Shown here piece after piece: positions 1-64,000 of a stretch of 64,000 nt of DNA. The DNA is taken from assembly GCA_947259315.1 (NCBI GenBank), contig CAMYLR010000006.1, positions 73,687 through 137,686 on the forward strand. The letters run 5' to 3'. Both the position numbers and the translations under genes were made by a program. The notes under the pieces are model-generated. The model was not told the DNA's origin and did no database searches. It worked only from the letters and a program-made list of their open reading frames with translations. Every line of letters begins with the position of its first letter. Position 1 is the stretch's first letter. The stretch is from an uncultured Gemmatimonadales bacterium (lineage in GTDB: Bacteria > Gemmatimonadota > Gemmatimonadetes > JACCXV01 > JAHWKZ01).

Positions 1-870
1 AAGATCCGCCGGTACGACCAGCTCGACTTTGTCGTCGAAGTACTTGTCCTCGTAGTCGTAGAACTCGTGACCGGGGATGATCTCCCCTACAACCGAGGCT
101 TCCGGTGCGTCGTTGCCGAGAACCGCGCACTCCAGCTCACGGCCGACGATCGCCGCCTCGACGAGTAGCTTCACGTCGTACTGAAACGCCGCTTCGATCG
201 CCGCCTCGAGCTCCTCTAGCGCGTGGACCTTGCTGATGCCGATCGACGACCCGCTGTTGGCTGGCTTGGCAAAACAGGGGAACCCGATCCGCGACGACAC
301 CTCGCCCTTCAATCGCGTCGCGTCGGCTCGCCACTCCGACAACTTGAAGACGAGATGGGGACCGACCGGCAGGCCAGCCCCTACCCAGAGCGCCTTGGCA
401 ACCGCCTTATCCATGCCCACCGCACTTCCCAATACGCCCGCACCGACGTACGCCACGCCGCCGAGCTCTAGCAACCCCTGAAGCGCACCGTCCTCGCCTG
501 ATTGGCCGTGGATCAATGGGAACACGACGTCGAGCGGCCGTTCGAGGCGCGATTCCACCGGCAGCGCAACGTCGCTTCCTGCCGGGACCAGCTCACCGCG
601 CCGACCAGGCTCGGCGAGCAACGTCACCGGTGCTGTCCCCTCGATATCGCCCTCCAGCGCCCCGGTCGCGCCGGCGCTCTGAATCAGCTGATCAACCGCG
701 TCGCGAGCGACCAACCACCGACCTTGCTTCGTGATCCCGATCTGGACGATCTCATACTTGTCGGGATCCAGGGCGTCCAGCACCGACTGTGCCGACATCA
801 GACTCACTTCGTGCTCGCTCGATCGTCCGCCGAACAGAACCCCGACCCGGATGCGCCGTTCGCTCATCAT
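1..870 (-). CDS. ddl: D-alanine--D-alanine ligase (3' end cut by window edge)
   Basis: ATP-grasp ligase that joins two D-alanines for the peptidoglycan stem peptide in the cytoplasm. The visible 290 residues begin with two ATG codons (870 and 867) behind a GTGAGG-type ribosome site. They read as the N-terminal Ddl domain, with a GVLFGGRSSEHEVSL segment near residues 9-23, followed by the central ATP-grasp region (FAKPANSGSSIGISKV, where Lys and the SSIG loop bind ATP) and a GRELECAVLG strand. The catalytic C-terminal metal site lies beyond base 1, so it cannot be checked. The gene lies 10 bases downstream of the inositol monophosphatase on the same strand. Family assignment is secure; the allele is incomplete only because of the window. 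Confidence 0.95.
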   Translation of the reverse strand, partial: MMSERRIRVGVLFGGRSSEHEVSLMSAQSVLDALDPDKYEIVQIGITKQGRWLVARDAVDQLIQSAGATGALEGDIEGTAPVTLLAEPGRRGELVPAGSDVALPVESRLERPLDVVFPLIHGQSGEDGALQGLLELGGVAYVGAGVLGSAVGMDKAVAKALWVGAGLPVGPHLVFKLSEWRADATRLKGEVSSRIGFPCFAKPANSGSSIGISKVHALEELEAAIEAAFQYDVKLLVEAAIVGRELECAVLGNDAPEASVVGEIIPGHEFYDYEDKYFDDKVELVVPADL

Positions 871-880
871 CGCCAATGCC

Positions 881-1732
881 TCACGCTGCGAATCTGGTCA
901 ACGTTTCAATCAGCACAGCGTGAACATCGGGGTTGCCTGCAGCGATCCACCCCTTGTCTCGATGCCCATCACCACCGCTCCAATCAGTCACGATCCCACC
1001 CGCCTCAGTGATCAGCAGCTCACCAGCTGCGATGTCCCACAAGTTGAGCCCGAGCTCCCAAAAACCGTCGACCCTCCCGGCGGCCACGTACGCCATGTCG
1101 AGCGCCGCCGAACCCGCTCGGCGCATGTCGCCAACGTTCTCGAACAGGACCGCGAACGCCGCTAGGTATCGATCAATTTGCTCTGGATGGCGGAACGGAA
1201 ACCCTGTCGCAACCAATCGACGATCGAGCCGCGGAGAGCCTGTCACTCGGATCGGCCGGGAGTCATCGGTGCGACCGTCATCGAGCCGGGCGCCCTCCCC
1301 AGCGCGAGCCGTAAACCACTCGCCGCGAACCGGGTCGACGACGATGCCCACCTGTGGGGTGTCGGCTTCGAGCAGTGCGATCGAGACGGCGTACATCGGA
1401 AAACCATGCATGAAGTTCGTCGTTCCGTCGAGCGGGTCGATCACCCATTTGTGAGTCGTAGTACCGGATCGTTCGCCCGACTCCTCGGCCATCACCGCGT
1501 GATCCGGGAAGGCTCGCTGGATCCGGTCTACGATCGCCTCTTCGGCGGCGTGATCGATCGCAGTGACAAAGTCACGCGGCTGCTTATCGGTGACCACGTT
1601 CTCGTGAGTGGACTCGGCAGCGGCCTGCAGCACCGCCACAGCGTCCGCGGCCGCCTCCCGAGCTACTGCCAGGGCGTCCGCGGTCTCGACCGCATCAGTC
1701 ACTGCCGTGGCGCGCCGGTTCAATCCGTTCAC
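881..1732 (-). CDS. suhB: Inositol monophosphatase family protein
   Basis: Mg-dependent phosphatase of the IMPase/SuhB/CysQ superfamily, about 283 residues, the usual size. It shows the metal-binding Glu pair in VMAEESGE, the signature DPLDGTTNF near residue 100 and the second metal motif LWDIAAG near residue 232. The substrate could be myo-inositol phosphate, another sugar phosphate or 3'-phosphoadenosine phosphate; sequence alone does not decide. The GTG at 1732 overlaps the end of proS by 38 bases. An in-frame GTG at 1702 gives a smaller overlap and a more typical N-terminus, so the true start may be there. SuhB also has a rRNA-maturation role in some bacteria; that is not inferable here. 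Confidence 0.88.
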   Translation of the reverse strand: MNGLNRRATAVTDAVETADALAVAREAAADAVAVLQAAAESTHENVVTDKQPRDFVTAIDHAAEEAIVDRIQRAFPDHAVMAEESGERSGTTTHKWVIDPLDGTTNFMHGFPMYAVSIALLEADTPQVGIVVDPVRGEWFTARAGEGARLDDGRTDDSRPIRVTGSPRLDRRLVATGFPFRHPEQIDRYLAAFAVLFENVGDMRRAGSAALDMAYVAAGRVDGFWELGLNLWDIAAGELLITEAGGIVTDWSGGDGHRDKGWIAAGNPDVHAVLIETLTRFAA

Positions 1733-3425
1733 GCAGATGGTTCGCGACCTCGTTTGGCGCGACCGTTACCGGCTCCGCCTCCCGCCGACTCGCCACCTCG
1801 ACGACCCCTTCTTCGACACCCCGGTCGCCGACCACGACCCGCCATGGAATCCCGATCAGGTCAGCGTCGGCAAACTTCGATCCGGCTCGGTCCGGACGAT
1901 CATCGAGCAGCGTTTCGAGGTGTGCGGCCTGACAAGCCTCGTAGATCTGCTCGGCCGTTTTCACGACCGCCTCCGAGTCCATGTTGAGCGGGATCACCTC
2001 GACCTCGTACGGGGCGATCGCCACTGGCCAGATAATGCCTCGATCATCGTGGTTCTGCTCGATCGCCGCAGCGATGACGCGCGTCACCCCGAGCCCGTAG
2101 CACCCCATCTCGAACGGCACCGGCGAGCCACTCTCATCGAGGAACGTGGCGCCCATCGCGACCGAGTATTTAGTTCCCAGTTGGAAGATGTGTCCGACCT
2201 CGATCCCCCGCGTTTCTTTCAGCGGCTGGCCACACTGCGGACAGGGGTCCCCGTCGATCGCCACCGAGACATCCGCCCACTCATGAGGTTCTACGTCGCG
2301 ACCGATCTCGAGTCCTGTCACGTGGCGATCGGTCTGGTTGGCACCCGCCACCAGATCGCCTCGCCCTGCCAGTGAGTAGTCGGCTATGATGCGAATACCG
2401 TCGGGAAGAGTGTGCGGGCCCGCAAAACCCACCTCGGCTCCCGTTACCTTCACGACGCGCTCGGGCGTTGCCATCTCGACTCGCTCGACGGCTAGCAACC
2501 GACCCAGCTTGGCCTCGTTGATCTCACGATCGCCACGCACCAGCACGGCGACGGTGTTGTCGTCAGCCTCGAAGAGCAACGTCTTGACGAAAGCCTCGGC
2601 GGGTTTCCCGAGCAACTGCGCCACCTCATCGACTGTCGTCTGGCCGGGAGTATCGACGACCTCGAGCGGCTTGGGTTGGTGGCCGTCGGGCAACTGATGC
2701 TCCCGCGGCGCGCTTTCGGCACGCTCACTGGCCGCAGCATAACCACAAGCACCACACGAGAGGACAGCACTCTCTCCGGTCCCGGCCAACACCATGAACT
2801 CGTGGTTTACGGTGCCGCCAATCTCACCGGCTTCGGCTTCCACCGCCCGGTACGCCAATCCACAACGGTCGAAGATCGCACAGTAAGCGTCGTGGAATTT
2901 CTGATAGGTATTCGCCATCGAAACTTCGTCAGGGTCAAACGAGTACGCGTCCTTCATAAGAAACTCGCGCGCTCGCATGACCCCGAAACGGGGTCGGATT
3001 TCATCTCGAAACTTGGTTTGAATCTGATATACCGAGAGCGGCAACTGCCGGTACGAGCGGACCTCGCGCCGGATCAGATCGGTCACGATCTCTTCGTGGG
3101 TCGGGCCGAGCGCGTACCCGCGCTCGTGTCGGTCGGTGACCCGCATCAGAAGCGGCCCGTACAAATCCCACCGGCCGGTCTCCTTCCACAGCTCAGCCGG
3201 ATGTAGGATCGGTGGAAGCAGTTCGACCGCGCCCATCCGATCGAGCTCCTCGCGAATGATCTGCGACACCTTGAGGATGCTCCGCAGTAGCAGCGGCAGG
3301 TAGGTATACACTCCCCGCGCCGCCGGCCGCAGGAGCCCCGCTCGAACCATCAAGCGGTGACTCACCACCTCGGCGTCGGCGGGATCCTCCTTGAGCGTGG
3401 GGATGAGCGCACGAGACCAGCGCAT
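1695..3425 (-). CDS. proS: Prolyl-tRNA synthetase, bacterial type
   Basis: Class II aminoacyl-tRNA synthetase that charges tRNA-Pro; 576 residues, matching the long bacterial form. The N-terminal catalytic core shows motif 1 (residues about 50-75, ending in LLPPILHPAELW), GPTHEEIVTDL, and motif 2 with FRDEIRPRFGVMRAREF. It is followed by the inserted YbaK-like editing domain (about residues 220-380, which hydrolyses Ala-tRNA-Pro). Motif 3 (GCYGLGVTRVIAA) and an anticodon-binding domain close the protein. The ATG at 3425 is the only sensible start. Downstream suhB overlaps its 3' end, suggesting translational coupling. Confidence 0.97.
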   Translation of the reverse strand: MRWSRALIPTLKEDPADAEVVSHRLMVRAGLLRPAARGVYTYLPLLLRSILKVSQIIREELDRMGAVELLPPILHPAELWKETGRWDLYGPLLMRVTDRHERGYALGPTHEEIVTDLIRREVRSYRQLPLSVYQIQTKFRDEIRPRFGVMRAREFLMKDAYSFDPDEVSMANTYQKFHDAYCAIFDRCGLAYRAVEAEAGEIGGTVNHEFMVLAGTGESAVLSCGACGYAAASERAESAPREHQLPDGHQPKPLEVVDTPGQTTVDEVAQLLGKPAEAFVKTLLFEADDNTVAVLVRGDREINEAKLGRLLAVERVEMATPERVVKVTGAEVGFAGPHTLPDGIRIIADYSLAGRGDLVAGANQTDRHVTGLEIGRDVEPHEWADVSVAIDGDPCPQCGQPLKETRGIEVGHIFQLGTKYSVAMGATFLDESGSPVPFEMGCYGLGVTRVIAAAIEQNHDDRGIIWPVAIAPYEVEVIPLNMDSEAVVKTAEQIYEACQAAHLETLLDDRPDRAGSKFADADLIGIPWRVVVGDRGVEEGVVEVASRREAEPVTVAPNEVANHLRERIEPARHGSD

Positions 3426-3476
3426 GGGGCGGGTAGTGTAGGTGCTCGGTCGAGACCGAGCAACGCCACTCGCTCG

Positions 3477-4586
3477 CTAGCCCTCGTAGACGATGCGGTA
3501 GATGGCACCCGCCTCGTCGTCCGACACCAACAGCGAACCGTCGGGCATGACCAGCACGTCGACCGGGCGACCCCAAGCGTTTTCGCCCTCCAGCCAACCC
3601 TCCGCGAACGACTCGTATGACACGACGCGATCACGCTGCAACTGCACACGGGTGATGCGGTAACCGATCTTTCGGCTGCGATTCCAAGATCCATGCTCGG
3701 CGATAAAAATGTCGTGATGGTACTCATCGGGGAACATTTCGCCGGTGTAGAACCGCATTCCTAGCGGTGCGACGTGCGGGCCCAACTTCTGGGCTGGTGG
3801 CGTGAACTCGGCGCAATCCCTTTGCGAGCCAAATTCGGGGTCGGCGATATCACCGCCGTGACAAAACGGGTAACCAAAGTGGAGTCCGCCCTCGGGAGCC
3901 CGATTGAGCTCGTCCGGTGGCAGGTCGTCCCCCAGCCTGTCACGACCGTTGTCGGTGAACCACAGCTCGTCCGTCTCCGGGTGCCAGTCGAACCCCACCG
4001 AGTTACGGACCCCGTGGGCGAACACCTCGCGTCTGGGCTCGGTTACGCTCATCCGTGTGATCGACGCGAAGAGCGGGTTCTCGGACAAGCAAATATTGCA
4101 TGGTGCCCCGACCTGGGCGTAGAGCAAACCATCGGGCCCAAAACGGATGTACTTCCATCCGTGGTGGCGCTCGGTTGGGTAATCGTCGCGTACGATGATC
4201 GCATCGGGTGGATTCGTGAGACGCTCGTCGATGTTGTCGAATCGGAGGACGCGATTGACCTCGGCTACGTAGAGGGCGCCGTACTGCCAAGCCACCCCGT
4301 TCGGCATCTCGAGCCCACGGGCGATGGTGTGGACAGTGTCCGCCACGTGGTCGCTGTTGGCGTCAACGACCGCGTACACGACCCCCTCCCGACGAGTGCC
4401 TACATACAGGATCCCGTTGGGGCTCAGAGTCATCGAGCGGGCGTTGGGAACATCGGCCGCAAAGACCTCGATCCGGAACCCTTCGGGCAACCGGATCTTG
4501 TTGATCGGCAGCCGCTCCTGACCACACGCCGGCACCGACCAAGCCATCACGACGCATACCACCGCAACCACATATCTCGTCATCAT
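3477..4586 (-). CDS. Exported sorbosone/PQQ-type sugar dehydrogenase-like beta-propeller protein
   Basis: 369 residues with a hydrophobic export signal ending in SVPAC (Cys about 21). This suggests a lipoprotein, although the lipobox is not ideal (Val rather than Leu at -3), so simple secretion is possible. The mature part resembles the soluble-glucose-dehydrogenase/L-sorbosone-dehydrogenase six-bladed propeller family. It has repeated strand-loop units such as MTLSPNGILYVGTRR, IRFGPDGLLYAQVGAPCN, NSVGFDWHPETDELWFTDNGRD and a final DVLVMPDGSLLVSDD. Members oxidise sugars with PQQ, but many have no known substrate. Two ATG codons (4586, 4583) are possible starts. It sits 9 bases upstream of nothing coding but close to the selA stop, so it may share that transcript. 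Confidence 0.8.
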   Translation of the reverse strand: MMTRYVVAVVCVVMAWSVPACGQERLPINKIRLPEGFRIEVFAADVPNARSMTLSPNGILYVGTRREGVVYAVVDANSDHVADTVHTIARGLEMPNGVAWQYGALYVAEVNRVLRFDNIDERLTNPPDAIIVRDDYPTERHHGWKYIRFGPDGLLYAQVGAPCNICLSENPLFASITRMSVTEPRREVFAHGVRNSVGFDWHPETDELWFTDNGRDRLGDDLPPDELNRAPEGGLHFGYPFCHGGDIADPEFGSQRDCAEFTPPAQKLGPHVAPLGMRFYTGEMFPDEYHHDIFIAEHGSWNRSRKIGYRITRVQLQRDRVVSYESFAEGWLEGENAWGRPVDVLVMPDGSLLVSDDEAGAIYRIVYEG

Positions 4587-4595
4587 CTCGTCTCG

Positions 4596-6008
4596 TTATC
4601 CTATTGTTTGATTGTCACTTGCGCCTAATATCTCATCTAATCGTTGAACTACAATCGCAGCTTCGCCCGGGAGCAAGGTTCGAACATCCAGCCACACCGC
4701 GTCATCGGCGACCCGGCTCACGATCGGCGGCTCTCCCAACCGCAGTTGGCGCTCCACTGCAGCCACGGAAAGCTGCTTTGGGGCGACGCGCACGGCTGCG
4801 CCCGGCAGATCGACACCCGGCAGCGTTCCACCACCAGCGCGCCCGGTATGAGGCTCCACGGTGCACTGATCTCGTGTACCAGGCGCCAACGCCTCAACCA
4901 ACGCCTCGGCCCGCGCGCCCAATTCTTCCGGATCGAGCTCGAGCATCCCCCGCACCGGGACCTCGTTTCCTCGCTCGGCGATCAACTGCAGCGTGGCCTC
5001 CAGCCCGGCCAACGTCGCTTTGTCCACTCTCACCGCGCGCAGAAGAGGGTTCGTGCGCACCTTGGCGATCCATTCAGTACCACCACACAGTAACCCGGCT
5101 TGAGGTCCGCCGAGAAGCTTGTCGCCGCTGGCGCAAACGAGGGCCGCTCCATCGGCCAGCGCATCGTTGATGCTGGGCTCATCCGGGGCGAACGGCAACG
5201 ATTCGAGCACACCCGTTCCCTGATCAAAGATGACCGGGACCCCATGCCGCTCTCCCAAGTCACACAGATCCGCCAACCCGACCTCGGCCACAAAGCCTGA
5301 GACCGAGAAATTCGACCGGTGAACCTTCAGGATCGCGCCAACCTCGTGGGTTTCGATGGCGCGTGCATAATCTTCGATGTGGGTCTTGTTGGTAGCCCCG
5401 ACCTCGACAACGTGGGCGCCGCTCTTGGCAACGATATCGTGGACACGAAACCCACCACCGATCTCGATCAGCTCACCTCGTGAGACGACGACAGCCAGGC
5501 CCGCGGCAAGCGAGTCCACAGCGACCAACATGGCGGCCGCATTGTTGTTGACGACGAGGGCGTCCTCCGCTCCGGTCAGGAACGTGAGCCACCGGGCGGC
5601 GTGGGCGTACCGTGAGCCCCGTGCACCCTCCTCCAGATCATACTCCAAGGGCGTGTAGCGGCCGGCGGCGGTGGCTGCCGCTGCGGATGCCTCCTCAGCC
5701 AGAGGAGCCCGCCCCAGGTTGGTGTGCACGACGACGCCGGTCGCGTTGATGACTGGCATCAGGGTCGGCTGGAGCAACGCCTCGAGCGCCTCCGTCCACG
5801 ACTCGGTTACCGCGGACTTTACGTCCGCCGGCGTCGCGAACCGATCGGGGCTTTCCACGACAGCCTTTCTAACGTGATCGAGGGCCGTCTCGAGTGCCGC
5901 GCGCTCTAACATCTCTCCCGCGCTCAGCCTCTCAACCGCAGTCGGTCGCTCGGCTACACAGACGTGCACCGCTGGCAACCACCTGAGGCGTTCGGTAGCC
6001 GATGTCAC
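4596..6008 (-). CDS. selA: L-seryl-tRNA(Sec) selenium transferase SelA
   Basis: PLP enzyme that converts Ser-tRNA(Sec) to Sec-tRNA(Sec) using selenophosphate. From the GTG at 6008 it is 470 residues, close to the E. coli length of 463. That start overlaps the previous stop as GTGA. An open frame runs further upstream to 6284, but it lies inside the preceding gene. Family landmarks are RYAHAARWL, VVNNNAAAM, RGELIEIGGGFRVHDI and KVHRSNFSVSGF. The PLP lysine is in SGDKLLGGPQAG at residue 297 (E. coli Lys295), so the active site looks intact. The N-terminal tRNA-binding region is present. No selB, selD or tRNA-Sec is in this window, so participation in a full selenocysteine pathway rests on genes elsewhere. 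Confidence 0.93.
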   Translation of the reverse strand: MTSATERLRWLPAVHVCVAERPTAVERLSAGEMLERAALETALDHVRKAVVESPDRFATPADVKSAVTESWTEALEALLQPTLMPVINATGVVVHTNLGRAPLAEEASAAAATAAGRYTPLEYDLEEGARGSRYAHAARWLTFLTGAEDALVVNNNAAAMLVAVDSLAAGLAVVVSRGELIEIGGGFRVHDIVAKSGAHVVEVGATNKTHIEDYARAIETHEVGAILKVHRSNFSVSGFVAEVGLADLCDLGERHGVPVIFDQGTGVLESLPFAPDEPSINDALADGAALVCASGDKLLGGPQAGLLCGGTEWIAKVRTNPLLRAVRVDKATLAGLEATLQLIAERGNEVPVRGMLELDPEELGARAEALVEALAPGTRDQCTVEPHTGRAGGGTLPGVDLPGAAVRVAPKQLSVAAVERQLRLGEPPIVSRVADDAVWLDVRTLLPGEAAIVVQRLDEILGASDNQTIG

Positions 6009-7123
6009 GAGCTTCCGTCCGGCAACTCGAGCGGCTCGGAGCGGAACTTGGCCGCTCCGTCGTAGGTGGGTTCGAAAGCCCGACCGCCTTCGGCGGTGGA
6101 AATCAACCCACTGACGTTCACCACATCGACGATCTCGATTCGGTACAGGCGACCCGTTCTCAACGGTTCCGCGGATGTGATGCGCACCTCGTTTGTCCCT
6201 ATTCGCTCGACGTTCTCGATCTCGAGACGTCGCGCGCGAACTTGATCGGGCGGCAGCTCGTCGGGGTTGGTGTCGGTATCCCAAACCTCTGGCGACGCTT
6301 CATACAGCGTGACCATCGATGGGATCAGCGGCAACAGTTCGGGCAATGGGTCATCAAAAACGACCACCACACGTCGCGAGGTTGGAGTCCGGACCCGATC
6401 AACTATCGGCGCCGTCGTATCGACGACCGCGATACGATACGTTTTCTCGTGCAACCGACCCTCGATCGAGAGCTCAAACGTGTCGCGGGCGCCAGGCTCT
6501 TCGGTCTCCTGCCAACCCTCGGGCCGCACCATTTCTTCCCAAGCGGTAGCTACATAACGACCATACTCGACCGCCTCGATCTCGATTTGTCCTTGCGAGT
6601 CTGCTTCCCACGTGTACCCAAACCCCGACTCCTCGTTCTCGAGACGGTACTGCGCCCCGGCCCCCGGCAAGGTGTCTTTGACGATCGTGACGCGGACCAG
6701 CGAGAGCGTGATCGGTTCCTCCCCGCCAACCGAAAAGAGGATCGTCTTCGGTGTCACGGTGGCGTTTCGATCTCGGTCCTCGAGACCCGGCAGGATCGTC
6801 ACCGAGTAGGTCACGCCATCGAGGAGCGCCTCCTGTGAGGTCAGCGTGATCACGTTGTCGTCGAGCTCGGCTTCGAATTCGGGGACGTCCGGATTGATGA
6901 GTATGAAGTCGCCGATCTTGTCGGCCAGCTGCTCGTCGATGATCTCATCGAATTCGAGAACGATGGGTTGATTGGGCTCTGCGTTGACCGCGCGCTCAGC
7001 CGGGTCGGACGCGATCAAAACCGGCGGCACTTTGTCCTCGGGACCACCCGGTGGAAATCCCTCACTGGCGCAGGCCAGCCCGATCGTCAAGATCGCTACA
7101 CCAACGACGATTCCAGGTCGCAC
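6005..7123 (-). CDS. Ig-like (Big_5-type) domain lipoprotein
   Basis: 372 residues. A short signal peptide ends in the lipobox GLAC (Cys 18), so the protein is probably lipid-anchored. Right after it comes a GGPEDKVPP segment, which resembles the GGPKDxxPP start of Ig-like lipoproteins common in Bacteroidota and Gemmatimonadota. The first ~110 mature residues form a bacterial Ig-like module (DPAERAVNAEPNQPIVLEFDE, then a VTYSVTILPGLEDRDRN strand). A central carboxypeptidase-regulatory-like stretch follows (YRLENEESGFGYTWEADSQG), and another Ig-like segment near residues 250-340. It is likely an envelope surface or adhesion protein; no enzymatic residues were recognised. Its TGA overlaps the GTG of selA. 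Confidence 0.82.
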   Translation of the reverse strand: MRPGIVVGVAILTIGLACASEGFPPGGPEDKVPPVLIASDPAERAVNAEPNQPIVLEFDEIIDEQLADKIGDFILINPDVPEFEAELDDNVITLTSQEALLDGVTYSVTILPGLEDRDRNATVTPKTILFSVGGEEPITLSLVRVTIVKDTLPGAGAQYRLENEESGFGYTWEADSQGQIEIEAVEYGRYVATAWEEMVRPEGWQETEEPGARDTFELSIEGRLHEKTYRIAVVDTTAPIVDRVRTPTSRRVVVVFDDPLPELLPLIPSMVTLYEASPEVWDTDTNPDELPPDQVRARRLEIENVERIGTNEVRITSAEPLRTGRLYRIEIVDVVNVSGLISTAEGGRAFEPTYDGAAKFRSEPLELPDGSS

Positions 7124-7137
7124 TGGTCAGATTCCAG

Positions 7138-9792
7138 CTACCGCGGCGAAAGCGCTTTGAGGAGCTCATCCAACCGATCGAGCGCTTGCTCGAGGTCGGC
7201 GGCCTTTTCGCGCTCGCGGGCAACTACCTGCTCCGGTGCCTTGGCCACGAATTCGGTGTTATCCAACTTGTGCTGAACAGCGGCAAGCTGCTTTTGCTTG
7301 CGATCGCTCTCGGTGATCAGTCGTTCGCGCTCGCGTTCGATGTCGATCAGGTCGGCCAAGCGAACGGCAACCTCCACCCCGCCGCGAACGACTTGCGAAA
7401 CAAAACCGTTCTCGGACGGCGCTTCGGCCACGACCCGAGCCTCGCTGGCGCCAGCCAGCCGGGCGACATCAGCGGCGTGTCGGTCGAGCGCCACACGGTC
7501 TTCTCCGTCGTCGACTACGATCACCAATGGTGCCTTATGGCTCGGCGCTACCTCATATCCGGAACGCAGGTTGCGCGCTGCCACGATTACCTCCCTGAGC
7601 AGTGCGACCCGCGCAGCTTCTATCCCGAAGTTCCACTCCAATGGCTCAGGCCAAGGTGCGATCATGATCGACTCACCGGACCGTATCGCCGCCGGCAGCC
7701 GCTGCCACAGCTCCTCGGTCACGAACGGCATGATCGGGTGGAGCAGCCTCAAGCCCTGCTCGAGCACGGCCAGCAGGACGTTGCGCACAGTGTCACCGCC
7801 CGGGCCATCGAGATCGGTCTTTGACCACTCGATCGCCCAGTCACAGTAGTCGTGCCACAGGAAATCGCGCAGCGCATTCGATGCCTCGTCGAGTCGGAAA
7901 GCCTCGAGATGTCGATCGACAGCGACGATCGTCTCGTCGAGTCGCTCAAGCAGCCACCGCTCGCGGTCGCCGAGGGACTCTCGATCGATCGTTTCGATCG
8001 TTTGCGGCTCGAACCCCTGCGGTGTGTTTAGGAACACGAACCGAGCCGCGTTCCAGAGCTTGTTGGCAAAATTCCGTCCGACCTTGAAGTCATCGGTCGC
8101 CAGCTTGAGGTCGATGCCGGTAGGGACGAGCGCGACCAGCGTGTAACGCAGCGCGTCGGTGCCAAACTGATCGATCATCTCGCGCGGATCGATCCCGTTG
8201 CCGAGGGATTTCGACATACGTCGGCCTTGGTCGTCACGCACAGTGCCGTTGATGACCACATTCTTGAACGGACTCAAATCGGTGCAATAGATACCCGCCA
8301 TGACCATCCGCGCGACCCAGAAGAACAGGATCTCGGATGCGGTAACCAGTGTCTGCGTCGGGTAGAACGTCTTGAGGTCCTCGGCGTCCTCTGGCCATCC
8401 GAGCGTCGAGAACGGCCACAGCCACGACGAGAACCACGTATCGAGGACGTCGGGGTCCTGGGTCAAATCATGATCGTCGCAGTCGGGGCACCGTACCGGA
8501 TCCTCCCGGGCCGCGAACTCGTGCCCGTTTCCGCACGTCCAAACAGGGATCCGGTGACCCCACCAGATCTGTCGCGAGATGCACCAGTCACGCACGTTGT
8601 CGAGCCAGTGCTCGTACGTTTTGCCCCAAGAGGCGGGCGAGAACTTGAGCTCGCCGGCGCGATACGCACCCAACGCCGGTTCGGCCAGCGGCGCCATCCG
8701 CACGAACCATTGATCCGACAAGTAGGGTTCGATCACTGTGTCGCAGCGGTAGCAGTGACCGACGGCGTGCTGGTGGTCCTCGATCTTCTCGAGAAGTCCT
8801 TCGGCCTCCAGCGCCTCGACGATTTGGCGCCGGGCCTCGAACCGATCGAGACCTTCGAAATGGCCCGCGTGCTCGTTCATGCTGGCTTCCGGATTCAGGA
8901 TGTTCACACGCCGCAATTCGTGGCGTACACCGAGCCAGAAGTCGTTGGGGTCATGAGCAGGCGTGACCTTGACGGCGCCGGTGCCGAACTCGGGATCAAC
9001 GAACTCGTCGGCGACGATCGGCAACTCGCGTCCCACGAGCGGCAAGATCGCCACCTTGCCGACCAGGCGACCGTGGCGTTCGTCAGCGGGATGAACGGCT
9101 ACACCGGTGTCCCCGAGCATCGTCTCGGGGCGTGTTGTGGCGACCAGGACGTACTCGTCCGAGTCCGCCAGCGGATAACGAATCGTGTACAGCTTCCCCC
9201 GCTGATCGCGCTTCGGTGCTTCCTCATCCGAGAGCGCGGTCTTGCACCGCGGGCACCAGTTGACGATGTACTCGCCACGGTAGATCAGGCCCTCCTCGTA
9301 CAGCCGCACGAACACCTCGCGAACGGCATGCGATAATCCGTCATCCATCGTAAACGCGACGCGTTCCCAATCACACGATATACCGAGACGCATGAGTTGG
9401 TCATGAATCTCTCCGCCGTACTTCTCTTTCCACTGCCAGACCCGATCCACGAACGCCTCGCGGCCAAGATCGTTCCGGGTCTTGCCCTCAGCGGCCAACT
9501 CACGCTCCACGACGTTCTGGGTGGCGATCCCAGCGTGGTCGGTACCCGGCAAGTAAAGGGCGCGCCGTCCCTTCATGCGCTGGTGGCGAACCAACACGTC
9601 TTGGATCGTGTTGTTGAGTGCGTGCCCCATGTGCAACACGCCGGTCACGTTGGGCGGTGGGATCACGATCGTGTACGGATCGGGCCCATCCCCGGCGGGC
9701 GGATGGAAGTAGCCGCGTTGGCACCACTCGGCGTACCGGGGCGTCTCCAGCGTTGATGGGTCGTACCGTTTGGGGAGCGCGTGCTCGACCAT
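7138..9792 (-). CDS. valS: Valyl-tRNA synthetase
   Basis: Class I aminoacyl-tRNA synthetase for valine; 884 residues, the normal bacterial length. The HIGH motif is HMGH at residues 54-57 within PPNVTGVLHMGHALN, and the KMSKS loop is RRMSKSLGN. Between them lies the CP1 editing domain with VATTRPETMLGDTGVAVHP and the valine-editing pocket. Zinc-type Cys pairs occur (CPRCKTALS, CYRCDT). The C-terminal ~65 residues form the Lys/Glu-rich coiled-coil arm typical of ValRS. The ATG at 9792 is clear. It is 14 bases upstream of the Ig-like lipoprotein gene. Confidence 0.98.
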   Translation of the reverse strand: MVEHALPKRYDPSTLETPRYAEWCQRGYFHPPAGDGPDPYTIVIPPPNVTGVLHMGHALNNTIQDVLVRHQRMKGRRALYLPGTDHAGIATQNVVERELAAEGKTRNDLGREAFVDRVWQWKEKYGGEIHDQLMRLGISCDWERVAFTMDDGLSHAVREVFVRLYEEGLIYRGEYIVNWCPRCKTALSDEEAPKRDQRGKLYTIRYPLADSDEYVLVATTRPETMLGDTGVAVHPADERHGRLVGKVAILPLVGRELPIVADEFVDPEFGTGAVKVTPAHDPNDFWLGVRHELRRVNILNPEASMNEHAGHFEGLDRFEARRQIVEALEAEGLLEKIEDHQHAVGHCYRCDTVIEPYLSDQWFVRMAPLAEPALGAYRAGELKFSPASWGKTYEHWLDNVRDWCISRQIWWGHRIPVWTCGNGHEFAAREDPVRCPDCDDHDLTQDPDVLDTWFSSWLWPFSTLGWPEDAEDLKTFYPTQTLVTASEILFFWVARMVMAGIYCTDLSPFKNVVINGTVRDDQGRRMSKSLGNGIDPREMIDQFGTDALRYTLVALVPTGIDLKLATDDFKVGRNFANKLWNAARFVFLNTPQGFEPQTIETIDRESLGDRERWLLERLDETIVAVDRHLEAFRLDEASNALRDFLWHDYCDWAIEWSKTDLDGPGGDTVRNVLLAVLEQGLRLLHPIMPFVTEELWQRLPAAIRSGESIMIAPWPEPLEWNFGIEAARVALLREVIVAARNLRSGYEVAPSHKAPLVIVVDDGEDRVALDRHAADVARLAGASEARVVAEAPSENGFVSQVVRGGVEVAVRLADLIDIERERERLITESDRKQKQLAAVQHKLDNTEFVAKAPEQVVAREREKAADLEQALDRLDELLKALSPR

Positions 9793-9844
9793 GAGTGTGC
9801 GGGCCAGGTTTTGAAGACTTGGGTTCGGCCGAAAGGCTTCTAAG

Positions 9845-11881
9845 CTACCGGACGCTCCCGCGTGGCGCTAACGCGATCGTCCAGTCCGCCAGCAGCAGGA
9901 CAGCGGCCAAAACGAGCGGCCAGGGGGTACCTCCCAATCGGGCTGTTCGCGGCGCGTCGATCGAGCTTCCGGAGCGCTCATCGAAACCTGGCAGTTCGGG
10001 TAATTCGCTCCGGGTCGAGAGCGCGCCGCCGCTGGTTCGAGCGGCCGCCGCCAAGCTGGCCGTGTCGGCCCCCGTCCAAGCCAGGTCGGGGACCCACGAC
10101 TCAACGATGAAAGGCTCGCTGACCCGCCACCCGTCGGCGGCTGCCTCGGCGACGAGGCGATAGGTGCCGGGCTCAAACGGCCCAACGACGATCTCTCGCG
10201 ATTCGGCCTGAGCGGCCAAAACACCGCTCACGACTGGGGTCGACGTCTCGGGTTCGATCTCCGTCCCGCGCTCCACTCGCCACGCGATCTCACCCGCGAC
10301 ATCGGTCGCCACTCGTGCCATGAGGCGCTCGTCGACCGACAATCGCGAACCCGCCGGCATGCGTAACCCCAGCCGCTGGACCGGTGTCGCCGCCGCCAAC
10401 CAGCGACCCAACGCCTGAGTCCACTGGTCCCAAAACGTGGCCCCGGCCGCGTCACCGGATTGACCCGTGACCAGCGACCACCGGTAGTACCCGACTCCGA
10501 GCAGTGTCGCCAACCGAGTCGTCTCGCGCTCCACTACCCATGCCGCCGGTCGCGCCGCCAGCTCGAGCAACACGGTCGCGCCAACCGGCGGGGCGGGTGG
10601 GCGCACAACCAACGACTCGAGGTGCGGCCACCCGGGACTGCCGTCGGGCCCGCTGACGGTCGCTGACCCGTGTGCGGTGAGCCAAGCCATGCCATCGGCA
10701 GTCAACTCCGGGATGCCGCTGGTTCTGCCTTCCATTGAAACGATCACGTCGGCGCCCGCCAGTCGACCCCCGTGTTCACCCGGTGCCCACAGCAGACCTC
10801 GTCCACCGACATTGGCGAACCGCTCGACCCACCGCTCACCGACCGCGCCCAGCGCCTTCGGATCCCCAAACAGATATGCCACCCCGTATCGGGCGATCGA
10901 CAACGTCGACCAATCCGTTTCACTCCCACCGTCGTCAATGCGGTACAGGCCTCCCCGCCGATCGACCCAAAACACATCCACATCGCCCGCATGTAGCGCG
11001 CGAACGGCGCGCATGAACGGCGCCAGGTCCCAACCCGAAGCGAGTCCAACAACGAGTGCCCGATCCGCGCTGTCGGTCGCGCGCCACAACGCGGCCCGTC
11101 GATCATTCTCGGAAACCGGATCTTGGGCCACAGTCACGATCGCCTCGACCCGCACGACACCGGGAGCTGCGGCCGGTAGCGGAATGCGCACGACAAACCG
11201 CTCGCCGGCATCGAGTGGCGGCACTGTGCGCCGTCCGGCCGGGCGATCATCGACGGTGATCTCGAGCGTGCCCTCGGCGTCGATCGCCCGCCCCCCGACC
11301 GCAGCCACCTCGGCCACCGCTGTGGCGTCGCCGTCGCGATCCGTCTCGACACGCAGCGCCACCAACGCGGCGTCGCGGATCGTCAGCGGCTGCGGCGACC
11401 AACCGTAAACTGGGATAGTCGCTGGTTCGGCCGATCGACCGCCTGCGGCGCGACCGTCCGATAGCACGAGGATCGCGTCCGGCAACCCACTCGCCGCGGC
11501 TCCGATCGCGGCTCCGATATCGGTCGTCGACCCGCCAAACGAATCGACGCTCACGTCCCAGCCGGTCGCCCAGCGTGTAAACCCGGACCCCGTGAGCCAC
11601 TCGCGCGCAGCCTCTGCGCGGGTGACGCCATCCGGTCCCGCCACCTCCATGCTCCGTGATCGATCGACCAAGACGGTCAGCGTTCCCTGATCGCCGTTCG
11701 CGGCCCACTGCCACCCCACATCGAGTAGCGTCAGTAACAACAGCGCGGCTGCCGCCACCCTCAAGAGACCTCGTGCGGCACCGCTGCGACCAGGCGGAGA
11801 CAACACCAACCAAGCCACCACGGCGATTATGCCAACCACCAGCACCAACAACGGCGGTGGGCCCCAGCTCAGTCCGGTCAC
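9845..11881 (-). CDS. Large vWA-domain inner-membrane protein
   Basis: 678 residues from the GTG at 11881, which overlaps the Nudix stop as GTGA; a longer open frame to 12136 lies inside the Nudix gene and is disfavoured. Two N-terminal membrane helices are followed by a vWA fold with the MIDAS-type sequence VLVDRSRSM (DxSxS) and later VLSDGR. A long extracytoplasmic region contains a glutamine-amidotransferase-like alpha/beta segment (about residues 280-420). One final membrane helix (LVLAAVLLLADWTIALA) sits at the C-terminus. This TM-TM-vWA...TM plan matches the BatA/aerotolerance-type membrane proteins of FCB and PVC bacteria, usually near MoxR and DUF58 genes, which are absent here. Function is unknown; a role in envelope protein complex assembly is only inferred. 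Confidence 0.75.
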   Translation of the reverse strand: MTGLSWGPPPLLVLVVGIIAVVAWLVLSPPGRSGAARGLLRVAAAALLLLTLLDVGWQWAANGDQGTLTVLVDRSRSMEVAGPDGVTRAEAAREWLTGSGFTRWATGWDVSVDSFGGSTTDIGAAIGAAASGLPDAILVLSDGRAAGGRSAEPATIPVYGWSPQPLTIRDAALVALRVETDRDGDATAVAEVAAVGGRAIDAEGTLEITVDDRPAGRRTVPPLDAGERFVVRIPLPAAAPGVVRVEAIVTVAQDPVSENDRRAALWRATDSADRALVVGLASGWDLAPFMRAVRALHAGDVDVFWVDRRGGLYRIDDGGSETDWSTLSIARYGVAYLFGDPKALGAVGERWVERFANVGGRGLLWAPGEHGGRLAGADVIVSMEGRTSGIPELTADGMAWLTAHGSATVSGPDGSPGWPHLESLVVRPPAPPVGATVLLELAARPAAWVVERETTRLATLLGVGYYRWSLVTGQSGDAAGATFWDQWTQALGRWLAAATPVQRLGLRMPAGSRLSVDERLMARVATDVAGEIAWRVERGTEIEPETSTPVVSGVLAAQAESREIVVGPFEPGTYRLVAEAAADGWRVSEPFIVESWVPDLAWTGADTASLAAAARTSGGALSTRSELPELPGFDERSGSSIDAPRTARLGGTPWPLVLAAVLLLADWTIALAPRGSVR

Positions 11882-12336
11882 GTCGATTCGACACCCAGGT
11901 AGGCGGCCGGAATCCCCCAATCCTCCCAATGAGCGCGCAGATGACGAGCCAAAAGCGTCGGTCGAAAGTGAGTTCCCACAAACGCCTCCCGATCGAGCCA
12001 AGCCACGTCGACCAAAGTTGCTGTACCAACAACCTCGGGATCGGTACCCAGACGGGGCCGACCACCGAAACGCGTGACAGCGAACGTGCAGTCCACCACG
12101 TGCCGGTCGGGGGAACGAAACTCGCTGAGCGCCCAAAAATGACCGGCCTCGACGACGAGTCCGGTTTCTTCGTCGAACTCACGCACCAAAGCGTCCCACA
12201 TCGACTCATCCGGCTCCAGGTGGCCACCGGGCAGGACCCAGTACTCTTCCTCGTGCTTCCGGTGCAGCGTACACAGCAGCGCGTGCTCCCAGAAGCACGC
12301 ACCCTGGACCCGCACTTCGATCACGGGTCGGGTCAT
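11878..12336 (-). CDS. Nudix hydrolase
   Basis: 152 residues with a perfect Nudix box (GX5EX7REUXEEXGU). The box spans residues about 37-59, beginning GGHLEPDE and ending REFDEETGL; these residues bind Mg2+ and hydrolyse a nucleoside diphosphate linked to another group. An NGEE-like substrate specificity tag was not recognised, so the substrate is unknown. It begins 2 bases downstream of rex and its stop overlaps the vWA gene, so rex, the Nudix hydrolase and the vWA gene probably share a transcript that Rex controls. The start ATG at 12336 directly follows the rex stop. Confidence 0.9.
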   Translation of the reverse strand: MTRPVIEVRVQGACFWEHALLCTLHRKHEEEYWVLPGGHLEPDESMWDALVREFDEETGLVVEAGHFWALSEFRSPDRHVVDCTFAVTRFGGRPRLGTDPEVVGTATLVDVAWLDREAFVGTHFRPTLLARHLRAHWEDWGIPAAYLGVEST

Positions 12337-12338
12337 GG

Positions 12339-12974
12339 TTATGCTCCGTTCTCGTGCGTCAGCGCGAAGGCAAGGCTTTCAAGCTCGATCTCCAAGTTGA
12401 CGTTGCGCAACGTGATTCCGGGCGGAACCTGGAGTCGGGTCGGGGCGAAGTTCAGGATCGCTTCCACGCCGGATGCGATCAGGCGATCCGCAACTTGCTG
12501 AGCGCTGACGGCCGGTGTGACGATGATCCCCATCTCGACCTGAGAGGTGCGCATCACGCGATCCATCGATTCGATGTCTTCAACGACTAGCCGGCCCCAG
12601 CGTTGGCCGATCTTGTCTGGATCGTTGTCAAAAATGGCCGCAACATCGAAGCCCTGGCCGCGAAAACCATCATAGAAGAACAGCGCCGCGCCCAGCTTCC
12701 CCGCGCCAACGAGGCCCACCCGCCAGCGACGCCCTAGCCCGAGGATCTCGGTCACCCGCTCCCGGAGCTCCGACACGGGATACCCGAGACCGCGCTTGCC
12801 AAACGACCCAAAGTGCGAAAGATCTTTTCGTACCTGCGCCGGGGTCACACCTCCGCGCTCGGCCAGATCGCCACTCGAAACGGTCGTCTTCCCGGCGAGC
12901 TCAAACGCGTCGAGAACGCGCAAGTAGAGACTCAGTCGACGAACAGCGGACTCAGAGATCTTCGCGGGGCACAT
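12339..12974 (-). CDS. rex: Redox-sensing transcriptional repressor Rex
   Basis: 211-residue dimeric repressor that senses the NADH/NAD+ ratio. The N-terminal ~75 residues form a winged helix (SESAVRRLSLYLRVLDAFEL, then VRKDLSHFGSFGKRGLGYPV, the Rex DNA-binding hallmark). A Rossmann fold follows with VGLVGAGKLGAAL and the C-terminal domain-swapped helix LEIELESLAFALTHE. A near-ideal Rex operator overlaps its own transcription start (13002-13019), which shows autoregulation. The operator also lies between this gene and the divergent MFS transporter. The ATG at 12974 lacks a strong ribosome site, but the N-terminus matches the family. Confidence 0.97.
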   Translation of the reverse strand: MCPAKISESAVRRLSLYLRVLDAFELAGKTTVSSGDLAERGGVTPAQVRKDLSHFGSFGKRGLGYPVSELRERVTEILGLGRRWRVGLVGAGKLGAALFFYDGFRGQGFDVAAIFDNDPDKIGQRWGRLVVEDIESMDRVMRTSQVEMGIIVTPAVSAQQVADRLIASGVEAILNFAPTRLQVPPGITLRNVNLEIELESLAFALTHENGA

Positions 12975-13001
12975 GTTGAATGAGGGCTGGAAAGCGTTCG
13001 T

Positions 13002-13019
13002 TTGTGATTGATTTCACAA
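13002..13019. promoter_or_regulatory. Rex operator (ROP)
   Basis: The 18-base perfect 6-6-6 palindrome TTGTGATTGATTTCACAA matches the published Rex consensus TTGTGAAnnnnTTCACAA at both half-sites. It lies just downstream of the -10 of the rex promoter, so bound Rex would block initiation. It is also 80 bases upstream of the divergent MFS gene, which may therefore be co-regulated. Confidence 0.92.
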
Positions 13020-13027
13020 GCAAAGTC

Positions 13028-13057
13028 AGTATACGAGCCGTCGCCAGAGCCGGTCAA
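13028..13057 (-). promoter_or_regulatory. Sigma-70 type promoter of rex
   Basis: On the minus strand, TTGACC (13057-13052) is separated by 18 bases from TATACT (13033-13028). The Rex operator begins 8 bases downstream, covering the expected transcription start. The spacing and -10 are close to consensus. Confidence 0.75.
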
Positions 13058-13098
13058 GCGGCTTATTGTTCGGTTCGCCTAAGATCGGAGGCTCATAG

Positions 13099-14463
13099 GT
13101 GCTGTCGGCTCAAAGGAGTACCAACCGCTTGCTGAACAGATTTGGTCTCGATCGGCCGGAGCTAAAGGCTTGGGCCTTCTACGACTGGGCTAACTCGGCG
13201 TTCTTTCTCACGGTCGTGACCATCTTCCCGATCTTCTTTCTCGATGTCGCAGCCGTTGGGTTGCCGAGCGCAGTCGGTGCCGAGCGGTTTTCGTGGGCCA
13301 CCTCGCTGGCGTTGATGACTGTCGCGCTGGCGGCACCCGTTCTTGGCGCGATGGCCGACTATGGGGGCTTCAAGAAGCGCTTCCTAGGATCCTTCCTGGC
13401 GCTTGGTGCGACAGCTACGGCGTGCATGTTCTTCATCCACCAGGGTCAGTGGCTGTTCGCGGTGGTGTTGTTTGGGCTGGCGAACATCGGCGTTCAGGGC
13501 AGCGTCGTCTTCTACGATTCGCTGCTGCCACACGTCGCCCGGGCGGATGAGGTCGATCGGGTATCCGCTGCGGGGTTCGCGCTCGGCTACCTGGGTAGCG
13601 CGATGTTGCTCGCGCTGCAGATGATATGGATCCTCAAACCGGCCTGGTTCGGGCTTCCCAGCGGCGCCGGGATAACACCGGACCAAGCGTCGCTCCCGGT
13701 GCGACTGGCGTTTGTCTCAGTGGCCGTGTGGTGGGTCGGATTCGCGATCCCGCTCTTTCGGCGCGTGCCTGAGCCGGTACCGCAGCTCGAGGCGGATGAA
13801 CGGCCAGGCCAGAACCCGTTCGCGGTCGCGATCCAACGGCTTCGGGAGACGTTTCACGAGCTTCGCACGTATCGCCATGCGTTTCTGATGCTGGTCGCAT
13901 TCCTGATCTACAACGATGGCATCGGGACGATCGTCCGCATGGCAACGTTGTTCGGCATGGAGATCGGGATCGAGCGCGGCGTCTTGATCGGTGCGATCCT
14001 GCTAGTCCAGGTCATCGGCGTCCCGTTCGCGTTGCTGTTCGGCAGGTTGGCCGGCCGGATCGGAGCCAAGCGCGCGATCCTTGTTGGTCTGTCGATCTAC
14101 ACCGGGGTCGCGTCGTTCGCCTACTTCATCGACTCGGCGATCGAGTTCTTCGCGCTCGCGATCTTTGTCGGGATGGTCCAGGGCGGATGTCAGGCGTTGA
14201 GCCGATCGCTGTTCGCGAGCATGATCCCGCGTCACAAATCGTCCGAGTTTTTCGGCTTTTACGGCGTTCTGGAGAAGTTCGCCGGCGTGCTCGGGCCGGC
14301 GATCTTCGGCCTGACGATCCGGTTGACGGGGTCTAGTCGGGAGGCCATTCTGTCGATCATCGCCTTTTTTGTGATTGGCGCGCTGCTGCTCAGCAGGGTC
14401 AACGTCGAGGCTGGACGAGCCGCCGCGCGACGCGCCGATGAGGGTCGTCCCGTCTCTGGCTGA
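13099..14463 (+). CDS. MFS transporter, UMF1/Atg22-like family
   Basis: 454-residue integral membrane protein with about 12 hydrophobic segments. The N-terminal AWAFYDWANSAFF motif is the hallmark of the UMF1 (unknown major facilitator 1) family related to yeast vacuolar effluxer Atg22; members are presumed to export small solutes, possibly amino acids. A GRLAGRIGAKRAI segment is the inter-helix MFS motif A region. The start is GTG at 13099 with a CGGAGG ribosome site 7 bases before it. It is one of only two plus-strand genes here and is divergent from rex across a Rex operator, so redox control is plausible. It ends convergently with rsmA. Confidence 0.9.
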   Translation: MLSAQRSTNRLLNRFGLDRPELKAWAFYDWANSAFFLTVVTIFPIFFLDVAAVGLPSAVGAERFSWATSLALMTVALAAPVLGAMADYGGFKKRFLGSFLALGATATACMFFIHQGQWLFAVVLFGLANIGVQGSVVFYDSLLPHVARADEVDRVSAAGFALGYLGSAMLLALQMIWILKPAWFGLPSGAGITPDQASLPVRLAFVSVAVWWVGFAIPLFRRVPEPVPQLEADERPGQNPFAVAIQRLRETFHELRTYRHAFLMLVAFLIYNDGIGTIVRMATLFGMEIGIERGVLIGAILLVQVIGVPFALLFGRLAGRIGAKRAILVGLSIYTGVASFAYFIDSAIEFFALAIFVGMVQGGCQALSRSLFASMIPRHKSSEFFGFYGVLEKFAGVLGPAIFGLTIRLTGSSREAILSIIAFFVIGALLLSRVNVEAGRAAARRADEGRPVSG

Positions 14464-14470
14464 AGCCAGG

Positions 14471-14733
14471 TTTTCCACAGTTGTCCACAAGCCCCCCACG
14501 GCTCGGTCTTGATCGACACCAGAGCTCGAGACCCTGACCGGGCGTCAACTCGCGGGATCAGAGCCACCATCCCTGGTGTCACCGCGATATCGCTCTTTCC
14601 CATAACGACTTGTGCCCCTGAACCTCGAATCGCGCCTTAGGAGACCGGGGCTATCTCGATGATGGCCAACCGCCTCCACCTCGCGTGGAAGTGCCACCGA
14701 GGTAGCGCTCGTTTACACCCCTGATGTGGAAAA
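14471..14733. other. Convergent intergenic region with DnaA-box-like 9-mers
   Basis: The 294 bases between the MFS gene and rsmA hold no convincing gene. They contain TTTTCCACA at 14471-14479 and TTGTCCACA at 14481-14489 on the plus strand, and TTTTCCACA again on the minus strand at 14733-14725. Two of the three fit the TTWTNCACA DnaA box; the third has one mismatch. An 8-base inverted repeat (GACACCAG 14515-14522 / CTGGTGTC 14573-14580) lies between them. No AT-rich unwinding element or dnaA neighbour is seen, so this is a possible DnaA-titration or regulatory cluster rather than a recognised origin. Confidence 0.35.
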
Positions 14734-14757
14734 CGACGTGCTTCGAGCGATCCGAAT

Positions 14758-15582
14758 TCAGTCCGCCGAGGGGCCCGCGATCTCGGCTAGCGATCGCTCA
14801 AGCGCTAGCCACTCCTCGATATCGAGGGTCTCGGGGCGGCGCGACAGATCGATCCGGGTGGTGTCGGCGATAGCCGCCGCCTCGGCCGCGGTGAGCTTCC
14901 AGGGCGGCGCCGTGCGCAGGCTCTTCTGAAGCTGTTTGCGGCGTCGCGCAAAAAGCTCCCGTACGAGCGATCGGACCCTTTGACGGCGAGCCGCATCCAG
15001 TTCCCACCGGTCGTGCGGGATCAGCCGAACGACGGTCGACTGAACGCTCGGCGCAGGCCGGAATGCGCCCGAGCGGACGTGGAACAGCGCCTCAACGTCG
15101 GCGACCAGCTTCACCCCTACCGTCAGTGCGCCGTTCTGCTTCGAGCCTGGCTCTGCGACCAAACGCTCGGCGACCTCACGTTGGACCATCAAGACGAGCT
15201 CCGCGATCCCCGCGCTCGGCACTTGGTCAAGCAGGTGAAACACGATCGGCGAGGTAATCGCGTACGGCACATTCCCGATCACGTACCAGTTACCGCTGCT
15301 GGCCGGTTCGAGCCGATACTCGAGGATGTCAGCCCGCACAACCTGGAGCCGGCCTTCGCCTCCCCACCTGGAGGCGAGCTCGGCTACCAGCGATCGATCG
15401 ATCTCGACGGCTGTCACACGCCAATCGTTGGCCAACAAATGCTCGGTCAGCGCGCCCTTGCCAGGACCGATCTCCAGCACGTCGGCGCCGGGCGGTGCAC
15501 GAAGCGCAGCCGCGATCCGTGCAGCCATTTTGCGGTCATGCAGAAAATGCTGGGAGAGGCGCGGCCGACCGCGCCGAATCAC
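14758..15582 (-). CDS. rsmA: 16S rRNA dimethyladenosine transferase RsmA/KsgA
   Basis: SAM-dependent enzyme that dimethylates A1518 and A1519 of 16S rRNA late in small-subunit assembly. 274 residues, normal length. It opens with the family QHFL motif (LSQHFLHD). SAM motif I is VLEIGPGKGALTEHL, the acidic loop is VTAVEIDRSLV, and the catalytic NLPY position reads NVPYAITSPI. The C-terminal helical domain (VRSLVRELFARRRKQLQKSL) is complete. The start is GTG at 15582, overlapping the STAS stop as GTGA. Confidence 0.96.
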   Translation of the reverse strand: MIRRGRPRLSQHFLHDRKMAARIAAALRAPPGADVLEIGPGKGALTEHLLANDWRVTAVEIDRSLVAELASRWGGEGRLQVVRADILEYRLEPASSGNWYVIGNVPYAITSPIVFHLLDQVPSAGIAELVLMVQREVAERLVAEPGSKQNGALTVGVKLVADVEALFHVRSGAFRPAPSVQSTVVRLIPHDRWELDAARRQRVRSLVRELFARRRKQLQKSLRTAPPWKLTAAEAAAIADTTRIDLSRRPETLDIEEWLALERSLAEIAGPSAD

Positions 15583-15950
15583 TGCGGCAGCCGAGTCGCC
15601 GCAGCCACTGTGTCAGCAAAGCGGAAATGTCGATCGATGTGGAGCTCCCTGATCAGCTCGGAGAACCGTTGCGGAAAAGCGACGATCGTCAGCTCACCAC
15701 CAACAGAGTGGCACCGCTCGTTCATGCGATAGAGAAGCGCCAGCCCGGGCGTGTCGATGTAAACAACGTGACTGAAGTCGAGCACGATGTTGGCGTCCTG
15801 ATCCGACGTTTTGAGCGTCTGTTCGATCACCTGGCGAAGCCGCGGTACGGTGGTCGCAACCAGGTCGCCGGTTACCTCGACGACGGTCGGCCCCCCGTCG
15901 GCGGAGGGCTTGACCTCCATTTCGAGGGGTGCCTCAACCGGATCGGTCAT
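15579..15950 (-). CDS. STAS-domain protein (anti-sigma factor antagonist-like)
   Basis: 123 residues forming a single STAS domain of the SpoIIAA/RsbV type, which regulates partner-switching pathways by binding an anti-sigma kinase. Visible are the EVTGDLVATTVPRLRQ first strand-helix and VVYIDTPGLALLYRM. The family phosphoacceptor Ser (SpoIIAA Ser58 in DSSGL) is replaced by Thr67 and followed by Pro (DTPGL). Phosphorylation, if any, would be on Thr, as in RsbR-type proteins. No kinase or sigma partner lies nearby; it sits between rsmA and an aminotransferase with 4-base overlaps on both sides. The role is unproven. Confidence 0.85.
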   Translation of the reverse strand: MTDPVEAPLEMEVKPSADGGPTVVEVTGDLVATTVPRLRQVIEQTLKTSDQDANIVLDFSHVVYIDTPGLALLYRMNERCHSVGGELTIVAFPQRFSELIRELHIDRHFRFADTVAAATRLPQ

Positions 15951-17140
15951 CCGACCCCCAGCCGAACAGCGGCCTTTCCGAGCCGCTCGAGCGCTTCGGT
16001 TAGCGCCTCCTCGGTGGTTGCAAAAGACAAGCGAACAAAACGATCGGCGCCAAAGGCTTCGCCAGGCACCAACGCCAGTCGCTCGTTATCGAGCAGGTCC
16101 AAGCACAAGCCGGTCGAGTTGGCACCGAGCGAATCACACCATGGACCGGCGTCGATCCAAAGATAGAACGCGCCGTCCGGCGGATACGGCGTGAGCCCGG
16201 GGATTGCGCTGACCCCTTTGAGCAGGAGATCTCGGCGTCGATCGAAGGCCGACACCATCTCCTTGACGGCACGGTCTCGCGCCGCATGTTGGTCCAGCGC
16301 GGCGAGCGCCGCATACTGACAAGGCAAGGCGGTATTGGTGTTTACGTGACCCTGTAGCCGCGTCATGGCCGCGATCACGTCCGACGGTCCGACGGCGTAG
16401 CCAACCCTCCATCCGGTCATCGCGAAGGCTTTCGAGAACCCATTGACGAGAATGATCCGCTCGTAGTCGCGCGCCCTCGATGCGACCGATGCGTGCTCGG
16501 TGTCATAGACGATCGCGTGATAGATCTCGTCGGAGATGATCCATGCGTCGTGCCGGGCGGCAACGGCGATGATGCGATCGAGCTCTGCGTCGCTCAACAC
16601 CGCCCCCGACGGGTTGCTGGGCGAATTCAGCACCAGCCCCCGGGCGCCCGACCGGAAGAGCGCGGCCAGTTCATCGGGGTCGGGTTTAAAGCCATCTGCG
16701 GCTCTCGTCTCGAGTATCACCGGCACCGCTCGCGCCAGGTGGGCGATAGGCGGATACGACACCCAGTACGGCGTCGGGATGACGATCCTGCTGCCCGGAC
16801 CGAACAACGTAAAGATCGCGTTGAACAACGCTTGTTTGGCCCCAACAGTGACCAACACTTGATCCGATGTATACGCACCACCACACTCTCGGCCGAGGTA
16901 CGCAGCCACAGCCGCTCGCAGCGGCATGAGACCAGCCGCCGGTGGGTAGTGGGTCTGACCATCGCGAATCGCCTCGACTCCAGCCTCGGCGATAAACCCA
17001 GGTGTGTCGAAGTCCGGCTCGCCCGCAGATAGGGAAATGACCGGTACACCTGCCGCCTTTAGCTCGGCGGCTCGCCGAGTCATGCCCAGTGTCGCCGATT
17101 CCTCGACACCACCGAGGTTGGCGTAAACCTGCTGAGTCAC
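15947..17140 (-). CDS. aspC: Class I/II PLP aminotransferase (aspartate aminotransferase type)
   Basis: 397-residue fold-type I aminotransferase of the AspAT Ib group. It has the N-terminal SLSAGEPDFDTPGF, VLNSPSNPSGAVLSDAEL (substrate and PLP binding), WIISDEIYHAIVYD (Asp pairs with the PLP nitrogen) and the PLP lysine in GFSKAFAMTGWRVGY. The C-terminal VRLSFA contains the Arg that holds the carboxylate. It most likely interconverts aspartate and oxaloacetate or a related pair; exact specificity cannot be read. It overlaps coaD upstream and the STAS gene downstream by 4 bases. Confidence 0.9.
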   Translation of the reverse strand: MTQQVYANLGGVEESATLGMTRRAAELKAAGVPVISLSAGEPDFDTPGFIAEAGVEAIRDGQTHYPPAAGLMPLRAAVAAYLGRECGGAYTSDQVLVTVGAKQALFNAIFTLFGPGSRIVIPTPYWVSYPPIAHLARAVPVILETRAADGFKPDPDELAALFRSGARGLVLNSPSNPSGAVLSDAELDRIIAVAARHDAWIISDEIYHAIVYDTEHASVASRARDYERIILVNGFSKAFAMTGWRVGYAVGPSDVIAAMTRLQGHVNTNTALPCQYAALAALDQHAARDRAVKEMVSAFDRRRDLLLKGVSAIPGLTPYPPDGAFYLWIDAGPWCDSLGANSTGLCLDLLDNERLALVPGEAFGADRFVRLSFATTEEALTEALERLGKAAVRLGVG

Positions 17141-17649
17141 AGCTTGGTTTCGATCTCAAACTTGGCGGCCAATCTCTCAGCCACAGGTGGCGCGACAAAA
17201 GCCGCGACATCACCACCCAACCGCGCCACCTCGCGGACCAGACTCGAGCTCAGGAATGAGTGCGTGGCATCGGGGGCCATAAACAGGATCTCGATCTCGG
17301 GAGCCAGATGCTTGTTCATCAAGGCCATTTGAAACTCAAACTCGAAGTCGGAGACCGCGCGCAAGCCGCGCAGGATGATCGACGCGCCACAACTGCGGGC
17401 GAATTCGACGGTGAGTCCATCGAACGATTCAATCCGGACTCGCGGATCGCTCCCCAAGACCTCGGTCAGCATGGCGACCCGTTCGTCGATCGAGAACAGT
17501 GGACGCTTATCCGTGTCCGCGGCGACCCCGACGACGAGCGTATCCACCACCGTCAGCGCTCTGGTGATCAGGTCCTCGTGGCCTCGCGTCACCGGATCGA
17601 ACGTCCCCGGGTAGAGCCCGATGGGCCGATCGGTAGTCATTGCGTTCAC
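17137..17649 (-). CDS. coaD: Phosphopantetheine adenylyltransferase
   Basis: Catalyses the fourth step of CoA synthesis, joining AMP to 4'-phosphopantetheine. 170 residues. The N-terminal nucleotidyltransferase motif GTFDPVTRGH carries the T/HxGH signature (TRGH), with SIILRGLRAVSDFEFE and the second motif SFLSSSLVRE. The GTG at 17649 overlaps the rsmD stop as GTGA; an ATG at 17640 is an alternative. Pairing with rsmD upstream is a very common bacterial arrangement and supports both calls. Confidence 0.97.
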   Translation of the reverse strand: MNAMTTDRPIGLYPGTFDPVTRGHEDLITRALTVVDTLVVGVAADTDKRPLFSIDERVAMLTEVLGSDPRVRIESFDGLTVEFARSCGASIILRGLRAVSDFEFEFQMALMNKHLAPEIEILFMAPDATHSFLSSSLVREVARLGGDVAAFVAPPVAERLAAKFEIETKL

Positions 17650-18179
17650 TGCCGCCAGAAGAACGTCACGCCGGTATCACCGTAGCGCCGGGTGTCTGAG
17701 GTCGTGGATGACTCGCCGAGGGACCCGTCCGCGGCGTGCTCGATGACGCACACCGAGGTCCACCAATCCCGTTCCACCACCCCATCGACAAGTGGCTCCA
17801 GGCCGGTTGCATACGGAGGATCGCAGAATACCATGTCGTAAGTGGCCCCATCTTCGACGATTTGACGGCAATAGTCCAGTACATCGAGGGCTACGATCTC
17901 GAGTCGCTCGTCGAGATCCAGCTCTGCGACGTTACGTTCGAGCGCTGCCCGAGCGCTTGGATCCCGCTCTACGCAGGTCGCTCTCAGCGCACCCCGGCTC
18001 AATGCCTCGATCGCCAATGCTCCGGTACCCGCGTAGAGATCGAGCACTCGCGCTCCTTTCACAACGTCGCCAAGGATGTTGAAGATCGCCTCACGCACCC
18101 GATCCGAGGTCGGCCGCAGGCCGGTCACTCGCGCACTGTGTAGTCGGCGCCCGCGAAGTTGACCGGCGATGACACGCAC
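17646..18179 (-). CDS. rsmD: 16S rRNA (guanine966-N2)-methyltransferase RsmD
   Basis: 177-residue SAM methyltransferase acting on 16S rRNA G966. It has the family N-terminus MRVIAGQLRGRRL, LRPTSDRVREAIFNIL, SAM motif I LDLYAGTGALAIEALSRGA and catalytic motif IV CDPPY. It starts 5 bases downstream of recJ and overlaps coaD. Assignment is firm from the standard motifs and the rsmD-coaD order. Confidence 0.95.
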   Translation of the reverse strand: MRVIAGQLRGRRLHSARVTGLRPTSDRVREAIFNILGDVVKGARVLDLYAGTGALAIEALSRGALRATCVERDPSARAALERNVAELDLDERLEIVALDVLDYCRQIVEDGATYDMVFCDPPYATGLEPLVDGVVERDWWTSVCVIEHAADGSLGESSTTSDTRRYGDTGVTFFWRQ

Positions 18180-18184
18180 AATCG

Positions 18185-19930
18185 CTATCCGACCGTTGGT
18201 CGCCCGGCGTCGCCCGGCTGAACGTCGACCAGTCGACCCTGGAGCGTCGAACGCCCAAGGAAGTCGTTTTCCCTCAGTCGGCAGGCGATCGTCATCGTTC
18301 CCCGATTGAAATCGATCTCTTCGAGTAGATGGCCCAAGTTGAAGCCGATCGTGTCGAGCGTACGGCTGTCACGGGCGACGACCATCTTGAGGTGATTGTC
18401 GCCTACGATCCGCGGGTATCCACGCGGAGATACGCCCCCAACCGCCAACACCGGTTCGGGATTGCCCGGTCCGAACGGACCGAATCGGGCCAAGGCCAGA
18501 TACAGACGAGCATCTACCTCGTCGAGTCGTACCGCGGCGTCGATCGTCAAGCTCGGTACGAGTTGCTCGGGTGCTATCCGTTCGCGGGCGATCTCGAGGA
18601 ACGCATCCCGGAACCCCGATACCGACTCCCGGCGGATAGCCAACCCGGCCGCATGTCGATGTCCCCCGTACGCATCCAAGTGCTGCTCGCAGCCACGAAG
18701 CGCATTGAGCAGATGAAACCCGCCCACGCTTCGGGCCGAACCACGACCCATCCCATCTTTGTCGATAGAGATCACGATCGTCGGGCGGTGGAAGCGTTCG
18801 ACGATGCGCGAAGCGACGATCCCGATGACCCCCGGGTGCCAATCCTCGCCAGCCAGGACGATCGCCCGGTCACGCTCCGGGTCATACGAGCCATCGAGGA
18901 TCTCGAGCGCCTCATCGAGCAACTGGCGATCGGTCTCCTGGCGCGTGGTGTTGATTCGCTCCAACTCGTCGGCGATCGTATTGGCCTCGTCCGGATCGTC
19001 GGTGAGCAGGAGCGCCACGCCGCGCTCGGCGGCATCCATCCTGCCGATCGCGTTGATACGCGGCGCCAGCACAAACCCGACTTGCCACGACGATGGTCGC
19101 TGACCCGCCAGCTCGGTGCGCTCCAGCAGCGCTCTCAGCCCCGGGTTTCGCGTCCGGCCCAGTACGTCCAGGCCGTGGTGGATCAGCACGCGATTCTCGC
19201 CCGTCACCGGCACCAGATCGGCGACCGTGCCGAGCGCCACCAGGTCGAGCGCAAAGCGCAGTTTGTCCCGATCTCTTCCGGCCGATCGCTCGAGCGCTTC
19301 GCACAGCTTGAATGCAACCCCAACCGCGGCCAGGTTCGGATCCGGATACTCGCTATCGATGCGCTTGGGATTCAAGGTCGCGACCGAAGCCGGCAGCTCG
19401 GGTCCGGGCTCGTGGTGGTCGGAGACGATCACATCCATGCCCGCCTCCCGAGCGGCACGGACTTCCTCCACCGCGGTCACGCCACAATCGCAAGTGATGA
19501 CTAGCTTGATGCCACGCTCAACCAGCGTTCGTATGCCTGCCAGCGATACGCCGTATCCCTCCTCCAACCGATGTGGGATGTAGTACGAGGCGTTTGCACC
19601 CCGCCATCGTAGATAGCGCACCAGGAGCGCGGTGGCCGTGATCCCGTCGACGTCATAGTCACCATACACAGCGATCGGCTCGCCGGCCTCGATCGCTTGC
19701 TCGACGCGCGCAACGGCGACCTCCATGTCTTGCAGCCGAAAAGGATCGACCAGGGTCTCGAGGTCCGGCTGGAGGAAGCGGTCGGCGCTCTCCACCGTAT
19801 CGTAACCGCGGCGAACCAACAGGTTGGCCACGGGTCGCGGCACGCCGAGCGCGGCGGTCAACATCGCCACCGCGTTATCGTCAACAGCGGACGGCCAGCT
19901 CCATCGGGGTCTCGGTGCGCGGGTGTTCAA
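18185..19930 (-). CDS. recJ: Single-stranded-DNA-specific exonuclease RecJ
   Basis: 5'-3' ssDNA exonuclease of the DHH superfamily used in recombination and repair. From the TTG at 19930 it is 581 residues (E. coli 577). The open frame continues upstream to 20020, but that part is inside the RNase P RNA gene. DHH motifs: VYGDYDVDGITATALL, TCDCGVTAVEEV, VSDHHEPG and LDLVALGTVADLVP. DHHA1 region: YGGHRHAAGLAI. The C-terminal OB-like segment is present. The start is uncertain: no strong ribosome site precedes the TTG, which lies about 21 bases after the RNA's 3' end, so transcription probably continues from rnpB. Confidence 0.95.
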   Translation of the reverse strand: MNTRAPRPRWSWPSAVDDNAVAMLTAALGVPRPVANLLVRRGYDTVESADRFLQPDLETLVDPFRLQDMEVAVARVEQAIEAGEPIAVYGDYDVDGITATALLVRYLRWRGANASYYIPHRLEEGYGVSLAGIRTLVERGIKLVITCDCGVTAVEEVRAAREAGMDVIVSDHHEPGPELPASVATLNPKRIDSEYPDPNLAAVGVAFKLCEALERSAGRDRDKLRFALDLVALGTVADLVPVTGENRVLIHHGLDVLGRTRNPGLRALLERTELAGQRPSSWQVGFVLAPRINAIGRMDAAERGVALLLTDDPDEANTIADELERINTTRQETDRQLLDEALEILDGSYDPERDRAIVLAGEDWHPGVIGIVASRIVERFHRPTIVISIDKDGMGRGSARSVGGFHLLNALRGCEQHLDAYGGHRHAAGLAIRRESVSGFRDAFLEIARERIAPEQLVPSLTIDAAVRLDEVDARLYLALARFGPFGPGNPEPVLAVGGVSPRGYPRIVGDNHLKMVVARDSRTLDTIGFNLGHLLEEIDFNRGTMTIACRLRENDFLGRSTLQGRLVDVQPGDAGRPTVG

Positions 19931-19951
19931 TTCCTGTCTGTTCGAGTTTGA

Positions 19952-20333
19952 GTGGGTAGGGCGGACGATAAGCCGGGTTCTGTGCCGTGAAGCCTCAACG
20001 GCGATCACGGTGACGACCATCGATCTGAGCGGCCTACCCGGAAGTCAAGTGCGGCGGGCTACCGCTTCCTTCCCTATTCGGCCTTGCTCCAGAAGGGGTT
20101 TGCCGTGCCGCGCCGCTTGCGCGGACGCGCGGTGGGCTCTTACCCCACCCTTTCACCCTTGCCATGCCCTAAGGCATTCGGCGGTCTGCTCTCTGTGGCA
20201 CTTTCCGTCACCCCTCGGGGCGCCTCGCGTTGTGCCCTCCGAAAAAGGCCTCCGCGAGCATCCTGCCCTGTGGAGCCCGGACTTTCCTCCGACGACATAG
20301 GTCGCCGGCGGTCGTCTGTCCGCCCCTTCCCAC
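19952..20333 (-). ncRNA. rnpB: RNase P RNA (bacterial class A)
   Basis: About 382 nt on the minus strand, the catalytic RNA that trims the 5' leader of pre-tRNAs. The conserved P4 5' strand reads GGAGGAAAGTCCGGGCTCC and is followed by ACAGGGCAGGATGC. The middle has GGGTAAGAGCCCACCGCG (CR II/III), and the 3' side has AGAACCCGGCTTATCG (CR V). The terminal P1 arms GTGGGAAGGGGCGGAC and GTCCGCCCTACCCAC pair with few mismatches, fixing the ends near 20333 and 19952. The 5' end coincides with the stop codon of the RNase HI gene and recJ begins about 21 bases after the 3' end, without a visible terminator between. Confidence 0.97.
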
Positions 20334-20746
20334 TATGAAAGATGCTCGTCAATGGCCTGATTGGCCAGCTCGTCGGCGTGTTCGTTATCCGATCGCGAAA
20401 CGTGCTCCACGCTGACCGAGCCGATCCTCAGCAACAGCTGGCTGACACGTATGAACCGATTTTTGAGGTCCGGGTCCTTGACCTTATACTGGCCATTGAG
20501 TTGCCGGACCATCAACTCCGAGTCCGAATACACGGTGAGATGGGTTGGCAGGTCGGACCCGAGCGCCTCGAGGCCACAGATCAGCGCCTCGTATTCGGCC
20601 TGGTTGTTGGTCCGTCTACCGAGGTATACCCAACCCGAGTCTACGACCGAGCCATCGTCGTCTTCGATGATGAACCCGGCGCCCGCGGGACCAGGGTTAC
20701 CACGAGCCGCACCATCAGTTCGCAGCACAAGATGGTGATCCGCCAA
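20333..20746 (-). CDS. Ribonuclease HI family protein
   Basis: 137-residue RNase H fold of the short YpdQ-like group. The four acidic catalytic positions are present: Asp in LRTDGAARGNPGPAG, Glu in NNQAEYEALI, Asp in VYSDSELMVRQLNG, and Asp in RSDNEHADELANQAI. It would cleave RNA in RNA-DNA hybrids. It lies 3 bases downstream of the zinc-ribbon gene. Its TAG stop is the first bases of the RNase P RNA, so the mature RNA must be cut from, or initiated within, this gene. Confidence 0.92.
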   Translation of the reverse strand: MADHHLVLRTDGAARGNPGPAGAGFIIEDDDGSVVDSGWVYLGRRTNNQAEYEALICGLEALGSDLPTHLTVYSDSELMVRQLNGQYKVKDPDLKNRFIRVSQLLLRIGSVSVEHVSRSDNEHADELANQAIDEHLS

Positions 20747-20749
20747 GCG

Positions 20750-21454
20750 CTACTCCTGGTGTTCCGCGTAGACGAGCACGCCGCAGGCCTCGCAAGTGTG
20801 GATCGTCCCATGGTGGGTCACCTCACGCACCACCTGCGGCGGGAAGTAACCGTGACACGAGCCACACGCACTGCCGCGCAGCGGCACGAGCGCTGGGAAT
20901 CGCTGCGCACGTCGCAATCGATCGTAGACCCGATACAACCGATCCTCGACCTTTTCGGCGACCAGATTCCGTCGATGTTCCTCGGTCGCGAGCTGCTGCT
21001 CAATCGCCGCCGACTCGGAATCGATCGACTCCAGCTCCTCGCGCGCCGCCTCGCGCTTCTCGGTCAGCTCGACCTCGATTTCGGCCAGCCGGCCCGTATC
21101 TCGCTCGATCGCATCCATCAGCTCCAGGATCTCGGTCTCGAGCTCACCGATCATCCGCTTGGCGCCCTGGATCTCGGTCAGCAACGCGCTGTACGCTACG
21201 TTTGTCTTGACGTCGTTGAGCTGTGTCTCGTACTTCTCGCGTTGACGCTGCTGGACCTCGAGTTCGCCTTCACGATTGCGCCGATCGAGGCGGGCCCGCT
21301 CGACCGCGTCCTCCAGTTGCTGCTTCTCTCTTTCCAGCGCCGTGATCTCGGCCGCTACCTCGGCTCGCCGCACGGGCAGTGCATCGCGCTGAGTCGACAG
21401 CTCGACGATGCGCATGTCGACAGCCTGCAAGTCGATCAGCGCCGCGAGCTTCAC
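20750..21454 (-). CDS. C4-type zinc ribbon coiled-coil protein
   Basis: 234 residues. Residues ~1-165 form a long antiparallel coiled coil (heptads rich in Glu, Arg and Leu). The C-terminus is a C4 zinc ribbon with GSACGSCHGYFPP and HTCEACGVLVY (two CxxC knuckles). This is the zf-RING_7 family, described in Helicobacter (HP0958, flagellar RNA chaperone) and Actinobacteria; its general role is unknown, probably nucleic-acid binding. The start is GTG at 21454 after a GGGGGTGATAG ribosome site. A strong intrinsic-terminator-like hairpin with T-run lies about 12-45 bases before the start. Confidence 0.9.
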   Translation of the reverse strand: MKLAALIDLQAVDMRIVELSTQRDALPVRRAEVAAEITALEREKQQLEDAVERARLDRRNREGELEVQQRQREKYETQLNDVKTNVAYSALLTEIQGAKRMIGELETEILELMDAIERDTGRLAEIEVELTEKREAAREELESIDSESAAIEQQLATEEHRRNLVAEKVEDRLYRVYDRLRRAQRFPALVPLRGSACGSCHGYFPPQVVREVTHHGTIHTCEACGVLVYAEHQE

Positions 21455-21465
21455 CTATCACCCCC

Positions 21466-21499
21466 AAAAAAAAGAAGGTGTACCGCTCGGTACACCTTC
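21466..21499 (-). terminator. Intrinsic terminator-like hairpin in the leader of the zinc-ribbon gene
   Basis: On the minus strand, a perfect 12-bp stem (21499-21488 with 21485-21474, loop AG) is followed by a run of eight T. It resembles a rho-independent terminator. It sits immediately upstream of the GTG at 21454, and the next gene upstream on this strand is over 750 bases away, past an opposing gene. It therefore either ends a small RNA or attenuates the zinc-ribbon/RNase HI/rnpB transcript. Confidence 0.8.
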
Positions 21500-21529
21500 G
21501 GACCCCTACAGAGGGATGTTCGGACCCCT
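21497..21529. repeat. 11-base direct repeat next to the leader terminator
   Basis: TTCGGACCCCT occurs at 21497-21507 and again at 21519-21529, a 22-base period. On the minus-strand RNA this reads AGGGGUCCGAA twice, with the second copy running into the terminator stem. A complementary CCCUC segment lies between them, so alternative pairings are possible. Confidence 0.6.
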
Positions 21530-21718
21530 CCCGGATGGTGGTATCGACAGCCCATCCAGGCTGTTGAGCACCCCGCTTTCGCCGCCTTATAGCGGTCACA
21601 CATCACGAACCGATTCGTGCGTGGCATGGTTTCAACCTACGCCTATGTGTGCGTCTCGTCCAGCCTCCTGCCGAGCAATAATCCGCGGATTGAGGTAAAA
21701 TTGGTGTTGAGGTTGGCC

Positions 21719-22222
21719 ATGCGAGCGAAGCTCATCCTACCCTTGATCGCGTTTCTCGCGTGTGACAGCGAAAGCGGATTCTCACCCGTCGGGTCGGTGT
21801 CCGGCGGGTTGCGTGTGAACGGTGAGTGGACCGAGACCCGTGGGGTCCGAGAGAACAGCTGCTCGACCCGGCTACCGAAGATCGCCTCACAGCACATCTT
21901 GATCACACGGATCGATGATCAGCTCACTCTTCGCACCGCGTCGGGGCACGAGCGTTTGGGGACGATCGACGCGACAAGCGGCGACTTCGAAGTCGACGCG
22001 CTGCTCGAGATCGCAGGCGAGACGTGGCCGGGAGTCCAGCGGGGCCGCTTCTTCTCCGGTGACAGCTTTGGTGCGAGAACGTTCGTCAACCTCATCGACA
22101 CCGCCTCCGCGGACGGCGACTCATGCCGAGTCGTCACTTCCGACGTCGGTCAAAAAGGGAGGCGGTCGGTCCTGGAGGGGGTTGAGAATGGAGAGCCCGG
22201 GATGTCTCGGGAAGGCTCCTAG
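21719..22222 (+). CDS. Small lipoprotein, unknown function
   Basis: 167 residues from the ATG at 21719, chosen because it starts a clean lipoprotein signal (RAKLILPLIAFLAC, Cys 15) with GAGG about 10 bases before it; the frame is open back to 21617. The mature protein has a beta-rich pattern with two further Cys (SCSTRL and DSCRVV) and the strand HILITRIDDQLTLRTAS. It resembles the lipoprotein at 25010-25498 in order and spacing (G-W/Y, Cys, SQ-x-I/L-ITR, G-x-I/L-D), suggesting a shared lipocalin-like fold. It ends 5 bases from the convergent CHAT gene. No known family was recognised. Confidence 0.65.
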   Translation: MRAKLILPLIAFLACDSESGFSPVGSVSGGLRVNGEWTETRGVRENSCSTRLPKIASQHILITRIDDQLTLRTASGHERLGTIDATSGDFEVDALLEIAGETWPGVQRGRFFSGDSFGARTFVNLIDTASADGDSCRVVTSDVGQKGRRSVLEGVENGEPGMSREGS

Positions 22223-22227
22223 CCGGG

Positions 22228-23991
22228 TCAGTTCGTCGAGAACTCGCTCACGTCCTCGTACCAGTCCATCTCGGGCGGGTAACCGAGGGTCTCCTCGAAA
22301 CTCACACCGCCGCATTCCTGGGGCAATTCCTCACATCTGAAGAGGTTGGTCTCGATGTGGAGTAGGATCCGGCCTCTGCAAGCACATGCGCCGTCCAGGA
22401 ACGGGTCGATATTGGGAATCGCGGGAACTTCACACGACCACTGCCAAGTAGGCTGCTGCTCGCAAGTTGCCACCAGCGATTCGTACGTCGCTTGGTTGTG
22501 GTTCTGGGTAACTAGAGTTGCAACCGATTCTTCCGCAGCGGGTGGTACGTCATCGGCACTCGTATAGAGGTAGCCCGCTATCGCAACAACGACTCCCAGA
22601 ACTACCGCACCAATGATCACGGGGCGTCGCCCTCGCTGCTTTGGCACCTTGGTATCATGCGTTGGTGTTGCGGTTTGGGTCGCGGGTGTTGTCGGCTCCT
22701 CGGCTCGAGGTTGGCCGGACGTCGTGGAACCTTCTAGACCCGACGTGAGCGGTGCCGTTTGCTCCGTGGCCGCGACCGGCGTCGGTTCGGCGGCCTGAGT
22801 ACTTAGCGCATCCGCCACCACCGGTTCGGCATCGATCACGACTTCTTCACCCGACCTAGTGGGTTCGAACAGCACTCCGTCGCGGGAGCGCATGAAGAGC
22901 ACCGGTGTCGCCCACTCCATCGATTGCGGCTCGGCCACGCGAATCGCCTTACGGGCTTCAGCCACGGCCGCATCGACCGGGTACCCCTGCACGATCCGTC
23001 GGTAGAACGTCCCACTGAACTTGATCGCTGCAGTGTCCGAGATCGGAAACTGCATCGCCACAACCGCGGGGATGCCGGCCATGATCAGCGACGTCGCGAC
23101 CCCCGCAAACGGATCGAGGCTCTGTTCCTCGGTCGTCATCGCGGTCTTGCAGGCGTTGAGGAACACCAACCGCAGCGTCGACTCATCGCGCAGCAGGACC
23201 TCCATCGTGCTCGCGTCGACCTGCTCAACTCCGCCCGTGTCGTCTTCGAGTAGCAACACGCCGCGGCCCGTTTCTCGGTTGAAGTCGCCGTGCCCCATGA
23301 AGTGGAGCACGTGGAAATCCTCTTCGGCCAGCTTCTCCAGGAGCGAGGAAGTCGTCGGTCGCTCCACAAAGTGAACCTCGACGTTCTCCATCTTGCCCCA
23401 GCTCGATTCGATCAACTCGCGCTCATGTGTGAGATCGAGCGCCGCCGATCCGGTTGGATTCGAGATCACGACCAGGATCCGCAACGGTGGATCGAACGGC
23501 AGCGGTTTAGGGGGCTGCAACACATCCAACGAACGGATGATCGGTGTCGACTGCGACAAGTTGAGGAAGCGCCGATTGTCCTCGCGGTACAGGAACTCCC
23601 ACGGCAGGCTCGCGACCTCGGCTAGACCCTTACCCTCGAGATCGATGTGGAGTCGGATCCGGAGGCCGCGATCGCTCTCGCGGAGCATCCCCTCGCTGCT
23701 GTCGAGCAGCGATTGGACCTTGTCCCTGAAGAGAGCTGCGTACAGCGCCTTGCCGATAACCTCGGGCCGGGTGTCGGGTTGGTCGTCCTGGACCACCTTG
23801 ACGTCGCGCTGCACGGGCTCCTCGCTGCCCCGCACCGTGCTCGCCAGCCCGTGCAAAAGCTCTCCGACCTCGTCGATATCGAATGGCAGCTCGAGCGTGG
23901 AGCTCGCCTCACCCGCGGGTGAGCTGACGTGCACGGTGTAGACACCGCCCGCGCGCGGCAAAATCCGTACTGAGAAGTCTTCGTAGCGCAT
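22228..23991 (-). CDS. Membrane-anchored CHAT-domain (caspase-like) protein
   Basis: 587 residues from the ATG at 23991; an in-frame GTG at 24078 would add 29 residues but lies only 16 bases after a terminator. The N-terminal ~150 residues are the beta-rich region usual before CHAT domains (ASLPWEFLYR). The CHAT cysteine-peptidase core follows. The catalytic His is in LHFMGHGD (His 234) and the Cys in VFLNACKTA (Cys 281), so the dyad is intact. After residue ~380 comes a Thr/Pro/Ala-rich linker and one membrane helix (residues ~457-477). A ~110-residue extracytoplasmic tail has six Cys, including GACACRG. CHAT proteins act as proteases in cell-death or signalling systems; this one's substrate is unknown and no TPR partner is adjacent. 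Confidence 0.85.
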   Translation of the reverse strand: MRYEDFSVRILPRAGGVYTVHVSSPAGEASSTLELPFDIDEVGELLHGLASTVRGSEEPVQRDVKVVQDDQPDTRPEVIGKALYAALFRDKVQSLLDSSEGMLRESDRGLRIRLHIDLEGKGLAEVASLPWEFLYREDNRRFLNLSQSTPIIRSLDVLQPPKPLPFDPPLRILVVISNPTGSAALDLTHERELIESSWGKMENVEVHFVERPTTSSLLEKLAEEDFHVLHFMGHGDFNRETGRGVLLLEDDTGGVEQVDASTMEVLLRDESTLRLVFLNACKTAMTTEEQSLDPFAGVATSLIMAGIPAVVAMQFPISDTAAIKFSGTFYRRIVQGYPVDAAVAEARKAIRVAEPQSMEWATPVLFMRSRDGVLFEPTRSGEEVVIDAEPVVADALSTQAAEPTPVAATEQTAPLTSGLEGSTTSGQPRAEEPTTPATQTATPTHDTKVPKQRGRRPVIIGAVVLGVVVAIAGYLYTSADDVPPAAEESVATLVTQNHNQATYESLVATCEQQPTWQWSCEVPAIPNIDPFLDGACACRGRILLHIETNLFRCEELPQECGGVSFEETLGYPPEMDWYEDVSEFSTN

Positions 23992-24093
23992 ATCGCGGCC
24001 AATGTGTCCCGTGTGAGTAATCCCTACGCGCGCGACACGATACCGCCCAAGGCGAAAACCGACAACGGCCGTATCCACAAGATGCTCGGGAAG

Positions 24094-24126
24094 AAAAAAG
24101 GGGCGGCTGCGTGCAGCCGCCCCTTT
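24094..24126 (-). terminator. Rho-independent terminator
   Basis: On the minus strand, a GC-rich perfect stem (24126-24113 with 24110-24097, 2-base loop) is followed by a T run (complement of the A run at 24094-24099). It ends transcription from the SnoaL-like gene and the decayed fragment upstream, before the CHAT gene. Confidence 0.9.
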
Positions 24127-24147
24127 CAGCGGGCCTCCTTATCCGGT

Positions 24148-24300
24148 TCACTTCGTCGCTATGTAACCGATCCAACCATCTGCTGGCGTGATCGCGTTCC
24201 CGACGAGATCGCCGCGCTCGTTTATGCCACTAACCCATGAAACGAAGGATCCGGGGAAATCCACGGTCGTGTTCTACAGCGCGATCCCATGGATGCTTGA
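24148..24300 (-). pseudogene. Decayed C-terminal fragment resembling a HAF-repeat protein
   Basis: On the minus strand, the frame ending at the TGA 24150-24148 reads SSIHGIAL, an in-frame TAG (24276-24274), NTTVDFPGSF, VSWVSGINERGDLVGNAIT, PADGWIGYIATK and stop. The order HG-x-x-L, TT-x-DFPGS, GIN-x-x-G-x-x-VG and a final G-x-I is the pattern of HAF-type extracellular repeats (GINDxGxIVG...HGFL). There is no start codon before the TAG that gives a protein, and the terminator lies 22 bases downstream. It therefore looks like the 3' remnant of a lost secreted-protein gene. A 38-residue ORF from a GTG at 24264 is possible but unlikely. Confidence 0.45.
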
Positions 24301-24338
24301 TACCGGCTTCTCGGTCCTTTGGTTCTCGATCGGGTTCG

Positions 24339-24839
24339 CTACGTGTCCGCCGGTTGATCCGTGTTCCAGATGTTTCGGAGAATCAGCCACGATCCGTCAG
24401 CCTGACGCTCCCAGATCGCCATCCACTTCCCGACGGCCGATACCGCATCGCCCTCCTCGGGCGTAATGCTAGACGTGTACCGGCCCCAGCCGACCGCCAG
24501 GTCGCCGGACACCCGAACGCCTTCGAACATGTTGTCAACTTCGACATTACCGAGATCGAAGAGATTGGTCTGCCAATGGCTACGGACCATCTCTGCGCCC
24601 TCCTTGAGTGGGGCGTTCGGCGGCATCGAGGCCGGAGTGGGGTGAAACAGTGAGAGAAGCGCGTCAGCGTCTTCGGCGTTCACCGCTACGTCGAAGTCTT
24701 CCACCAGCTCGTCGAAAAGTTGGTTCGCCTCCGCCTGTGACATTCCGGGCTCGGCTGGCGCCGGAGCCTGCTCGGCGGGCTCGCATCCAAGGCTCAAAAC
24801 CAGAACGCTCAAAACCAGCGCGATTACGGGCGTTCTCAT
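24339..24839 (-). CDS. SnoaL/DUF4440-like lipoprotein
   Basis: 166 residues. A signal peptide ends in the lipobox LSLGC (Cys 19), then an Ala/Pro/Glu linker and a cystatin-like SnoaL fold (residues ~35-160). Landmarks are FDVAVNAEDADALLSLFHPTP near the start and WMAIWERQADGSWLILRNIWN at the end. The fold occurs in enzymes and ligand-binding proteins alike; many exported DUF4440 members have no known ligand. An excellent ribosome site (GGAGGTGA) precedes the ATG at 24839. The transcript probably ends at the terminator near 24100, leaving a long 3' tail that contains a gene remnant. Confidence 0.85.
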   Translation of the reverse strand: MRTPVIALVLSVLVLSLGCEPAEQAPAPAEPGMSQAEANQLFDELVEDFDVAVNAEDADALLSLFHPTPASMPPNAPLKEGAEMVRSHWQTNLFDLGNVEVDNMFEGVRVSGDLAVGWGRYTSSITPEEGDAVSAVGKWMAIWERQADGSWLILRNIWNTDQPADT

Positions 24840-24903
24840 GCGTCACCTCCAAGATCGGGGTTGCTGCTAGGAATGATCGGGGACGTTGCGACGTAGCCAG
24901 CCG

Positions 24904-24980
24904 TGGTGGGCGGTGAGGGACTCGAACCCCCGACCTCCTGCATGTGAGGCAGGCGCTCTAACCAGCTGAGCTAACCACCC
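24904..24980 (-). tRNA. tRNA-Val (CAC), CCA encoded
   Basis: 77 nt on the minus strand. Acceptor stem GGGTGGT pairs with ACCGCCC, D arm GCTC/GAGC, anticodon stem CCTGC/GCAGG with loop CTCACAT (anticodon CAC, reads GTG), and T arm GGGGGTTCGAGTCCCTC. Discriminator A is followed by a genomic CCA. Confidence 0.95.
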
Positions 24981-25009
24981 ACTCGTCTGTTTCGAACGTA
25001 CGCGCGGCT

Positions 25010-25498
25010 CTAGGACCCGTCAACGACGGAACCGGCGGAAACCAGCGGGACCAGCGCCGGCCGTTGCCCGGTGGCACCAAACTCTTGAATGCACTGGACG
25101 CCTGGCGAGTTGGGGTGGGTCCCGTCATAGGTCAGCCGACCGGTCGCCTGGAGACTCTCCCGAATAATCGAGATCTGCATCTCCATGAAGGCGGCGACCT
25201 CGGTGGGTTGGCCGCCCACATCGATCGTCACCATGACCGGCCCCTGCACCTGGATCAATCCCTGATTATCGAGTTGACCGGTTAGCACTCCATCGTCGCC
25301 GAACGCCACGGTGAACTCATCGCCGTTGCGGGTAATGACGATCTGGCTCGTGATATCGTCATTGAGTATCCCATCGCACGTATCCATCGTCTCACCGATA
25401 AACAAATTGTACGTGCCGGTAATCGAGTCGTTTTCATCGTCACAAGCCAGCGCCGAAGCCACCATCCCAGTGACAAACAGAAGCATGAACGTCCGCAT
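25010..25498 (-). CDS. Small lipoprotein, unknown function
   Basis: 162 residues from the ATG at 25498 (a TTG three bases before is open but the ATG has the better position after GAGGG). The signal peptide ends in the lipobox SALAC, followed by an acidic DDENDS stretch, as in outer-membrane-sorted lipoproteins. The mature part is a beta-rich domain with SITGTYNLFI, DTCDGIL, SQIVITRNGDEFTVAFGDD and a later VQCIQEF, leaving two Cys that could form a disulfide. It resembles the 21719-22222 lipoprotein in motif order. It lies between two tRNA genes. No function is recognised. Confidence 0.7.
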   Translation of the reverse strand: MRTFMLLFVTGMVASALACDDENDSITGTYNLFIGETMDTCDGILNDDITSQIVITRNGDEFTVAFGDDGVLTGQLDNQGLIQVQGPVMVTIDVGGQPTEVAAFMEMQISIIRESLQATGRLTYDGTHPNSPGVQCIQEFGATGQRPALVPLVSAGSVVDGS

Positions 25499-25526
25499 CA
25501 AATTCCCTCGCTATCGCATGTTGGAG

Positions 25527-25599
25527 TGGGCCCGGCTGGATTTGAACCAGCGACCCTCGGATTATGAGTCCGGTGCTCTGACCACTGAGCTACGGGCCC
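25527..25599 (-). tRNA. tRNA with CAT anticodon, probably tRNA-Ile2 (or elongator Met)
   Basis: 73 nt on the minus strand without an encoded CCA. Acceptor GGGCCCG/CGGGCCC, D arm GCTC/GAGC, anticodon loop CTCATAA, T arm GCTGGTTCAAATCCAGC, discriminator A. C4-G69 and C5-G68 in the acceptor match the TilS determinants of E. coli tRNA-Ile2, where C34 becomes lysidine to read ATA, so Ile2 is preferred over elongator Met. The anticodon stem has one C27-A43 mismatch. Confidence 0.85.
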
Positions 25600-25697
25600 G
25601 TACGATCGGAGCGGGCCCGCCGCACCGCAGCACGGGTCCGCTGACAAAGTAAGATATCGGTTGCCGAGGTTTAACGCCCGACGGCGTCGCTCACGCG

Positions 25698-27155
25698 CTA
25701 CTCATCGTAGTAGCGAAGCAGATCCCCACACTTCGAGGGGTGGCGCAGCTTCTTGAGCGCCTTCGACTCGATCTGGCGTACGCGCTCGCGGGTGATGTTG
25801 AAGATCGACCCGACCTCTTCCAACGTGCGCGGACACCCATCACCGATCCCAAAGCGGAGCCGGATGATTCGCTCCTCCCGCTGGCTCAGCGTATGGAGCA
25901 CCGTGTTGACGTTCTCGCGCAACATCGTGAAGGCAGCGCTGCTCGACGGCGAGGGCGAGGTCTCATCCTCGATGATGTCGGAGATTTGCGTGTCCTGGCC
26001 GTGTTGAATCGGACGATCGAGCGAGATCGGCTCCTGGGCAATTTCGAGTACCGCCTTGACCTTGTCGATCGGCAGCCCCAACTCGGCAGCGACCTCCTCC
26101 GGTGGTGGTTCACGGCCCGTCTCCTGGACGATCCGACGCGTGAACCGATTCACACGGTTGATCGTCTCCATCATGTGAACCGGGATGCGAATCGTCCGCG
26201 ACTGCTCGGCGATCGCCCTCGTGATAGCCTGCCGTATCCACCACGTGGCGTACGTCGAGAACTTGTATCCCTTGCGGTAATCGAACTTTTCGGTCGCCTT
26301 CAGCAATCCGGAGTTTCCTTCCTGAATCAGGTCCAGAAACTCGAGTCCGCGACCGATATACCGTTTGGCAACAGACACCACGAGCCGAACGTTCGACTCG
26401 ACCATCCGTCGCCGGGCGGCCATCACGCGCCACATGAGCTCGCTGACTTCCTTGAGCAGGGCGTGGTACTCGGCTCGCGTGAGACCCGTCTCGCGCTTGA
26501 GGTCCCGTTCACGCCACTCGACCGCTGTCGTGCCATCCAACTGGCGCAGCGACTCGGCCAGATACTCGACCTGCGATGGATGCAGCGGCAATCCGACAAA
26601 GAAGGCGCGCACTTTCTCCATCTCTTCGAACGCCTGCTTCCCTTTCTTGCTGCTCAGATCGCTCTCTTCCAACGTGCGCCGGGCTTCGCGCCACGTCAGC
26701 TCCAGCTGTTCGAGTTGACGCACCAATGCATCGCGTCCGCCGATGTCATCATCTTCACCCTCTTCGGATTCGTCGTAATCCTGCGACAAGAAAGCCTCCG
26801 CTCGCAATCCGCCTTCGGCGACGCGGCGCCCCTGATCAAACGCGTTCTCTATTGAGCTCAGCGAGCCGAACACCCTCTCTCTGAGCGCGACCTGGCCTTC
26901 GGCGATCGCACGAGCGATTGCGATCTCCTCCTCGGGGGAAAGCAACGGCACGCGACCCATCTCCTGGAAGTACATCCGAGTTAGATCGTCGTGGAGCCGA
27001 ACATCAACTGCGGGTTGCTCCGCAGCCGGATCGAGAATGTCCTTGCCACTCCGCAAATCGAGGATCGCCTGATCGATGGCATCCGAAACGGGAGCCTCGT
27101 GGTCATCCGCGTCATCTTCCGCGAATGGTCGGGGTGGTGGTTTCGAACGCGACAT
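25698..27155 (-). CDS. rpoD: Primary RNA polymerase sigma factor (sigma-70)
   Basis: 485-residue housekeeping sigma factor. A short acidic N-terminus replaces a full region 1.1. Region 1.2 is [18 protein letters not shown], followed by a ~130-residue acidic insertion. Region 2 is [20 protein letters not shown] then [20 protein letters not shown], which binds and melts the -10. Region 3 has [15 protein letters not shown]. Region 4 ends in [20 protein letters not shown], which binds the -35. The family's usual EGNIGL reads EGNSGL here. It lies 3 bases downstream of dnaG, the classic macromolecular-synthesis arrangement. Confidence 0.96.
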
Positions 27156-27158
27156 GGT

Positions 27159-28925
27159 CTACGAAGTGGGTCGCTCCCCTTGTCGGATGGCGCGCGCCAG
27201 GTCACGCTGTCGAACGGCGTCCGCGAGCCGCTCGCCCGAGGGCTCGAACTCGGGGCTGACGCCACGCTCAATCGCTTTGACCAGAAGCTGCGAGAGGCTG
27301 TCACGGAACGACTCCGCAGACAGCGGAAGCCCATTCGCCGAACGCCATACCTCGAGTTCGGCGATCACACGCTGGAGGTCGGGGTCAGAAACGCGATGGG
27401 CTTCCTCGGCGATGTTTACCGCATTTGCATCGTAGCCCGCGAGATGTTCGAACAGCGCACGATACCCGGCATCGACGAAGTACTCGGGGCGACAGGCGGC
27501 CTGCGTCTCGGCCAGCCACCGCGAATCGTTTACAGCGTGGAGTAGCACGTACCGCTCGTCCTGCGCACCCGGGGCGGCGATCGTCCCGGGGCCCTGGCGG
27601 CGCTCTTTTGGTTTCACCTCACGGGTCGACTCGTCGCGCGGCCGCGTGCGATCGATCGCGGAGGGGACGGTCAAGGTATCTCGTGGTACGCCCAGTCCAG
27701 CGGAGATCTTATCCAGGTACAGTGACTGGGTCACCGGATCGGGCACCACTTTGACACTCTTGAGCAGTCGGCTGATCGCCCGGCGTTTTTTCATGACATC
27801 GGTGAGGTCGACCCGGGACCGAACGACCTCGAGCTTGGCATCGATCACATCTTGTCCCGCCTCGATGAGTGCGGTGAACGCTTCCGCACCACCATCTCGT
27901 ATCACGTCATCTGGATCACGACCCTCGGGGAGCGTTACCACACGGACCGCGAAACCGGCCCCAAGCAGCAGATCGCTGGCCCGGAACGCCGAGCGCTCAC
28001 CGGCCGTGTCGCCATCGTAGGCGAGGTATGCAGTCGATGTGTACCGCTTGAGGATTCGCGCCTGAGCGCTGGTCATCGCCGTCCCCAGTGGCGCCACCAC
28101 GTTGCGAAAACCGGCCTGGTAGAGGGTGACCAGATCGAAGTTGCCCTCGACCACGATCACCGCACCCTGACGCCGGATCTGCGACCGAGCGAGATCGAGG
28201 TTGAACAACGTTCGGCCCTTCGAGAAGACCGCCGTATCCGAGGAGTTCAAGTACTTGGGCTCTTCGTCATCGAGGCGCCGCCCCGACAATGCGATGACCT
28301 TGCCGCCCACCGATCGGATCGGAAAACAGAGTCGCCCACGGAAACGATCGTAAGTGCCCCCGGTCTTCTCGCTCCGAGCAGCCACGCCGGCGGCGATCAG
28401 AATCTGCGCTTCGATCCCCTGGCGCGACGCTTCACCGGTCAGCGCGTCCCACTCGTCGGGTGCCCAGCCGAGCAGAAACGTTTCCCATGTCTGAGGCTCA
28501 ATCCCACGCTCCGCGAGATAGCTCCGCGCTATCTCCCCATCCGGCGACTCTCTTAGTTGGTGGTGGTAGAACTCGGCCGCCAATCGATTGGCGTGGTGGA
28601 GGGGAGCATTGGGATCATCGGCGATCGTTTCTCGGTCCGGAACCTCCACGCCAGTGCGCTCGCCCAACGCGCGGACAGCATCCGGAAAGCTGAGCTTCTC
28701 GTACTCGACAAGAAACGAGAACACGTTGCCCCCCGCCTGACATCCAAAGCAGTAGTACATCTGCTTGTCGGGTGAAACGCTGAAGGAGGGTGTCTTCTCG
28801 GGGTGAAACGGACATAGACCGACAAAGTTCTTGCCGCGTTTCTTGAGCGCGACGACTTCGCCGATCACCTCGAGGAGATCGGCTCGCTCCCGAATCTCAT
28901 CGATGATATGGTCGGGAATCGCCAT
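27159..28925 (-). CDS. dnaG: DNA primase
   Basis: 588 residues from the ATG at 28925, which directly follows the mutS2 stop; the frame is open to 28994 but that lies in mutS2. The N-terminal CHC2 zinc-binding domain has CPFH and CFGC knuckles (residues ~40-65). The TOPRIM catalytic centre has IVVEGNFDLVTLYQAG and YDGDTAGE, the metal-binding acidic residues. The C-terminal helical domain contacts DnaB helicase. The usual EGYMD reads EGNFD, a conservative variation with the acidic residues kept. It makes RNA primers at the replication fork. Confidence 0.96.
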   Translation of the reverse strand: MAIPDHIIDEIRERADLLEVIGEVVALKKRGKNFVGLCPFHPEKTPSFSVSPDKQMYYCFGCQAGGNVFSFLVEYEKLSFPDAVRALGERTGVEVPDRETIADDPNAPLHHANRLAAEFYHHQLRESPDGEIARSYLAERGIEPQTWETFLLGWAPDEWDALTGEASRQGIEAQILIAAGVAARSEKTGGTYDRFRGRLCFPIRSVGGKVIALSGRRLDDEEPKYLNSSDTAVFSKGRTLFNLDLARSQIRRQGAVIVVEGNFDLVTLYQAGFRNVVAPLGTAMTSAQARILKRYTSTAYLAYDGDTAGERSAFRASDLLLGAGFAVRVVTLPEGRDPDDVIRDGGAEAFTALIEAGQDVIDAKLEVVRSRVDLTDVMKKRRAISRLLKSVKVVPDPVTQSLYLDKISAGLGVPRDTLTVPSAIDRTRPRDESTREVKPKERRQGPGTIAAPGAQDERYVLLHAVNDSRWLAETQAACRPEYFVDAGYRALFEHLAGYDANAVNIAEEAHRVSDPDLQRVIAELEVWRSANGLPLSAESFRDSLSQLLVKAIERGVSPEFEPSGERLADAVRQRDLARAIRQGERPTS

Positions 28926-28927
28926 CG

Positions 28928-31354
28928 TCAGCCCTCGGACTCCGCTTGGTTCTCCATCGTCACGACCGTAACTCCATCCCCGCCTTCGTTCCAATGTCCC
29001 ACTCGAAACTCCACCACATAGGGGTGTTTCTGCAAAAGCTCGGCCACACGCTGTCGCAGGACCCCGGTCCCCTTGCCGTGTATAAACCGAATCGAGGCCC
29101 GACCGGTATGGTACGCCTGTTCAAGCGCGCCGGCGACTGGGAAGCTGACTTCGTCTGCAGTCATCCCACGAAGGTCGACCTCGAGCGGCAAGTCGTCGAG
29201 GACTTCTTCCCCAGGGGATGGCATCTCGCCTGCCGGTGCCCCTGGCTCTGCACGATCCGAGGCGCTTTCGATCAGCTCGCATTCCGACGCGCGACAACTA
29301 ATCCGGATCTGTCCAGCTTTCACCGCCGCGACATCCTCCCGCCGATCGAGATCGACAACCTCACCGACGACATCGTAGCGCGGGATTCGGACCCGATCTC
29401 CGAGCGCGATCGGGACAACGCTGCGCTCCTTAGCGAGCGCCTCCTGCTGGGCACGAAGCTCCGCTGTCGCGCGATCCGCCTCGGCAGCGAGCAGACGGGA
29501 GCGTTCCGCGTCGGCCTCGGCCTCTGCCAGCTCGGCGGTCCTGTGGCGGAGCTTCTTCTGCTGCTCGCGCACTTCCCCGCGCAGCCGATCGAGCTGGGCC
29601 TCGAGCTCCGCCAACCGTCGCTCCGCCGCTTCGCGTTGTGACCGGGCTTCCGCCGTTTCCCGCGCTGCGCGCGCGGTGGCCGCTTCGCCGATCGCCCTGC
29701 GCTCGGCTTCAAGCGCCCGCTCTGCCTCACGGTGCGCGGCCTCCTGTTCCGCCAATCGACCTACCACCTCCTCGATGTCACGCACCCCGGTGTCGAGCCG
29801 CTCACGGGCGACCTCGATGATCTCAGGGTCGAATCCCCAGCGCTCGGCGAGATCGATGCCGAACGAACGACCCGGAACGTGGCTCACGAACCGATACCGT
29901 GGCTGGTTGCGTTCAACGTCGTAAGCCAGTGACCCGTTGACGATGCCGTCAGTTGAGAACGCCAACACCTTTAGGTCGTGATAGTGCGTGGTAACGATCG
30001 TCCGCGCACGACGACCGGTCCATGCCTCCAGCAGCGCCGATGCCAGAGCCGAGCCCTCGGCGGGATCGGTTGAAGCTCCGATCTCATCGACCAGTATGAG
30101 ACTCCCGTCGCGCGCCCCGTCCCAAGCTGCCTTGAGCTTCGTCAGGTGTGCCGTGAAGGTCGAAAGATCTTGTGCAATCGACTGCGTATCGCCGATGTCA
30201 GCGAAAACCGAATCGTGCCACGGCAACCGCGTGCCGAGCCCGACCGGCGGTATCACCCCGCTCTGCGCCATCAACACCATCACGCCGATCGTCTTTAAGA
30301 GAACCGTCTTGCCGCCGGTGTTGGGGCCCGTCACCACTAGCGTCCGTTCGTCGGGTCCGAGCTCGAGCGTCAGCGGTACCAGGCCACCCACACCGATCCC
30401 GTCAAAGTGGGCAATCAACAGCGGGTGTCGCGCATCGACGAGCGCGAGCGTATCGCCCCCTAGCTCGGGCGCGTGACCGTTCGTGGCCAACCCGTATCGA
30501 GCTCGGGCCAGGACAGTTTCCGCGTGGAGCGCGAGTCGGGCAGCATGCTCGAGCTCACCGCGACGACCGGCGAGGGCCCGAGTGAGCTCCCCCAGGATCC
30601 GCTCTTCCTCACGGCGCACGGCGAGGCCCGCTCGTCGTAGCGCGTTGTTGGAGTCGACCATCGCGCTGGGCTCGACAAAGATCGTCGCGCCTGAGGCCGA
30701 CTCGTCGTGGACGATGCCTGGCACCTCCGATAGCGCTTCGCGCCTCAGCGGAACCACGTAACGGTCGTCGCGCACCGTAGCTTGACTGTCGACCGCCACC
30801 AGAACGTGCGGCAGGTCAGCAATCAAGGCGTTCAAACGGTCGACGATCGTCGTCCTGAGCCGACGCACCTCCTGGCGAAAGCGCTTTAGATCGCGGCTCG
30901 CCTCGTCGACCAGCTTGGCCTCCGGGTCGAACGCAGCGAGGATCGTCCCTTCGAGCTGCGGCTCGGCGGGGGCGTGCTCGAAGCGCGTCGCCAGCCGTGG
31001 CCACCGATCACCGTTTCGCTTCAGAAACGTGGCCAGCTTGCGGCTGCCCTCGAAAGTCCGTGCGGCCGAGATCAGCGTCGGTCCATCGAGCGTGGCCCCC
31101 TCGACCCCCAGAGCGCGCACCGTGGATGCCTGGTCGACAACGTAGGGTGCCGGTAACGCCGACTCACTCGCGATCGCGTCCATCCCCTCGGCCACTTCAG
31201 CCAGCGCTGCGCGCGCGCCTTCGACGTCGGGCAGTGGCTTCAACGCGCGCAGAGCGGCCGCAGCTGACTCGGCGTTGGTTTGGTTCGCGAGCAGCTCACA
31301 GATCGCTGACCACTCGAGAGCAACCAGCGTGTCAGATTCAGCGATTACAGTCAC
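28928..31354 (-). CDS. mutS2: Endonuclease MutS2
   Basis: 808-residue MutS-family ATPase lacking the mismatch-recognition domain. It has an N-terminal clamp/core region, then Walker A VTGPNTGGKTVLLKTIG, an ILVDEIGASTDPAEG Walker B region and a long coiled-coil KOW-type insertion (~residues 510-650, rich in Glu/Arg/Ala). The C-terminal Smr nuclease domain has VDLRGMTADEV and IRFIHGKGTGVLRQ. The family suppresses homologous recombination or rescues collided ribosomes, depending on organism. The start is GTG at 31354. It sits where rpsU is often found in the yqeY-dnaG-rpoD cluster. Confidence 0.95.
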   Translation of the reverse strand: MTVIAESDTLVALEWSAICELLANQTNAESAAAALRALKPLPDVEGARAALAEVAEGMDAIASESALPAPYVVDQASTVRALGVEGATLDGPTLISAARTFEGSRKLATFLKRNGDRWPRLATRFEHAPAEPQLEGTILAAFDPEAKLVDEASRDLKRFRQEVRRLRTTIVDRLNALIADLPHVLVAVDSQATVRDDRYVVPLRREALSEVPGIVHDESASGATIFVEPSAMVDSNNALRRAGLAVRREEERILGELTRALAGRRGELEHAARLALHAETVLARARYGLATNGHAPELGGDTLALVDARHPLLIAHFDGIGVGGLVPLTLELGPDERTLVVTGPNTGGKTVLLKTIGVMVLMAQSGVIPPVGLGTRLPWHDSVFADIGDTQSIAQDLSTFTAHLTKLKAAWDGARDGSLILVDEIGASTDPAEGSALASALLEAWTGRRARTIVTTHYHDLKVLAFSTDGIVNGSLAYDVERNQPRYRFVSHVPGRSFGIDLAERWGFDPEIIEVARERLDTGVRDIEEVVGRLAEQEAAHREAERALEAERRAIGEAATARAARETAEARSQREAAERRLAELEAQLDRLRGEVREQQKKLRHRTAELAEAEADAERSRLLAAEADRATAELRAQQEALAKERSVVPIALGDRVRIPRYDVVGEVVDLDRREDVAAVKAGQIRISCRASECELIESASDRAEPGAPAGEMPSPGEEVLDDLPLEVDLRGMTADEVSFPVAGALEQAYHTGRASIRFIHGKGTGVLRQRVAELLQKHPYVVEFRVGHWNEGGDGVTVVTMENQAESEG

Positions 31355-31399
31355 AATGGACGAAACTACGGAAGGCTTGGCATAAACCGCGACGCGGCG

Positions 31400-31852
31400 T
31401 CAGCCGAGTCGGTCCTTCACGCGGGCGCTGACGACGCTCCCGTCGACCCGGCCACGGACGTCTGGCATCAGGCGCCCCATAACCGCGCCCATGTCCTTAA
31501 GCGTCTCGGCACCGGTTTCGGCGATCGCTACATCGATCAGTTGCGTCAACGCGGCGTCATCGATCGGTTCCGGGAGGTACTCGCCGATGATCGTGGCTTC
31601 AGACGCCTCTTTGTCCGCCAGCTCCTCCCGGCCGGCCTCGCGATACTGCTGCTCAGCTTCACGACGCTGCTTCTGCCCCTTGGACAACACACCGATGACC
31701 TCATCCTCCTCGAGGTCGCGACCAAGCTCGATCCGCTTGTTCGTCAGCTCGCTCGAGAGTAGCCGCAGAGTCCCCACCCGGATCTTGTCGCCGGCCTTGA
31801 GAGCCGTCTTCTGATCTTCCGCGAGACGCTTTACCAGCTCGTTCTCACTCAT
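31400..31852 (-). CDS. yqeY: GatB/YqeY domain protein
   Basis: 150 residues from the ATG at 31852, where homology starts (SENELVKRLAEDQKTALKAGD); an open frame continues upstream into the HIT gene. It is a small helical protein related to the tail domain of GatB amidotransferase (LRLLSSELTNKRIELGR, IGEYLPEPIDDAAL, MGAVMGRLMPDVRGRVDG). Its function is unknown, probably tRNA-related. Location upstream of dnaG-rpoD is conserved widely and supports the call. Confidence 0.93.
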   Translation of the reverse strand: MSENELVKRLAEDQKTALKAGDKIRVGTLRLLSSELTNKRIELGRDLEEDEVIGVLSKGQKQRREAEQQYREAGREELADKEASEATIIGEYLPEPIDDAALTQLIDVAIAETGAETLKDMGAVMGRLMPDVRGRVDGSVVSARVKDRLG

Positions 31853-31862
31853 ATAGGCCGAT

Positions 31863-32207
31863 CTATCCGGCAGGCCAAGAGAGCGGCCTGCCACCGAGTA
31901 AATGGAGATGAATGTGAAAAACAGATTGACCGGCACCCGCGTTGGTGTTGAGCACCAGGCGATAGCCTTCCTCTGCGATACCCTCATCGTTAGCGATCTG
32001 ACCCGCGGCGCGCACCAACTCCCCAACTAGGACTTCGTCTTCGGCCTTCAGGTTATTGACGGTCGCGACGTGCTTCTTAGGTATCACCAAGATGTGTGTC
32101 GGCGCTTGTGGATTGATGTCGCGAAACGCCACCCAGTGGTCGTCATCGGCCACGATGTTGGCGTCGATCTCACCGTTGACGATCCCGCAGAACAGACAAT
32201 CGCTCAT
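31863..32207 (-). CDS. HIT family nucleotide-binding protein (HinT-like)
   Basis: 114 residues. It has a CLFCGIVNGEI N-terminus with two Cys, FRDINPQAPTHILVIPKKHV, and the histidine triad in SVFHIHLHLLGGR (HxHxH). HinT-type proteins hydrolyse purine phosphoramidates such as aminoacyl-AMP adducts. It overlaps the HAD gene by 4 bases and precedes yqeY by 10 bases. Confidence 0.95.
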   Translation of the reverse strand: MSDCLFCGIVNGEIDANIVADDDHWVAFRDINPQAPTHILVIPKKHVATVNNLKAEDEVLVGELVRAAGQIANDEGIAEEGYRLVLNTNAGAGQSVFHIHLHLLGGRPLSWPAG

Positions 32208-32914
32208 GGGTTGGCCTCCGCTTCCTCCAGCTTCGCCGAGTTCAAGTCGTTGACGATACCGATCAGTTCCTGAATATCGTTGATCTCATAATCGGCGCCT
32301 GAGTCGACCGTCCCGAACGTGTCCCCATAACGCGCAAAGACGGTCCGGATGTTCGCCTTGGCAGCCCCCACGACGTCCCGCTCGGGCCAATCGCCAACCA
32401 TGAGCGCCTCGTGCGACTCAACACCCAGCTCCGAGAGGACACGCCGGAACGGCGCCGCGGATGGCTTGCGCTCGCCGGTATCGTCAAACGTCACCACTAC
32501 ATCGAACATGTGGTGCAGGTTGAGCGAGCACAACCGAAGCCACGCCTCCCTGCGCGGAGCGTCCGAAACCACCGCCAAATCCAAACCAAGCTTGATCAGG
32601 TCCATCAGAGTTACGGTGACGTGTGGGTAGAGAACGAGCGCCGCCTCTTTGGCTCGCCGATAGGCGACCACACCAGCGGCCAGAATCTTGTGATCGACAT
32701 GTCCGAGGTTGGCCTCGAGAAAATCGTCAAATACCGTCTGATACTCGATCCCCTCGCGCTGGTATACAGAGAGGATCTCCTTTTCCGCGGTCTCCACATC
32801 GAATGGCAACCCGGCATCGATCATGGCGTGGATCGCTGCGTCGACCGCGAGTCGCTTCATCGACATGAAGTCTACCAGCGTGTTGTCTAGATCGAAGATA
32901 ATCGCGCGGATCAT
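32204..32914 (-). CDS. HAD-superfamily hydrolase
   Basis: 236 residues. Motif I AIIFDLDNTLVDF (nucleophile Asp and general acid Asp) is followed by a helical cap domain (residues ~15-100). Motif II Ser lies in LDLAVVSDAP, motif III Lys in TGERKPSAAPF, and motif IV in ALMVGDWPERDVVGAAKA. It is a cytoplasmic phosphatase of the phosphoglycolate/pyrophosphatase-like class; the substrate is not predictable. It is translationally coupled to the HIT gene by an ATGA overlap. Confidence 0.9.
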   Translation of the reverse strand: MIRAIIFDLDNTLVDFMSMKRLAVDAAIHAMIDAGLPFDVETAEKEILSVYQREGIEYQTVFDDFLEANLGHVDHKILAAGVVAYRRAKEAALVLYPHVTVTLMDLIKLGLDLAVVSDAPRREAWLRLCSLNLHHMFDVVVTFDDTGERKPSAAPFRRVLSELGVESHEALMVGDWPERDVVGAAKANIRTVFARYGDTFGTVDSGADYEINDIQELIGIVNDLNSAKLEEAEANP

Positions 32915-32942
32915 CGTCTCGACCGACCACCACCCGAGTTAG

Positions 32943-33134
32943 CTATTTGAGTGATTGACCTACGGTGCGGCCGATCGAGATCTCGCCGTTATCGATGCGA
33001 AGATTGAAGCCGCAATCGGGATTGGTGCACACCCAGGCTTTGTACTCGATCGTGGCTCCGTCCCGGCCATAGTCCGAGAGCGGAATGAGCACGCCCGATC
33101 CGCACTTCTGGCATGCGGGAAACTCCGTCATCAC
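32943..33134 (-). CDS. Small zinc-ribbon protein, unknown function
   Basis: 63 residues with four Cys in ribbon spacing: CQKCG near the N-terminus and CTNPDCGF in the middle. About 25 residues separate the knuckles, suggesting one bound Zn. It has no signal peptide and no recognised family. It sits between the HAD and Minf_1886-type genes on the same strand. Confidence 0.75.
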   Translation of the reverse strand: MMTEFPACQKCGSGVLIPLSDYGRDGATIEYKAWVCTNPDCGFNLRIDNGEISIGRTVGQSLK

Positions 33135-33171
33135 AACCTCCCCTCCCGTGGTAGGCTGCTGCGTCCGCGAT

Positions 33172-33558
33172 CTACCCTAGCGGCCGCCCTCCCCATGGAT
33201 ATTGGACCTCGAAGACATCCGCAAAGTCAAAAATATCGTCGAAGTCACTCTTGTCGTCGTCCTGATCCTTTGAGAGGACCCCCACCTCGAGCAGATTAAA
33301 GACAATCTCTCCAAAATCTCGTGTTGTCGAGATATTCCAGTGCTCGAGGACCGTCCTCGAGATCGGCCCATACAACCGTATCGCCAAGTCGCGACACCCT
33401 TCGACGAGCTCTTCACCGGTCACGTGTCGCCGGCGAGGCAACCGACCCACGACTTCCTCCAGAGCCATGAGAACGAACGCGTACGCGCGCTCTTCATAGC
33501 GATTGTCTAGCTCGCGCAAACGTTCGCGGATCGTGGTATCGATATGAGTGTTATTCAC
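33172..33558 (-). CDS. Minf_1886 family protein
   Basis: 128 residues matching the Minf_1886 family known from Verrucomicrobia and Planctomycetes. Landmarks are YEERAYAFVLMALEEVV, RHVTGEELVEGCRDLAI, YGPISRTVLEHWNI and TRDFGEIVFNLLEVGVLSK. The C-terminus is strongly acidic, then aromatic (FDDIFDFADVFE). Its function is unknown. It overlaps the Hsp20 gene upstream by 4 bases, suggesting co-expression under stress, which is inference. Confidence 0.85.
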   Translation of the reverse strand: MNNTHIDTTIRERLRELDNRYEERAYAFVLMALEEVVGRLPRRRHVTGEELVEGCRDLAIRLYGPISRTVLEHWNISTTRDFGEIVFNLLEVGVLSKDQDDDKSDFDDIFDFADVFEVQYPWGGRPLG

Positions 33559-33986
33559 GCCGACTCGATGGGCACGTCAACGGGAGACACCTTGGGCACG
33601 GTAATCCGCAAGAGACCGTTCTCGTAATGCACGGTGATCTCGTCAGCTACGATCGATCGTGGCAACCGAATCCGCCGCTCGAACGGCCCCACCGGAATCT
33701 CCATCTTGAAGTAATTGCGAGGATCGCCCCGTCGTTCGCGTCGCACGCCCCTTATTCGTAGCGTGTCACGTTCAAAGTGGACTTGGATGTCTTGAGTGCT
33801 CATCCCCGGGAGCGCCATCGTCACTCGATAGTCGTCTTCCGTTTCATAGACGTCTGTCTGTGGGGTCCAGCGGACGCCCCCTTGAAACGTGAACGGCAGC
33901 TTGGCCTGGAACCAATCGTCGATGTACGCCTCGACATCGGCGACCAGATCGTCGACGGATCCTTTCTTTTGTGTTTCATCGTTCAT
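33555..33986 (-). CDS. Small heat-shock protein, Hsp20/alpha-crystallin family
   Basis: 143-residue ATP-independent holdase chaperone. The alpha-crystallin domain spans residues ~42-135 with TPQTDVYETEDDYRVTMALPG, IQVHFERDTLRIRGVRRER, PVGPFERRIRLP and the closing YENGLLRITVPK. A short C-terminal tail VDVPIES carries the I/V-x-I/V-type anchor. A GAGGAG ribosome site precedes the ATG. No CIRCE element was seen in the short upstream gap. Confidence 0.95.
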   Translation of the reverse strand: MNDETQKKGSVDDLVADVEAYIDDWFQAKLPFTFQGGVRWTPQTDVYETEDDYRVTMALPGMSTQDIQVHFERDTLRIRGVRRERRGDPRNYFKMEIPVGPFERRIRLPRSIVADEITVHYENGLLRITVPKVSPVDVPIESA

Positions 33987-34043
33987 ACGCTGACTCCTCG
34001 TGAATCAAAAGTAGGCGTCGCGTGCGCGAGGCGTCAAGCTGCC

Positions 34044-34694
34044 TTACCGCTTACCTGGAGCGATACTCGACAGGCGAAGGCACTCCCCCAGCGGTGATGC
34101 ATGAACCGTTCCGGCACCGATCTCGGCCAACGCGCGTGCGAACGGGTCAGCTTCTTCAGCCGGCACCGATAACACCAGCTTCACTTGTTCCCCATAATCC
34201 GCGCGTTCTTCGCGCGCCGTATATCTGGCCATCAAGCGGCGCGCATGCGACGTGGCACAGTACGGGAAGCGTATCTCGAACCGCGACCAAACTCCGACAT
34301 CCGGCAACTGGTGGCCAGCGATCGCGTCTTCGATCGCCATCCGAGCAGCATCACCATAGGCGCGGGTAAGTCCACCGGTACCAAGTTGCGTTCCACCAAA
34401 CCACCGCGACACCACGCAAACCGAGTTCACGACGTCAGCTCGCTCGAGCGCTCCCAAAATCGGACGCCCGGCAGTCCCACTGGGCTCGCCTGCGTCGAAC
34501 CCGGCGATCTCGAGCTCGCCATCGGACCAGGTACGGTACGCCCAACAGTGATGGGTCGCGTCGGCATGAGCCCGACTACGGCGATCGAGAACCTGCGAGG
34601 CCACTTCGGGGTCAGCCGCTGGAGCCAAACAGCTCAGAAACCGCGATCCGCGTACGGTGTGTAACGACTCTGTGGTACCCGTGGGCTGACGCAT
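34044..34694 (-). CDS. YigZ/IMPACT family protein
   Basis: 216 residues. The N-terminal IMPACT domain has GSRFLSCLAPA, THHCWAYRTW, DAGEPSGTAGRPILGALE, VVSRWFGGTQLGTGGLTRAYG. The C-terminal ferredoxin-like domain (residues ~140-205) fits the YigZ plan. Homologues bind ribosomes or nucleic acids; the bacterial role is unclear. It lies 57 bases downstream of hsp20 and 29 bases upstream of the glyA stop. Confidence 0.93.
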   Translation of the reverse strand: MRQPTGTTESLHTVRGSRFLSCLAPAADPEVASQVLDRRSRAHADATHHCWAYRTWSDGELEIAGFDAGEPSGTAGRPILGALERADVVNSVCVVSRWFGGTQLGTGGLTRAYGDAARMAIEDAIAGHQLPDVGVWSRFEIRFPYCATSHARRLMARYTAREERADYGEQVKLVLSVPAEEADPFARALAEIGAGTVHASPLGECLRLSSIAPGKR

Positions 34695-34723
34695 GGCGGT
34701 TTGGGGAGCCGCCCAGGGCCGCT

Positions 34724-36004
34724 TTAAGCCCCGGTCTGCGCCAGCTCGTGGCGCTGCTCACGCCACTGCTCGTAGAGGGGAAACGCCGCGCAGAGCTCGC
34801 CCACGCTCGAGAGCGTGCGATCGATCGTGACTCGATCGCCGGGTCGGTCCAGGACATCCGCCATCAACCCGCCGATCGCTCGCATCTCGGTCTCGGTCAT
34901 GCCGCGGCTCGTCAGCGCCGGCGTCCCGACCCGGATCCCGCTAGTCACAAACGGGCTGCGCGTTTCACCAGGCACCGTGTTCTTGTTGACCGTCATCCTG
35001 GCATCCCCGAGCGCCGCTTCAGCCTCCTTGCCTGTCAAATCACCGGTGGCAGAAAGATCGACCAGGAAAAGGTGACTGTCGGTGCCACCGGATACGACGT
35101 GATAACCGCGATCGACGAGCTCTGCCGCAAGCGAGCGCGCGTTGGCGACCACCTGCCGCGCGTAGAGACGGAATCCCGGCTCCAATGCTTCTTTGAGCGC
35201 GACCGCTTTGGCGGCGATGACATGCATCAACGGTCCGCCCTGTAGACCCGGGAAAATCCACTTGTCGATCGGCTTCGCATGCTCTTCGCGGCAGATGATC
35301 AACCCACCGCGCGGACCACGCAGTGTCTTGTGAGTCGTTGTGGTGACGATGTCGGCGTGTGGCACCGGGGAGGGGAATGCGCCGCCAGCCACAAGTCCAG
35401 CAAAGTGTGCCATGTCGACGATCAGCCGAGCCCCGACCTCGTCGGCGATGGTTCGAAACGCTCCAAAATCGATCGTGCGGCTGTAAGCGCTACCGCCAGC
35501 CACGATGACCTGTGGCCGAGCTTCCAAGGCGGTCTTGCGAACCTCTTCATAGTTGATGAGACCATCGTCCGTGTCGACACCGTAACTCGCGACCTGGTAG
35601 AGCCGGCCGCTGAAGTTGACCGGACTCCCGTGCGTGAGGTGACCGCCGGCTGACAGGTCCATCCCTAGCAACGTGTCTCCCGGCTCCATCACCGCCATGT
35701 AGGCCGCCATGTTGGCTTGCGAGCCGGAGTGTGATTGGACGTTGGCGTGATCACCGCCAAAAAGCTCGATTGCGCGATCGATCGCCAGCTGTTCAGCCTC
35801 ATCGGCGTGCTCGCAACCGCCGTAGTAGCGCCGAGCGGGATAACCCTCGGCGTACTTGTTCGTGAGCACCGAACCCATCGCCTCCAAGACAGCAGGGCTC
35901 ACGAAGTTCTCGCTGGCGATGAGCTCGAGGCCGTTCGCCTGGCGCTCGGCCTCGGCCTTCAAGATGGCCGCTATCTGGGGATCGGTTTCGTGTAGACCGT
36001 TCAT
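34724..36004 (-). CDS. glyA: Serine hydroxymethyltransferase
   Basis: 426-residue PLP enzyme that interconverts serine and glycine with tetrahydrofolate, feeding one-carbon metabolism. Landmarks are [53 protein letters not shown], the PLP lysine in [13 protein letters not shown], and a C-terminal [15 protein letters not shown]. It is full length. It overlaps rpiB by 4 bases (ATGA). Confidence 0.98.
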
Positions 36005-36450
36005 GAGACTGGCTGCTCGATCTTCTCGACCCGGCGCCCATGCCGACCACCACCGAACGGGGTCTCGAGGAACTTCCAGAGGATCTTCTTGGCATCAGCA
36101 GCGGCCAACAGACGACTCCCCAGGCACAGCACGTTGGCATCGTTGTGCTCGCGAGCCAGCGATGCCATTTGCTCGGTCAGGCAGTTCGCGGCTCGAACAC
36201 CAGGCTGGCGATTGGCGACCATCGTCATCCCGATCCCCGCGCCGCAGACCAGCACGCCACAATCCGCTTTGCCCTCCCGAATGCCGTTCGCCACCCGCGC
36301 GCCATAATCGGGATAATCGACCGAGTCGGTCGAGTCGGTACCTAGATCGACGGGCTCGTATCCGAGATCTACCAAGTGTGCCTCCAGGTCTTCCTTCAGG
36401 GAGTAGCCGGCGTGGTCGGCTGCCAATAGCACTTTGCGGCCGTTGCTCAC
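36001..36450 (-). CDS. rpiB: Ribose-5-phosphate isomerase B
   Basis: 149 residues of the RpiB/LacAB fold, interconverting ribose-5-phosphate and ribulose-5-phosphate. It has [15 protein letters not shown] at the N-terminus, [12 protein letters not shown], the catalytic Cys in [16 protein letters not shown] and [10 protein letters not shown]. It pairs with glyA here, a common arrangement in Firmicutes and Gemmatimonadota. Confidence 0.96.
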
Positions 36451-36459
36451 GGGCGGACC

Positions 36460-37548
36460 CTAAACCGGCGCCGGTGCGGACATCTCATCGGGCTTCTCGC
36501 TCTCCTCACGCGCCTCGCGAAGTCGCTGACAGGCCAGCCAATCAGCCGCCTTGTAGCTCGGGATCTTCTCCTCTTCAGCGATCTCGAAGATCGAAAGCAG
36601 CGTGTCGTAAATCCCACGCGCCTTCTGCATCGAGGTGTCGTGGTCGTAACCGACGATTTCGCTGTACACGTTGATCAGGCCACCTGCGTTGATGACATAG
36701 TCTGGAGCGTACAGGATGCCGCGAGCGTCCAACGCGTCGCCGTGCCGGTCTTCGGCAAGCTGGTTGTTGGCCGCACCAGCCACGATCCGACAACGCAATC
36801 TGCGTACGGTTCGGTCGTTGATGATCGCCCCCAACGCACAGGGAGCAAAAACTTCACATTCGACATCGTAGATCGCGTCCGGTTCGACCGCTGTAGCACC
36901 AAAATCGTTCACGACCCGCTCTACCTTCGAGGGCTCGATATCAGTGATCGTGATGATAGCACCCTCCGCAGCCAGATCTTGGCACAGATAGTAGCCAACG
37001 TGCCCGGCTCCCTGGACCGCCACGCGTACACCCTTGAGGTCGTCCGACCCGAGCTGCTTCAGACAACTGGCTTTGATCCCGTGATAGCACCCAAACGCCG
37101 TCACCGGGGACGGGTCGCCCGATCCGCGTGGACTGGAATCAATGCCGGTGACGTACTTCGTCTCCTGATACACGAACTCCATGTCATCAACGGATATACC
37201 GACGTCCTCGGCGGTGATGTAACGGCCGCAGAGTGTGTCAACGAATTGTCCGTGTGCGCGTAACAACTCCTCGGTCTTTTCGGTCTTGGGATCGCCGATG
37301 ATGACCGCTTTGCCACCGCCCAATGCGAGGCCCGCCACCGATGCCTTATAGGTCATTCCCTCTGACAATCTGAGTACATCGATCAATGCTTCTTGAGTGT
37401 TCCGGTAGGGCCACATACGAGTGCCCCCGAGCGCCGGTCCAAGTGTCGTATCATGAATAGCGATGATCGACTTGAGCTTCGCTCGTGGATCATGGCAGAA
37501 AATGACCTGCTCGTGACCCTCGTCGTCCATCAGATCGAAGATGTCCAC
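36460..37548 (-). CDS. Leucine dehydrogenase (Glu/Leu/Phe/Val dehydrogenase family)
   Basis: 362 residues, the length of leucine rather than glutamate dehydrogenases. It oxidatively deaminates branched-chain amino acids with NAD+. Landmarks are ALGGTRMWPY, MTYKASVAGLALGGGKAVI (catalytic Lys region), TAEDVGISVDDMEFV, the Rossmann motif VAVQGAGHVGYYL and APCALGAIIN. The start is GTG at 37548 behind AGAGGAG. It is the first step of the catabolic block that follows downstream in coordinates. Valine or phenylalanine as main substrate is possible. Confidence 0.9.
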   Translation of the reverse strand: MDIFDLMDDEGHEQVIFCHDPRAKLKSIIAIHDTTLGPALGGTRMWPYRNTQEALIDVLRLSEGMTYKASVAGLALGGGKAVIIGDPKTEKTEELLRAHGQFVDTLCGRYITAEDVGISVDDMEFVYQETKYVTGIDSSPRGSGDPSPVTAFGCYHGIKASCLKQLGSDDLKGVRVAVQGAGHVGYYLCQDLAAEGAIITITDIEPSKVERVVNDFGATAVEPDAIYDVECEVFAPCALGAIINDRTVRRLRCRIVAGAANNQLAEDRHGDALDARGILYAPDYVINAGGLINVYSEIVGYDHDTSMQKARGIYDTLLSIFEIAEEEKIPSYKAADWLACQRLREAREESEKPDEMSAPAPV

Positions 37549-37596
37549 TAGAACTCCTCTCGCGGTCTAAACCTTGAGCCTGCGAACAACGAAACG

Positions 37597-38745
37597 TTAA
37601 TCGCCGAACAGTTCACTGGCTATCACCAACTGCTGGATCTCGGAGGTTCCTTCGTAGATCTGAGTGACCTTGGCATCGCGGAAGTATCGCTCCACGGGAT
37701 AGTCGCGGGTGTAGCCATATCCGCCATGAACCTGCACAGCATTAACCGCCGCCTTCATCGCGGCTTGGCTCGCCAGCAGCTTTGCCATCGAGACCTCTTT
37801 GCGTGCCGAGCCCCCGAGATCTTGTTTGTCCGCCGCAGCGTAGGTCAGCGCCCTGGCAGCAGCGACTTCTGCGGCCAGTGTAGCGAGCTGGAACCGAAGC
37901 CCCTGGAATTCGGCGATTGGCTGTCCAAACGCGTGTCGTTCACGCGCGTAGTCTATCGACAACGTCAGGCACGCTTCAGCGATCCCAAGTGCCTGGGCCG
38001 CGATCCCCAGACGACCGTGTTCAAGGCTGGCGAGTGCGTACTTTAGGCCGTGCCCCTCTTCGCCCAGCCGATTGGCCACCGGGACCTCCAGATCATCGAA
38101 CACGATTTCGGTCGTGTTCGATGACTTGAGACCCATCTTCTTTTCCTCCTTCCCGACGCTAAAACCATCCCATGTTGGCTCGATCACGAACGCGGATATC
38201 CCGCGCGCACCATCATCGCTTGTTCGCGCCATCGCGACGATGACGTCAGCCGTGCCACCGTTGGTGACCCATGCCTTGGCGCCGTTGAGCACGTAGCGAT
38301 CGCCATCCAATTGCGCGCGGCACATCATCGCCGCGGGGTCCGAGCCAGCATCGGCCTCGGACAAGGCGAATGCAGCCAACATCTTCCCCGCTGTCATGGA
38401 GCGTAGGTATCGCTCCTTGAGCTCATCCGTTCCGTACGTCAGCAACATCTGGCTCGGGAGGGAGTTGTGAACGCTCATCGAGACCGCCAGCGATGGGTCG
38501 ACTTTGGCGATCTCCTCGAGTGCCAGGAGGTAGGTCACGGTGTCGAGCCCGCTTCCTCCCCACTCCTCCGGCATGAGCATGCCCAGGAAGCCGAGCTCGC
38601 CGAGGGCATCAACGGCGGCGCGTGGAAAGTGGCCCCTCCGGTCCCACTCCGCGACGTGAGGAGCCAGCTCCTGTTCCGCAAAGTCCCTCGCGGTGCGAAC
38701 GACCTCCTGTTGGATGTCGTTGAGTCGGCGGAGTTGGGTTACCAC
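37597..38745 (-). CDS. Acyl-CoA dehydrogenase (short-chain/branched type)
   Basis: 382-residue FAD enzyme that introduces the alpha-beta double bond into acyl-CoA. It has [16 protein letters not shown] (FAD and substrate contacts), [54 protein letters not shown] and the catalytic Glu region [14 protein letters not shown]. The start GTG at 38745 follows a GAGGG site. It resembles the second acyl-CoA dehydrogenase at 42984-44180 but is not identical, so they may differ in chain preference. Confidence 0.93.
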
Positions 38746-38761
38746 AGCGGACCGCCCTCAG

Positions 38762-38884
38762 GGATCGCGGAGCTCCCTCTCAGCGAGCCGTTTGCGCGGG
38801 AGCGAGTCGAGACCCCACAGGAGCGCTGCTCCGAGGAGGCTCGACGAAGTGAAGCGCCGGCGAGCAGAGAGGAGACTCCGCGAT
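38762..38884. repeat. Long imperfect inverted repeat in a 160-base intergenic gap
   Basis: The gap between the acyl-CoA dehydrogenase start (38745) and the 3-hydroxyacyl-CoA dehydrogenase stop (38906) has two 19-base arms. The arm starting 38762 (GATCGCGGAGCTCCCTCTC) pairs with the arm ending 38884 (reverse complement CATCGCGGAGTCTCCTCTC) at 15 of 19 positions. Inside are GTCGAG/CTCGAC and the hairpin GGAGC-GCT-GCTCC. No gene is evident in the gap. It may be a structured processing or attenuation element. Confidence 0.5.
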
Positions 38885-38905
38885 GAACAACTGGGTGCGC
38901 AGTGT

Positions 38906-39763
38906 TCACTCAGTACCCCCGTACTCGAAGAAACCACGGCCGGTTTTCCGGCCCAACTGGCCAGCGGCAACCATCCGTTTCAGCAGTGGACAAGCGCGGT
39001 ACTTGGGATCCCCGAGACCGTCGTGCAACACATCGAGGATAGCCAGGCACACGTCAAGGCCGATGAAGTCAGCCAGCGTGAGCGGCCCCATCGGGTGCCC
39101 CATGCCCAGTTTCATCACCGTGTCGATCGCCTCCGGCTCGGCGACTCCCTCCATCACGCAGAAGATCGCCTCGTTGATCATCGGCATTAGGACCCGGTTG
39201 GAGACAAAGCCGGGGTAATCCTCGACGGTCACCGGGATCTTCCCCAGCGACTGAGCCAACGCGGTAACTGTGTCGTGAGTTGCGGCGGACGTCTCAAGAC
39301 CGCGGATGATCTCGACCAGCTTCATGACCGGTACCGGATTCATGAAGTGCATGCCGATGACCTGATCGGGTCGCGATGTGGCGGCCGCGAGTTGGGTAAT
39401 CGAGATCGAAGACGTGTTGCTGGCCAGGATGGCGTCGGGCTTTACGATCGCGTCGAGCGTCCGGAAGACATCGGTCTTGATCTCCTCGTCCTCGATGATC
39501 GCCTCAACGACGAGATCTACGCCGTGAACCGAATCGAGATCGGTGCTGGACACGATCCGATCGAGGGCCGCGCTTTTGTCTTCCTCGGTCGCTTTCTCCT
39601 TCTTGATCTGGCGGTCAAAGTTGCGTCCGATCGTCTCGAGACCGTGACCCAGCGCAACCGGGTCGCTGTCGACCAACACCACGCCGTGACCGTGCTGGGC
39701 GAACACGTGGCCGATGCCGTTGCCCATCGTACCGGCTCCGATGACGGCGACGTTTTGGATCAT
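38906..39763 (-). CDS. 3-hydroxybutyryl-CoA/3-hydroxyacyl-CoA dehydrogenase
   Basis: 285 residues from the ATG at 39763, which shares its A with the thiolase stop (TGATG); the open frame upstream to 39949 lies inside the thiolase gene. It is an NAD-dependent enzyme oxidising or forming 3-hydroxyacyl-CoA. It has the Rossmann motif [39 protein letters not shown], the catalytic [15 protein letters not shown], and [19 protein letters not shown]. The C-terminal dimerisation domain is complete. It works with the thiolase and acyl-CoA dehydrogenases around it. Confidence 0.95.
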
Positions 39764-40953
39764 CACAACCGCTCGACCTCCATGGCAACGGCATTTCCAC
39801 CACCAAGGCAAAGTGTTGCCAAACCTCGTGTTAGACCCTTTTCCTTCAACGCATAGATGAGCGTTGTCAGGACGCGTGCACCGCTCGCCCCGATCGGGTG
39901 ACCGAGCGCAACGGCACCACCGTGAACGTTGACTCGCTCCCAGTCCCAACCGAGCTCGTGACCATCCGCCAGCGCCTGCACGGCGAAGGCTTCGTTCGCC
40001 TCGATCAACTCGTAGTCGTCAATCGAGCGACCGGTCTTCTCCATGAGTTTTCTCACCGCAAAGATCGGTGCGTAAAAAAGCAACTCGGGTTCGGTACCGG
40101 CAGCAGTATAGTCGACGATGCGCGCAAGCGGTTCGAGGCCGTCGACGTTCGCCTTGTCCTCGCTCACAACAACTAGTGCGCTGGCACCATCGTTCAATCC
40201 CGGTGCGTTACCAGCGGTCACCGTTCCGTCGCGAGCGAACGCCGGTTTTAACCGCCCCAACACCTCGATGCTGGTGTCCTTACGCGGGCACTCGTCGGTG
40301 TCGACCGTCACGGTGGCCTTCCGGCTCTCGATGTCCACGCCCACGATCTCCGCTTCGAACTTGCCACCCTCGATCGCCGCAATCGCCTTCTGATGACTCT
40401 CGAACGCGAACGTGTCCTGTTGTTCCCGGGTGATGCTTGACTTCTCTGCGGTCAGTTCGGCGTGTTTCCCCATGTGCACCCCCGCGAACGAGCACCACAG
40501 CCCATCGCTGATCATCGCATCGATCAGCTTCTGGTCGCCGAACTTCATTCCTTGTCGCGCGCCCTGGACCAAGAAAGGCGCGTTCGACATCGATTCTTGA
40601 CCACCGGCCACGATGCAGTGTTGGTCTCCGGCACGAATTGACTGGGCGGCCAACATGACCGCCTTCAATCCGGAGCCACAGACCTTGTTGATCGTCATCG
40701 CCGGCACCGTGTCGGGCACACCCCCGTGGTGCGCGGCCTGACGCGCCGGTGCCTGCCCGCTACCGGCCTGAACGACTTGGCCCATGATCACTTCGTCGAT
40801 CGTTTCGGGGTCGACGCCTGCCCGCCCGACCGCCTCCCGTACTACAACCGCACCCAGATCGGGTGCGGCCCTGGGCGACAAAGCACCCAAGAACTTCCCA
40901 ATCGGCGTTCGGCACGCGCTCGCGACAAAAGCTGTTTGACCGTCTTCACACAT
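39763..40953 (-). CDS. Acetyl-CoA C-acetyltransferase (thiolase)
   Basis: 396-residue thiolase, cleaving acetoacetyl-CoA (or condensing two acetyl-CoA). The active-site nucleophile is in [16 protein letters not shown] (Cys about 91), the His in [16 protein letters not shown], and the second Cys in [16 protein letters not shown]. The ATG at 40953 is 1 base from the flavoprotein stop at 40955. Order thiolase-hydroxyacyl-CoA dehydrogenase-acyl-CoA dehydrogenase is typical of beta-oxidation or butyrate-type clusters. Confidence 0.95.
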
Positions 40954-40954
40954 A

Positions 40955-42118
40955 TCATGCCCCTTTCAGCGATTTTCGCATCGGGACGATTCGGCGCCAC
41001 CCCGCACGCAGTATCTCGCGCTGCAACCGGCGACGAAGCGTCAGGTATGATTGGTTTCCCATGACCAAATCGGCGAGAACGGTACGAATACCGTTACTCT
41101 GCGCTCCGAATCGAATCACACGCTCTACAAAACCGGGCTGATAGAAGCGGTGCACGAGCTGGCTCGCTTTTTCGAGCTCGGGCCCAAACTCGGCCCGCCA
41201 CACACGATCGTACTCCCCTGGCGCACCAGCGTTTATAGCGCGGGTCAAAGCCCTGGCAGAGCGGAGAGCGTAGAAGATTCCCTCGCCCGTAATCGCATCC
41301 ACGAACCCACCGGCGTCACCGACCAGTGCCCAGTTGTCTCCCCCGCGCGCGACCTTCCAACATTTCGAGTCCATGATCGTCGGTATGAACGCGCCGTATC
41401 CCTTCCCAGATGTCGGGTCGAGATCCGGGAAGTGCTTCTGCAACAGCTCCAACAAGCACTCCCGCGTCTCGCGCCCCTTAACTGCAGCTCCCTCTCCACC
41501 CCACAGACACAACCCAACCGACAAGTGATCTTGACGCGGAAAGAACCACAGATAGCCGCGCGAGTCCCCAAAGAACTTTGTTTCGATGCGGTCCAACTGC
41601 GCTGGGATCAGAAAACCGCTGGCGATCGAGGTTTGAAAACCCGGGAAATCGGGAACCAGCGCATCGCGGGTGAGGCTCACCGCACCATCAGCCCCGACAA
41701 GGAAATCGAACCGATGCTCCTCGTCCTGAGCGATCAATCGCCACTCGTCACCCATCGGCTCGATCGCCTGCACTTTTCGGTGCATGCGCAACGCTCCCGC
41801 GCTCTCGGCGCGCACGCGAATCGCCTCGTCAAACGTCTTTCTCTCGAAGATCAGCGTGTCGCGGGGGCACGTGAACTCGATCTCCCGGTCGGTCGGCGAC
41901 AGGAACCGAAACTCGTGTACCCGGCGGGCGAGAGGCGCCATCTCCTCGATCCACGGGAACTCGGTCTGAGCTTTCACCGTGATCCCGCCGCCGCACGGCT
42001 TCTCCCATGGTGCGCGATGATCAAAGAACGTCACCTGATGTCCTTGTGCGGCCGCCTGCCAGGCGGCATACGCGCCAGCCGGACCGGCGCCGACGATACC
42101 GATCCTCAGGCGCTCCAT
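40955..42118 (-). CDS. Geranylgeranyl-reductase-like FAD-dependent oxidoreductase
   Basis: 387-residue flavoprotein. The FAD dinucleotide fold is at the N-terminus (IGIVGAGPAGAYAAWQAA), then PCGGGITVKA, a hallmark of the GGR/FixC family, and WALVGDAGGFVDAITGEGI for the FAD ribityl contact. Members reduce isoprenoid double bonds or hand electrons to quinones. Here, beside acyl-CoA dehydrogenases, it may modify lipids or quinones, which is inference. It overlaps the MBL gene by 13 bases. Confidence 0.85.
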   Translation of the reverse strand: MERLRIGIVGAGPAGAYAAWQAAAQGHQVTFFDHRAPWEKPCGGGITVKAQTEFPWIEEMAPLARRVHEFRFLSPTDREIEFTCPRDTLIFERKTFDEAIRVRAESAGALRMHRKVQAIEPMGDEWRLIAQDEEHRFDFLVGADGAVSLTRDALVPDFPGFQTSIASGFLIPAQLDRIETKFFGDSRGYLWFFPRQDHLSVGLCLWGGEGAAVKGRETRECLLELLQKHFPDLDPTSGKGYGAFIPTIMDSKCWKVARGGDNWALVGDAGGFVDAITGEGIFYALRSARALTRAINAGAPGEYDRVWRAEFGPELEKASQLVHRFYQPGFVERVIRFGAQSNGIRTVLADLVMGNQSYLTLRRRLQREILRAGWRRIVPMRKSLKGA

Positions 42119-42987
42119 GGATCACGTTCTGGGTCGCGCTCAAACCGGCCACGCTCGTCCCGACGCAAGTACGCCAATGGGTAATCCGCGTCGTGCACAA
42201 AAGCGCATAGCCAACCGTCATCGCACGCTTGAGGGAGAACGCGCTGTTTGGTTTCGAGCGTTGTGACCGGATAGAGGTCGTAGGCCATGATGTACGGATT
42301 CGGCAGGTGGTGGGTCGTCGGGACGAGATCACCAAGGAACACGAGCTTGCGCCCGTCCCCGTCGTCGATCGCGATCGAGCAGTGATGCGCCGTATGGCCC
42401 GGTGTCTCGATCACCGTCACGGCTCCGACCGCGGTCCGGTCCGCGACCCACTCGACCACACCCCGTTCCTTGAGCGGTGCGTAGTTACGCTCGATGTAAG
42501 ACGCCGCGTTGCGCTCATTGGTTTTCAGTGCTGCTTTGAACTCGCCGGGATGGATGTAGTAGACGGCCTTGGGAAACGTCGGTACCGCCGTTTCGCCATC
42601 CTCTGCCCAGGTGGTCGCTCCACCGGCGTGATCGAAGTGCAGATGAGTGAGGAAAACGCGATCGATCGTCTCTGGCGGGGCGCCGGCAGCTCCAAGCCGA
42701 GCCACCAAGCCACCATCACGCTCAAGGCCATAGATCGACTGGAACTTGGCGTCGTCCTTGCCGCCCGAGCCAGTTTCTACCACCGTCCGGCCGTCCGGTC
42801 CATCGATCAGCAGGCTGTTCATCCCGAGCCGGATTCGATTGCGGTCATCGGCCGGGAGTCGCCGCTCCCAAAGAACCCTGGGAACGACACCGAACATCGC
42901 GCCACCGTCCAGTCGCTGGAGGCCATCCGAGAGCACCGTAACGGTATTGTCTCCCCAGCGAATCGGTGGCCACGAGAAGCGGGTCAT
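42106..42987 (-). CDS. MBL-fold metallo-hydrolase
   Basis: 293 residues with the metallo-beta-lactamase signature HLHFDHAGG (HxHxDH) about residue 113, a second His in [10 protein letters not shown] and an Asp in LVFLGDLVP. The C-terminal [16 protein letters not shown] helix is typical of the lactonase-like branch. The substrate could be a thioester or lactone. Within an acyl-CoA catabolic operon a thioesterase-like role is plausible but not shown. It overlaps the next acyl-CoA dehydrogenase by 4 bases. Confidence 0.9.
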
Positions 42988-44180
42988 GCGTGCCGCGATT
43001 TGCCGAGAATGTCACGCGCGATGACCACGCGCTGGATTTCACTGGTTCCTTCGCCGATCTCCGTGATCTTGGCGTCGCGCATCATCCGCTCCACCGGATA
43101 GTCTCGCGTGTAGCCGTTGCCGCCGTGGATCTGTACCGCTTCGATGGTGCTTCGCATGGCGAGCTCAGAGCAAAAGAGCTTGGCCTGCGCGGCAGCCAAC
43201 CGATACGGTCTTCCGGCATCTTTCAGGCGCGCCGAGTGATACGTCAGGTGGCGACCGGCCTCGATCCCAGTAGCCATGTCGGCCAACTTGAACTGCGTTG
43301 CCTGAAAGTCCGCGATCAGTTGCCCGAACTGGCGCCGCTCTAGCGCGTAGTTGCAGGCCGCTTCGTATGCGCCGCCAGCGATCCCGAGCGCATGCGCCGC
43401 GATTCCGATCCGGCCGCCGTTCAGCGTATGGAGGCACTGGTGAAATCCGCGTCCCTCGTCACCCAACAAGTTCTCGTGTGGCACGCGAACGTTCTCGAAG
43501 ATCAGTTCCCGGGTGTCGCTGGCACGCCAGCCGAGCTTGTCCTCCTTTTTCCCCGTCGAGACGCCATCCGTACCGGCGTCGACGATAAACGTCGAAACCC
43601 CACGGTGACCCGCTTCCCGGTCGGTCACCGCAGCGACGACGATCGTGCCCGCCACACCGGCGTTGGTGATAAAGACCTTGGTGCCGTTCAAGACCCAATG
43701 GTCTCCTTCGCGAGTGGCGGTGGTCGCCATACTGGCCGCGTCCGAGCCGGACGTCGCCTCGGTCAAGCCAAAGGCGCCCAAAGACTCGCCCCGCGCCATC
43801 GGGGTTAGATACTTCTCCTTCTGCTCTGTGTTGCCGAAATCGTTGATCGGTGAAGCGGCTAGCGATGTGTGAGCGCCAACGGTGATCGAGTGAGACGCGT
43901 CGACTTTGGCCAACTCTTCGATCACCAGGACCATCGTCAAGGTGTCAGCCCCTGCGCCCCCAAATACTTCCGGAAATGGGACTCCGAACAGCCCCAGGCC
44001 TGCCATCTCGCGGACCGTGTCCCATGGAAACTCGCCCGATTCGTCGTGCTCGGCGGCGATCGGGGCGATACGGTCGCAGGCAAACTCGCGCACGGTGTCG
44101 ACGAGGAGCTTTTGTTCGGAGGTCAGATCCAGTGTCACAGACGGGCGGCGGTCGAACGCGAGACCGTCACGCGGCTGCAA
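42984..44180 (-). CDS. Acyl-CoA dehydrogenase (second copy)
   Basis: 398-residue FAD enzyme of the ACAD family: [70 protein letters not shown] and [15 protein letters not shown]. The mature N-terminus probably begins near [14 protein letters not shown], so the first ~16 residues may not be real, but the start at 44180 is the only one that fits the upstream gap. Isobutyryl-, isovaleryl- or butyryl-CoA are all possible substrates given the methylmalonyl-CoA genes next door. Confidence 0.92.
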
Positions 44181-44181
44181 T

Positions 44182-44607
44182 TCATGACGTGGTCCCTACC
44201 TTCGCACCTCGATCGTTGACCCAGTTCTCGATGTACTCGACGATCTCACCGGTCGCGGTCCCGGGCCCAAACAGCTGGCCTACGCCCATCTCCGCAAGGG
44301 CTTGCATATCGTCCTTTGAGATGATCCCGCCACCGGTCAGCAGGACGTCGTTCATCTCCGCTTCTTGCATCAGCTCCAGCACTCGTGGGAGTAGCGTCAT
44401 GTGGGCGCCCGACAGGATCGATAGCGCGATCACATCCACGTCTTCCTGTAAGGCGGTCTCGACGATCCCCTCGGGTGTCTGGTGCAAACCGGTGTACACG
44501 ACTTCCATGCCCGCGTCGCGAAGCGCGGCGGCAACCACCTTGGCTCCGCGGTCGTGTCCATCCAGACCGGGCTTCCCCACCAACACTCGGATCTTCTGTT
44601 CTGTCAT
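44182..44607 (-). CDS. Methylmalonyl-CoA mutase, cobalamin-binding subunit
   Basis: 141 residues, a free-standing B12-binding domain. It has the DxHxxG motif in [18 protein letters not shown] (His ligates cobalt), then [18 protein letters not shown] and [16 protein letters not shown]. It pairs with the separate catalytic subunit starting upstream at 46359, so the mutase is a split, two-gene form. It catalyses methylmalonyl-CoA to succinyl-CoA. Confidence 0.95.
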
Positions 44608-44640
44608 CGTCCGTTCAACCTCGTTCCGTAGCCGCCGTCC

Positions 44641-46359
44641 TCAGAAAATCGACGGTTCTCGCCAGGTGCCGTATTCATCACGCATGAGCTCGACGATCTC
44701 GCCTACCGTTGCATATGAACGCACTGCGTCGAGCACGGGCTGCATCAAGTTCTGCTCTTCCTGAATGGCCTGACGGAGCCTAACCATGGCCGTCTGGTAC
44801 TTCGCGTCGTCGCGCTTGGCTCGCAGCTCCCGCACTCGGTCGCACTGCTCACGTTCGTACCGCGGGTCGATCCTGAGAATCGGGATCTCCAAACGCTCGT
44901 CTTGCTCGATGAACTCGTTGACGCCGACAATGACTCGGCGTCGGGCGTCGATCTCTTCCTGATACCGGCTTGCCGCCGAGGCCAACTCGCGCTGGAAGAA
45001 ACCCTCCTCGATCCCGGCCACGACACCGCCAAGACCCTCTATCTGGCGGAAGTAGGCTTCTGCTTCCGCTTCCATCCGATCGGTCAACGCTTCAACGTAA
45101 TACGAGCCACCCAACGGATCGATCACGTTCGCCACCCCTGACTCATAGGCGATCACCTGCTGCGTCCGCAACGCGATCTTGACCGCTTTCTCGGTTGGCA
45201 GCGCATACGTCTCATCCATCGAATTGGTATGCAGACTCTGTGTCCCACCCATCACACCCGCCAATGCCTGAATCGCTGTCCGCACGATGTTGTTCTCGGG
45301 CTGCTGTTCGGTGAGCGAGCATCCGGCGGTCTGGGTGTGGAATCGCATCAGCAACGAACGGGGTTCCTTGGCCCCGTACCGTTCCTTCATGTGACGCGCC
45401 CAGATCCGCCGCGCGGCACGATACTTGGCGACCTCTTCGAAGAAGTCGTTGTGAGCATTCCAGAAGAAAGACAATCGGGGAGCGAAGCGATCAACGTCGA
45501 GCCCGGCTCTTATTCCCTCTTCGACGTACGTGAACCCATCCGCCAACGTGAACGCGAGTTCCTGTACCGCAGTCGAGCCGGCCTCTCGAATGTGGTAACC
45601 CGAGATCGAAATGGGATGCCACTTCGGCGCGTTGTCCGCACACCAGGCCATCATGTCGACGATGATCTTGAGGTGCGGCTCGGGCGGGAAGAGCCACTCC
45701 TTCTGTGCGATGTACTCCTTGAGGATGTCGGTTTGAAGCGTCCCACGCAGCTTGTCGGGTGAAACACCCTGTTCCTCGGCCACCGCCACGTAGAGCGCCA
45801 GGAAGATGATCGCCGGGCCGTTGATCGTCATCGAGGTCGACACCTGATCGAGCGGGATGCCGCGAAACAAGGTCTCCATATCAGCCAAACTGTCGATCGC
45901 GACACCACACACTCCGACCTCGCCCTCCGACATTGGGTGGTCGGAGTCGTATCCCATCAGCGTCGGCAGGTCAAAAGCGACCGACAGACCGGTCTGGCCG
46001 TGGTCGAGCAGGAAGTGGTAGCGCTCATTGGTTTCTTCGGCGGTGGCAAACCCCGCAAACTGACGCATCGTCCAGAGCCGAGTTCGGTACATGGAGTCGT
46101 AGACGCCACGCGTGTAGGGGTACTCGCCGGGCACGCCTATGTCGTCGACCGGATCGTTGTCAGCCAGATCGACCGGCGTGTAGATCGGCGCTACCTCCAT
46201 GGAGGACGTGCTCGTGAAGTCGATGTCGCGCTTAGACTGCCGATCCCATCGGTCACGCCACGCCGCCACGCGTGCTGCCATGCGCTCCTCGCGCGTGGAT
46301 GCTTCCTGAACGATCGGCCGGCCATCGTCACGGCGATCCTTGCGCACGGTTGGCGTCAT
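44641..46359 (-). CDS. Methylmalonyl-CoA mutase, catalytic subunit
   Basis: 572-residue TIM-barrel catalytic subunit without the B12 domain, which is encoded separately 33 bases downstream. Landmarks are [72 protein letters not shown] and [19 protein letters not shown]. Isobutyryl-CoA or ethylmalonyl-CoA mutase variants exist; the strict methylmalonyl call rests on the overall match. It overlaps meaB by 4 bases. Confidence 0.94.
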
Positions 46360-47375
46360 GCTCCCTCCCTCTGCTCTTTCCCTGGAAGAACTAACCCCGA
46401 GTCAAACCCGATGGCAGCTACGATCTCGTCAGCCACCGAGTACGGCGTCGCGTCGCCGTCGCGGATCCGATCGAGGGCACGTTCTAGCATCTTCTCTCCC
46501 CCAGACTCCTGCCACACGTGGGCATCAACCCGGCGCGCGACCAAATCGCGAACCCGCTCTGCGGATCGTGCACGTTGCTTGGCGATCAGCACCCCGCTCT
46601 TATGGCAGTGAGTTCGGTGCGCATCGATCGCTGCCGCGAGTTCCTCGATGCCCTCCCCTTCGACGGCCACTGTGCGTACGATCGGAGGATTCCACTCCCG
46701 ATCCGCGCGCGGCTTGAGGCCCAAGGTCGCGGTCAGTGCTCGCTCCAGGTTCTCTGCTCCCGGGCGATCGGCCTTGTTTACGACGAACACATCGGCGATT
46801 TCCATCAATCCAGCCTTCATCGTCTGAACCGCGTCGCCAGATTCGGGCACCAGCACAACCACCGTCGTATCGGCCGCGCTCACGATGTCGCGCTCGGTCT
46901 GGCCGACTCCGACCGTCTCGTGAACCACTACGTCGAACCCGAACGCTTCCAACAGGTCAGCCGCTTCGAGCGATGTCGTTGCCAGACCACCGAGTCGCCC
47001 GCGGGAAGCCATCGACCGGATAAACACTCCATCATCCAGCGTGAGATCCTGCATCCGGATTCTATCGCCGAGCAGCGCTCCGCCAGTGAAAGGGCTGCTA
47101 GGATCGACGGCGAGGACAGCGACCTTCTGATCGCGACGCCGACACAGCAGCACAAACTTCTCGGTCAGCGTGCTCTTTCCCGCGCCCGGAGGGCCTGTGA
47201 CGCCAACACGAAACGCGCGCCCCAGGCCGGCGTGGGTCGCGTGCAAAAGCTGCTCGAACCCGGGCTGCTGGTCTTCGATCCAAGTCAGCGCGCGGGCGAG
47301 CGCGCGGCGGTCGCCACGAACGAATCGTTCGAGCAGCCCCGCCACCTCGGGGGTCCGGGATGCCGAGGCGATCAC
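46356..47375 (-). CDS. meaB: Methylmalonyl-CoA mutase-associated GTPase MeaB
   Basis: 339-residue G3E GTPase that loads and protects B12 in methylmalonyl-CoA mutase. The P-loop is [17 protein letters not shown], Walker B is [20 protein letters not shown], and the family motifs [10 protein letters not shown] and [10 protein letters not shown] are present. The adjacent mutase genes confirm the role. The start is assigned at 47375. Confidence 0.95.
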
Positions 47376-47407
47376 AACAAAAAGTTACGCCGGATCTACA
47401 AGTAACG

Positions 47408-48640
47408 CTACGTCTTACGCTCCTCTTGACGGGCTGCCGGGAAGAGCACGTTGTTGAGAATCAGGCGATAGCCGGGCGATCGCGGGTGGTACTCCAGATC
47501 GGTTGGCGGGTCGCCGATCGCATGCTGGGAATCCTCGGGGTCATGACCACCGAGGAAGGTGAACGTGCCCGCGCCCAAGTCGCCGTGCACGTACTTGGCC
47601 AAGGTGCGGTTGGCACAAGTGGCCAGCACGAGCACTCCTGGTTTTAGAGTCGCCCGAAAGGAGGTCGTCAAGCCGTACCAGTCCGGGAACCGCAGTCGAT
47701 GGTTCTGTGTCAGCATCGCCGCCACCGGGTCGACGGTCGGCGCGAATTGCGCCAGCTGCACCGCGTCCAGCACGCGGCGGTCTGGGGTGTTCACGCGGTG
47801 TCCATCGATCGTCGAGAAAGGGCCGACCTCACCCGGCTCGAGTGCAAAATTGGTGAACGCAAGAGTGTTGCTGAACGTTGGCGGGTCACCGGCCAGAGCG
47901 AGATCGAGGGTTTCGGTGGCGGCACACATCGCGAACAGGAAACCACCCTGGTTGACGTACTCGCGGATCGCAATCGCGACCGCGCGTTTGAGCGCTCGAG
48001 CGTCTCCAAAACCGAGTTCTGTGGCAGTCTCTTCGTCAACCTTGACGGCCTCCCTATACCAATCGGTCGATCGCACGTTAAGGCCATACTTGCCGTACTG
48101 ACCGGTGAAATCCTCATGATGGAGGTGCAACCAATCGACGTCAGCGAGTCCCGTCCCGAGTAAATCCCGATCCCACACCACCCGGTACGGTATATCGGCA
48201 AACTCGAGCGCCAGTCGTACGGCGTCGTCCCATGGCGCGGCGTAGGGCGGTGCGTATACCGCGATTTCCGGTGCGACCTCGAGCCGCACCGGTGCTTGCC
48301 CGCCGCTCAGAGACAACTCGTACGCACTCAACACTGGATCGTTGAGCGATTCGGTCATAACGCCGCGGTCGAGACTGTCCTCGTATGCCGGTGGATGATG
48401 AACCAGAAACGACCCGCCACGATGATTGAGCAGCCAATCCGCGGTGCCACCCTGTCGCAACGCACGATAGACGATGCCATAAGCGCGCAGTGGTTGCGGT
48501 TGGGCATCGTCCATCGGGATAACGAAGGGCTGAAACGCGACGGGCCGATTGCGACCAATGCGAGGCCTGGCGGGTGCCAATCCTGGCACCGCACTCACCG
48601 CCGCCAACCCAGCGAGCCGGAGAAACCGACGCCGCTTCAC
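47408..48640 (-). CDS. Tat-exported protein of the 'asparagine synthetase B'-labelled family
   Basis: 410 residues. The N-terminus MKRRRFLRLAGLAAVSAVPG is a twin-arginine export signal. The mature part resembles a family in Bacteroidota and Gemmatimonadota that databases often label asparagine synthetase B: LRAYGIVYRALRQGGTADWLLNH, AVYAPPYAAPWDDAVRLAL, DWLHLHHEDFTGQYG, FLFAMCAATETLDLAL. It lacks the ATP-PPase and Ntn domains of AsnB, so that label is probably wrong. An alpha/beta fold like class I glutamine amidotransferases is inferred. Its role is unknown. It overlaps the repeat protein gene by 4 bases. Confidence 0.72.
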   Translation of the reverse strand: MKRRRFLRLAGLAAVSAVPGLAPARPRIGRNRPVAFQPFVIPMDDAQPQPLRAYGIVYRALRQGGTADWLLNHRGGSFLVHHPPAYEDSLDRGVMTESLNDPVLSAYELSLSGGQAPVRLEVAPEIAVYAPPYAAPWDDAVRLALEFADIPYRVVWDRDLLGTGLADVDWLHLHHEDFTGQYGKYGLNVRSTDWYREAVKVDEETATELGFGDARALKRAVAIAIREYVNQGGFLFAMCAATETLDLALAGDPPTFSNTLAFTNFALEPGEVGPFSTIDGHRVNTPDRRVLDAVQLAQFAPTVDPVAAMLTQNHRLRFPDWYGLTTSFRATLKPGVLVLATCANRTLAKYVHGDLGAGTFTFLGGHDPEDSQHAIGDPPTDLEYHPRSPGYRLILNNVLFPAARQEERKT

Positions 48641-50340
48641 GATCGTTCGTCGTCAGTGTCGGTCGCGGCAAGCAGTCGTCGCGCCTCGAGCGCATACGGG
48701 CTGTCGGCATGCCGAGTGACGATTTCGCGCCACAGTGCCATCGCGCGCTCGGCGTCGCTCGCCATCGCTGCCCAACGACCGGCCGCTAACAACAGCGCCG
48801 GCGCTTCGCCGCTCGACCCAGACCGCTCTATCGCCTGGGTGAGCATCTCGCTAGCGCCGTTCGCGTCACCGGCTCTTCCTCGCCACTCCCCCGCCATTCC
48901 ATACAACAGCGAGCGCGCGATCCCCAGTGAGTCCGACTCGCCGATCGAGCTCGCCAGCGAATCGAGCCGCGTCGATGCCACCGCCGGTTGCCGGGGAGCT
49001 TCGATCACCGTCCGACCGAGCACGGCGTAGAACGGTTCGTCAACCCGCGCCCTGAGGAGCCACTGGACCAATCGCGCGCGCCCCAGCGCTTCGAGCGCCT
49101 CTGGCGTAGCGTCATCTTCGGTGATCGCGCGCGCGTAGGACGCGATCGCACTATCCGGTCGCTGCCGGCTCAACCACAGATCGCCAAGCGGAACGCCGAG
49201 AGGTGCCGCATCGATAGCCTCGTCCCCTGCCCGTTCGAGTGCTCGCTCGACGGCGGCAAAGTCTCCAGCCACGCGAGCGGCAGCGACCTCGGCGACCCAG
49301 GCGCCCTGGTTGGCACCCGGCACCCCATCCCGCGCGGCCGCCCTGAGCTCAGCGGCCGCCCGGCCGTGATCGCCGGTCGCGCGCGCGACCTCGGCGGATA
49401 GCAGACGGTCAGCCGGTCGCGTCGCCGACGGTCCAAGATCAACGAGCGCATCCAACGCACGGCTGGCGGCATCCGGTGTCACCGGCAGGGCCGCCACCGC
49501 TACACGCCGTAGTTGTTCACCGCGGGCGCTCGGCCCCAGCGCGTGGTCGTTGGCCGCGGAGATCGCTTGGTCCCAATCGCCAGCCCCCATCCACGCCTGC
49601 ACAACGAGCGGCACCAGGAGCCCCGCCGCTCGCTCATCCGCACCCGTCTTGGCCGCCTCCAGCCTGGCGACAGCGACCTCCGGCGCCAAGCCCGCAGAGT
49701 TCTCGAGCAACTCTTCGATCGCCGCGATAGCTCCGACCAGGGTCGCACCCCCGTAGCTGACGGCGCTCAGGTAGGCGGTCAACGCGGCCGCCGGATCCAG
49801 TCGATCGAGCTCCAGCTCACCGCGCAGCATCGCCACCGCAGCAGGATCAGCACCCCGTTGGAGAGCGCGATCGAGCAACGCGGCCGCAGCCCCGTGCACA
49901 CGCTGCCCGAGCAGGACGCGGAACAACCTCGCCAAAGGACCCATCTCGCCCGTTCGCCGATCGAGATAGGCGTCGAAACGATCGACGACCTTGATCGGCT
50001 CGACACCCGCCTCGAGCGAAAGGGCCGCCCAGTATGACAACCCATTCGGGCCGACATCTCTCGTCCCAACCAGGCTATCGAGGACCGCGCGGAACCGTTC
50101 CATGTCGTCGAGCTGCGCCGCCGCCCGTGACATCCCCACCAGCGCCATCGGGTGGTCCTCTTGCGGCTGGTATGCGGCTCTGAAGTGGGCGAACGCTTCA
50201 GCATGGTCACCCCGGTTGGCAGCCGCTCGCCCGGCCTCCAGCAGCTCGAGGGTCTGAGACGCTCCGGGAGCGGCGATCGTCAAGCCGGCCAAGATCATGA
50301 TGCCGGCTGCGACGCGAATCGGCTTTCGATGATCGCTCAC
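48637..50340 (-). CDS. Exported TPR-like helical-repeat protein
   Basis: 567 residues from the GTG at 50340, which overlaps the DUF4175-like stop as GTGA; a longer frame to 50436 lies inside that gene. A signal peptide (RVAAGIMILAGLTIAAPGASQ) leads into helix-turn-helix repeats of tetratricopeptide type (AAANRGDHAEAFAHFRAAY, GEWRGRAGDANGASEMLTQA, ASDAERAMALWREIVTRHAD). It is a periplasmic scaffold candidate. The tight coupling to the DUF4175-like and Tat proteins suggests one envelope complex, which is inference. Confidence 0.8.
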   Translation of the reverse strand: MSDHRKPIRVAAGIMILAGLTIAAPGASQTLELLEAGRAAANRGDHAEAFAHFRAAYQPQEDHPMALVGMSRAAAQLDDMERFRAVLDSLVGTRDVGPNGLSYWAALSLEAGVEPIKVVDRFDAYLDRRTGEMGPLARLFRVLLGQRVHGAAAALLDRALQRGADPAAVAMLRGELELDRLDPAAALTAYLSAVSYGGATLVGAIAAIEELLENSAGLAPEVAVARLEAAKTGADERAAGLLVPLVVQAWMGAGDWDQAISAANDHALGPSARGEQLRRVAVAALPVTPDAASRALDALVDLGPSATRPADRLLSAEVARATGDHGRAAAELRAAARDGVPGANQGAWVAEVAAARVAGDFAAVERALERAGDEAIDAAPLGVPLGDLWLSRQRPDSAIASYARAITEDDATPEALEALGRARLVQWLLRARVDEPFYAVLGRTVIEAPRQPAVASTRLDSLASSIGESDSLGIARSLLYGMAGEWRGRAGDANGASEMLTQAIERSGSSGEAPALLLAAGRWAAMASDAERAMALWREIVTRHADSPYALEARRLLAATDTDDERS

Positions 50341-53300
50341 TCGAGCCCCGATGGTGATCGCACACCGGCTTCGGCGAGCGATTCGAGGTACGCACGTACC
50401 GAGTCGAGGGCACTCCTCGGCAGTACGCTGCGCCAAGGCGCGAGCGCAGCCTCGGGGTCGAGGCGTTGAGCACCGGCGCGGAACGGCAGCGGCGGAGGCA
50501 CCTCTGGTACGAAGACACGGGCCGCCTCCGCGCGGCGACGATCGGTCGTTTCGCGCTCGACCATCCGACCGACATCACCCAGTCGACGCGCCAAGGCGCG
50601 CAGATCCGTTTCGGCGCGCGCGCCTGGGACACCGCGCTCCAACTGACGCGCCAACTCCTCAACCGCGGTCTCGAGCCCCTGTACGGTACGAACGTCGATC
50701 CCCATCTCGAGTAGCTCGGCCGCGATCTCGTCGAGCTGTTGACCGACCTCGCGCTGAGCCGCCGCGGCCTCCGGGTTGCCACCCACCGGCTCATCGCCAC
50801 TCCCGAGCGCGTCCGCCAGCGATCGCTCGGCCTGCGCCATCGACTCCAGCTGCCGCGCGACCTGACCCGAGCTGCCGGCGGCGCCTTCCGCACCGCCAGT
50901 CGCGCCCTCGTTCTCAGGTAGCAGAAACGCGCGGGCAAGCAACATAAGCGCCGTCGCTGCGTCCTCGGTGGCGGCCTGTACCTGCGTATTGCCAAGACCC
51001 TGACCCGGGGGCGCCCCGACCGCTTCGCCCGCGTATCGGACGCTAAACACCGCTTGCGCCAACCGCGTCGCTAGCTCGACCCCGGCCGGGCGGCCACCGA
51101 TCGCTTCGACGAGTGCGCCCAGTGCCGTCTCCAGCCCGCGTCCCACAACCGCCTGTCGGGCCACCCGGGCAGCGTGTTCGCCGGCACCCGTCGGCGGACG
51201 AGTCATCGATTCGGCGAGCTCGCGCTGGCGCTGCGCCAGGAACAGCACCTCCGCGCCCGCGCGATCGATCGCTGTTCGTCGCACCGCAGCCGCTCCGGCC
51301 GCGCGGTCGACCTCCGCCCGCGCTTGACCGGCCGCACTCTGAAACGCCTCCGCGGCTTGCTCTTGCGCGTTAGCCAGCGCGGCCGGGTCGCGCTCCCCGA
51401 TCTGCGCGTCAACGTTCTCGAGCGCCGCTTCGACCGGTGTCCTCAGCGAGTCGGGGAGTGTCCCGGCCGCAGTTGATGCAGACGCGTCGATCTCCGCCTG
51501 ACGCGGTTCGATCTCAGCGCTCAATTGATCTGGATCCGTCACCCGGGTGTCACTCGCCAAGTCGTCCTCCGACCGAGCCAGGCCAGCCAGCGTATCCGCG
51601 GTCAGCGATAACTGGATCAGGGCCTCGGTCTCCGCCAATCCTTCGCGGATCGCCTCCAGCATCGATGCCCGCGCCGACAGCTCGGCGTCGGGTTGGTTGG
51701 GCAGAGCAGGCTGGGGTGCGAGTTTGGCCTGCGACGTTCCCTCGAGCAAGCGTCGATACGCTGCCAATCGTTCGGCGAGGCCGGGGTGCAGTTCGGGATC
51801 CGCCAGCGTCCGGTCGAGCGTCTGGGCGAGGCTGTCCGCGACCGCTCTGAGCCGCGCATCGAGGTCCCCTTCGCCGGTCGAGCCCTCGCCTCGTACTTCA
51901 CGCCGAGCGGCTTCAAGCGCCCGATCGATCTCGCGGACGGCGGCAGCCCTCTCGGCGGCGACGTCGGCACTGAGCGCGGCCCGACTCGCCATCACCGCGG
52001 TGCGCCACTCTGTGGCTGCCGGCCTGCCGCGGCGTGGGCGAGCCACAACTCGGAACCGAAAGCTGTCACCCGGGGCGCGCTCGGCACCGAGCCGCGCGAC
52101 CGTCGCCACGGTGGTGTCACGCGCCCCGCCGAGATCTCCAATGGCCGCGCTTCGACCGTCGTCGGTCTCCCACCGCAACTCCCGCAGGCCCCCGCCAGCG
52201 CCGGCTCTGATTTCGAGCCACACGCCGGCGCTGCCGAGAACCGTCGGATCGTCGTCCGGCTGCAAGAGCTGAACAAAAGCGTATCCGGTCCCGATCACAG
52301 AAAACGGCGTGGGTGATGTCTCATCGCCACTGGGGGTTCGAGCCACGACCTGGGCTTCGCCAGCGGCGAGCTCGACTTGGCCCCCAAACGTCGCTTCCTC
52401 GACCTCGAGCGAGGTCTTGCGCCCGTCGGCCCATTGCACCCATGCCGTATCGATCGCGTGACTCGTGGCGCCCCGTATCTCGAGCGTTTCGCCCGCCGGC
52501 ACGGTCCGCCCAGACAACGGAGCCCAGGCCCCACGCTCGAACCGCGCCTCGACCCGCACGATCGCTACCGGCACCCGAACGGTCACCCTATAGGCCGGGC
52601 TCGTGAACGGCCCGAACCTGACTCGGTACTCGAATGGGCCGGTAATCTCTGACCAGTGCCAGGAGCCGGTCGGTCCCAACGCCAACGTTTCGGCACGCCA
52701 AGCAGAGGCTGGCGGGCGGGACTCGAGCAACAGCGGCCCCCTCGTCGGCGGACCGACGATCGTCGCCTGGCCCGCCACTGGCGAGCCATACGCGACATCG
52801 ACATCGCCCGGAACCACACTCCATTCGACCGTTGGCGACCGCCACACTTGTTGTGGCCGCTGCAGGGCTCCGGCGAGCCTACTAGCGGCGGTCGGCTGGC
52901 TAATCGCGGTCAGCGCGGCGAACGCCACCATCCCCAACGCCAGCCATCGCCAACGCGCGATCCCCGCCCGATCGACGTACGCCAGCGCCTGATCGAGCCT
53001 GACGCTGCCACGACGCCCGAGCCACGACGCTGCCGATCTCTGCCGCGCAGCCGCCAGGCCGGTTTGCGGGTCATCGAGCAGCGCCTCAAGCGTGCCCCTC
53101 GTTTGAGGAAACAGCCGTCCCAACTCGGCCACGATATCGGCGCGTTCAATGGTTGTCTTCCGCCAGCCGTGAACAAAGCGCCACCCTGCGATAAGCGCAC
53201 CGATCGTGACGGCGAGGTATCCGACCCAACGCAGAACGCCCGCTGGCCCGATTACGATCTCCCAAGCCAACAACGCAAAAACGAACGCCGCGGCGACAGC

Positions 53301-53393
53301 CGCCGACGTCCAACCCTGTCGTTGGTGGCGGCGGCCGCGCGCAGCGGCGCAGAGCTCCCGGAAGACGACTTCCGGCTCGCGATGGCTGCTCAT
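50337..53393 (-). CDS. Large DUF4175-like membrane protein
   Basis: 1018 residues from the ATG at 53393; ATG-like codons to 53414 are possible. The N-terminus is cytoplasmic, followed by two membrane helices (VAAAFVFALLAWEIVIGP, VGYLAVTIGALIAGWRF) and a third near residue 165 (WLALGMVAFAALTAI). Next come Ig-like extracytoplasmic domains (~residues 185-420). A ~500-residue Ala/Glu-rich coiled-coil tail follows, typical of DUF4175 proteins in Planctomycetes, Bacteroidota and Gemmatimonadota. Function is unknown. Its neighbours are an outer-membrane barrel, a periplasmic repeat protein and a Tat protein. Confidence 0.75.
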   Translation of the reverse strand: MSSHREPEVVFRELCAAARGRRHQRQGWTSAAVAAAFVFALLAWEIVIGPAGVLRWVGYLAVTIGALIAGWRFVHGWRKTTIERADIVAELGRLFPQTRGTLEALLDDPQTGLAAARQRSAASWLGRRGSVRLDQALAYVDRAGIARWRWLALGMVAFAALTAISQPTAASRLAGALQRPQQVWRSPTVEWSVVPGDVDVAYGSPVAGQATIVGPPTRGPLLLESRPPASAWRAETLALGPTGSWHWSEITGPFEYRVRFGPFTSPAYRVTVRVPVAIVRVEARFERGAWAPLSGRTVPAGETLEIRGATSHAIDTAWVQWADGRKTSLEVEEATFGGQVELAAGEAQVVARTPSGDETSPTPFSVIGTGYAFVQLLQPDDDPTVLGSAGVWLEIRAGAGGGLRELRWETDDGRSAAIGDLGGARDTTVATVARLGAERAPGDSFRFRVVARPRRGRPAATEWRTAVMASRAALSADVAAERAAAVREIDRALEAARREVRGEGSTGEGDLDARLRAVADSLAQTLDRTLADPELHPGLAERLAAYRRLLEGTSQAKLAPQPALPNQPDAELSARASMLEAIREGLAETEALIQLSLTADTLAGLARSEDDLASDTRVTDPDQLSAEIEPRQAEIDASASTAAGTLPDSLRTPVEAALENVDAQIGERDPAALANAQEQAAEAFQSAAGQARAEVDRAAGAAAVRRTAIDRAGAEVLFLAQRQRELAESMTRPPTGAGEHAARVARQAVVGRGLETALGALVEAIGGRPAGVELATRLAQAVFSVRYAGEAVGAPPGQGLGNTQVQAATEDAATALMLLARAFLLPENEGATGGAEGAAGSSGQVARQLESMAQAERSLADALGSGDEPVGGNPEAAAAQREVGQQLDEIAAELLEMGIDVRTVQGLETAVEELARQLERGVPGARAETDLRALARRLGDVGRMVERETTDRRRAEAARVFVPEVPPPLPFRAGAQRLDPEAALAPWRSVLPRSALDSVRAYLESLAEAGVRSPSGLE

Positions 53394-53422
53394 CTCATCC
53401 CAACACTCCCACAACTATTGGT

Positions 53423-54583
53423 TCAGGGCCGAAAGTTCATGCCCAGCGAGTAAACATTCTTGGTATAGAAATCATCCACCGTAATAGACTCGTTCCGATA
53501 CCGTCCGTAGCGAACCTCGATCGAGTACTGTGAGTTGACATCCTTGACCAACCGTAACAGCAACACGTTGTTCGAGGCGCCGCTGGTGTCAAGCGTTCCC
53601 GCGCCGCTCAAGTTCGGAGCCGGCTCTGAGAACGATCTCAACTCGACGAGTCCGTACACCTGCGCCAACATGTCCCATGGCAACCGCCGGATCACCTGCA
53701 ATCCGATGTTGTGGCTCAGATACGAAAGCCCAAACGAGTTCGAGTCGTTGTATCGGAAATAGTACTCCCCTTGCACCGAGAACGGCCCGAGCCACACCAC
53801 CTGACCGCCCAGCTCGTGCAGATAATCCACTTGCCGGGGTCGAGTCAGGCCGCGGAACGCATTGGCAGGATCATCGTCATCGGCCCTCACAACACCGCGT
53901 CCGGGGTAGCGAATACGATCCAGCGCGTACTGCCAAGTCACCGAGAGGTCTTCGCCAAAGTCCTTTGTGAGCGACGTGAATCCTCCGACCGATCGCTCAT
54001 CAAACGGCTGATCCAGATTCTCGAAATCGACCCGGGCAAACCGTGTCCCGATCTCCAGTCGAGCCGGACGATCCGGTGCCAATGGTCGCAGATTCAACGT
54101 CGCACTGGCCTCTCCGCCTACGCTCGTGAATCCATCCTCGTTGATGAAAAAGAAATCGTCGGTCCATTTCCGGTTCTTGATCGCGAAGGCTCCACCCAAT
54201 GCCAGGTTCGTGCTGATTCGACGTACGTAACCGACACCGCCCTCGTTGACGAACTGATTAGCCAGATCGAAGTCATTGCCGACCAAGCCGAAGTGGCGCT
54301 TGAAGCCACCCTCGTAGGAAAGAGACAGACGCTGCGCGCCAGCCTCTCCCCACTGCAACTCTCCGCTGTACGCGAGGCGAGCGATCTGCGCACGCACAGG
54401 ATCGCTGAGCGCCTCATCGACGTTGTCGTCGAATTCGTACGTCACGTGCACGTCTTGGTCGTAGTCCCACGCCGCCTGGGCGTGGAGCACGGTCGGCAAC
54501 AGAATCAACAGCCACGCGACCACGAGCGCCGACGTACTCGACCGCGGCGGGTGGACCCGCGGTTTCCTACGGTGGCACTTCAT
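53423..54583 (-). CDS. Outer-membrane beta-barrel protein
   Basis: 386 residues from the ATG at 54583, which has an AGGAGG ribosome site 8 bases upstream; the longer frame to 54706 lies in the preceding gene. The signal peptide ends LPTVLHAQA. The mature protein alternates hydrophobic and polar residues in strands (YGRYRNESITVDDFY, EYYFRYNDSNSFGLSYLS) and ends in an aromatic C-terminal strand LGMNFRP, the usual barrel-insertion signal. About 14-16 strands are expected. It could be a porin-like or surface protein; no plug domain was seen. Confidence 0.85.
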   Translation of the reverse strand: MKCHRRKPRVHPPRSSTSALVVAWLLILLPTVLHAQAAWDYDQDVHVTYEFDDNVDEALSDPVRAQIARLAYSGELQWGEAGAQRLSLSYEGGFKRHFGLVGNDFDLANQFVNEGGVGYVRRISTNLALGGAFAIKNRKWTDDFFFINEDGFTSVGGEASATLNLRPLAPDRPARLEIGTRFARVDFENLDQPFDERSVGGFTSLTKDFGEDLSVTWQYALDRIRYPGRGVVRADDDDPANAFRGLTRPRQVDYLHELGGQVVWLGPFSVQGEYYFRYNDSNSFGLSYLSHNIGLQVIRRLPWDMLAQVYGLVELRSFSEPAPNLSGAGTLDTSGASNNVLLLRLVKDVNSQYSIEVRYGRYRNESITVDDFYTKNVYSLGMNFRP

Positions 54584-54605
54584 AGGTGACTCCTCCTGGC
54601 ACAGG

Positions 54606-55526
54606 TTAACGATAAAATGCCGCTCTTCTCTCAGCGAATAGTTCTGCCTTGTTTGCATAGTCTTCGCGTCGCTGGACCAGGTCGAACCTGCGCCGCTGCA
54701 GCGCATTCAACCGGGCATCCGGATCCTCGAATACGTCTCCAGGACCTGAACGACCTCCAACACCTCTGTCGCTCAGAATCGCCTCGATCACGCTGCCAGC
54801 GGGCGACGCCTGTCCATCGCGCTCGATATCGTCCTTTATGCGTTGAAACTCCTCAAGATCGCGTTGTTTCTGAAGCGCTTTGTTGATCTGGTCTTCGATC
54901 GCTGCAATCCGTTCATCGATCTTGTCTACCGCGTCACGCGCGATCGCCTCTTTGACGCGGAGCTGGGCCGGGCCATCGCGAGGATCCAGCGCAAGCCGCG
55001 GCAAGAAGAGATCCTCTTCCACTTCTTCGATTTCGGTCGTCAACGTTTCTCGGGCACGCACGTAATCCTCGAGCAATGCGACTAGGCGCCTGAGCTCGCG
55101 ATCGGTTTCGTCTGTCGGTTCACGACTTGTTACTGCATCGATCTCTTGCTGGATTACCGGGATCTGCTCGTTGTACGCGAGGAACAACTGGGTCTTGAGA
55201 TCACGGACTTGTTCATAGAGCACCCGAAGCTGACGGGTGACATTTGTGATCTGCTGTGACGATTCGAGAATCTGATTGGAGATCGATACGAACCGGGCGC
55301 TGCCGGGTTCAGCCTCTCGCTTGGCAGCGCTCAGCGAGTCGCCGCGTTGCTCGAGCGATCGAAGCCGCACTTCGAGTCGTGCGATCTCCGTCTCTCGCTC
55401 GTCGACCAACCGCCGCAACTCGACGATGCCCGGTTGTTGCGCGCCGACGCTCGTGGGGATCAGCGCGGCCGCACCGAACCACACGAGAAAAACCAACCCC
55501 AACCTAGTCGTCGCGCGTAAGGCCAT
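54606..55526 (-). CDS. Periplasmic coiled-coil protein
   Basis: 306 residues. The signal peptide (LGLVFLVWFGAAALIPTSVGAQ) is followed by long heptad-rich helices: ELRRLVDERETEIARLEVRL, ESSQQITNVTRQLRVLYEQV and AVDKIDERIAAIEDQINKAL. The 3' part is shorter and less regular. It overlaps the response regulator upstream by 23 bases and precedes the outer-membrane barrel, so it may span the periplasm or form a tether. No family was recognised. Confidence 0.7.
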   Translation of the reverse strand: MALRATTRLGLVFLVWFGAAALIPTSVGAQQPGIVELRRLVDERETEIARLEVRLRSLEQRGDSLSAAKREAEPGSARFVSISNQILESSQQITNVTRQLRVLYEQVRDLKTQLFLAYNEQIPVIQQEIDAVTSREPTDETDRELRRLVALLEDYVRARETLTTEIEEVEEDLFLPRLALDPRDGPAQLRVKEAIARDAVDKIDERIAAIEDQINKALQKQRDLEEFQRIKDDIERDGQASPAGSVIEAILSDRGVGGRSGPGDVFEDPDARLNALQRRRFDLVQRREDYANKAELFAERRAAFYR

Positions 55527-56922
55527 ACTTTTCCAGCTTGTAGTAGAGCGCGCTAGTCTTTACCCCCAGCAGCTCGGCGGTCTTCGTCTTCACACCGTTT
55601 GCCTGCTCGAGGGCGCGCACGATCATCGATCGCTCGAGCTCCTCGAGCGCGTCGTCGAGTCTCACGCTTCCCACGGGCGGTGCGGTGATCATCGGGCCCA
55701 CCCGAGGCGCCGTTCGTTCATCCAGGGGGAAAGCTTCTGGTTCGAGTATACCCCCATCACACAACACGATGGCGCGTTCAATCATGTTTTCGAGCTCGCG
55801 GATGTTGCCGGGCCAGTCGTAGGTATGCAGAAGCTCTAGCGCACGATCACTGATTCCGGCTATCGGTTTGCCGATCTCTCCGCTGATCGTCTGGATGAAA
55901 TGTGTAACCAGCGGCGGGATATCCTCTTTACGGCTTCTCAAAGGTGGGATCTCGATAGGCACGATGTGGAGGCGATAGTACAGGTCTTCGCGGAACGTCC
56001 CATCTTCGACCAACGGGCCCAAATCCTTGTTGGTGGCACTTATGATCCTGACATCGACTCGAATCGTCTCTTCCCCACCGACCCGCTCGATCTCCTTCTC
56101 TTGGAGCACCCGGAGCAACTTGACCTGAGTTGGCGGTGGGATGTCGGCGATCTCATCCAGGAAAAGCGTACCCTTGTGAGCCAGCTCGAAGCGTCCTTTT
56201 CGTTCCTTGATGGCGCCGGTAAAGGCACCTTTTTCATGGCCAAACAGCTCCGACTCCAGCAGGCTCTCCGCCAGCGCCGAGCAATTGACTTTGATAAACG
56301 GGCCCCCGCCACGAGGGCTCTCCCGGTGAATCGCACGCGCCACCAGCTCTTTGCCGGTTCCGCTTTCACCATAGATGTACACCGAGGAGCTCGTCTCGGA
56401 GATCTTTCGCACTGAATCGAAGATCTTCTGCATCGAGCCGGAGCTCCCGATGATCTCGCCGAAGTGATGTTCGACCTCTTCGCGCAGGTATTCGGTCTCG
56501 GCTCGCAAAGCGTCGCGTTCCCGCTTGATCGCCCGAGTCGCGAGCGCACGATCGACCTTGACGCTGAACTCTGCCGTGTCAAACGGCTTGGTAATGAAAT
56601 CGACCGCCCCTCGCTTCATCGCCTCAACCGCGATATCGATCGTTCCAAAGGCGGTGATCAACATGACCTCCGGTTGCCCGGGGTAGGGCCGCCCGCGCAA
56701 AGCGTCCAGCACGTCGATACCACTCATCCCATCCATCTTGAAGTCGGTGATTACAAGGTCGGTGGCTCTTTCCCTGCAGAGCGTCAATGCGTGCTCGCCA
56801 TTGGGAGCGACGGCGACGTCATGGCCCGCGCGGGTCAACATCGCTTCCAGCCCCTCGCGCATCGTCGGGTTGTCCTCGACAACTACGATTCGTGCCACTG
56901 ATCCGTCCTTCGCTTCCGACAT
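55504..56922 (-). CDS. Sigma-54-dependent response regulator (NtrC family)
   Basis: 472 residues. Receiver domain with phospho-acceptor Asp60 in LVITDFKMDGMSG. AAA+ domain with Walker A GESGTGKELVARAIH, the sigma-54 contact loop GAFTGA and Walker B GTLFLDEIADIP. A C-terminal Fis-type HTH closes the protein (KTAELLGVKTSALYYKL). It activates sigma-54 promoters when its Asp is phosphorylated by the adjacent kinase. It begins 2 bases after that kinase. Targets are unknown; no clear -24/-12 site was found in this window. Confidence 0.95.
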   Translation of the reverse strand: MSEAKDGSVARIVVVEDNPTMREGLEAMLTRAGHDVAVAPNGEHALTLCRERATDLVITDFKMDGMSGIDVLDALRGRPYPGQPEVMLITAFGTIDIAVEAMKRGAVDFITKPFDTAEFSVKVDRALATRAIKRERDALRAETEYLREEVEHHFGEIIGSSGSMQKIFDSVRKISETSSSVYIYGESGTGKELVARAIHRESPRGGGPFIKVNCSALAESLLESELFGHEKGAFTGAIKERKGRFELAHKGTLFLDEIADIPPPTQVKLLRVLQEKEIERVGGEETIRVDVRIISATNKDLGPLVEDGTFREDLYYRLHIVPIEIPPLRSRKEDIPPLVTHFIQTISGEIGKPIAGISDRALELLHTYDWPGNIRELENMIERAIVLCDGGILEPEAFPLDERTAPRVGPMITAPPVGSVRLDDALEELERSMIVRALEQANGVKTKTAELLGVKTSALYYKLEKYGLTRDD

Positions 56923-56924
56923 CG

Positions 56925-58421
56925 TCAGCGCCCTAAAGCCGCGGGTTTTTCAACCGCCCGGAATCTGCCCCCGCCGGTACCAGACGCGGGCAGGGAGATA
57001 AAGAAGATCGTCCTTTCATGGGGAACGCTCTCGACCCAGATATCACCATCATTCTCCTCAATGATCGATCGCACAATCGACAATCCCAAACCGGCGCCAG
57101 AACCCTTGGTCGTAAAGAACGGGTCAAAAACCCGCTGCACCTGCTCGGGCGCAATCCCAGATCCATAATCCTTCACCGTGACCCGCACCTTGTCTTCCAC
57201 CTGGTGCCCTCGAACCTCGACCGTACCACCTTCCGATGACGCTTGTATGGCGTTCTTGACGAGGTTCAGTACCGCCCGCTTTATCTGTTCGACGTCTGCG
57301 TGAACGCTGATTTCATCGTCGACCAAATCAACCGAGACCACGACATCCCGGGCTTCCGCTTCCGCCGTCAGCAAGAAGCTCACATCGTCCAGCAGCTCCG
57401 ACAGCGAGAACGGCTCGATGATGGGATGACGCGGGCGCGCGTAGATCAAAAACTCATTGATGATTGTCTTCAGGTGTTGAACTTCGCGGATGATCTTCTC
57501 CAGGTGTGAGCGACGATGATCGTCGGTCGGCAAATCATCCCGCAGAAGACCGGCGAAGATCTCGATGCCACCTAGCGGGTTTCGTATCTCGTGGGCCACG
57601 CCAGCGAGCATCGTCCTAAGATGACGGTCTCGTCTCACGATACCCTTGCGCATGTTCTCCAGGGCATCGCCGAGATACCCGATCTCGTCCTGCGTCTCAA
57701 CGGCGACCGGTTCGGCCATCTCGCCGCGTTCCATCCGTTCAGCGGATTGAACCAGCGCACCGATCGGTTGTGAGAGTGATCGTGCAAATACGACGCCCAC
57801 GATGACCGCAAGTAGGATCGCGATCAGCGAAAGCAGCACCGTCAGCTGCCGGAAGTCATTGAACACTTCGAGAAATGCCAGCGACAGGTCGACCCCAAAT
57901 ACCGCCACCACATCGCGTTCGGTACCCTCTGCGTCGCGATACCCGATGAGCGGCGCAAACGCAGTTTGATACACGACCCCTGATCGATCGGTAAACGGTA
58001 CGGTGAGCACAGCTTCACCGGCGAAGGCGCGGTCGATCTCGGCGCCGTAGTTGTCGAGCTGTGGCGCGACGACGCCGACGTCCATGTCCAGCGAATCGGT
58101 GGAGGCCAGGATCCGATGCTGACGATCGAAGATGTACGCTTCGCGCACACCTAGCCGGTCTTTGATCTGTCGCAGCTGTCCCTGCGCGATAGCTCGTGTT
58201 CGGGGTCCGAGGTCGCCCACCAACACAGTCGTGAGCTCAGGGTCAAAGACGAGGCCGCCAGCCTCGGCTACCGCCAGCAAGCGGTTCTCCATCTCGCGAC
58301 GAACGTGTCCGGTCGCAACCCGGTACCACACGTATGCGCTGGCGACAACGAGCATCGTGACCAGCGCGATGAACGTCACGATGAGCTTGCTGCGGATCTG
58401 TCTGCGGCGTGATCCTGGCAT
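56925..58421 (-). CDS. Membrane sensor histidine kinase
   Basis: 498 residues. One N-terminal membrane helix (VTFIALVTMLVVASAYVWY), a ~160-residue extracytoplasmic single-Cache-like sensor with REAYIFDRQHRILASTDS and a second helix (LLSLIAILLAVIVGVVFA). A HAMP linker follows, then the phospho-acceptor His277 in GVAHEIRNPLGG. The ATPase has N-box LVKNAIQASSEGG, G1 VKDYGSGIAP and GAGLGLSI. It phosphorylates the next gene's NtrC regulator. The ligand is unknown. A promoter with an operator-like repeat lies just upstream. Confidence 0.94.
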   Translation of the reverse strand: MPGSRRRQIRSKLIVTFIALVTMLVVASAYVWYRVATGHVRREMENRLLAVAEAGGLVFDPELTTVLVGDLGPRTRAIAQGQLRQIKDRLGVREAYIFDRQHRILASTDSLDMDVGVVAPQLDNYGAEIDRAFAGEAVLTVPFTDRSGVVYQTAFAPLIGYRDAEGTERDVVAVFGVDLSLAFLEVFNDFRQLTVLLSLIAILLAVIVGVVFARSLSQPIGALVQSAERMERGEMAEPVAVETQDEIGYLGDALENMRKGIVRRDRHLRTMLAGVAHEIRNPLGGIEIFAGLLRDDLPTDDHRRSHLEKIIREVQHLKTIINEFLIYARPRHPIIEPFSLSELLDDVSFLLTAEAEARDVVVSVDLVDDEISVHADVEQIKRAVLNLVKNAIQASSEGGTVEVRGHQVEDKVRVTVKDYGSGIAPEQVQRVFDPFFTTKGSGAGLGLSIVRSIIEENDGDIWVESVPHERTIFFISLPASGTGGGRFRAVEKPAALGR

Positions 58422-58450
58422 CCCTAAGTACCTGCTATCCCCCGATGATA

Positions 58451-58478
58451 AAATTACTTACACCGTCTGGTGTGTCAA
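58451..58478 (-). promoter_or_regulatory. Promoter with internal inverted repeat for the two-component operon
   Basis: On the minus strand, TTGACA (58478-58473) and TAATTT (58456-58451) are 16 bases apart and 30 bases upstream of the kinase start. The spacer holds ACACC-AGAC-GGTGT (58473-58460), a perfect 5-base inverted repeat where a repressor could bind. Confidence 0.6.
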
Positions 58479-58509
58479 AACGCGTGAAGTCAAGTGCGGG
58501 TCGAGGTGA

Positions 58510-59199
58510 CTAATGTGTGAGGGCGTAAACGAAGACGTTGGTACCCATCTCTAGGGCCGCCCGCCGGACATCCGCTGGATCGTCATGCACCTCCGCGTCC
58601 TCCCAACCGTCCCCCAGATCGGTATTGAAAGAGTAAAACACCACCAGCCTCCCATCGTAGAACACCCCGTACCCCTTCGGGGGTCCGCCGGCGTGTTCGT
58701 GGACCTTGGGCAGACCCTCCGTTAGCCCAAACCGGATCCCAAAGATGGGGTGCTGTGGGGGCAGCTCGATCAGCGGCTCATCGGGGAAGATGCGCGCGAT
58801 TTCCCGTCGCAGCGATGGGTCAACGCCGAAGTTGTCGTCGGCGTGCAGCATGCCTCCAGTTGTCAGGTAGGCGCGCAACGCTTCAACCTCTTCGTCGGTC
58901 AGCCGTATCTCGCCGTGACCGGTCAGATACAGAAGTGGGTACCGATCCAGGTCGGGGTCAGTGGCGCGTACGATAGCTTCCCGATCAGCGGTCGGGAGCC
59001 CGACTTCTTCACGGACGAAAGCCAGCAGATTGGGCAACGACGTGGGATTTCCGTACCAGTCACCCGGCTCGTACTGGAGACGAGCGATCGTCAATGAAGT
59101 CGGTGGCGGCGTCAGCGATCGACCACCAAGGCCCTGACCGTGGAGCAACGAACTGGCGAACACCGTGGCCACGACCGCTAGGATCGTCGACCCTCTCAC
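58510..59199 (-). CDS. DUF4159 domain protein
   Basis: 229 residues with a signal peptide (STILAVVATVFASSLLHGQ). The mature part matches DUF4159, a class I glutamine-amidotransferase-like fold: IARLQYEPGDWYGNPTSLPNLL, PLLYLTGHGEIRLTDEEVEALRAYL, GGMLHADDNFGVD, VFYDGRLVVFYSFNTDLGD. In other phyla DUF4159 often sits in operons with MoxR, vWA and DUF4175-like proteins; here a DUF4175-like gene lies 5 kb away and a vWA gene 47 kb away. It overlaps rsmI by 4 bases. Confidence 0.85.
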   Translation of the reverse strand: MRGSTILAVVATVFASSLLHGQGLGGRSLTPPPTSLTIARLQYEPGDWYGNPTSLPNLLAFVREEVGLPTADREAIVRATDPDLDRYPLLYLTGHGEIRLTDEEVEALRAYLTTGGMLHADDNFGVDPSLRREIARIFPDEPLIELPPQHPIFGIRFGLTEGLPKVHEHAGGPPKGYGVFYDGRLVVFYSFNTDLGDGWEDAEVHDDPADVRRAALEMGTNVFVYALTH

Positions 59200-60071
59200 T
59201 CCCCTTCTCCAATGCGATCGTCCGTCCCGTGTACGGCGCGGTAGATCGCATTGCGAGCTGTCGGGTACGCGCAGGCCATGACCTCGACACGATCGCGCGC
59301 GCTCATCGCACTCCCAGCGCGTGACACTTCGAGTCTGGCCAGCGCATCGGGCCAGGGCAGCGCGACTGTGCTTGCGTCAGCCGCACCAGCACCGCCCACG
59401 ACCAACACGCATTCGCCCTTGATCGGTGTCTCGCGGGCCACCAGCCTGTGGCTCACCGCCTTGGCGGCTCCAGTCACAAACTCTTCGTGAAGTTTCGTCA
59501 GCTCACGAGCCAGGCAAACGGGACGCTCGGGAGCCACTTCCGCGATCGCCGCCACCGTAGCGCCAACTCGTTTGGGCGCCTCATAAACGACGATCGTCTC
59601 CGGACGGGTGAGCGTCTCACGCCACCACGATTCCCTCCCGCGGCGTGGAGCAAAGCCCAAGAACGCGAAGCGATCGGTCGGCAAACCGCTGGCTGCGAGC
59701 GCGATCAAAAACGCACTCGGTCCGGGGACGGGAACGACCTCGATGTCGCGCTCTCTTGCGGCAACGACGAGTCGATAACCGGGGTCCTGAATCGCCGGCA
59801 TCCCCGCATCGGTAACCAGCGCAACATCGTCTCCGGTTTCGAGTCGAGTAATTACCTTTGGAAGCGCTGTCTCGATGTTGTGATCGTGATAGGTGATGAC
59901 ATCCGGCACCGGGACGTCGAGCCACGCGTAGAGCCGGCGACACGTTCGCGTATCCTCACAAGCCACTGCCGCCACTTCGGCCAGTACCTGCCGAGCTCGA
60001 GACGTCATGTCGCCACGATTCCCGATGGGTGTCCCCACCAGGTACAGCTTCGCCGGTTCGCCAACCTTCAT
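59196..60071 (-). CDS. rsmI: 16S rRNA (cytidine1402-2'-O)-methyltransferase RsmI
   Basis: 291 residues of the tetrapyrrole-methylase-like fold, methylating the ribose of C1402. Landmarks are LYLVGTPIGNRGDMTSRA, VACEDTRTCRRL, YHDHN, ALVTDAGMPAIQDPGYRL and VVPVPGPSAFLIALAASGLP. Full length. It overlaps murA upstream (ATGA) and DUF4159 downstream. Confidence 0.95.
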   Translation of the reverse strand: MKVGEPAKLYLVGTPIGNRGDMTSRARQVLAEVAAVACEDTRTCRRLYAWLDVPVPDVITYHDHNIETALPKVITRLETGDDVALVTDAGMPAIQDPGYRLVVAARERDIEVVPVPGPSAFLIALAASGLPTDRFAFLGFAPRRGRESWWRETLTRPETIVVYEAPKRVGATVAAIAEVAPERPVCLARELTKLHEEFVTGAAKAVSHRLVARETPIKGECVLVVGGAGAADASTVALPWPDALARLEVSRAGSAMSARDRVEVMACAYPTARNAIYRAVHGTDDRIGEGE

Positions 60072-61348
60072 TCCGGTTCACGACGGATCGCCGCTCCAAG
60101 CTGGAGCAAGCGCTCATCGATACGCTCGTACCCGCGATCGATCTGCGCGATGTTCTGAATGACGGATTCTCCGGAAGCTGCCAACGCGGCTATCAACAAC
60201 GCCATGCCAGCGCGAATGTCGGGGCTCGATATGCGCTCGCCAACCAGCGGTGTCGGGCCGCTCACCACGGCTCGATGCGGATCGCAAAGGACGATTCGGG
60301 CACCCATCGTCAGGAGTCGATCGACAAAGAACAGTCGGCTCTCGAACATCTTCTCGTGAATCAGAACCGTGCCCTCGGCTTGCGTCGCCACGACGAGAAA
60401 GATCGAAGTCAGATCTGCTGGGAGCCCGGGCCACGGGGCGTCATCGATCTTCGGGATCGCACCGCCGGCATCGTCGACAACCCGGAGCCTCTGACCCGCC
60501 CGTACGTGGACATCGTCGCCGTCTACATCGATCTCGACACCCAACCGCTGGTAGCAGAGCCTGATCATGGCCAAGTTGGCGACGCCCGCGTTCTTGATCG
60601 TCAGCGCGCCGTCGGTAACCGCGGCCAACCCAACAAACGAGCCAACTTCGATATGGTCGGGCTGCAGTTGGTGCTCTGTTCCGCCCAACTCATTGACGCC
60701 ACGGATCTCCAGATGATTGGTGCCAGTCCCTCGGATATCCGCACCCATTTCGGTCAACATCCGACAGAGTCCCTGGACGTGGGGTTCCGAGGCGGCATTT
60801 GCGATGCGGGTTGTTCCCGTCGCCCGCACGGCCGCCATGATCGCGTTCTCCGTTCCCATGACACTGGTCTCGTCGAGAAAGACATCCGCCCCAGTCAGCC
60901 CGCGCGGGGCCCGGATCACGTATTTCCTATCTTTGACTTCGACCTCCGCGCCGAGCGCACGGAACGCCAGCAAATGAGTATCGACGCGGCGTTGCCCGAT
61001 TCTGTCACCACCGGGTGCCGGCAGATGCACTTCGCCACGGCGTGCCAGTAGCGGCCCCGCGAGCAGGAACGAACCGCGAATCCGTCCCGCCAAATCACCC
61101 GGAATAGGGCCTGCGTAACCGGGCTCAATGATGCACTCATTTGGGGTCTTGTCTTCGACTGTACAGCCCACGGCCTTGAGCAATTCGATCATCGTCCGGA
61201 TATCGCTGACATCAGGGATCGAGGTCAACCGAACCGGTCCGTCCGCCAAGAGGGTCGCTGCTAGACACGGTAACGCCTCGTTCTTGTTCCCGGCCGGGGT
61301 CATCGTTCCACTTATCGGTCGACCGCCGGTAACGATGAACTTCTCCAC
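60068..61348 (-). CDS. murA: UDP-N-acetylglucosamine 1-carboxyvinyltransferase with Asp115
   Basis: First committed step of peptidoglycan synthesis, transferring enolpyruvate to UDP-GlcNAc. 426 residues from the GTG at 61348; the frame is open to 61411 but that is in prmC. Lys22 (GNKNEALPC) and Arg120 are present. The active-site loop reads APGGDRIGQRRVD: residue 115 is Asp (codon at 61006-61004) where most bacteria have the Cys that fosfomycin alkylates. Asp at this position is known in Mycobacterium, Chlamydia and Borrelia and keeps the enzyme active, so intrinsic fosfomycin resistance is expected. Confidence 0.96.
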   Translation of the reverse strand: MEKFIVTGGRPISGTMTPAGNKNEALPCLAATLLADGPVRLTSIPDVSDIRTMIELLKAVGCTVEDKTPNECIIEPGYAGPIPGDLAGRIRGSFLLAGPLLARRGEVHLPAPGGDRIGQRRVDTHLLAFRALGAEVEVKDRKYVIRAPRGLTGADVFLDETSVMGTENAIMAAVRATGTTRIANAASEPHVQGLCRMLTEMGADIRGTGTNHLEIRGVNELGGTEHQLQPDHIEVGSFVGLAAVTDGALTIKNAGVANLAMIRLCYQRLGVEIDVDGDDVHVRAGQRLRVVDDAGGAIPKIDDAPWPGLPADLTSIFLVVATQAEGTVLIHEKMFESRLFFVDRLLTMGARIVLCDPHRAVVSGPTPLVGERISSPDIRAGMALLIAALAASGESVIQNIAQIDRGYERIDERLLQLGAAIRREPE

Positions 61349-61364
61349 GTGTCTTCCCTTTCGA

Positions 61365-62249
61365 TCAGTCGGCGAGCGCCAAAACCCCGCGCTCAATCCC
61401 GTTGTGGTCACGGTAGGTTGAAAGATGCTCTAATCCAGCGCTGGCGGCGATCAATTCGCGTACACCAGCCGCCTGGCCGGCACCAACCTCTAGCGCCAAC
61501 AGTCCCGCCGGGCGCAGACGTTCGGCGGCCGCCGTCACAATCACAGCCAACGCCTCATCGCCTCGCGGCCCGGCAAACAGCGCCGCCTCCGGTTCCCAGT
61601 CGACGACCTGTGGCTCGAGCAATGCTCGCTCCTCATCGGCAAGGTATGGTGGGTTCGCAACTATCGCATCCACGCGGAGTCTGGGATCGAGCGCGGCTAA
61701 TCCATCAGCCACCACCCATCGCGTCCGCTGGACTCGGTTTCGCTCGGCGTTTCCGCGCGCAACCACGATCGCGCCGGGGCTCGAATCGATCCCCAAGATA
61801 TAGTCGAGATCGTCCAGCTCTTGAGCCAGAGCAGAAGCGATCGCGCCCGATCCGGTGCCAACGTCGATCAACCGCCAGCCGCCGCTCGGGACACGGCCGC
61901 ACCGGCTTTCCGCGCGGGCCCACTCGAGCACCTCGTCCACCAGTTGCTCAGTTTCCGGCCGAGGGATCAAGACGCGCGAATCAACCGCCAACTCGAGTTC
62001 GCGAAACCCTGTTTTACCAGTTATGTACTCGATCGGTTCGTGCGTGGATCGGCGACGGACATGTCCGCGGTAAGCATCGATTTCACTGGCGGTAAGCGGA
62101 CGATCAAAATCGAGATAGAGATCCAACCGTCGGCAACCGAGCACATCGGCCAGCAAGTACTCCGCGGACAATCGAGGTGCGGGGATGCTACGCTTCTGAA
62201 AGTACTCGGTGGTAGTGCGAACCAGCGTCAATACCGTCCAGCTCGCCAT
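61365..62249 (-). CDS. prmC: Peptide chain release factor N5-glutamine methyltransferase PrmC
   Basis: 294 residues from the ATG at 62249 (TAGGAGC ribosome site); a longer frame to 62393 overlaps the upstream paralogue. It methylates the Gln of the GGQ motif in release factors. It has the N-terminal helical domain, RPETEQLVDEVL, SAM motif I DVGTGSGAIASALA and the catalytic ANPPYL (NPPY). Placement near prfA and murA is typical. It is 16 bases downstream of a divergent paralogue. Confidence 0.95.
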   Translation of the reverse strand: MASWTVLTLVRTTTEYFQKRSIPAPRLSAEYLLADVLGCRRLDLYLDFDRPLTASEIDAYRGHVRRRSTHEPIEYITGKTGFRELELAVDSRVLIPRPETEQLVDEVLEWARAESRCGRVPSGGWRLIDVGTGSGAIASALAQELDDLDYILGIDSSPGAIVVARGNAERNRVQRTRWVVADGLAALDPRLRVDAIVANPPYLADEERALLEPQVVDWEPEAALFAGPRGDEALAVIVTAAAERLRPAGLLALEVGAGQAAGVRELIAASAGLEHLSTYRDHNGIERGVLALAD

Positions 62250-62265
62250 TAAACGAGCCGAGCTC

Positions 62266-63159
62266 CTAGGCGTGGACGGCCAGGATCGCGTCCTCTTCTC
62301 CGTCATCGTCCTCGAGAATCCACTTGATCTCCAGCGGGTGATCGGGATCCTCGTTGACATAATCCTCCAGACCGGGGATCTGCTCATCGTCAACCTGTAT
62401 CGCGATCAATCCGCCCGGTCGCAGCCGAAGCGCTGCCTCATCCAACAGATGGCGCACGAGCTCGTCGCCGCTGGGTTCGCCAAAGAACGTCTTGAGAGGC
62501 TCCCACTTGAGGCTTTCCTTGGTCAAATACTCCTCGTCGCCGGGATTCAAGTATGGCGGGACGGCACAGATGATGTCGAAGCACGGCTCCGGCCGAAACG
62601 CCGACAGCCAATCGGCCGCCATCGGCTGGACTCTGTCGGCGACTCTGTGTCGGGCAGCGTTGCGCTGAATCAGATCAAGGGCCGTGGGATCGATGTCGAC
62701 ACAAACCACGTGGTCGGGTTGAATCGGGCCCATCGCTAGCGAAACCCCCAGTGCCCCGCAGCCGGCCCCCAGATCCGCAATCCGCCAACTGTCGCGAGGA
62801 ACAGCGCGCTCCTCGACCCACTCCTCGATTTCATCACAGAGCTCTTCGGATTGAAATCGGGGCAGGAACACGCCGTGCCGGATTTCCATGAGCTCATCAC
62901 GAAAGTCGGTTACCCCAACGATGTATGGGTACGGTTCGTGTTGCTCGCGCCGTTCGACCAGCTCCCAAAACCGTCGCGCCGCATCGGGATTGACTGTCTC
63001 GTCTCCAAGTTCGTCCAGATCGTCAGGATCCTCGACCCCCAACACGTGTGCCAGCAGCCAAAGCACGCTTGTGTCGGGGAACTCGACCTTGCGCTTCTTC
63101 AACCGCTTCTCGGCTTGGTCCAGCAGTCGATCGACCGTGACGGCGGGAGCGGCCTTCAT
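62266..63159 (-). CDS. Divergent PrmC/HemK paralogue lacking NPPY Asn
   Basis: 297 residues, tandem to prmC and overlapping prfA by 4 bases (ATGA). The SAM fold is kept: [18 protein letters not shown] (motif I) and [16 protein letters not shown]. The catalytic NPPY is [12 protein letters not shown], with Val (codon 62562-62560) in place of the Asn that contacts the target Gln. RPETE is replaced by LPRFQSEEL. The C-terminus is acidic ([13 protein letters not shown]). It may be a non-catalytic partner, or have a new substrate; simple decay is less likely because the frame and fold are intact. Confidence 0.85.
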
Positions 63160-64000
63160 CCCGAGATCCGCTCGGCCTGATCAGCCAACACCAAGGCTTC
63201 GACTAGCTCCTCCAGATCGCCATCCAGCACGCCGTCGAGCTTGTACAGCGTCAGATTGATGCGGTGGTCGGTCACACGACCCTGCGGAAAGTTGTAGGTC
63301 CGGATCTTTGCGCTTCGGTCACCGGTACCCACCTGTGCCTTGCGGCTCTGGGCACGCTCGGCCTGCTGTTCCGCGATCCGGCGATCGAGCAGGCGGCTCC
63401 TCAAGACCTTGAGCGCTTTGGCCTTGTTCTTGTGCTGGCTCTTCTCATCCTGGCACTGAACGACCACGCCCGACGGCACGTGCGTGATTCGCACCGCGGA
63501 GTCAGTCGTATTGACGCTCTGTCCGCCGGGACCGGACGACCGAAACACATCGATCTTTAGATCGTTTTCATCGATCTCCACATCGACCTCCTCGGCCTCA
63601 GGCAGAACGGCGACAGTCGCAGCCGAGGTGTGAATCCGCCCCTGCGACTCGGTTTGGGGCACCCGTTGCACCCGATGGACGCCGCTCTCGTGGCGAAGTA
63701 CACCAAACGCACCATCGCCGTGGACGAGCGCGACCGCCTCGCGCACCCCACCGGAGTCAGAGGGCGAGACGTCGATCAGCTCGATGCGCCATCCGTGCCG
63801 TTCAGCGTACCGCGTGTACATGCGCAAGAGCTCGCTCGCAAACAGCGTCGCTTCCTCACCACCGGTTCCCGCTCGGACCTCGATCATCGCGTCTTTGTCA
63901 TCCAGCGGATCACGAGGGACCAAGAGCCGGTGCAGCTCATCGGCCAGCTCCTTGACCTCGGATTCGAGCTCCGGGATCTCCGCCCGGGCCAACTCTTTCA
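63156..64000 (-). CDS. prfA: Peptide chain release factor 1 (5' end cut by window edge)
   Basis: Translation terminator at UAG and UAA. The window holds about 280 C-terminal residues; the frame continues past 64000. The tripeptide anticodon is PQT in [17 protein letters not shown] (PxT marks RF1, not RF2). The catalytic GGQ is in [17 protein letters not shown]. The rest ([29 protein letters not shown]) is standard. Two PrmC-type methylases follow directly. Confidence 0.97.

Follow-up and report, generated by a model that had tools for sequence, protein, structure and literature searches.

In the window, i.e., the whole stretch of 64 kb that was analysed, a gene on the minus strand encodes a protein (the query) in which a CHAT domain is followed by a membrane helix and a cysteine-rich tail. 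It is the sole CHAT gene in its source genome (2.4 Mb, 96% complete). The features of the gene and its surroundings are:

22228..23991, minus strand: gene for the CHAT-TM-tail protein, ATG frame of 587 aa with a CHAT match and a start motif common to relatives
22228-22230, minus strand: stop codon of this gene
23827..23991, minus strand: N-terminal α+β domain (residues 1-55) with the MxYxDF motif, from structure prediction and conservation in relatives
22897..23754, minus strand: CHAT domain (residues 80-365), Pfam PF12770, 115.2 bits
23290..23292, minus strand: codon of His234, predicted catalytic, 91/91 conserved
23149..23151, minus strand: codon of Cys281, predicted catalytic, 91/91 conserved
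22621..22854, minus strand: low-complexity A/T/P/E-rich linker (residues 380-457), from pLDDT and composition
22564..22620, minus strand: single membrane helix (residues 458-476) after KVPKQRGRR (positive inside), hydropathy 2.52, predicted helix 461-477
22231..22563, minus strand: predicted extracytoplasmic tail (residues 477-587, 111 aa) with six Cys
22352..22372, minus strand: 21-nt near-repeat, tail copy (RILLHIE), in frame, 20/21 match to 23642-23662
23642..23662, minus strand: 21-nt near-repeat, CHAT-strand copy (RIRLHID), in frame, pairing with 22352-22372
24096..24127, minus strand: terminator-like hairpin and U run between the SnoaL and CHAT genes, -31.9 kcal/mol, z -3.2
21656-22222, 24339-24839, and 25010-25501: three lipoprotein-like genes around the CHAT gene, recognized by eye from signal peptide and Cys

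A longer frame reaching back to a GTG at 24078 is also open upstream of the ATG, but the ATG at 23991 is taken as the start because the M-x-Y-x-D-F motif located there is also where relatives start. An AlphaFold2 model obtained with 37 input sequences predicts an N-terminal domain (about residues 1-55) of three strands and a helix (β-β-β-α), a long weak loop, and the CHAT fold, with pLDDT values mostly >90 in both domains. The N-terminal domain matches no Pfam family, and CHAT is the sole Pfam domain in the protein, scoring far above its cut-off of 24 bits (E 5e-33). For the linker, pLDDT is mostly <60 and in much of it <50, and the flanks of the helix as well as the tail are also low (<50). 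Comparison of the model with the PDB by Foldseek retrieves separase, DdvA, Csx29/TPR-CHAT, and SAVED-CHAT and, lower in the list, caspases and MALT1; judged from the model and these matches, the core of the protein is predicted to have the fold of a caspase-like protease, including the His/Cys dyad. H234 and C281 are invariant in all 91 aligned sequences, i.e., the query and 90 relatives. The sole hydrophobic segment outside the CHAT fold consists of residues 458-476, and a second hydropathy peak (residues 295-313) lies within the confidently folded CHAT domain. According to Pfam, no TPR is encoded in the CHAT gene or its immediate neighbours. Three claims of the preliminary description, an intact dyad, a single membrane helix, and a missing TPR partner, are borne out by these data, and the dyad also withstood a check for its loss in relatives.

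On one side the gene is flanked by rsmD-recJ-rnhA-zinc ribbon and on the other by tRNA-Val, tRNA-Met, rpoD, and dnaG, and its near neighbours comprise the lipoprotein-like genes, SnoaL/DUF4440, RNase HI, and rpoD. In a genome of the same genus (G001) the flanking DNA can be aligned (83-84% identity) and the CHAT segment is absent. There, the interval from the lipoprotein-like gene to tRNA-Val (L165:11331-15831) codes for a TPR protein, a nucleotide cyclase, a short protein that by its sequence looks like a truncated haemoglobin, and an amidohydrolase. Two of the lipoprotein-like genes have same-site counterparts in G001 and the SnoaL-like one has none. In a genome of the same order, tRNA-Val is located near the zinc-ribbon gene. 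As the same-genus and same-order genomes differ at this place, the CHAT gene lies in a variable segment beside tRNA-Val, which may reflect either a gain in this genome or a loss in the other. The DNA between tRNA-Val and the CHAT gene showed no att-like direct repeat, so an insertion by a mobile element is not demonstrated. The terminator-like hairpin, which is absent from a simple consensus terminator scan, suggests that the CHAT gene is a transcription unit separate from the SnoaL-like gene. The latter was considered as a partner and ruled out, as relatives contain multiple copies of its family and this hairpin sets it apart from CHAT.

A search of genome contigs with the single protein gave no relatives; an alignment-based scan of the same contigs found hundreds, of which the best 80 (79 loci) were kept. 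They stem from Proteobacteria, Chloroflexota, Acidobacteriota, Actinobacteria, Rhodothermia, KSB1, and others. A search of about 395 genomes of the phylum yielded relatives of up to 54% identity, and none were found in viral contigs. The family set is a best-match sample with related members. CHAT is followed by at least one membrane helix in 50 of its 84 distinct complete relatives, and 47 of these 50 have exactly one such helix. CHAT followed by a helix is the majority layout in this sample, common rather than rare, and together with the precedents of HetF (PMC8406250) and EACC1/EACC2 (PMC7159879, PMC8195603) this contradicts the earlier view that such a layout is not commonly described. The homologues then envisaged, with CHAT, a C-terminal TM, and the same Cys pattern, were found in part: CHAT-TM proteins are widespread and the Cys pattern is present in no relative.

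What follows the helix is highly variable. A Pfam run on 54 family tails detects FGE-sulfatase (5), CBM9 (4), Sel1 (3), PASTA (2), and SH3_3 (2) domains, and further β-propellers, TPR, CsgG, CarboxypepD_reg, and, in one relative, CHASE2. In the best-match sample, the two nearest relatives by CHAT identity (58%), from Paraglaciecola and Kangiella, possess PASTA tails. These two proteins (L068 and L069) have the arrangement CHAT-TM-PASTA-SH3, with domains of the peptidoglycan-binding type outside. The third-nearest and nearest within the phylum (L021, 57% in CHAT) has a helix and a tail of 48 aa with zero Cys, which indicates that an elaborate sensor is not obligatory. Recognisably similar tails occur in just 21 of 397 pairs at 45-60% CHAT identity and, given also the varied Pfam domains, sequence comparison identifies the tail as a plug-in part that is exchanged while CHAT stays.

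The tail most likely resides outside the cytoplasm, as had been proposed, and a comparative check for a cytoplasmic location did not overturn this. More Lys/Arg residues are found on the CHAT side of the helix in 45 of the 50 helix-bearing relatives, and the query also follows the positive-inside rule. Domains folded by disulfides in an oxidising compartment are expected to contain even numbers of Cys, a property that is independent of hydropathy. Among 45 single-helix proteins, 33 have tails with Cys, and these non-zero counts are even in 30 and odd in 3 cases, with a p of 1.4e-6 that is approximate since a best-match sample of related members is counted. With one tail per similarity cluster, 19 even and 3 odd counts remain (p 9e-4). 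Counts in the cytoplasmic parts of the same proteins are 19 even versus 26 odd, and at the C-termini of helix-free members 15 even versus 9 odd. An even rule that holds for the tails and not for the cytoplasmic side indirectly supports tails that are outside and disulfide-bonded, and the six tail Cys of the query fit this rule.

These six Cys (positions 510, 520, 536, 538, 553, and 560) are all but one of the seven Cys in the whole protein, the only non-tail Cys being the predicted catalytic Cys281; the probability that all six non-catalytic Cys fall by chance within the 111-residue tail is 4e-5. No match to the six-Cys tail was found in relatives, family tails, 390 genomes of the phylum, plasmids, or Pfam. 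Weak matches in the phylum (E 0.005-0.009) were judged to be due to chance, as they mostly contain stop codons or are short frames. Modelled alone, the tail reaches a mean pLDDT of 43 and no confident fold. As it occurs in no relative, the six-Cys pattern is not a conserved feature; the tail is a new element of this protein, the rest of which is a member of a large family. For a tail with neither a relative nor a predicted fold, the case for sensing comes from the family and not from this tail. The 21-nt near-repeat shared by the tail and a CHAT strand has no second example in the window, was unmatched by 300 synonymous and 300 codon-order shuffles, and is possibly a trace of the tail's origin. 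The CHAT part has a third-position GC of 0.82, versus 0.64 for linker plus tail; the value is 0.68 in the tail alone and 0.69 in one housekeeping gene of the window. The drop fits an origin by fusion of parts whose histories differ, or a low constraint on the linker.

Adjacency of caspase and nSTAND1 genes among relatives was counted on all six frames. At 15 of 87 loci, the gene immediately upstream of CHAT, and in the same orientation, codes for a C14 caspase, the gap between the two often being just a few bases; of the 20 caspase matches in these loci, 15 adjoin CHAT in this way. L140 and L151 are one contig, which leaves 14 distinct C14-CHAT loci of about 85 distinct ones (L071, L072, L074, L078, L079, L081, L091, L093, L095, L136, L140/L151, L148, L154, and L158). 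An nSTAND1 ATPase gene adjoins CHAT in about ten loci, and C14 - CHAT - nSTAND1 trios are present in L074, L078, L095, L154, and L158, of which L074 stems from Variovorax sp. J22R133. Six loci contain two or three tandem CHAT genes, and a relative on an Anabaena plasmid adjoins genes for a MoxR ATPase and an FGE protein. The C14 caspase-CHAT operon is a candidate two-protease cascade, and a literature search did not find a C14 caspase-CHAT(-nSTAND1) operon described. The query is a solo version without the operon partners of some relatives: no nSTAND1, C14, or tandem CHAT gene lies beside it and its genome encodes no C14 caspase. A conserved substrate gene, which the preliminary description suggested looking for in the neighbourhoods, was not found next to the query copy.

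Sequence and comparison establish the domain order, the invariant dyad, the single helix, the swapping of tails in the family, and the evidence for an outside tail. Based on the dyad, the fold match to the proven proteases separase and Csx29, the helix, the Cys parity, and the exchange of tails, we consider the CHAT protein, with a probability of roughly 0.55, a one-component receptor protease that spans the membrane, its tail gating the cytoplasmic CHAT. The N-terminal domain and the CHAT cysteine protease would reside in the cytoplasm on the flexible linker, the single helix would span the inner membrane, and the six-Cys tail would fold in the periplasm with disulfides and detect, or anchor to, an envelope component. 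The protease would be switched, via helix and linker, by an altered state of the tail, be it a bound ligand, the redox state, or clustering, and would then cut either itself or a target in the cytoplasm. Proximity is what activates caspases, and clustering might act in a similar manner here; Csx29 is switched allosterically (PMC10028731). Sensing by the tail, activity of the protease, and the roles given to a signal and a substrate are what we infer. The coupling of an envelope signal to intracellular proteolysis, which had been suggested as a possibility for this protein, would be of the same nature and becomes more credible by the swapped tails (PASTA, SH3, CBM9, CHASE2, and others).

The likelihoods attached to the receptor protease and to its rivals are not exclusive, and one rival overlaps with it, namely that the protein is a conflict or defence effector of the EACC-caspase kind, which upon phage attack or envelope damage would cause arrest or death, the tail serving as trigger or the cleaved C-terminus as effector. 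Such systems (EACC1/EACC2) are predicted conflict systems (PMC7159879, PMC8195603), relatives occur in operons with C14 caspase and nSTAND1 ATPase genes or, on the Anabaena plasmid, beside MoxR ATPase and FGE protein, and the gene segment is absent from the same-genus genome. However, the query copy has none of these partners in a genome without C14, it is surrounded by housekeeping genes with no other defence gene adjacent, and its PADLOC match is restricted to the CHAT part shared with SAVED_CHAT, so that we regard such a function as rather unlikely.

Clearly improbable is a membrane factor with a signalling or housekeeping role, as in HetF or DdvA, in which binding, for example to the divisome or a sigma factor, would come first and proteolysis would be secondary or absent. 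Binding alone would not need a dyad that never varies across the family, genes for ECF sigma factors or cell division are missing next to the query, and the HetF equivalog model gives 90.8 bits, below its cut-off of 1200, although HetF too combines CHAT with a single predicted TM and has a function in cell division via FtsI (PMC8406250), DdvA is matched in both profile (E 1.7e-6) and fold (E 1e-11) comparisons, and CHAT genes accompany ECF54 sigma factors (PMC8999054). We give equally little credit to the idea that the tail is a mere anchor cap or the decaying remnant of a former sensor, without a role of its own. Its lack of detectable relatives, the lower third-position GC of linker plus tail, and the nearest in-phylum relative managing with 48 aa would agree with this, but the frame is open to its end, the six Cys are even in number, and the third-position GC of the tail alone is close to that of the housekeeping gene.

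Extending the receptor protease reading, one might think of a broad class with a constant cytoplasmic CHAT and interchangeable disulfide-bonded or envelope-binding sensors, the query carrying an undescribed sensor fold and some lineages a C14-CHAT-nSTAND1 cascade; this generalization is tentative and we would sooner doubt than accept it. If true, bacteria would possess a modular one-component route from an envelope signal to cytoplasmic proteolysis, which would use the same plug-in sensors (PASTA, SH3, and CHASE2) as receptor kinases and be the proteolytic counterpart of PASTA receptor kinases. As the nearest relatives have domains of the peptidoglycan-binding type, the receptor idea can be tested directly in hosts that are culturable, such as Paraglaciecola sp. 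MB-3u-78 with its PASTA tail, and a concrete candidate for a protease cascade is offered by the C14 caspase - CHAT - nSTAND1 operon, which recurs among relatives.

Several known systems share parts of this architecture. Csx29/TPR-CHAT of Craspase is a proven site-specific endopeptidase (PMC10028731) and, like the query, has a CHAT fold with a His/Cys dyad, but it is soluble, TPR-bearing, and CRISPR-associated, whereas the query has no TPR and no cas gene among adjacent genes. Pfam detects no SAVED domain in the query, and the SAVED_CHAT match of PADLOC covers the CHAT part alone. DdvA (PDB 8rot), whose deposited entry names it a transmembrane anti-sigma factor and which contains a CHAT domain, is likewise a membrane protein with a CHAT fold, and a Myxococcus anti-sigma factor named DdvA answers an external signal (PMC4374960); in DdvA, however, whose chain has about 990 residues, the match to CHAT lies at the C-terminus, whereas CHAT of the query is N-terminal and no sigma partner is present. 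HetF of cyanobacteria is CHAT-TM-TPR (PMC8406250) and resembles the query in having CHAT first and then one predicted TM, but it differs by the TPRs after the TM and by its role in the divisome. Orthocaspases with a C-terminal TM or CHASE2 (PMC3501461) combine, like the query's family, a cytoplasmic caspase-fold domain, a membrane helix, and an external receptor domain, although they belong to C14 and not to CHAT.

In EACC1- and EACC2-caspase proteins the C-termini vary, and both TM helices and external domains, among them CHASE2 and PBP, occur (Kaur et al., PMC7159879, PMC8195603), and the EACC2-caspase gene also occurs without TRADD-N (PMC8195603). No TRADD-N, EACC1, or ECF sigma plus DUF1822 genes are located next to the query gene. 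EACC2-caspase, and EACC1-caspase as well, share with the query a caspase-superfamily peptidase and a variable C-terminus, and the confidently predicted β-β-β-α domain of the query may correspond to their constant N-terminal α+β domain. Variable C-termini including extracellular domains behind a TM, in one relative CHASE2, are common to the query's family and EACC2-caspase. The papers of Kaur et al. (PMC7159879, PMC8195603) term the peptidase caspase and never use the word CHAT, and it is likely that the EACC-caspase peptidase family and the CHAT family of the query are the same. The architecture of the protein is of a known type, and what is new is its tail.
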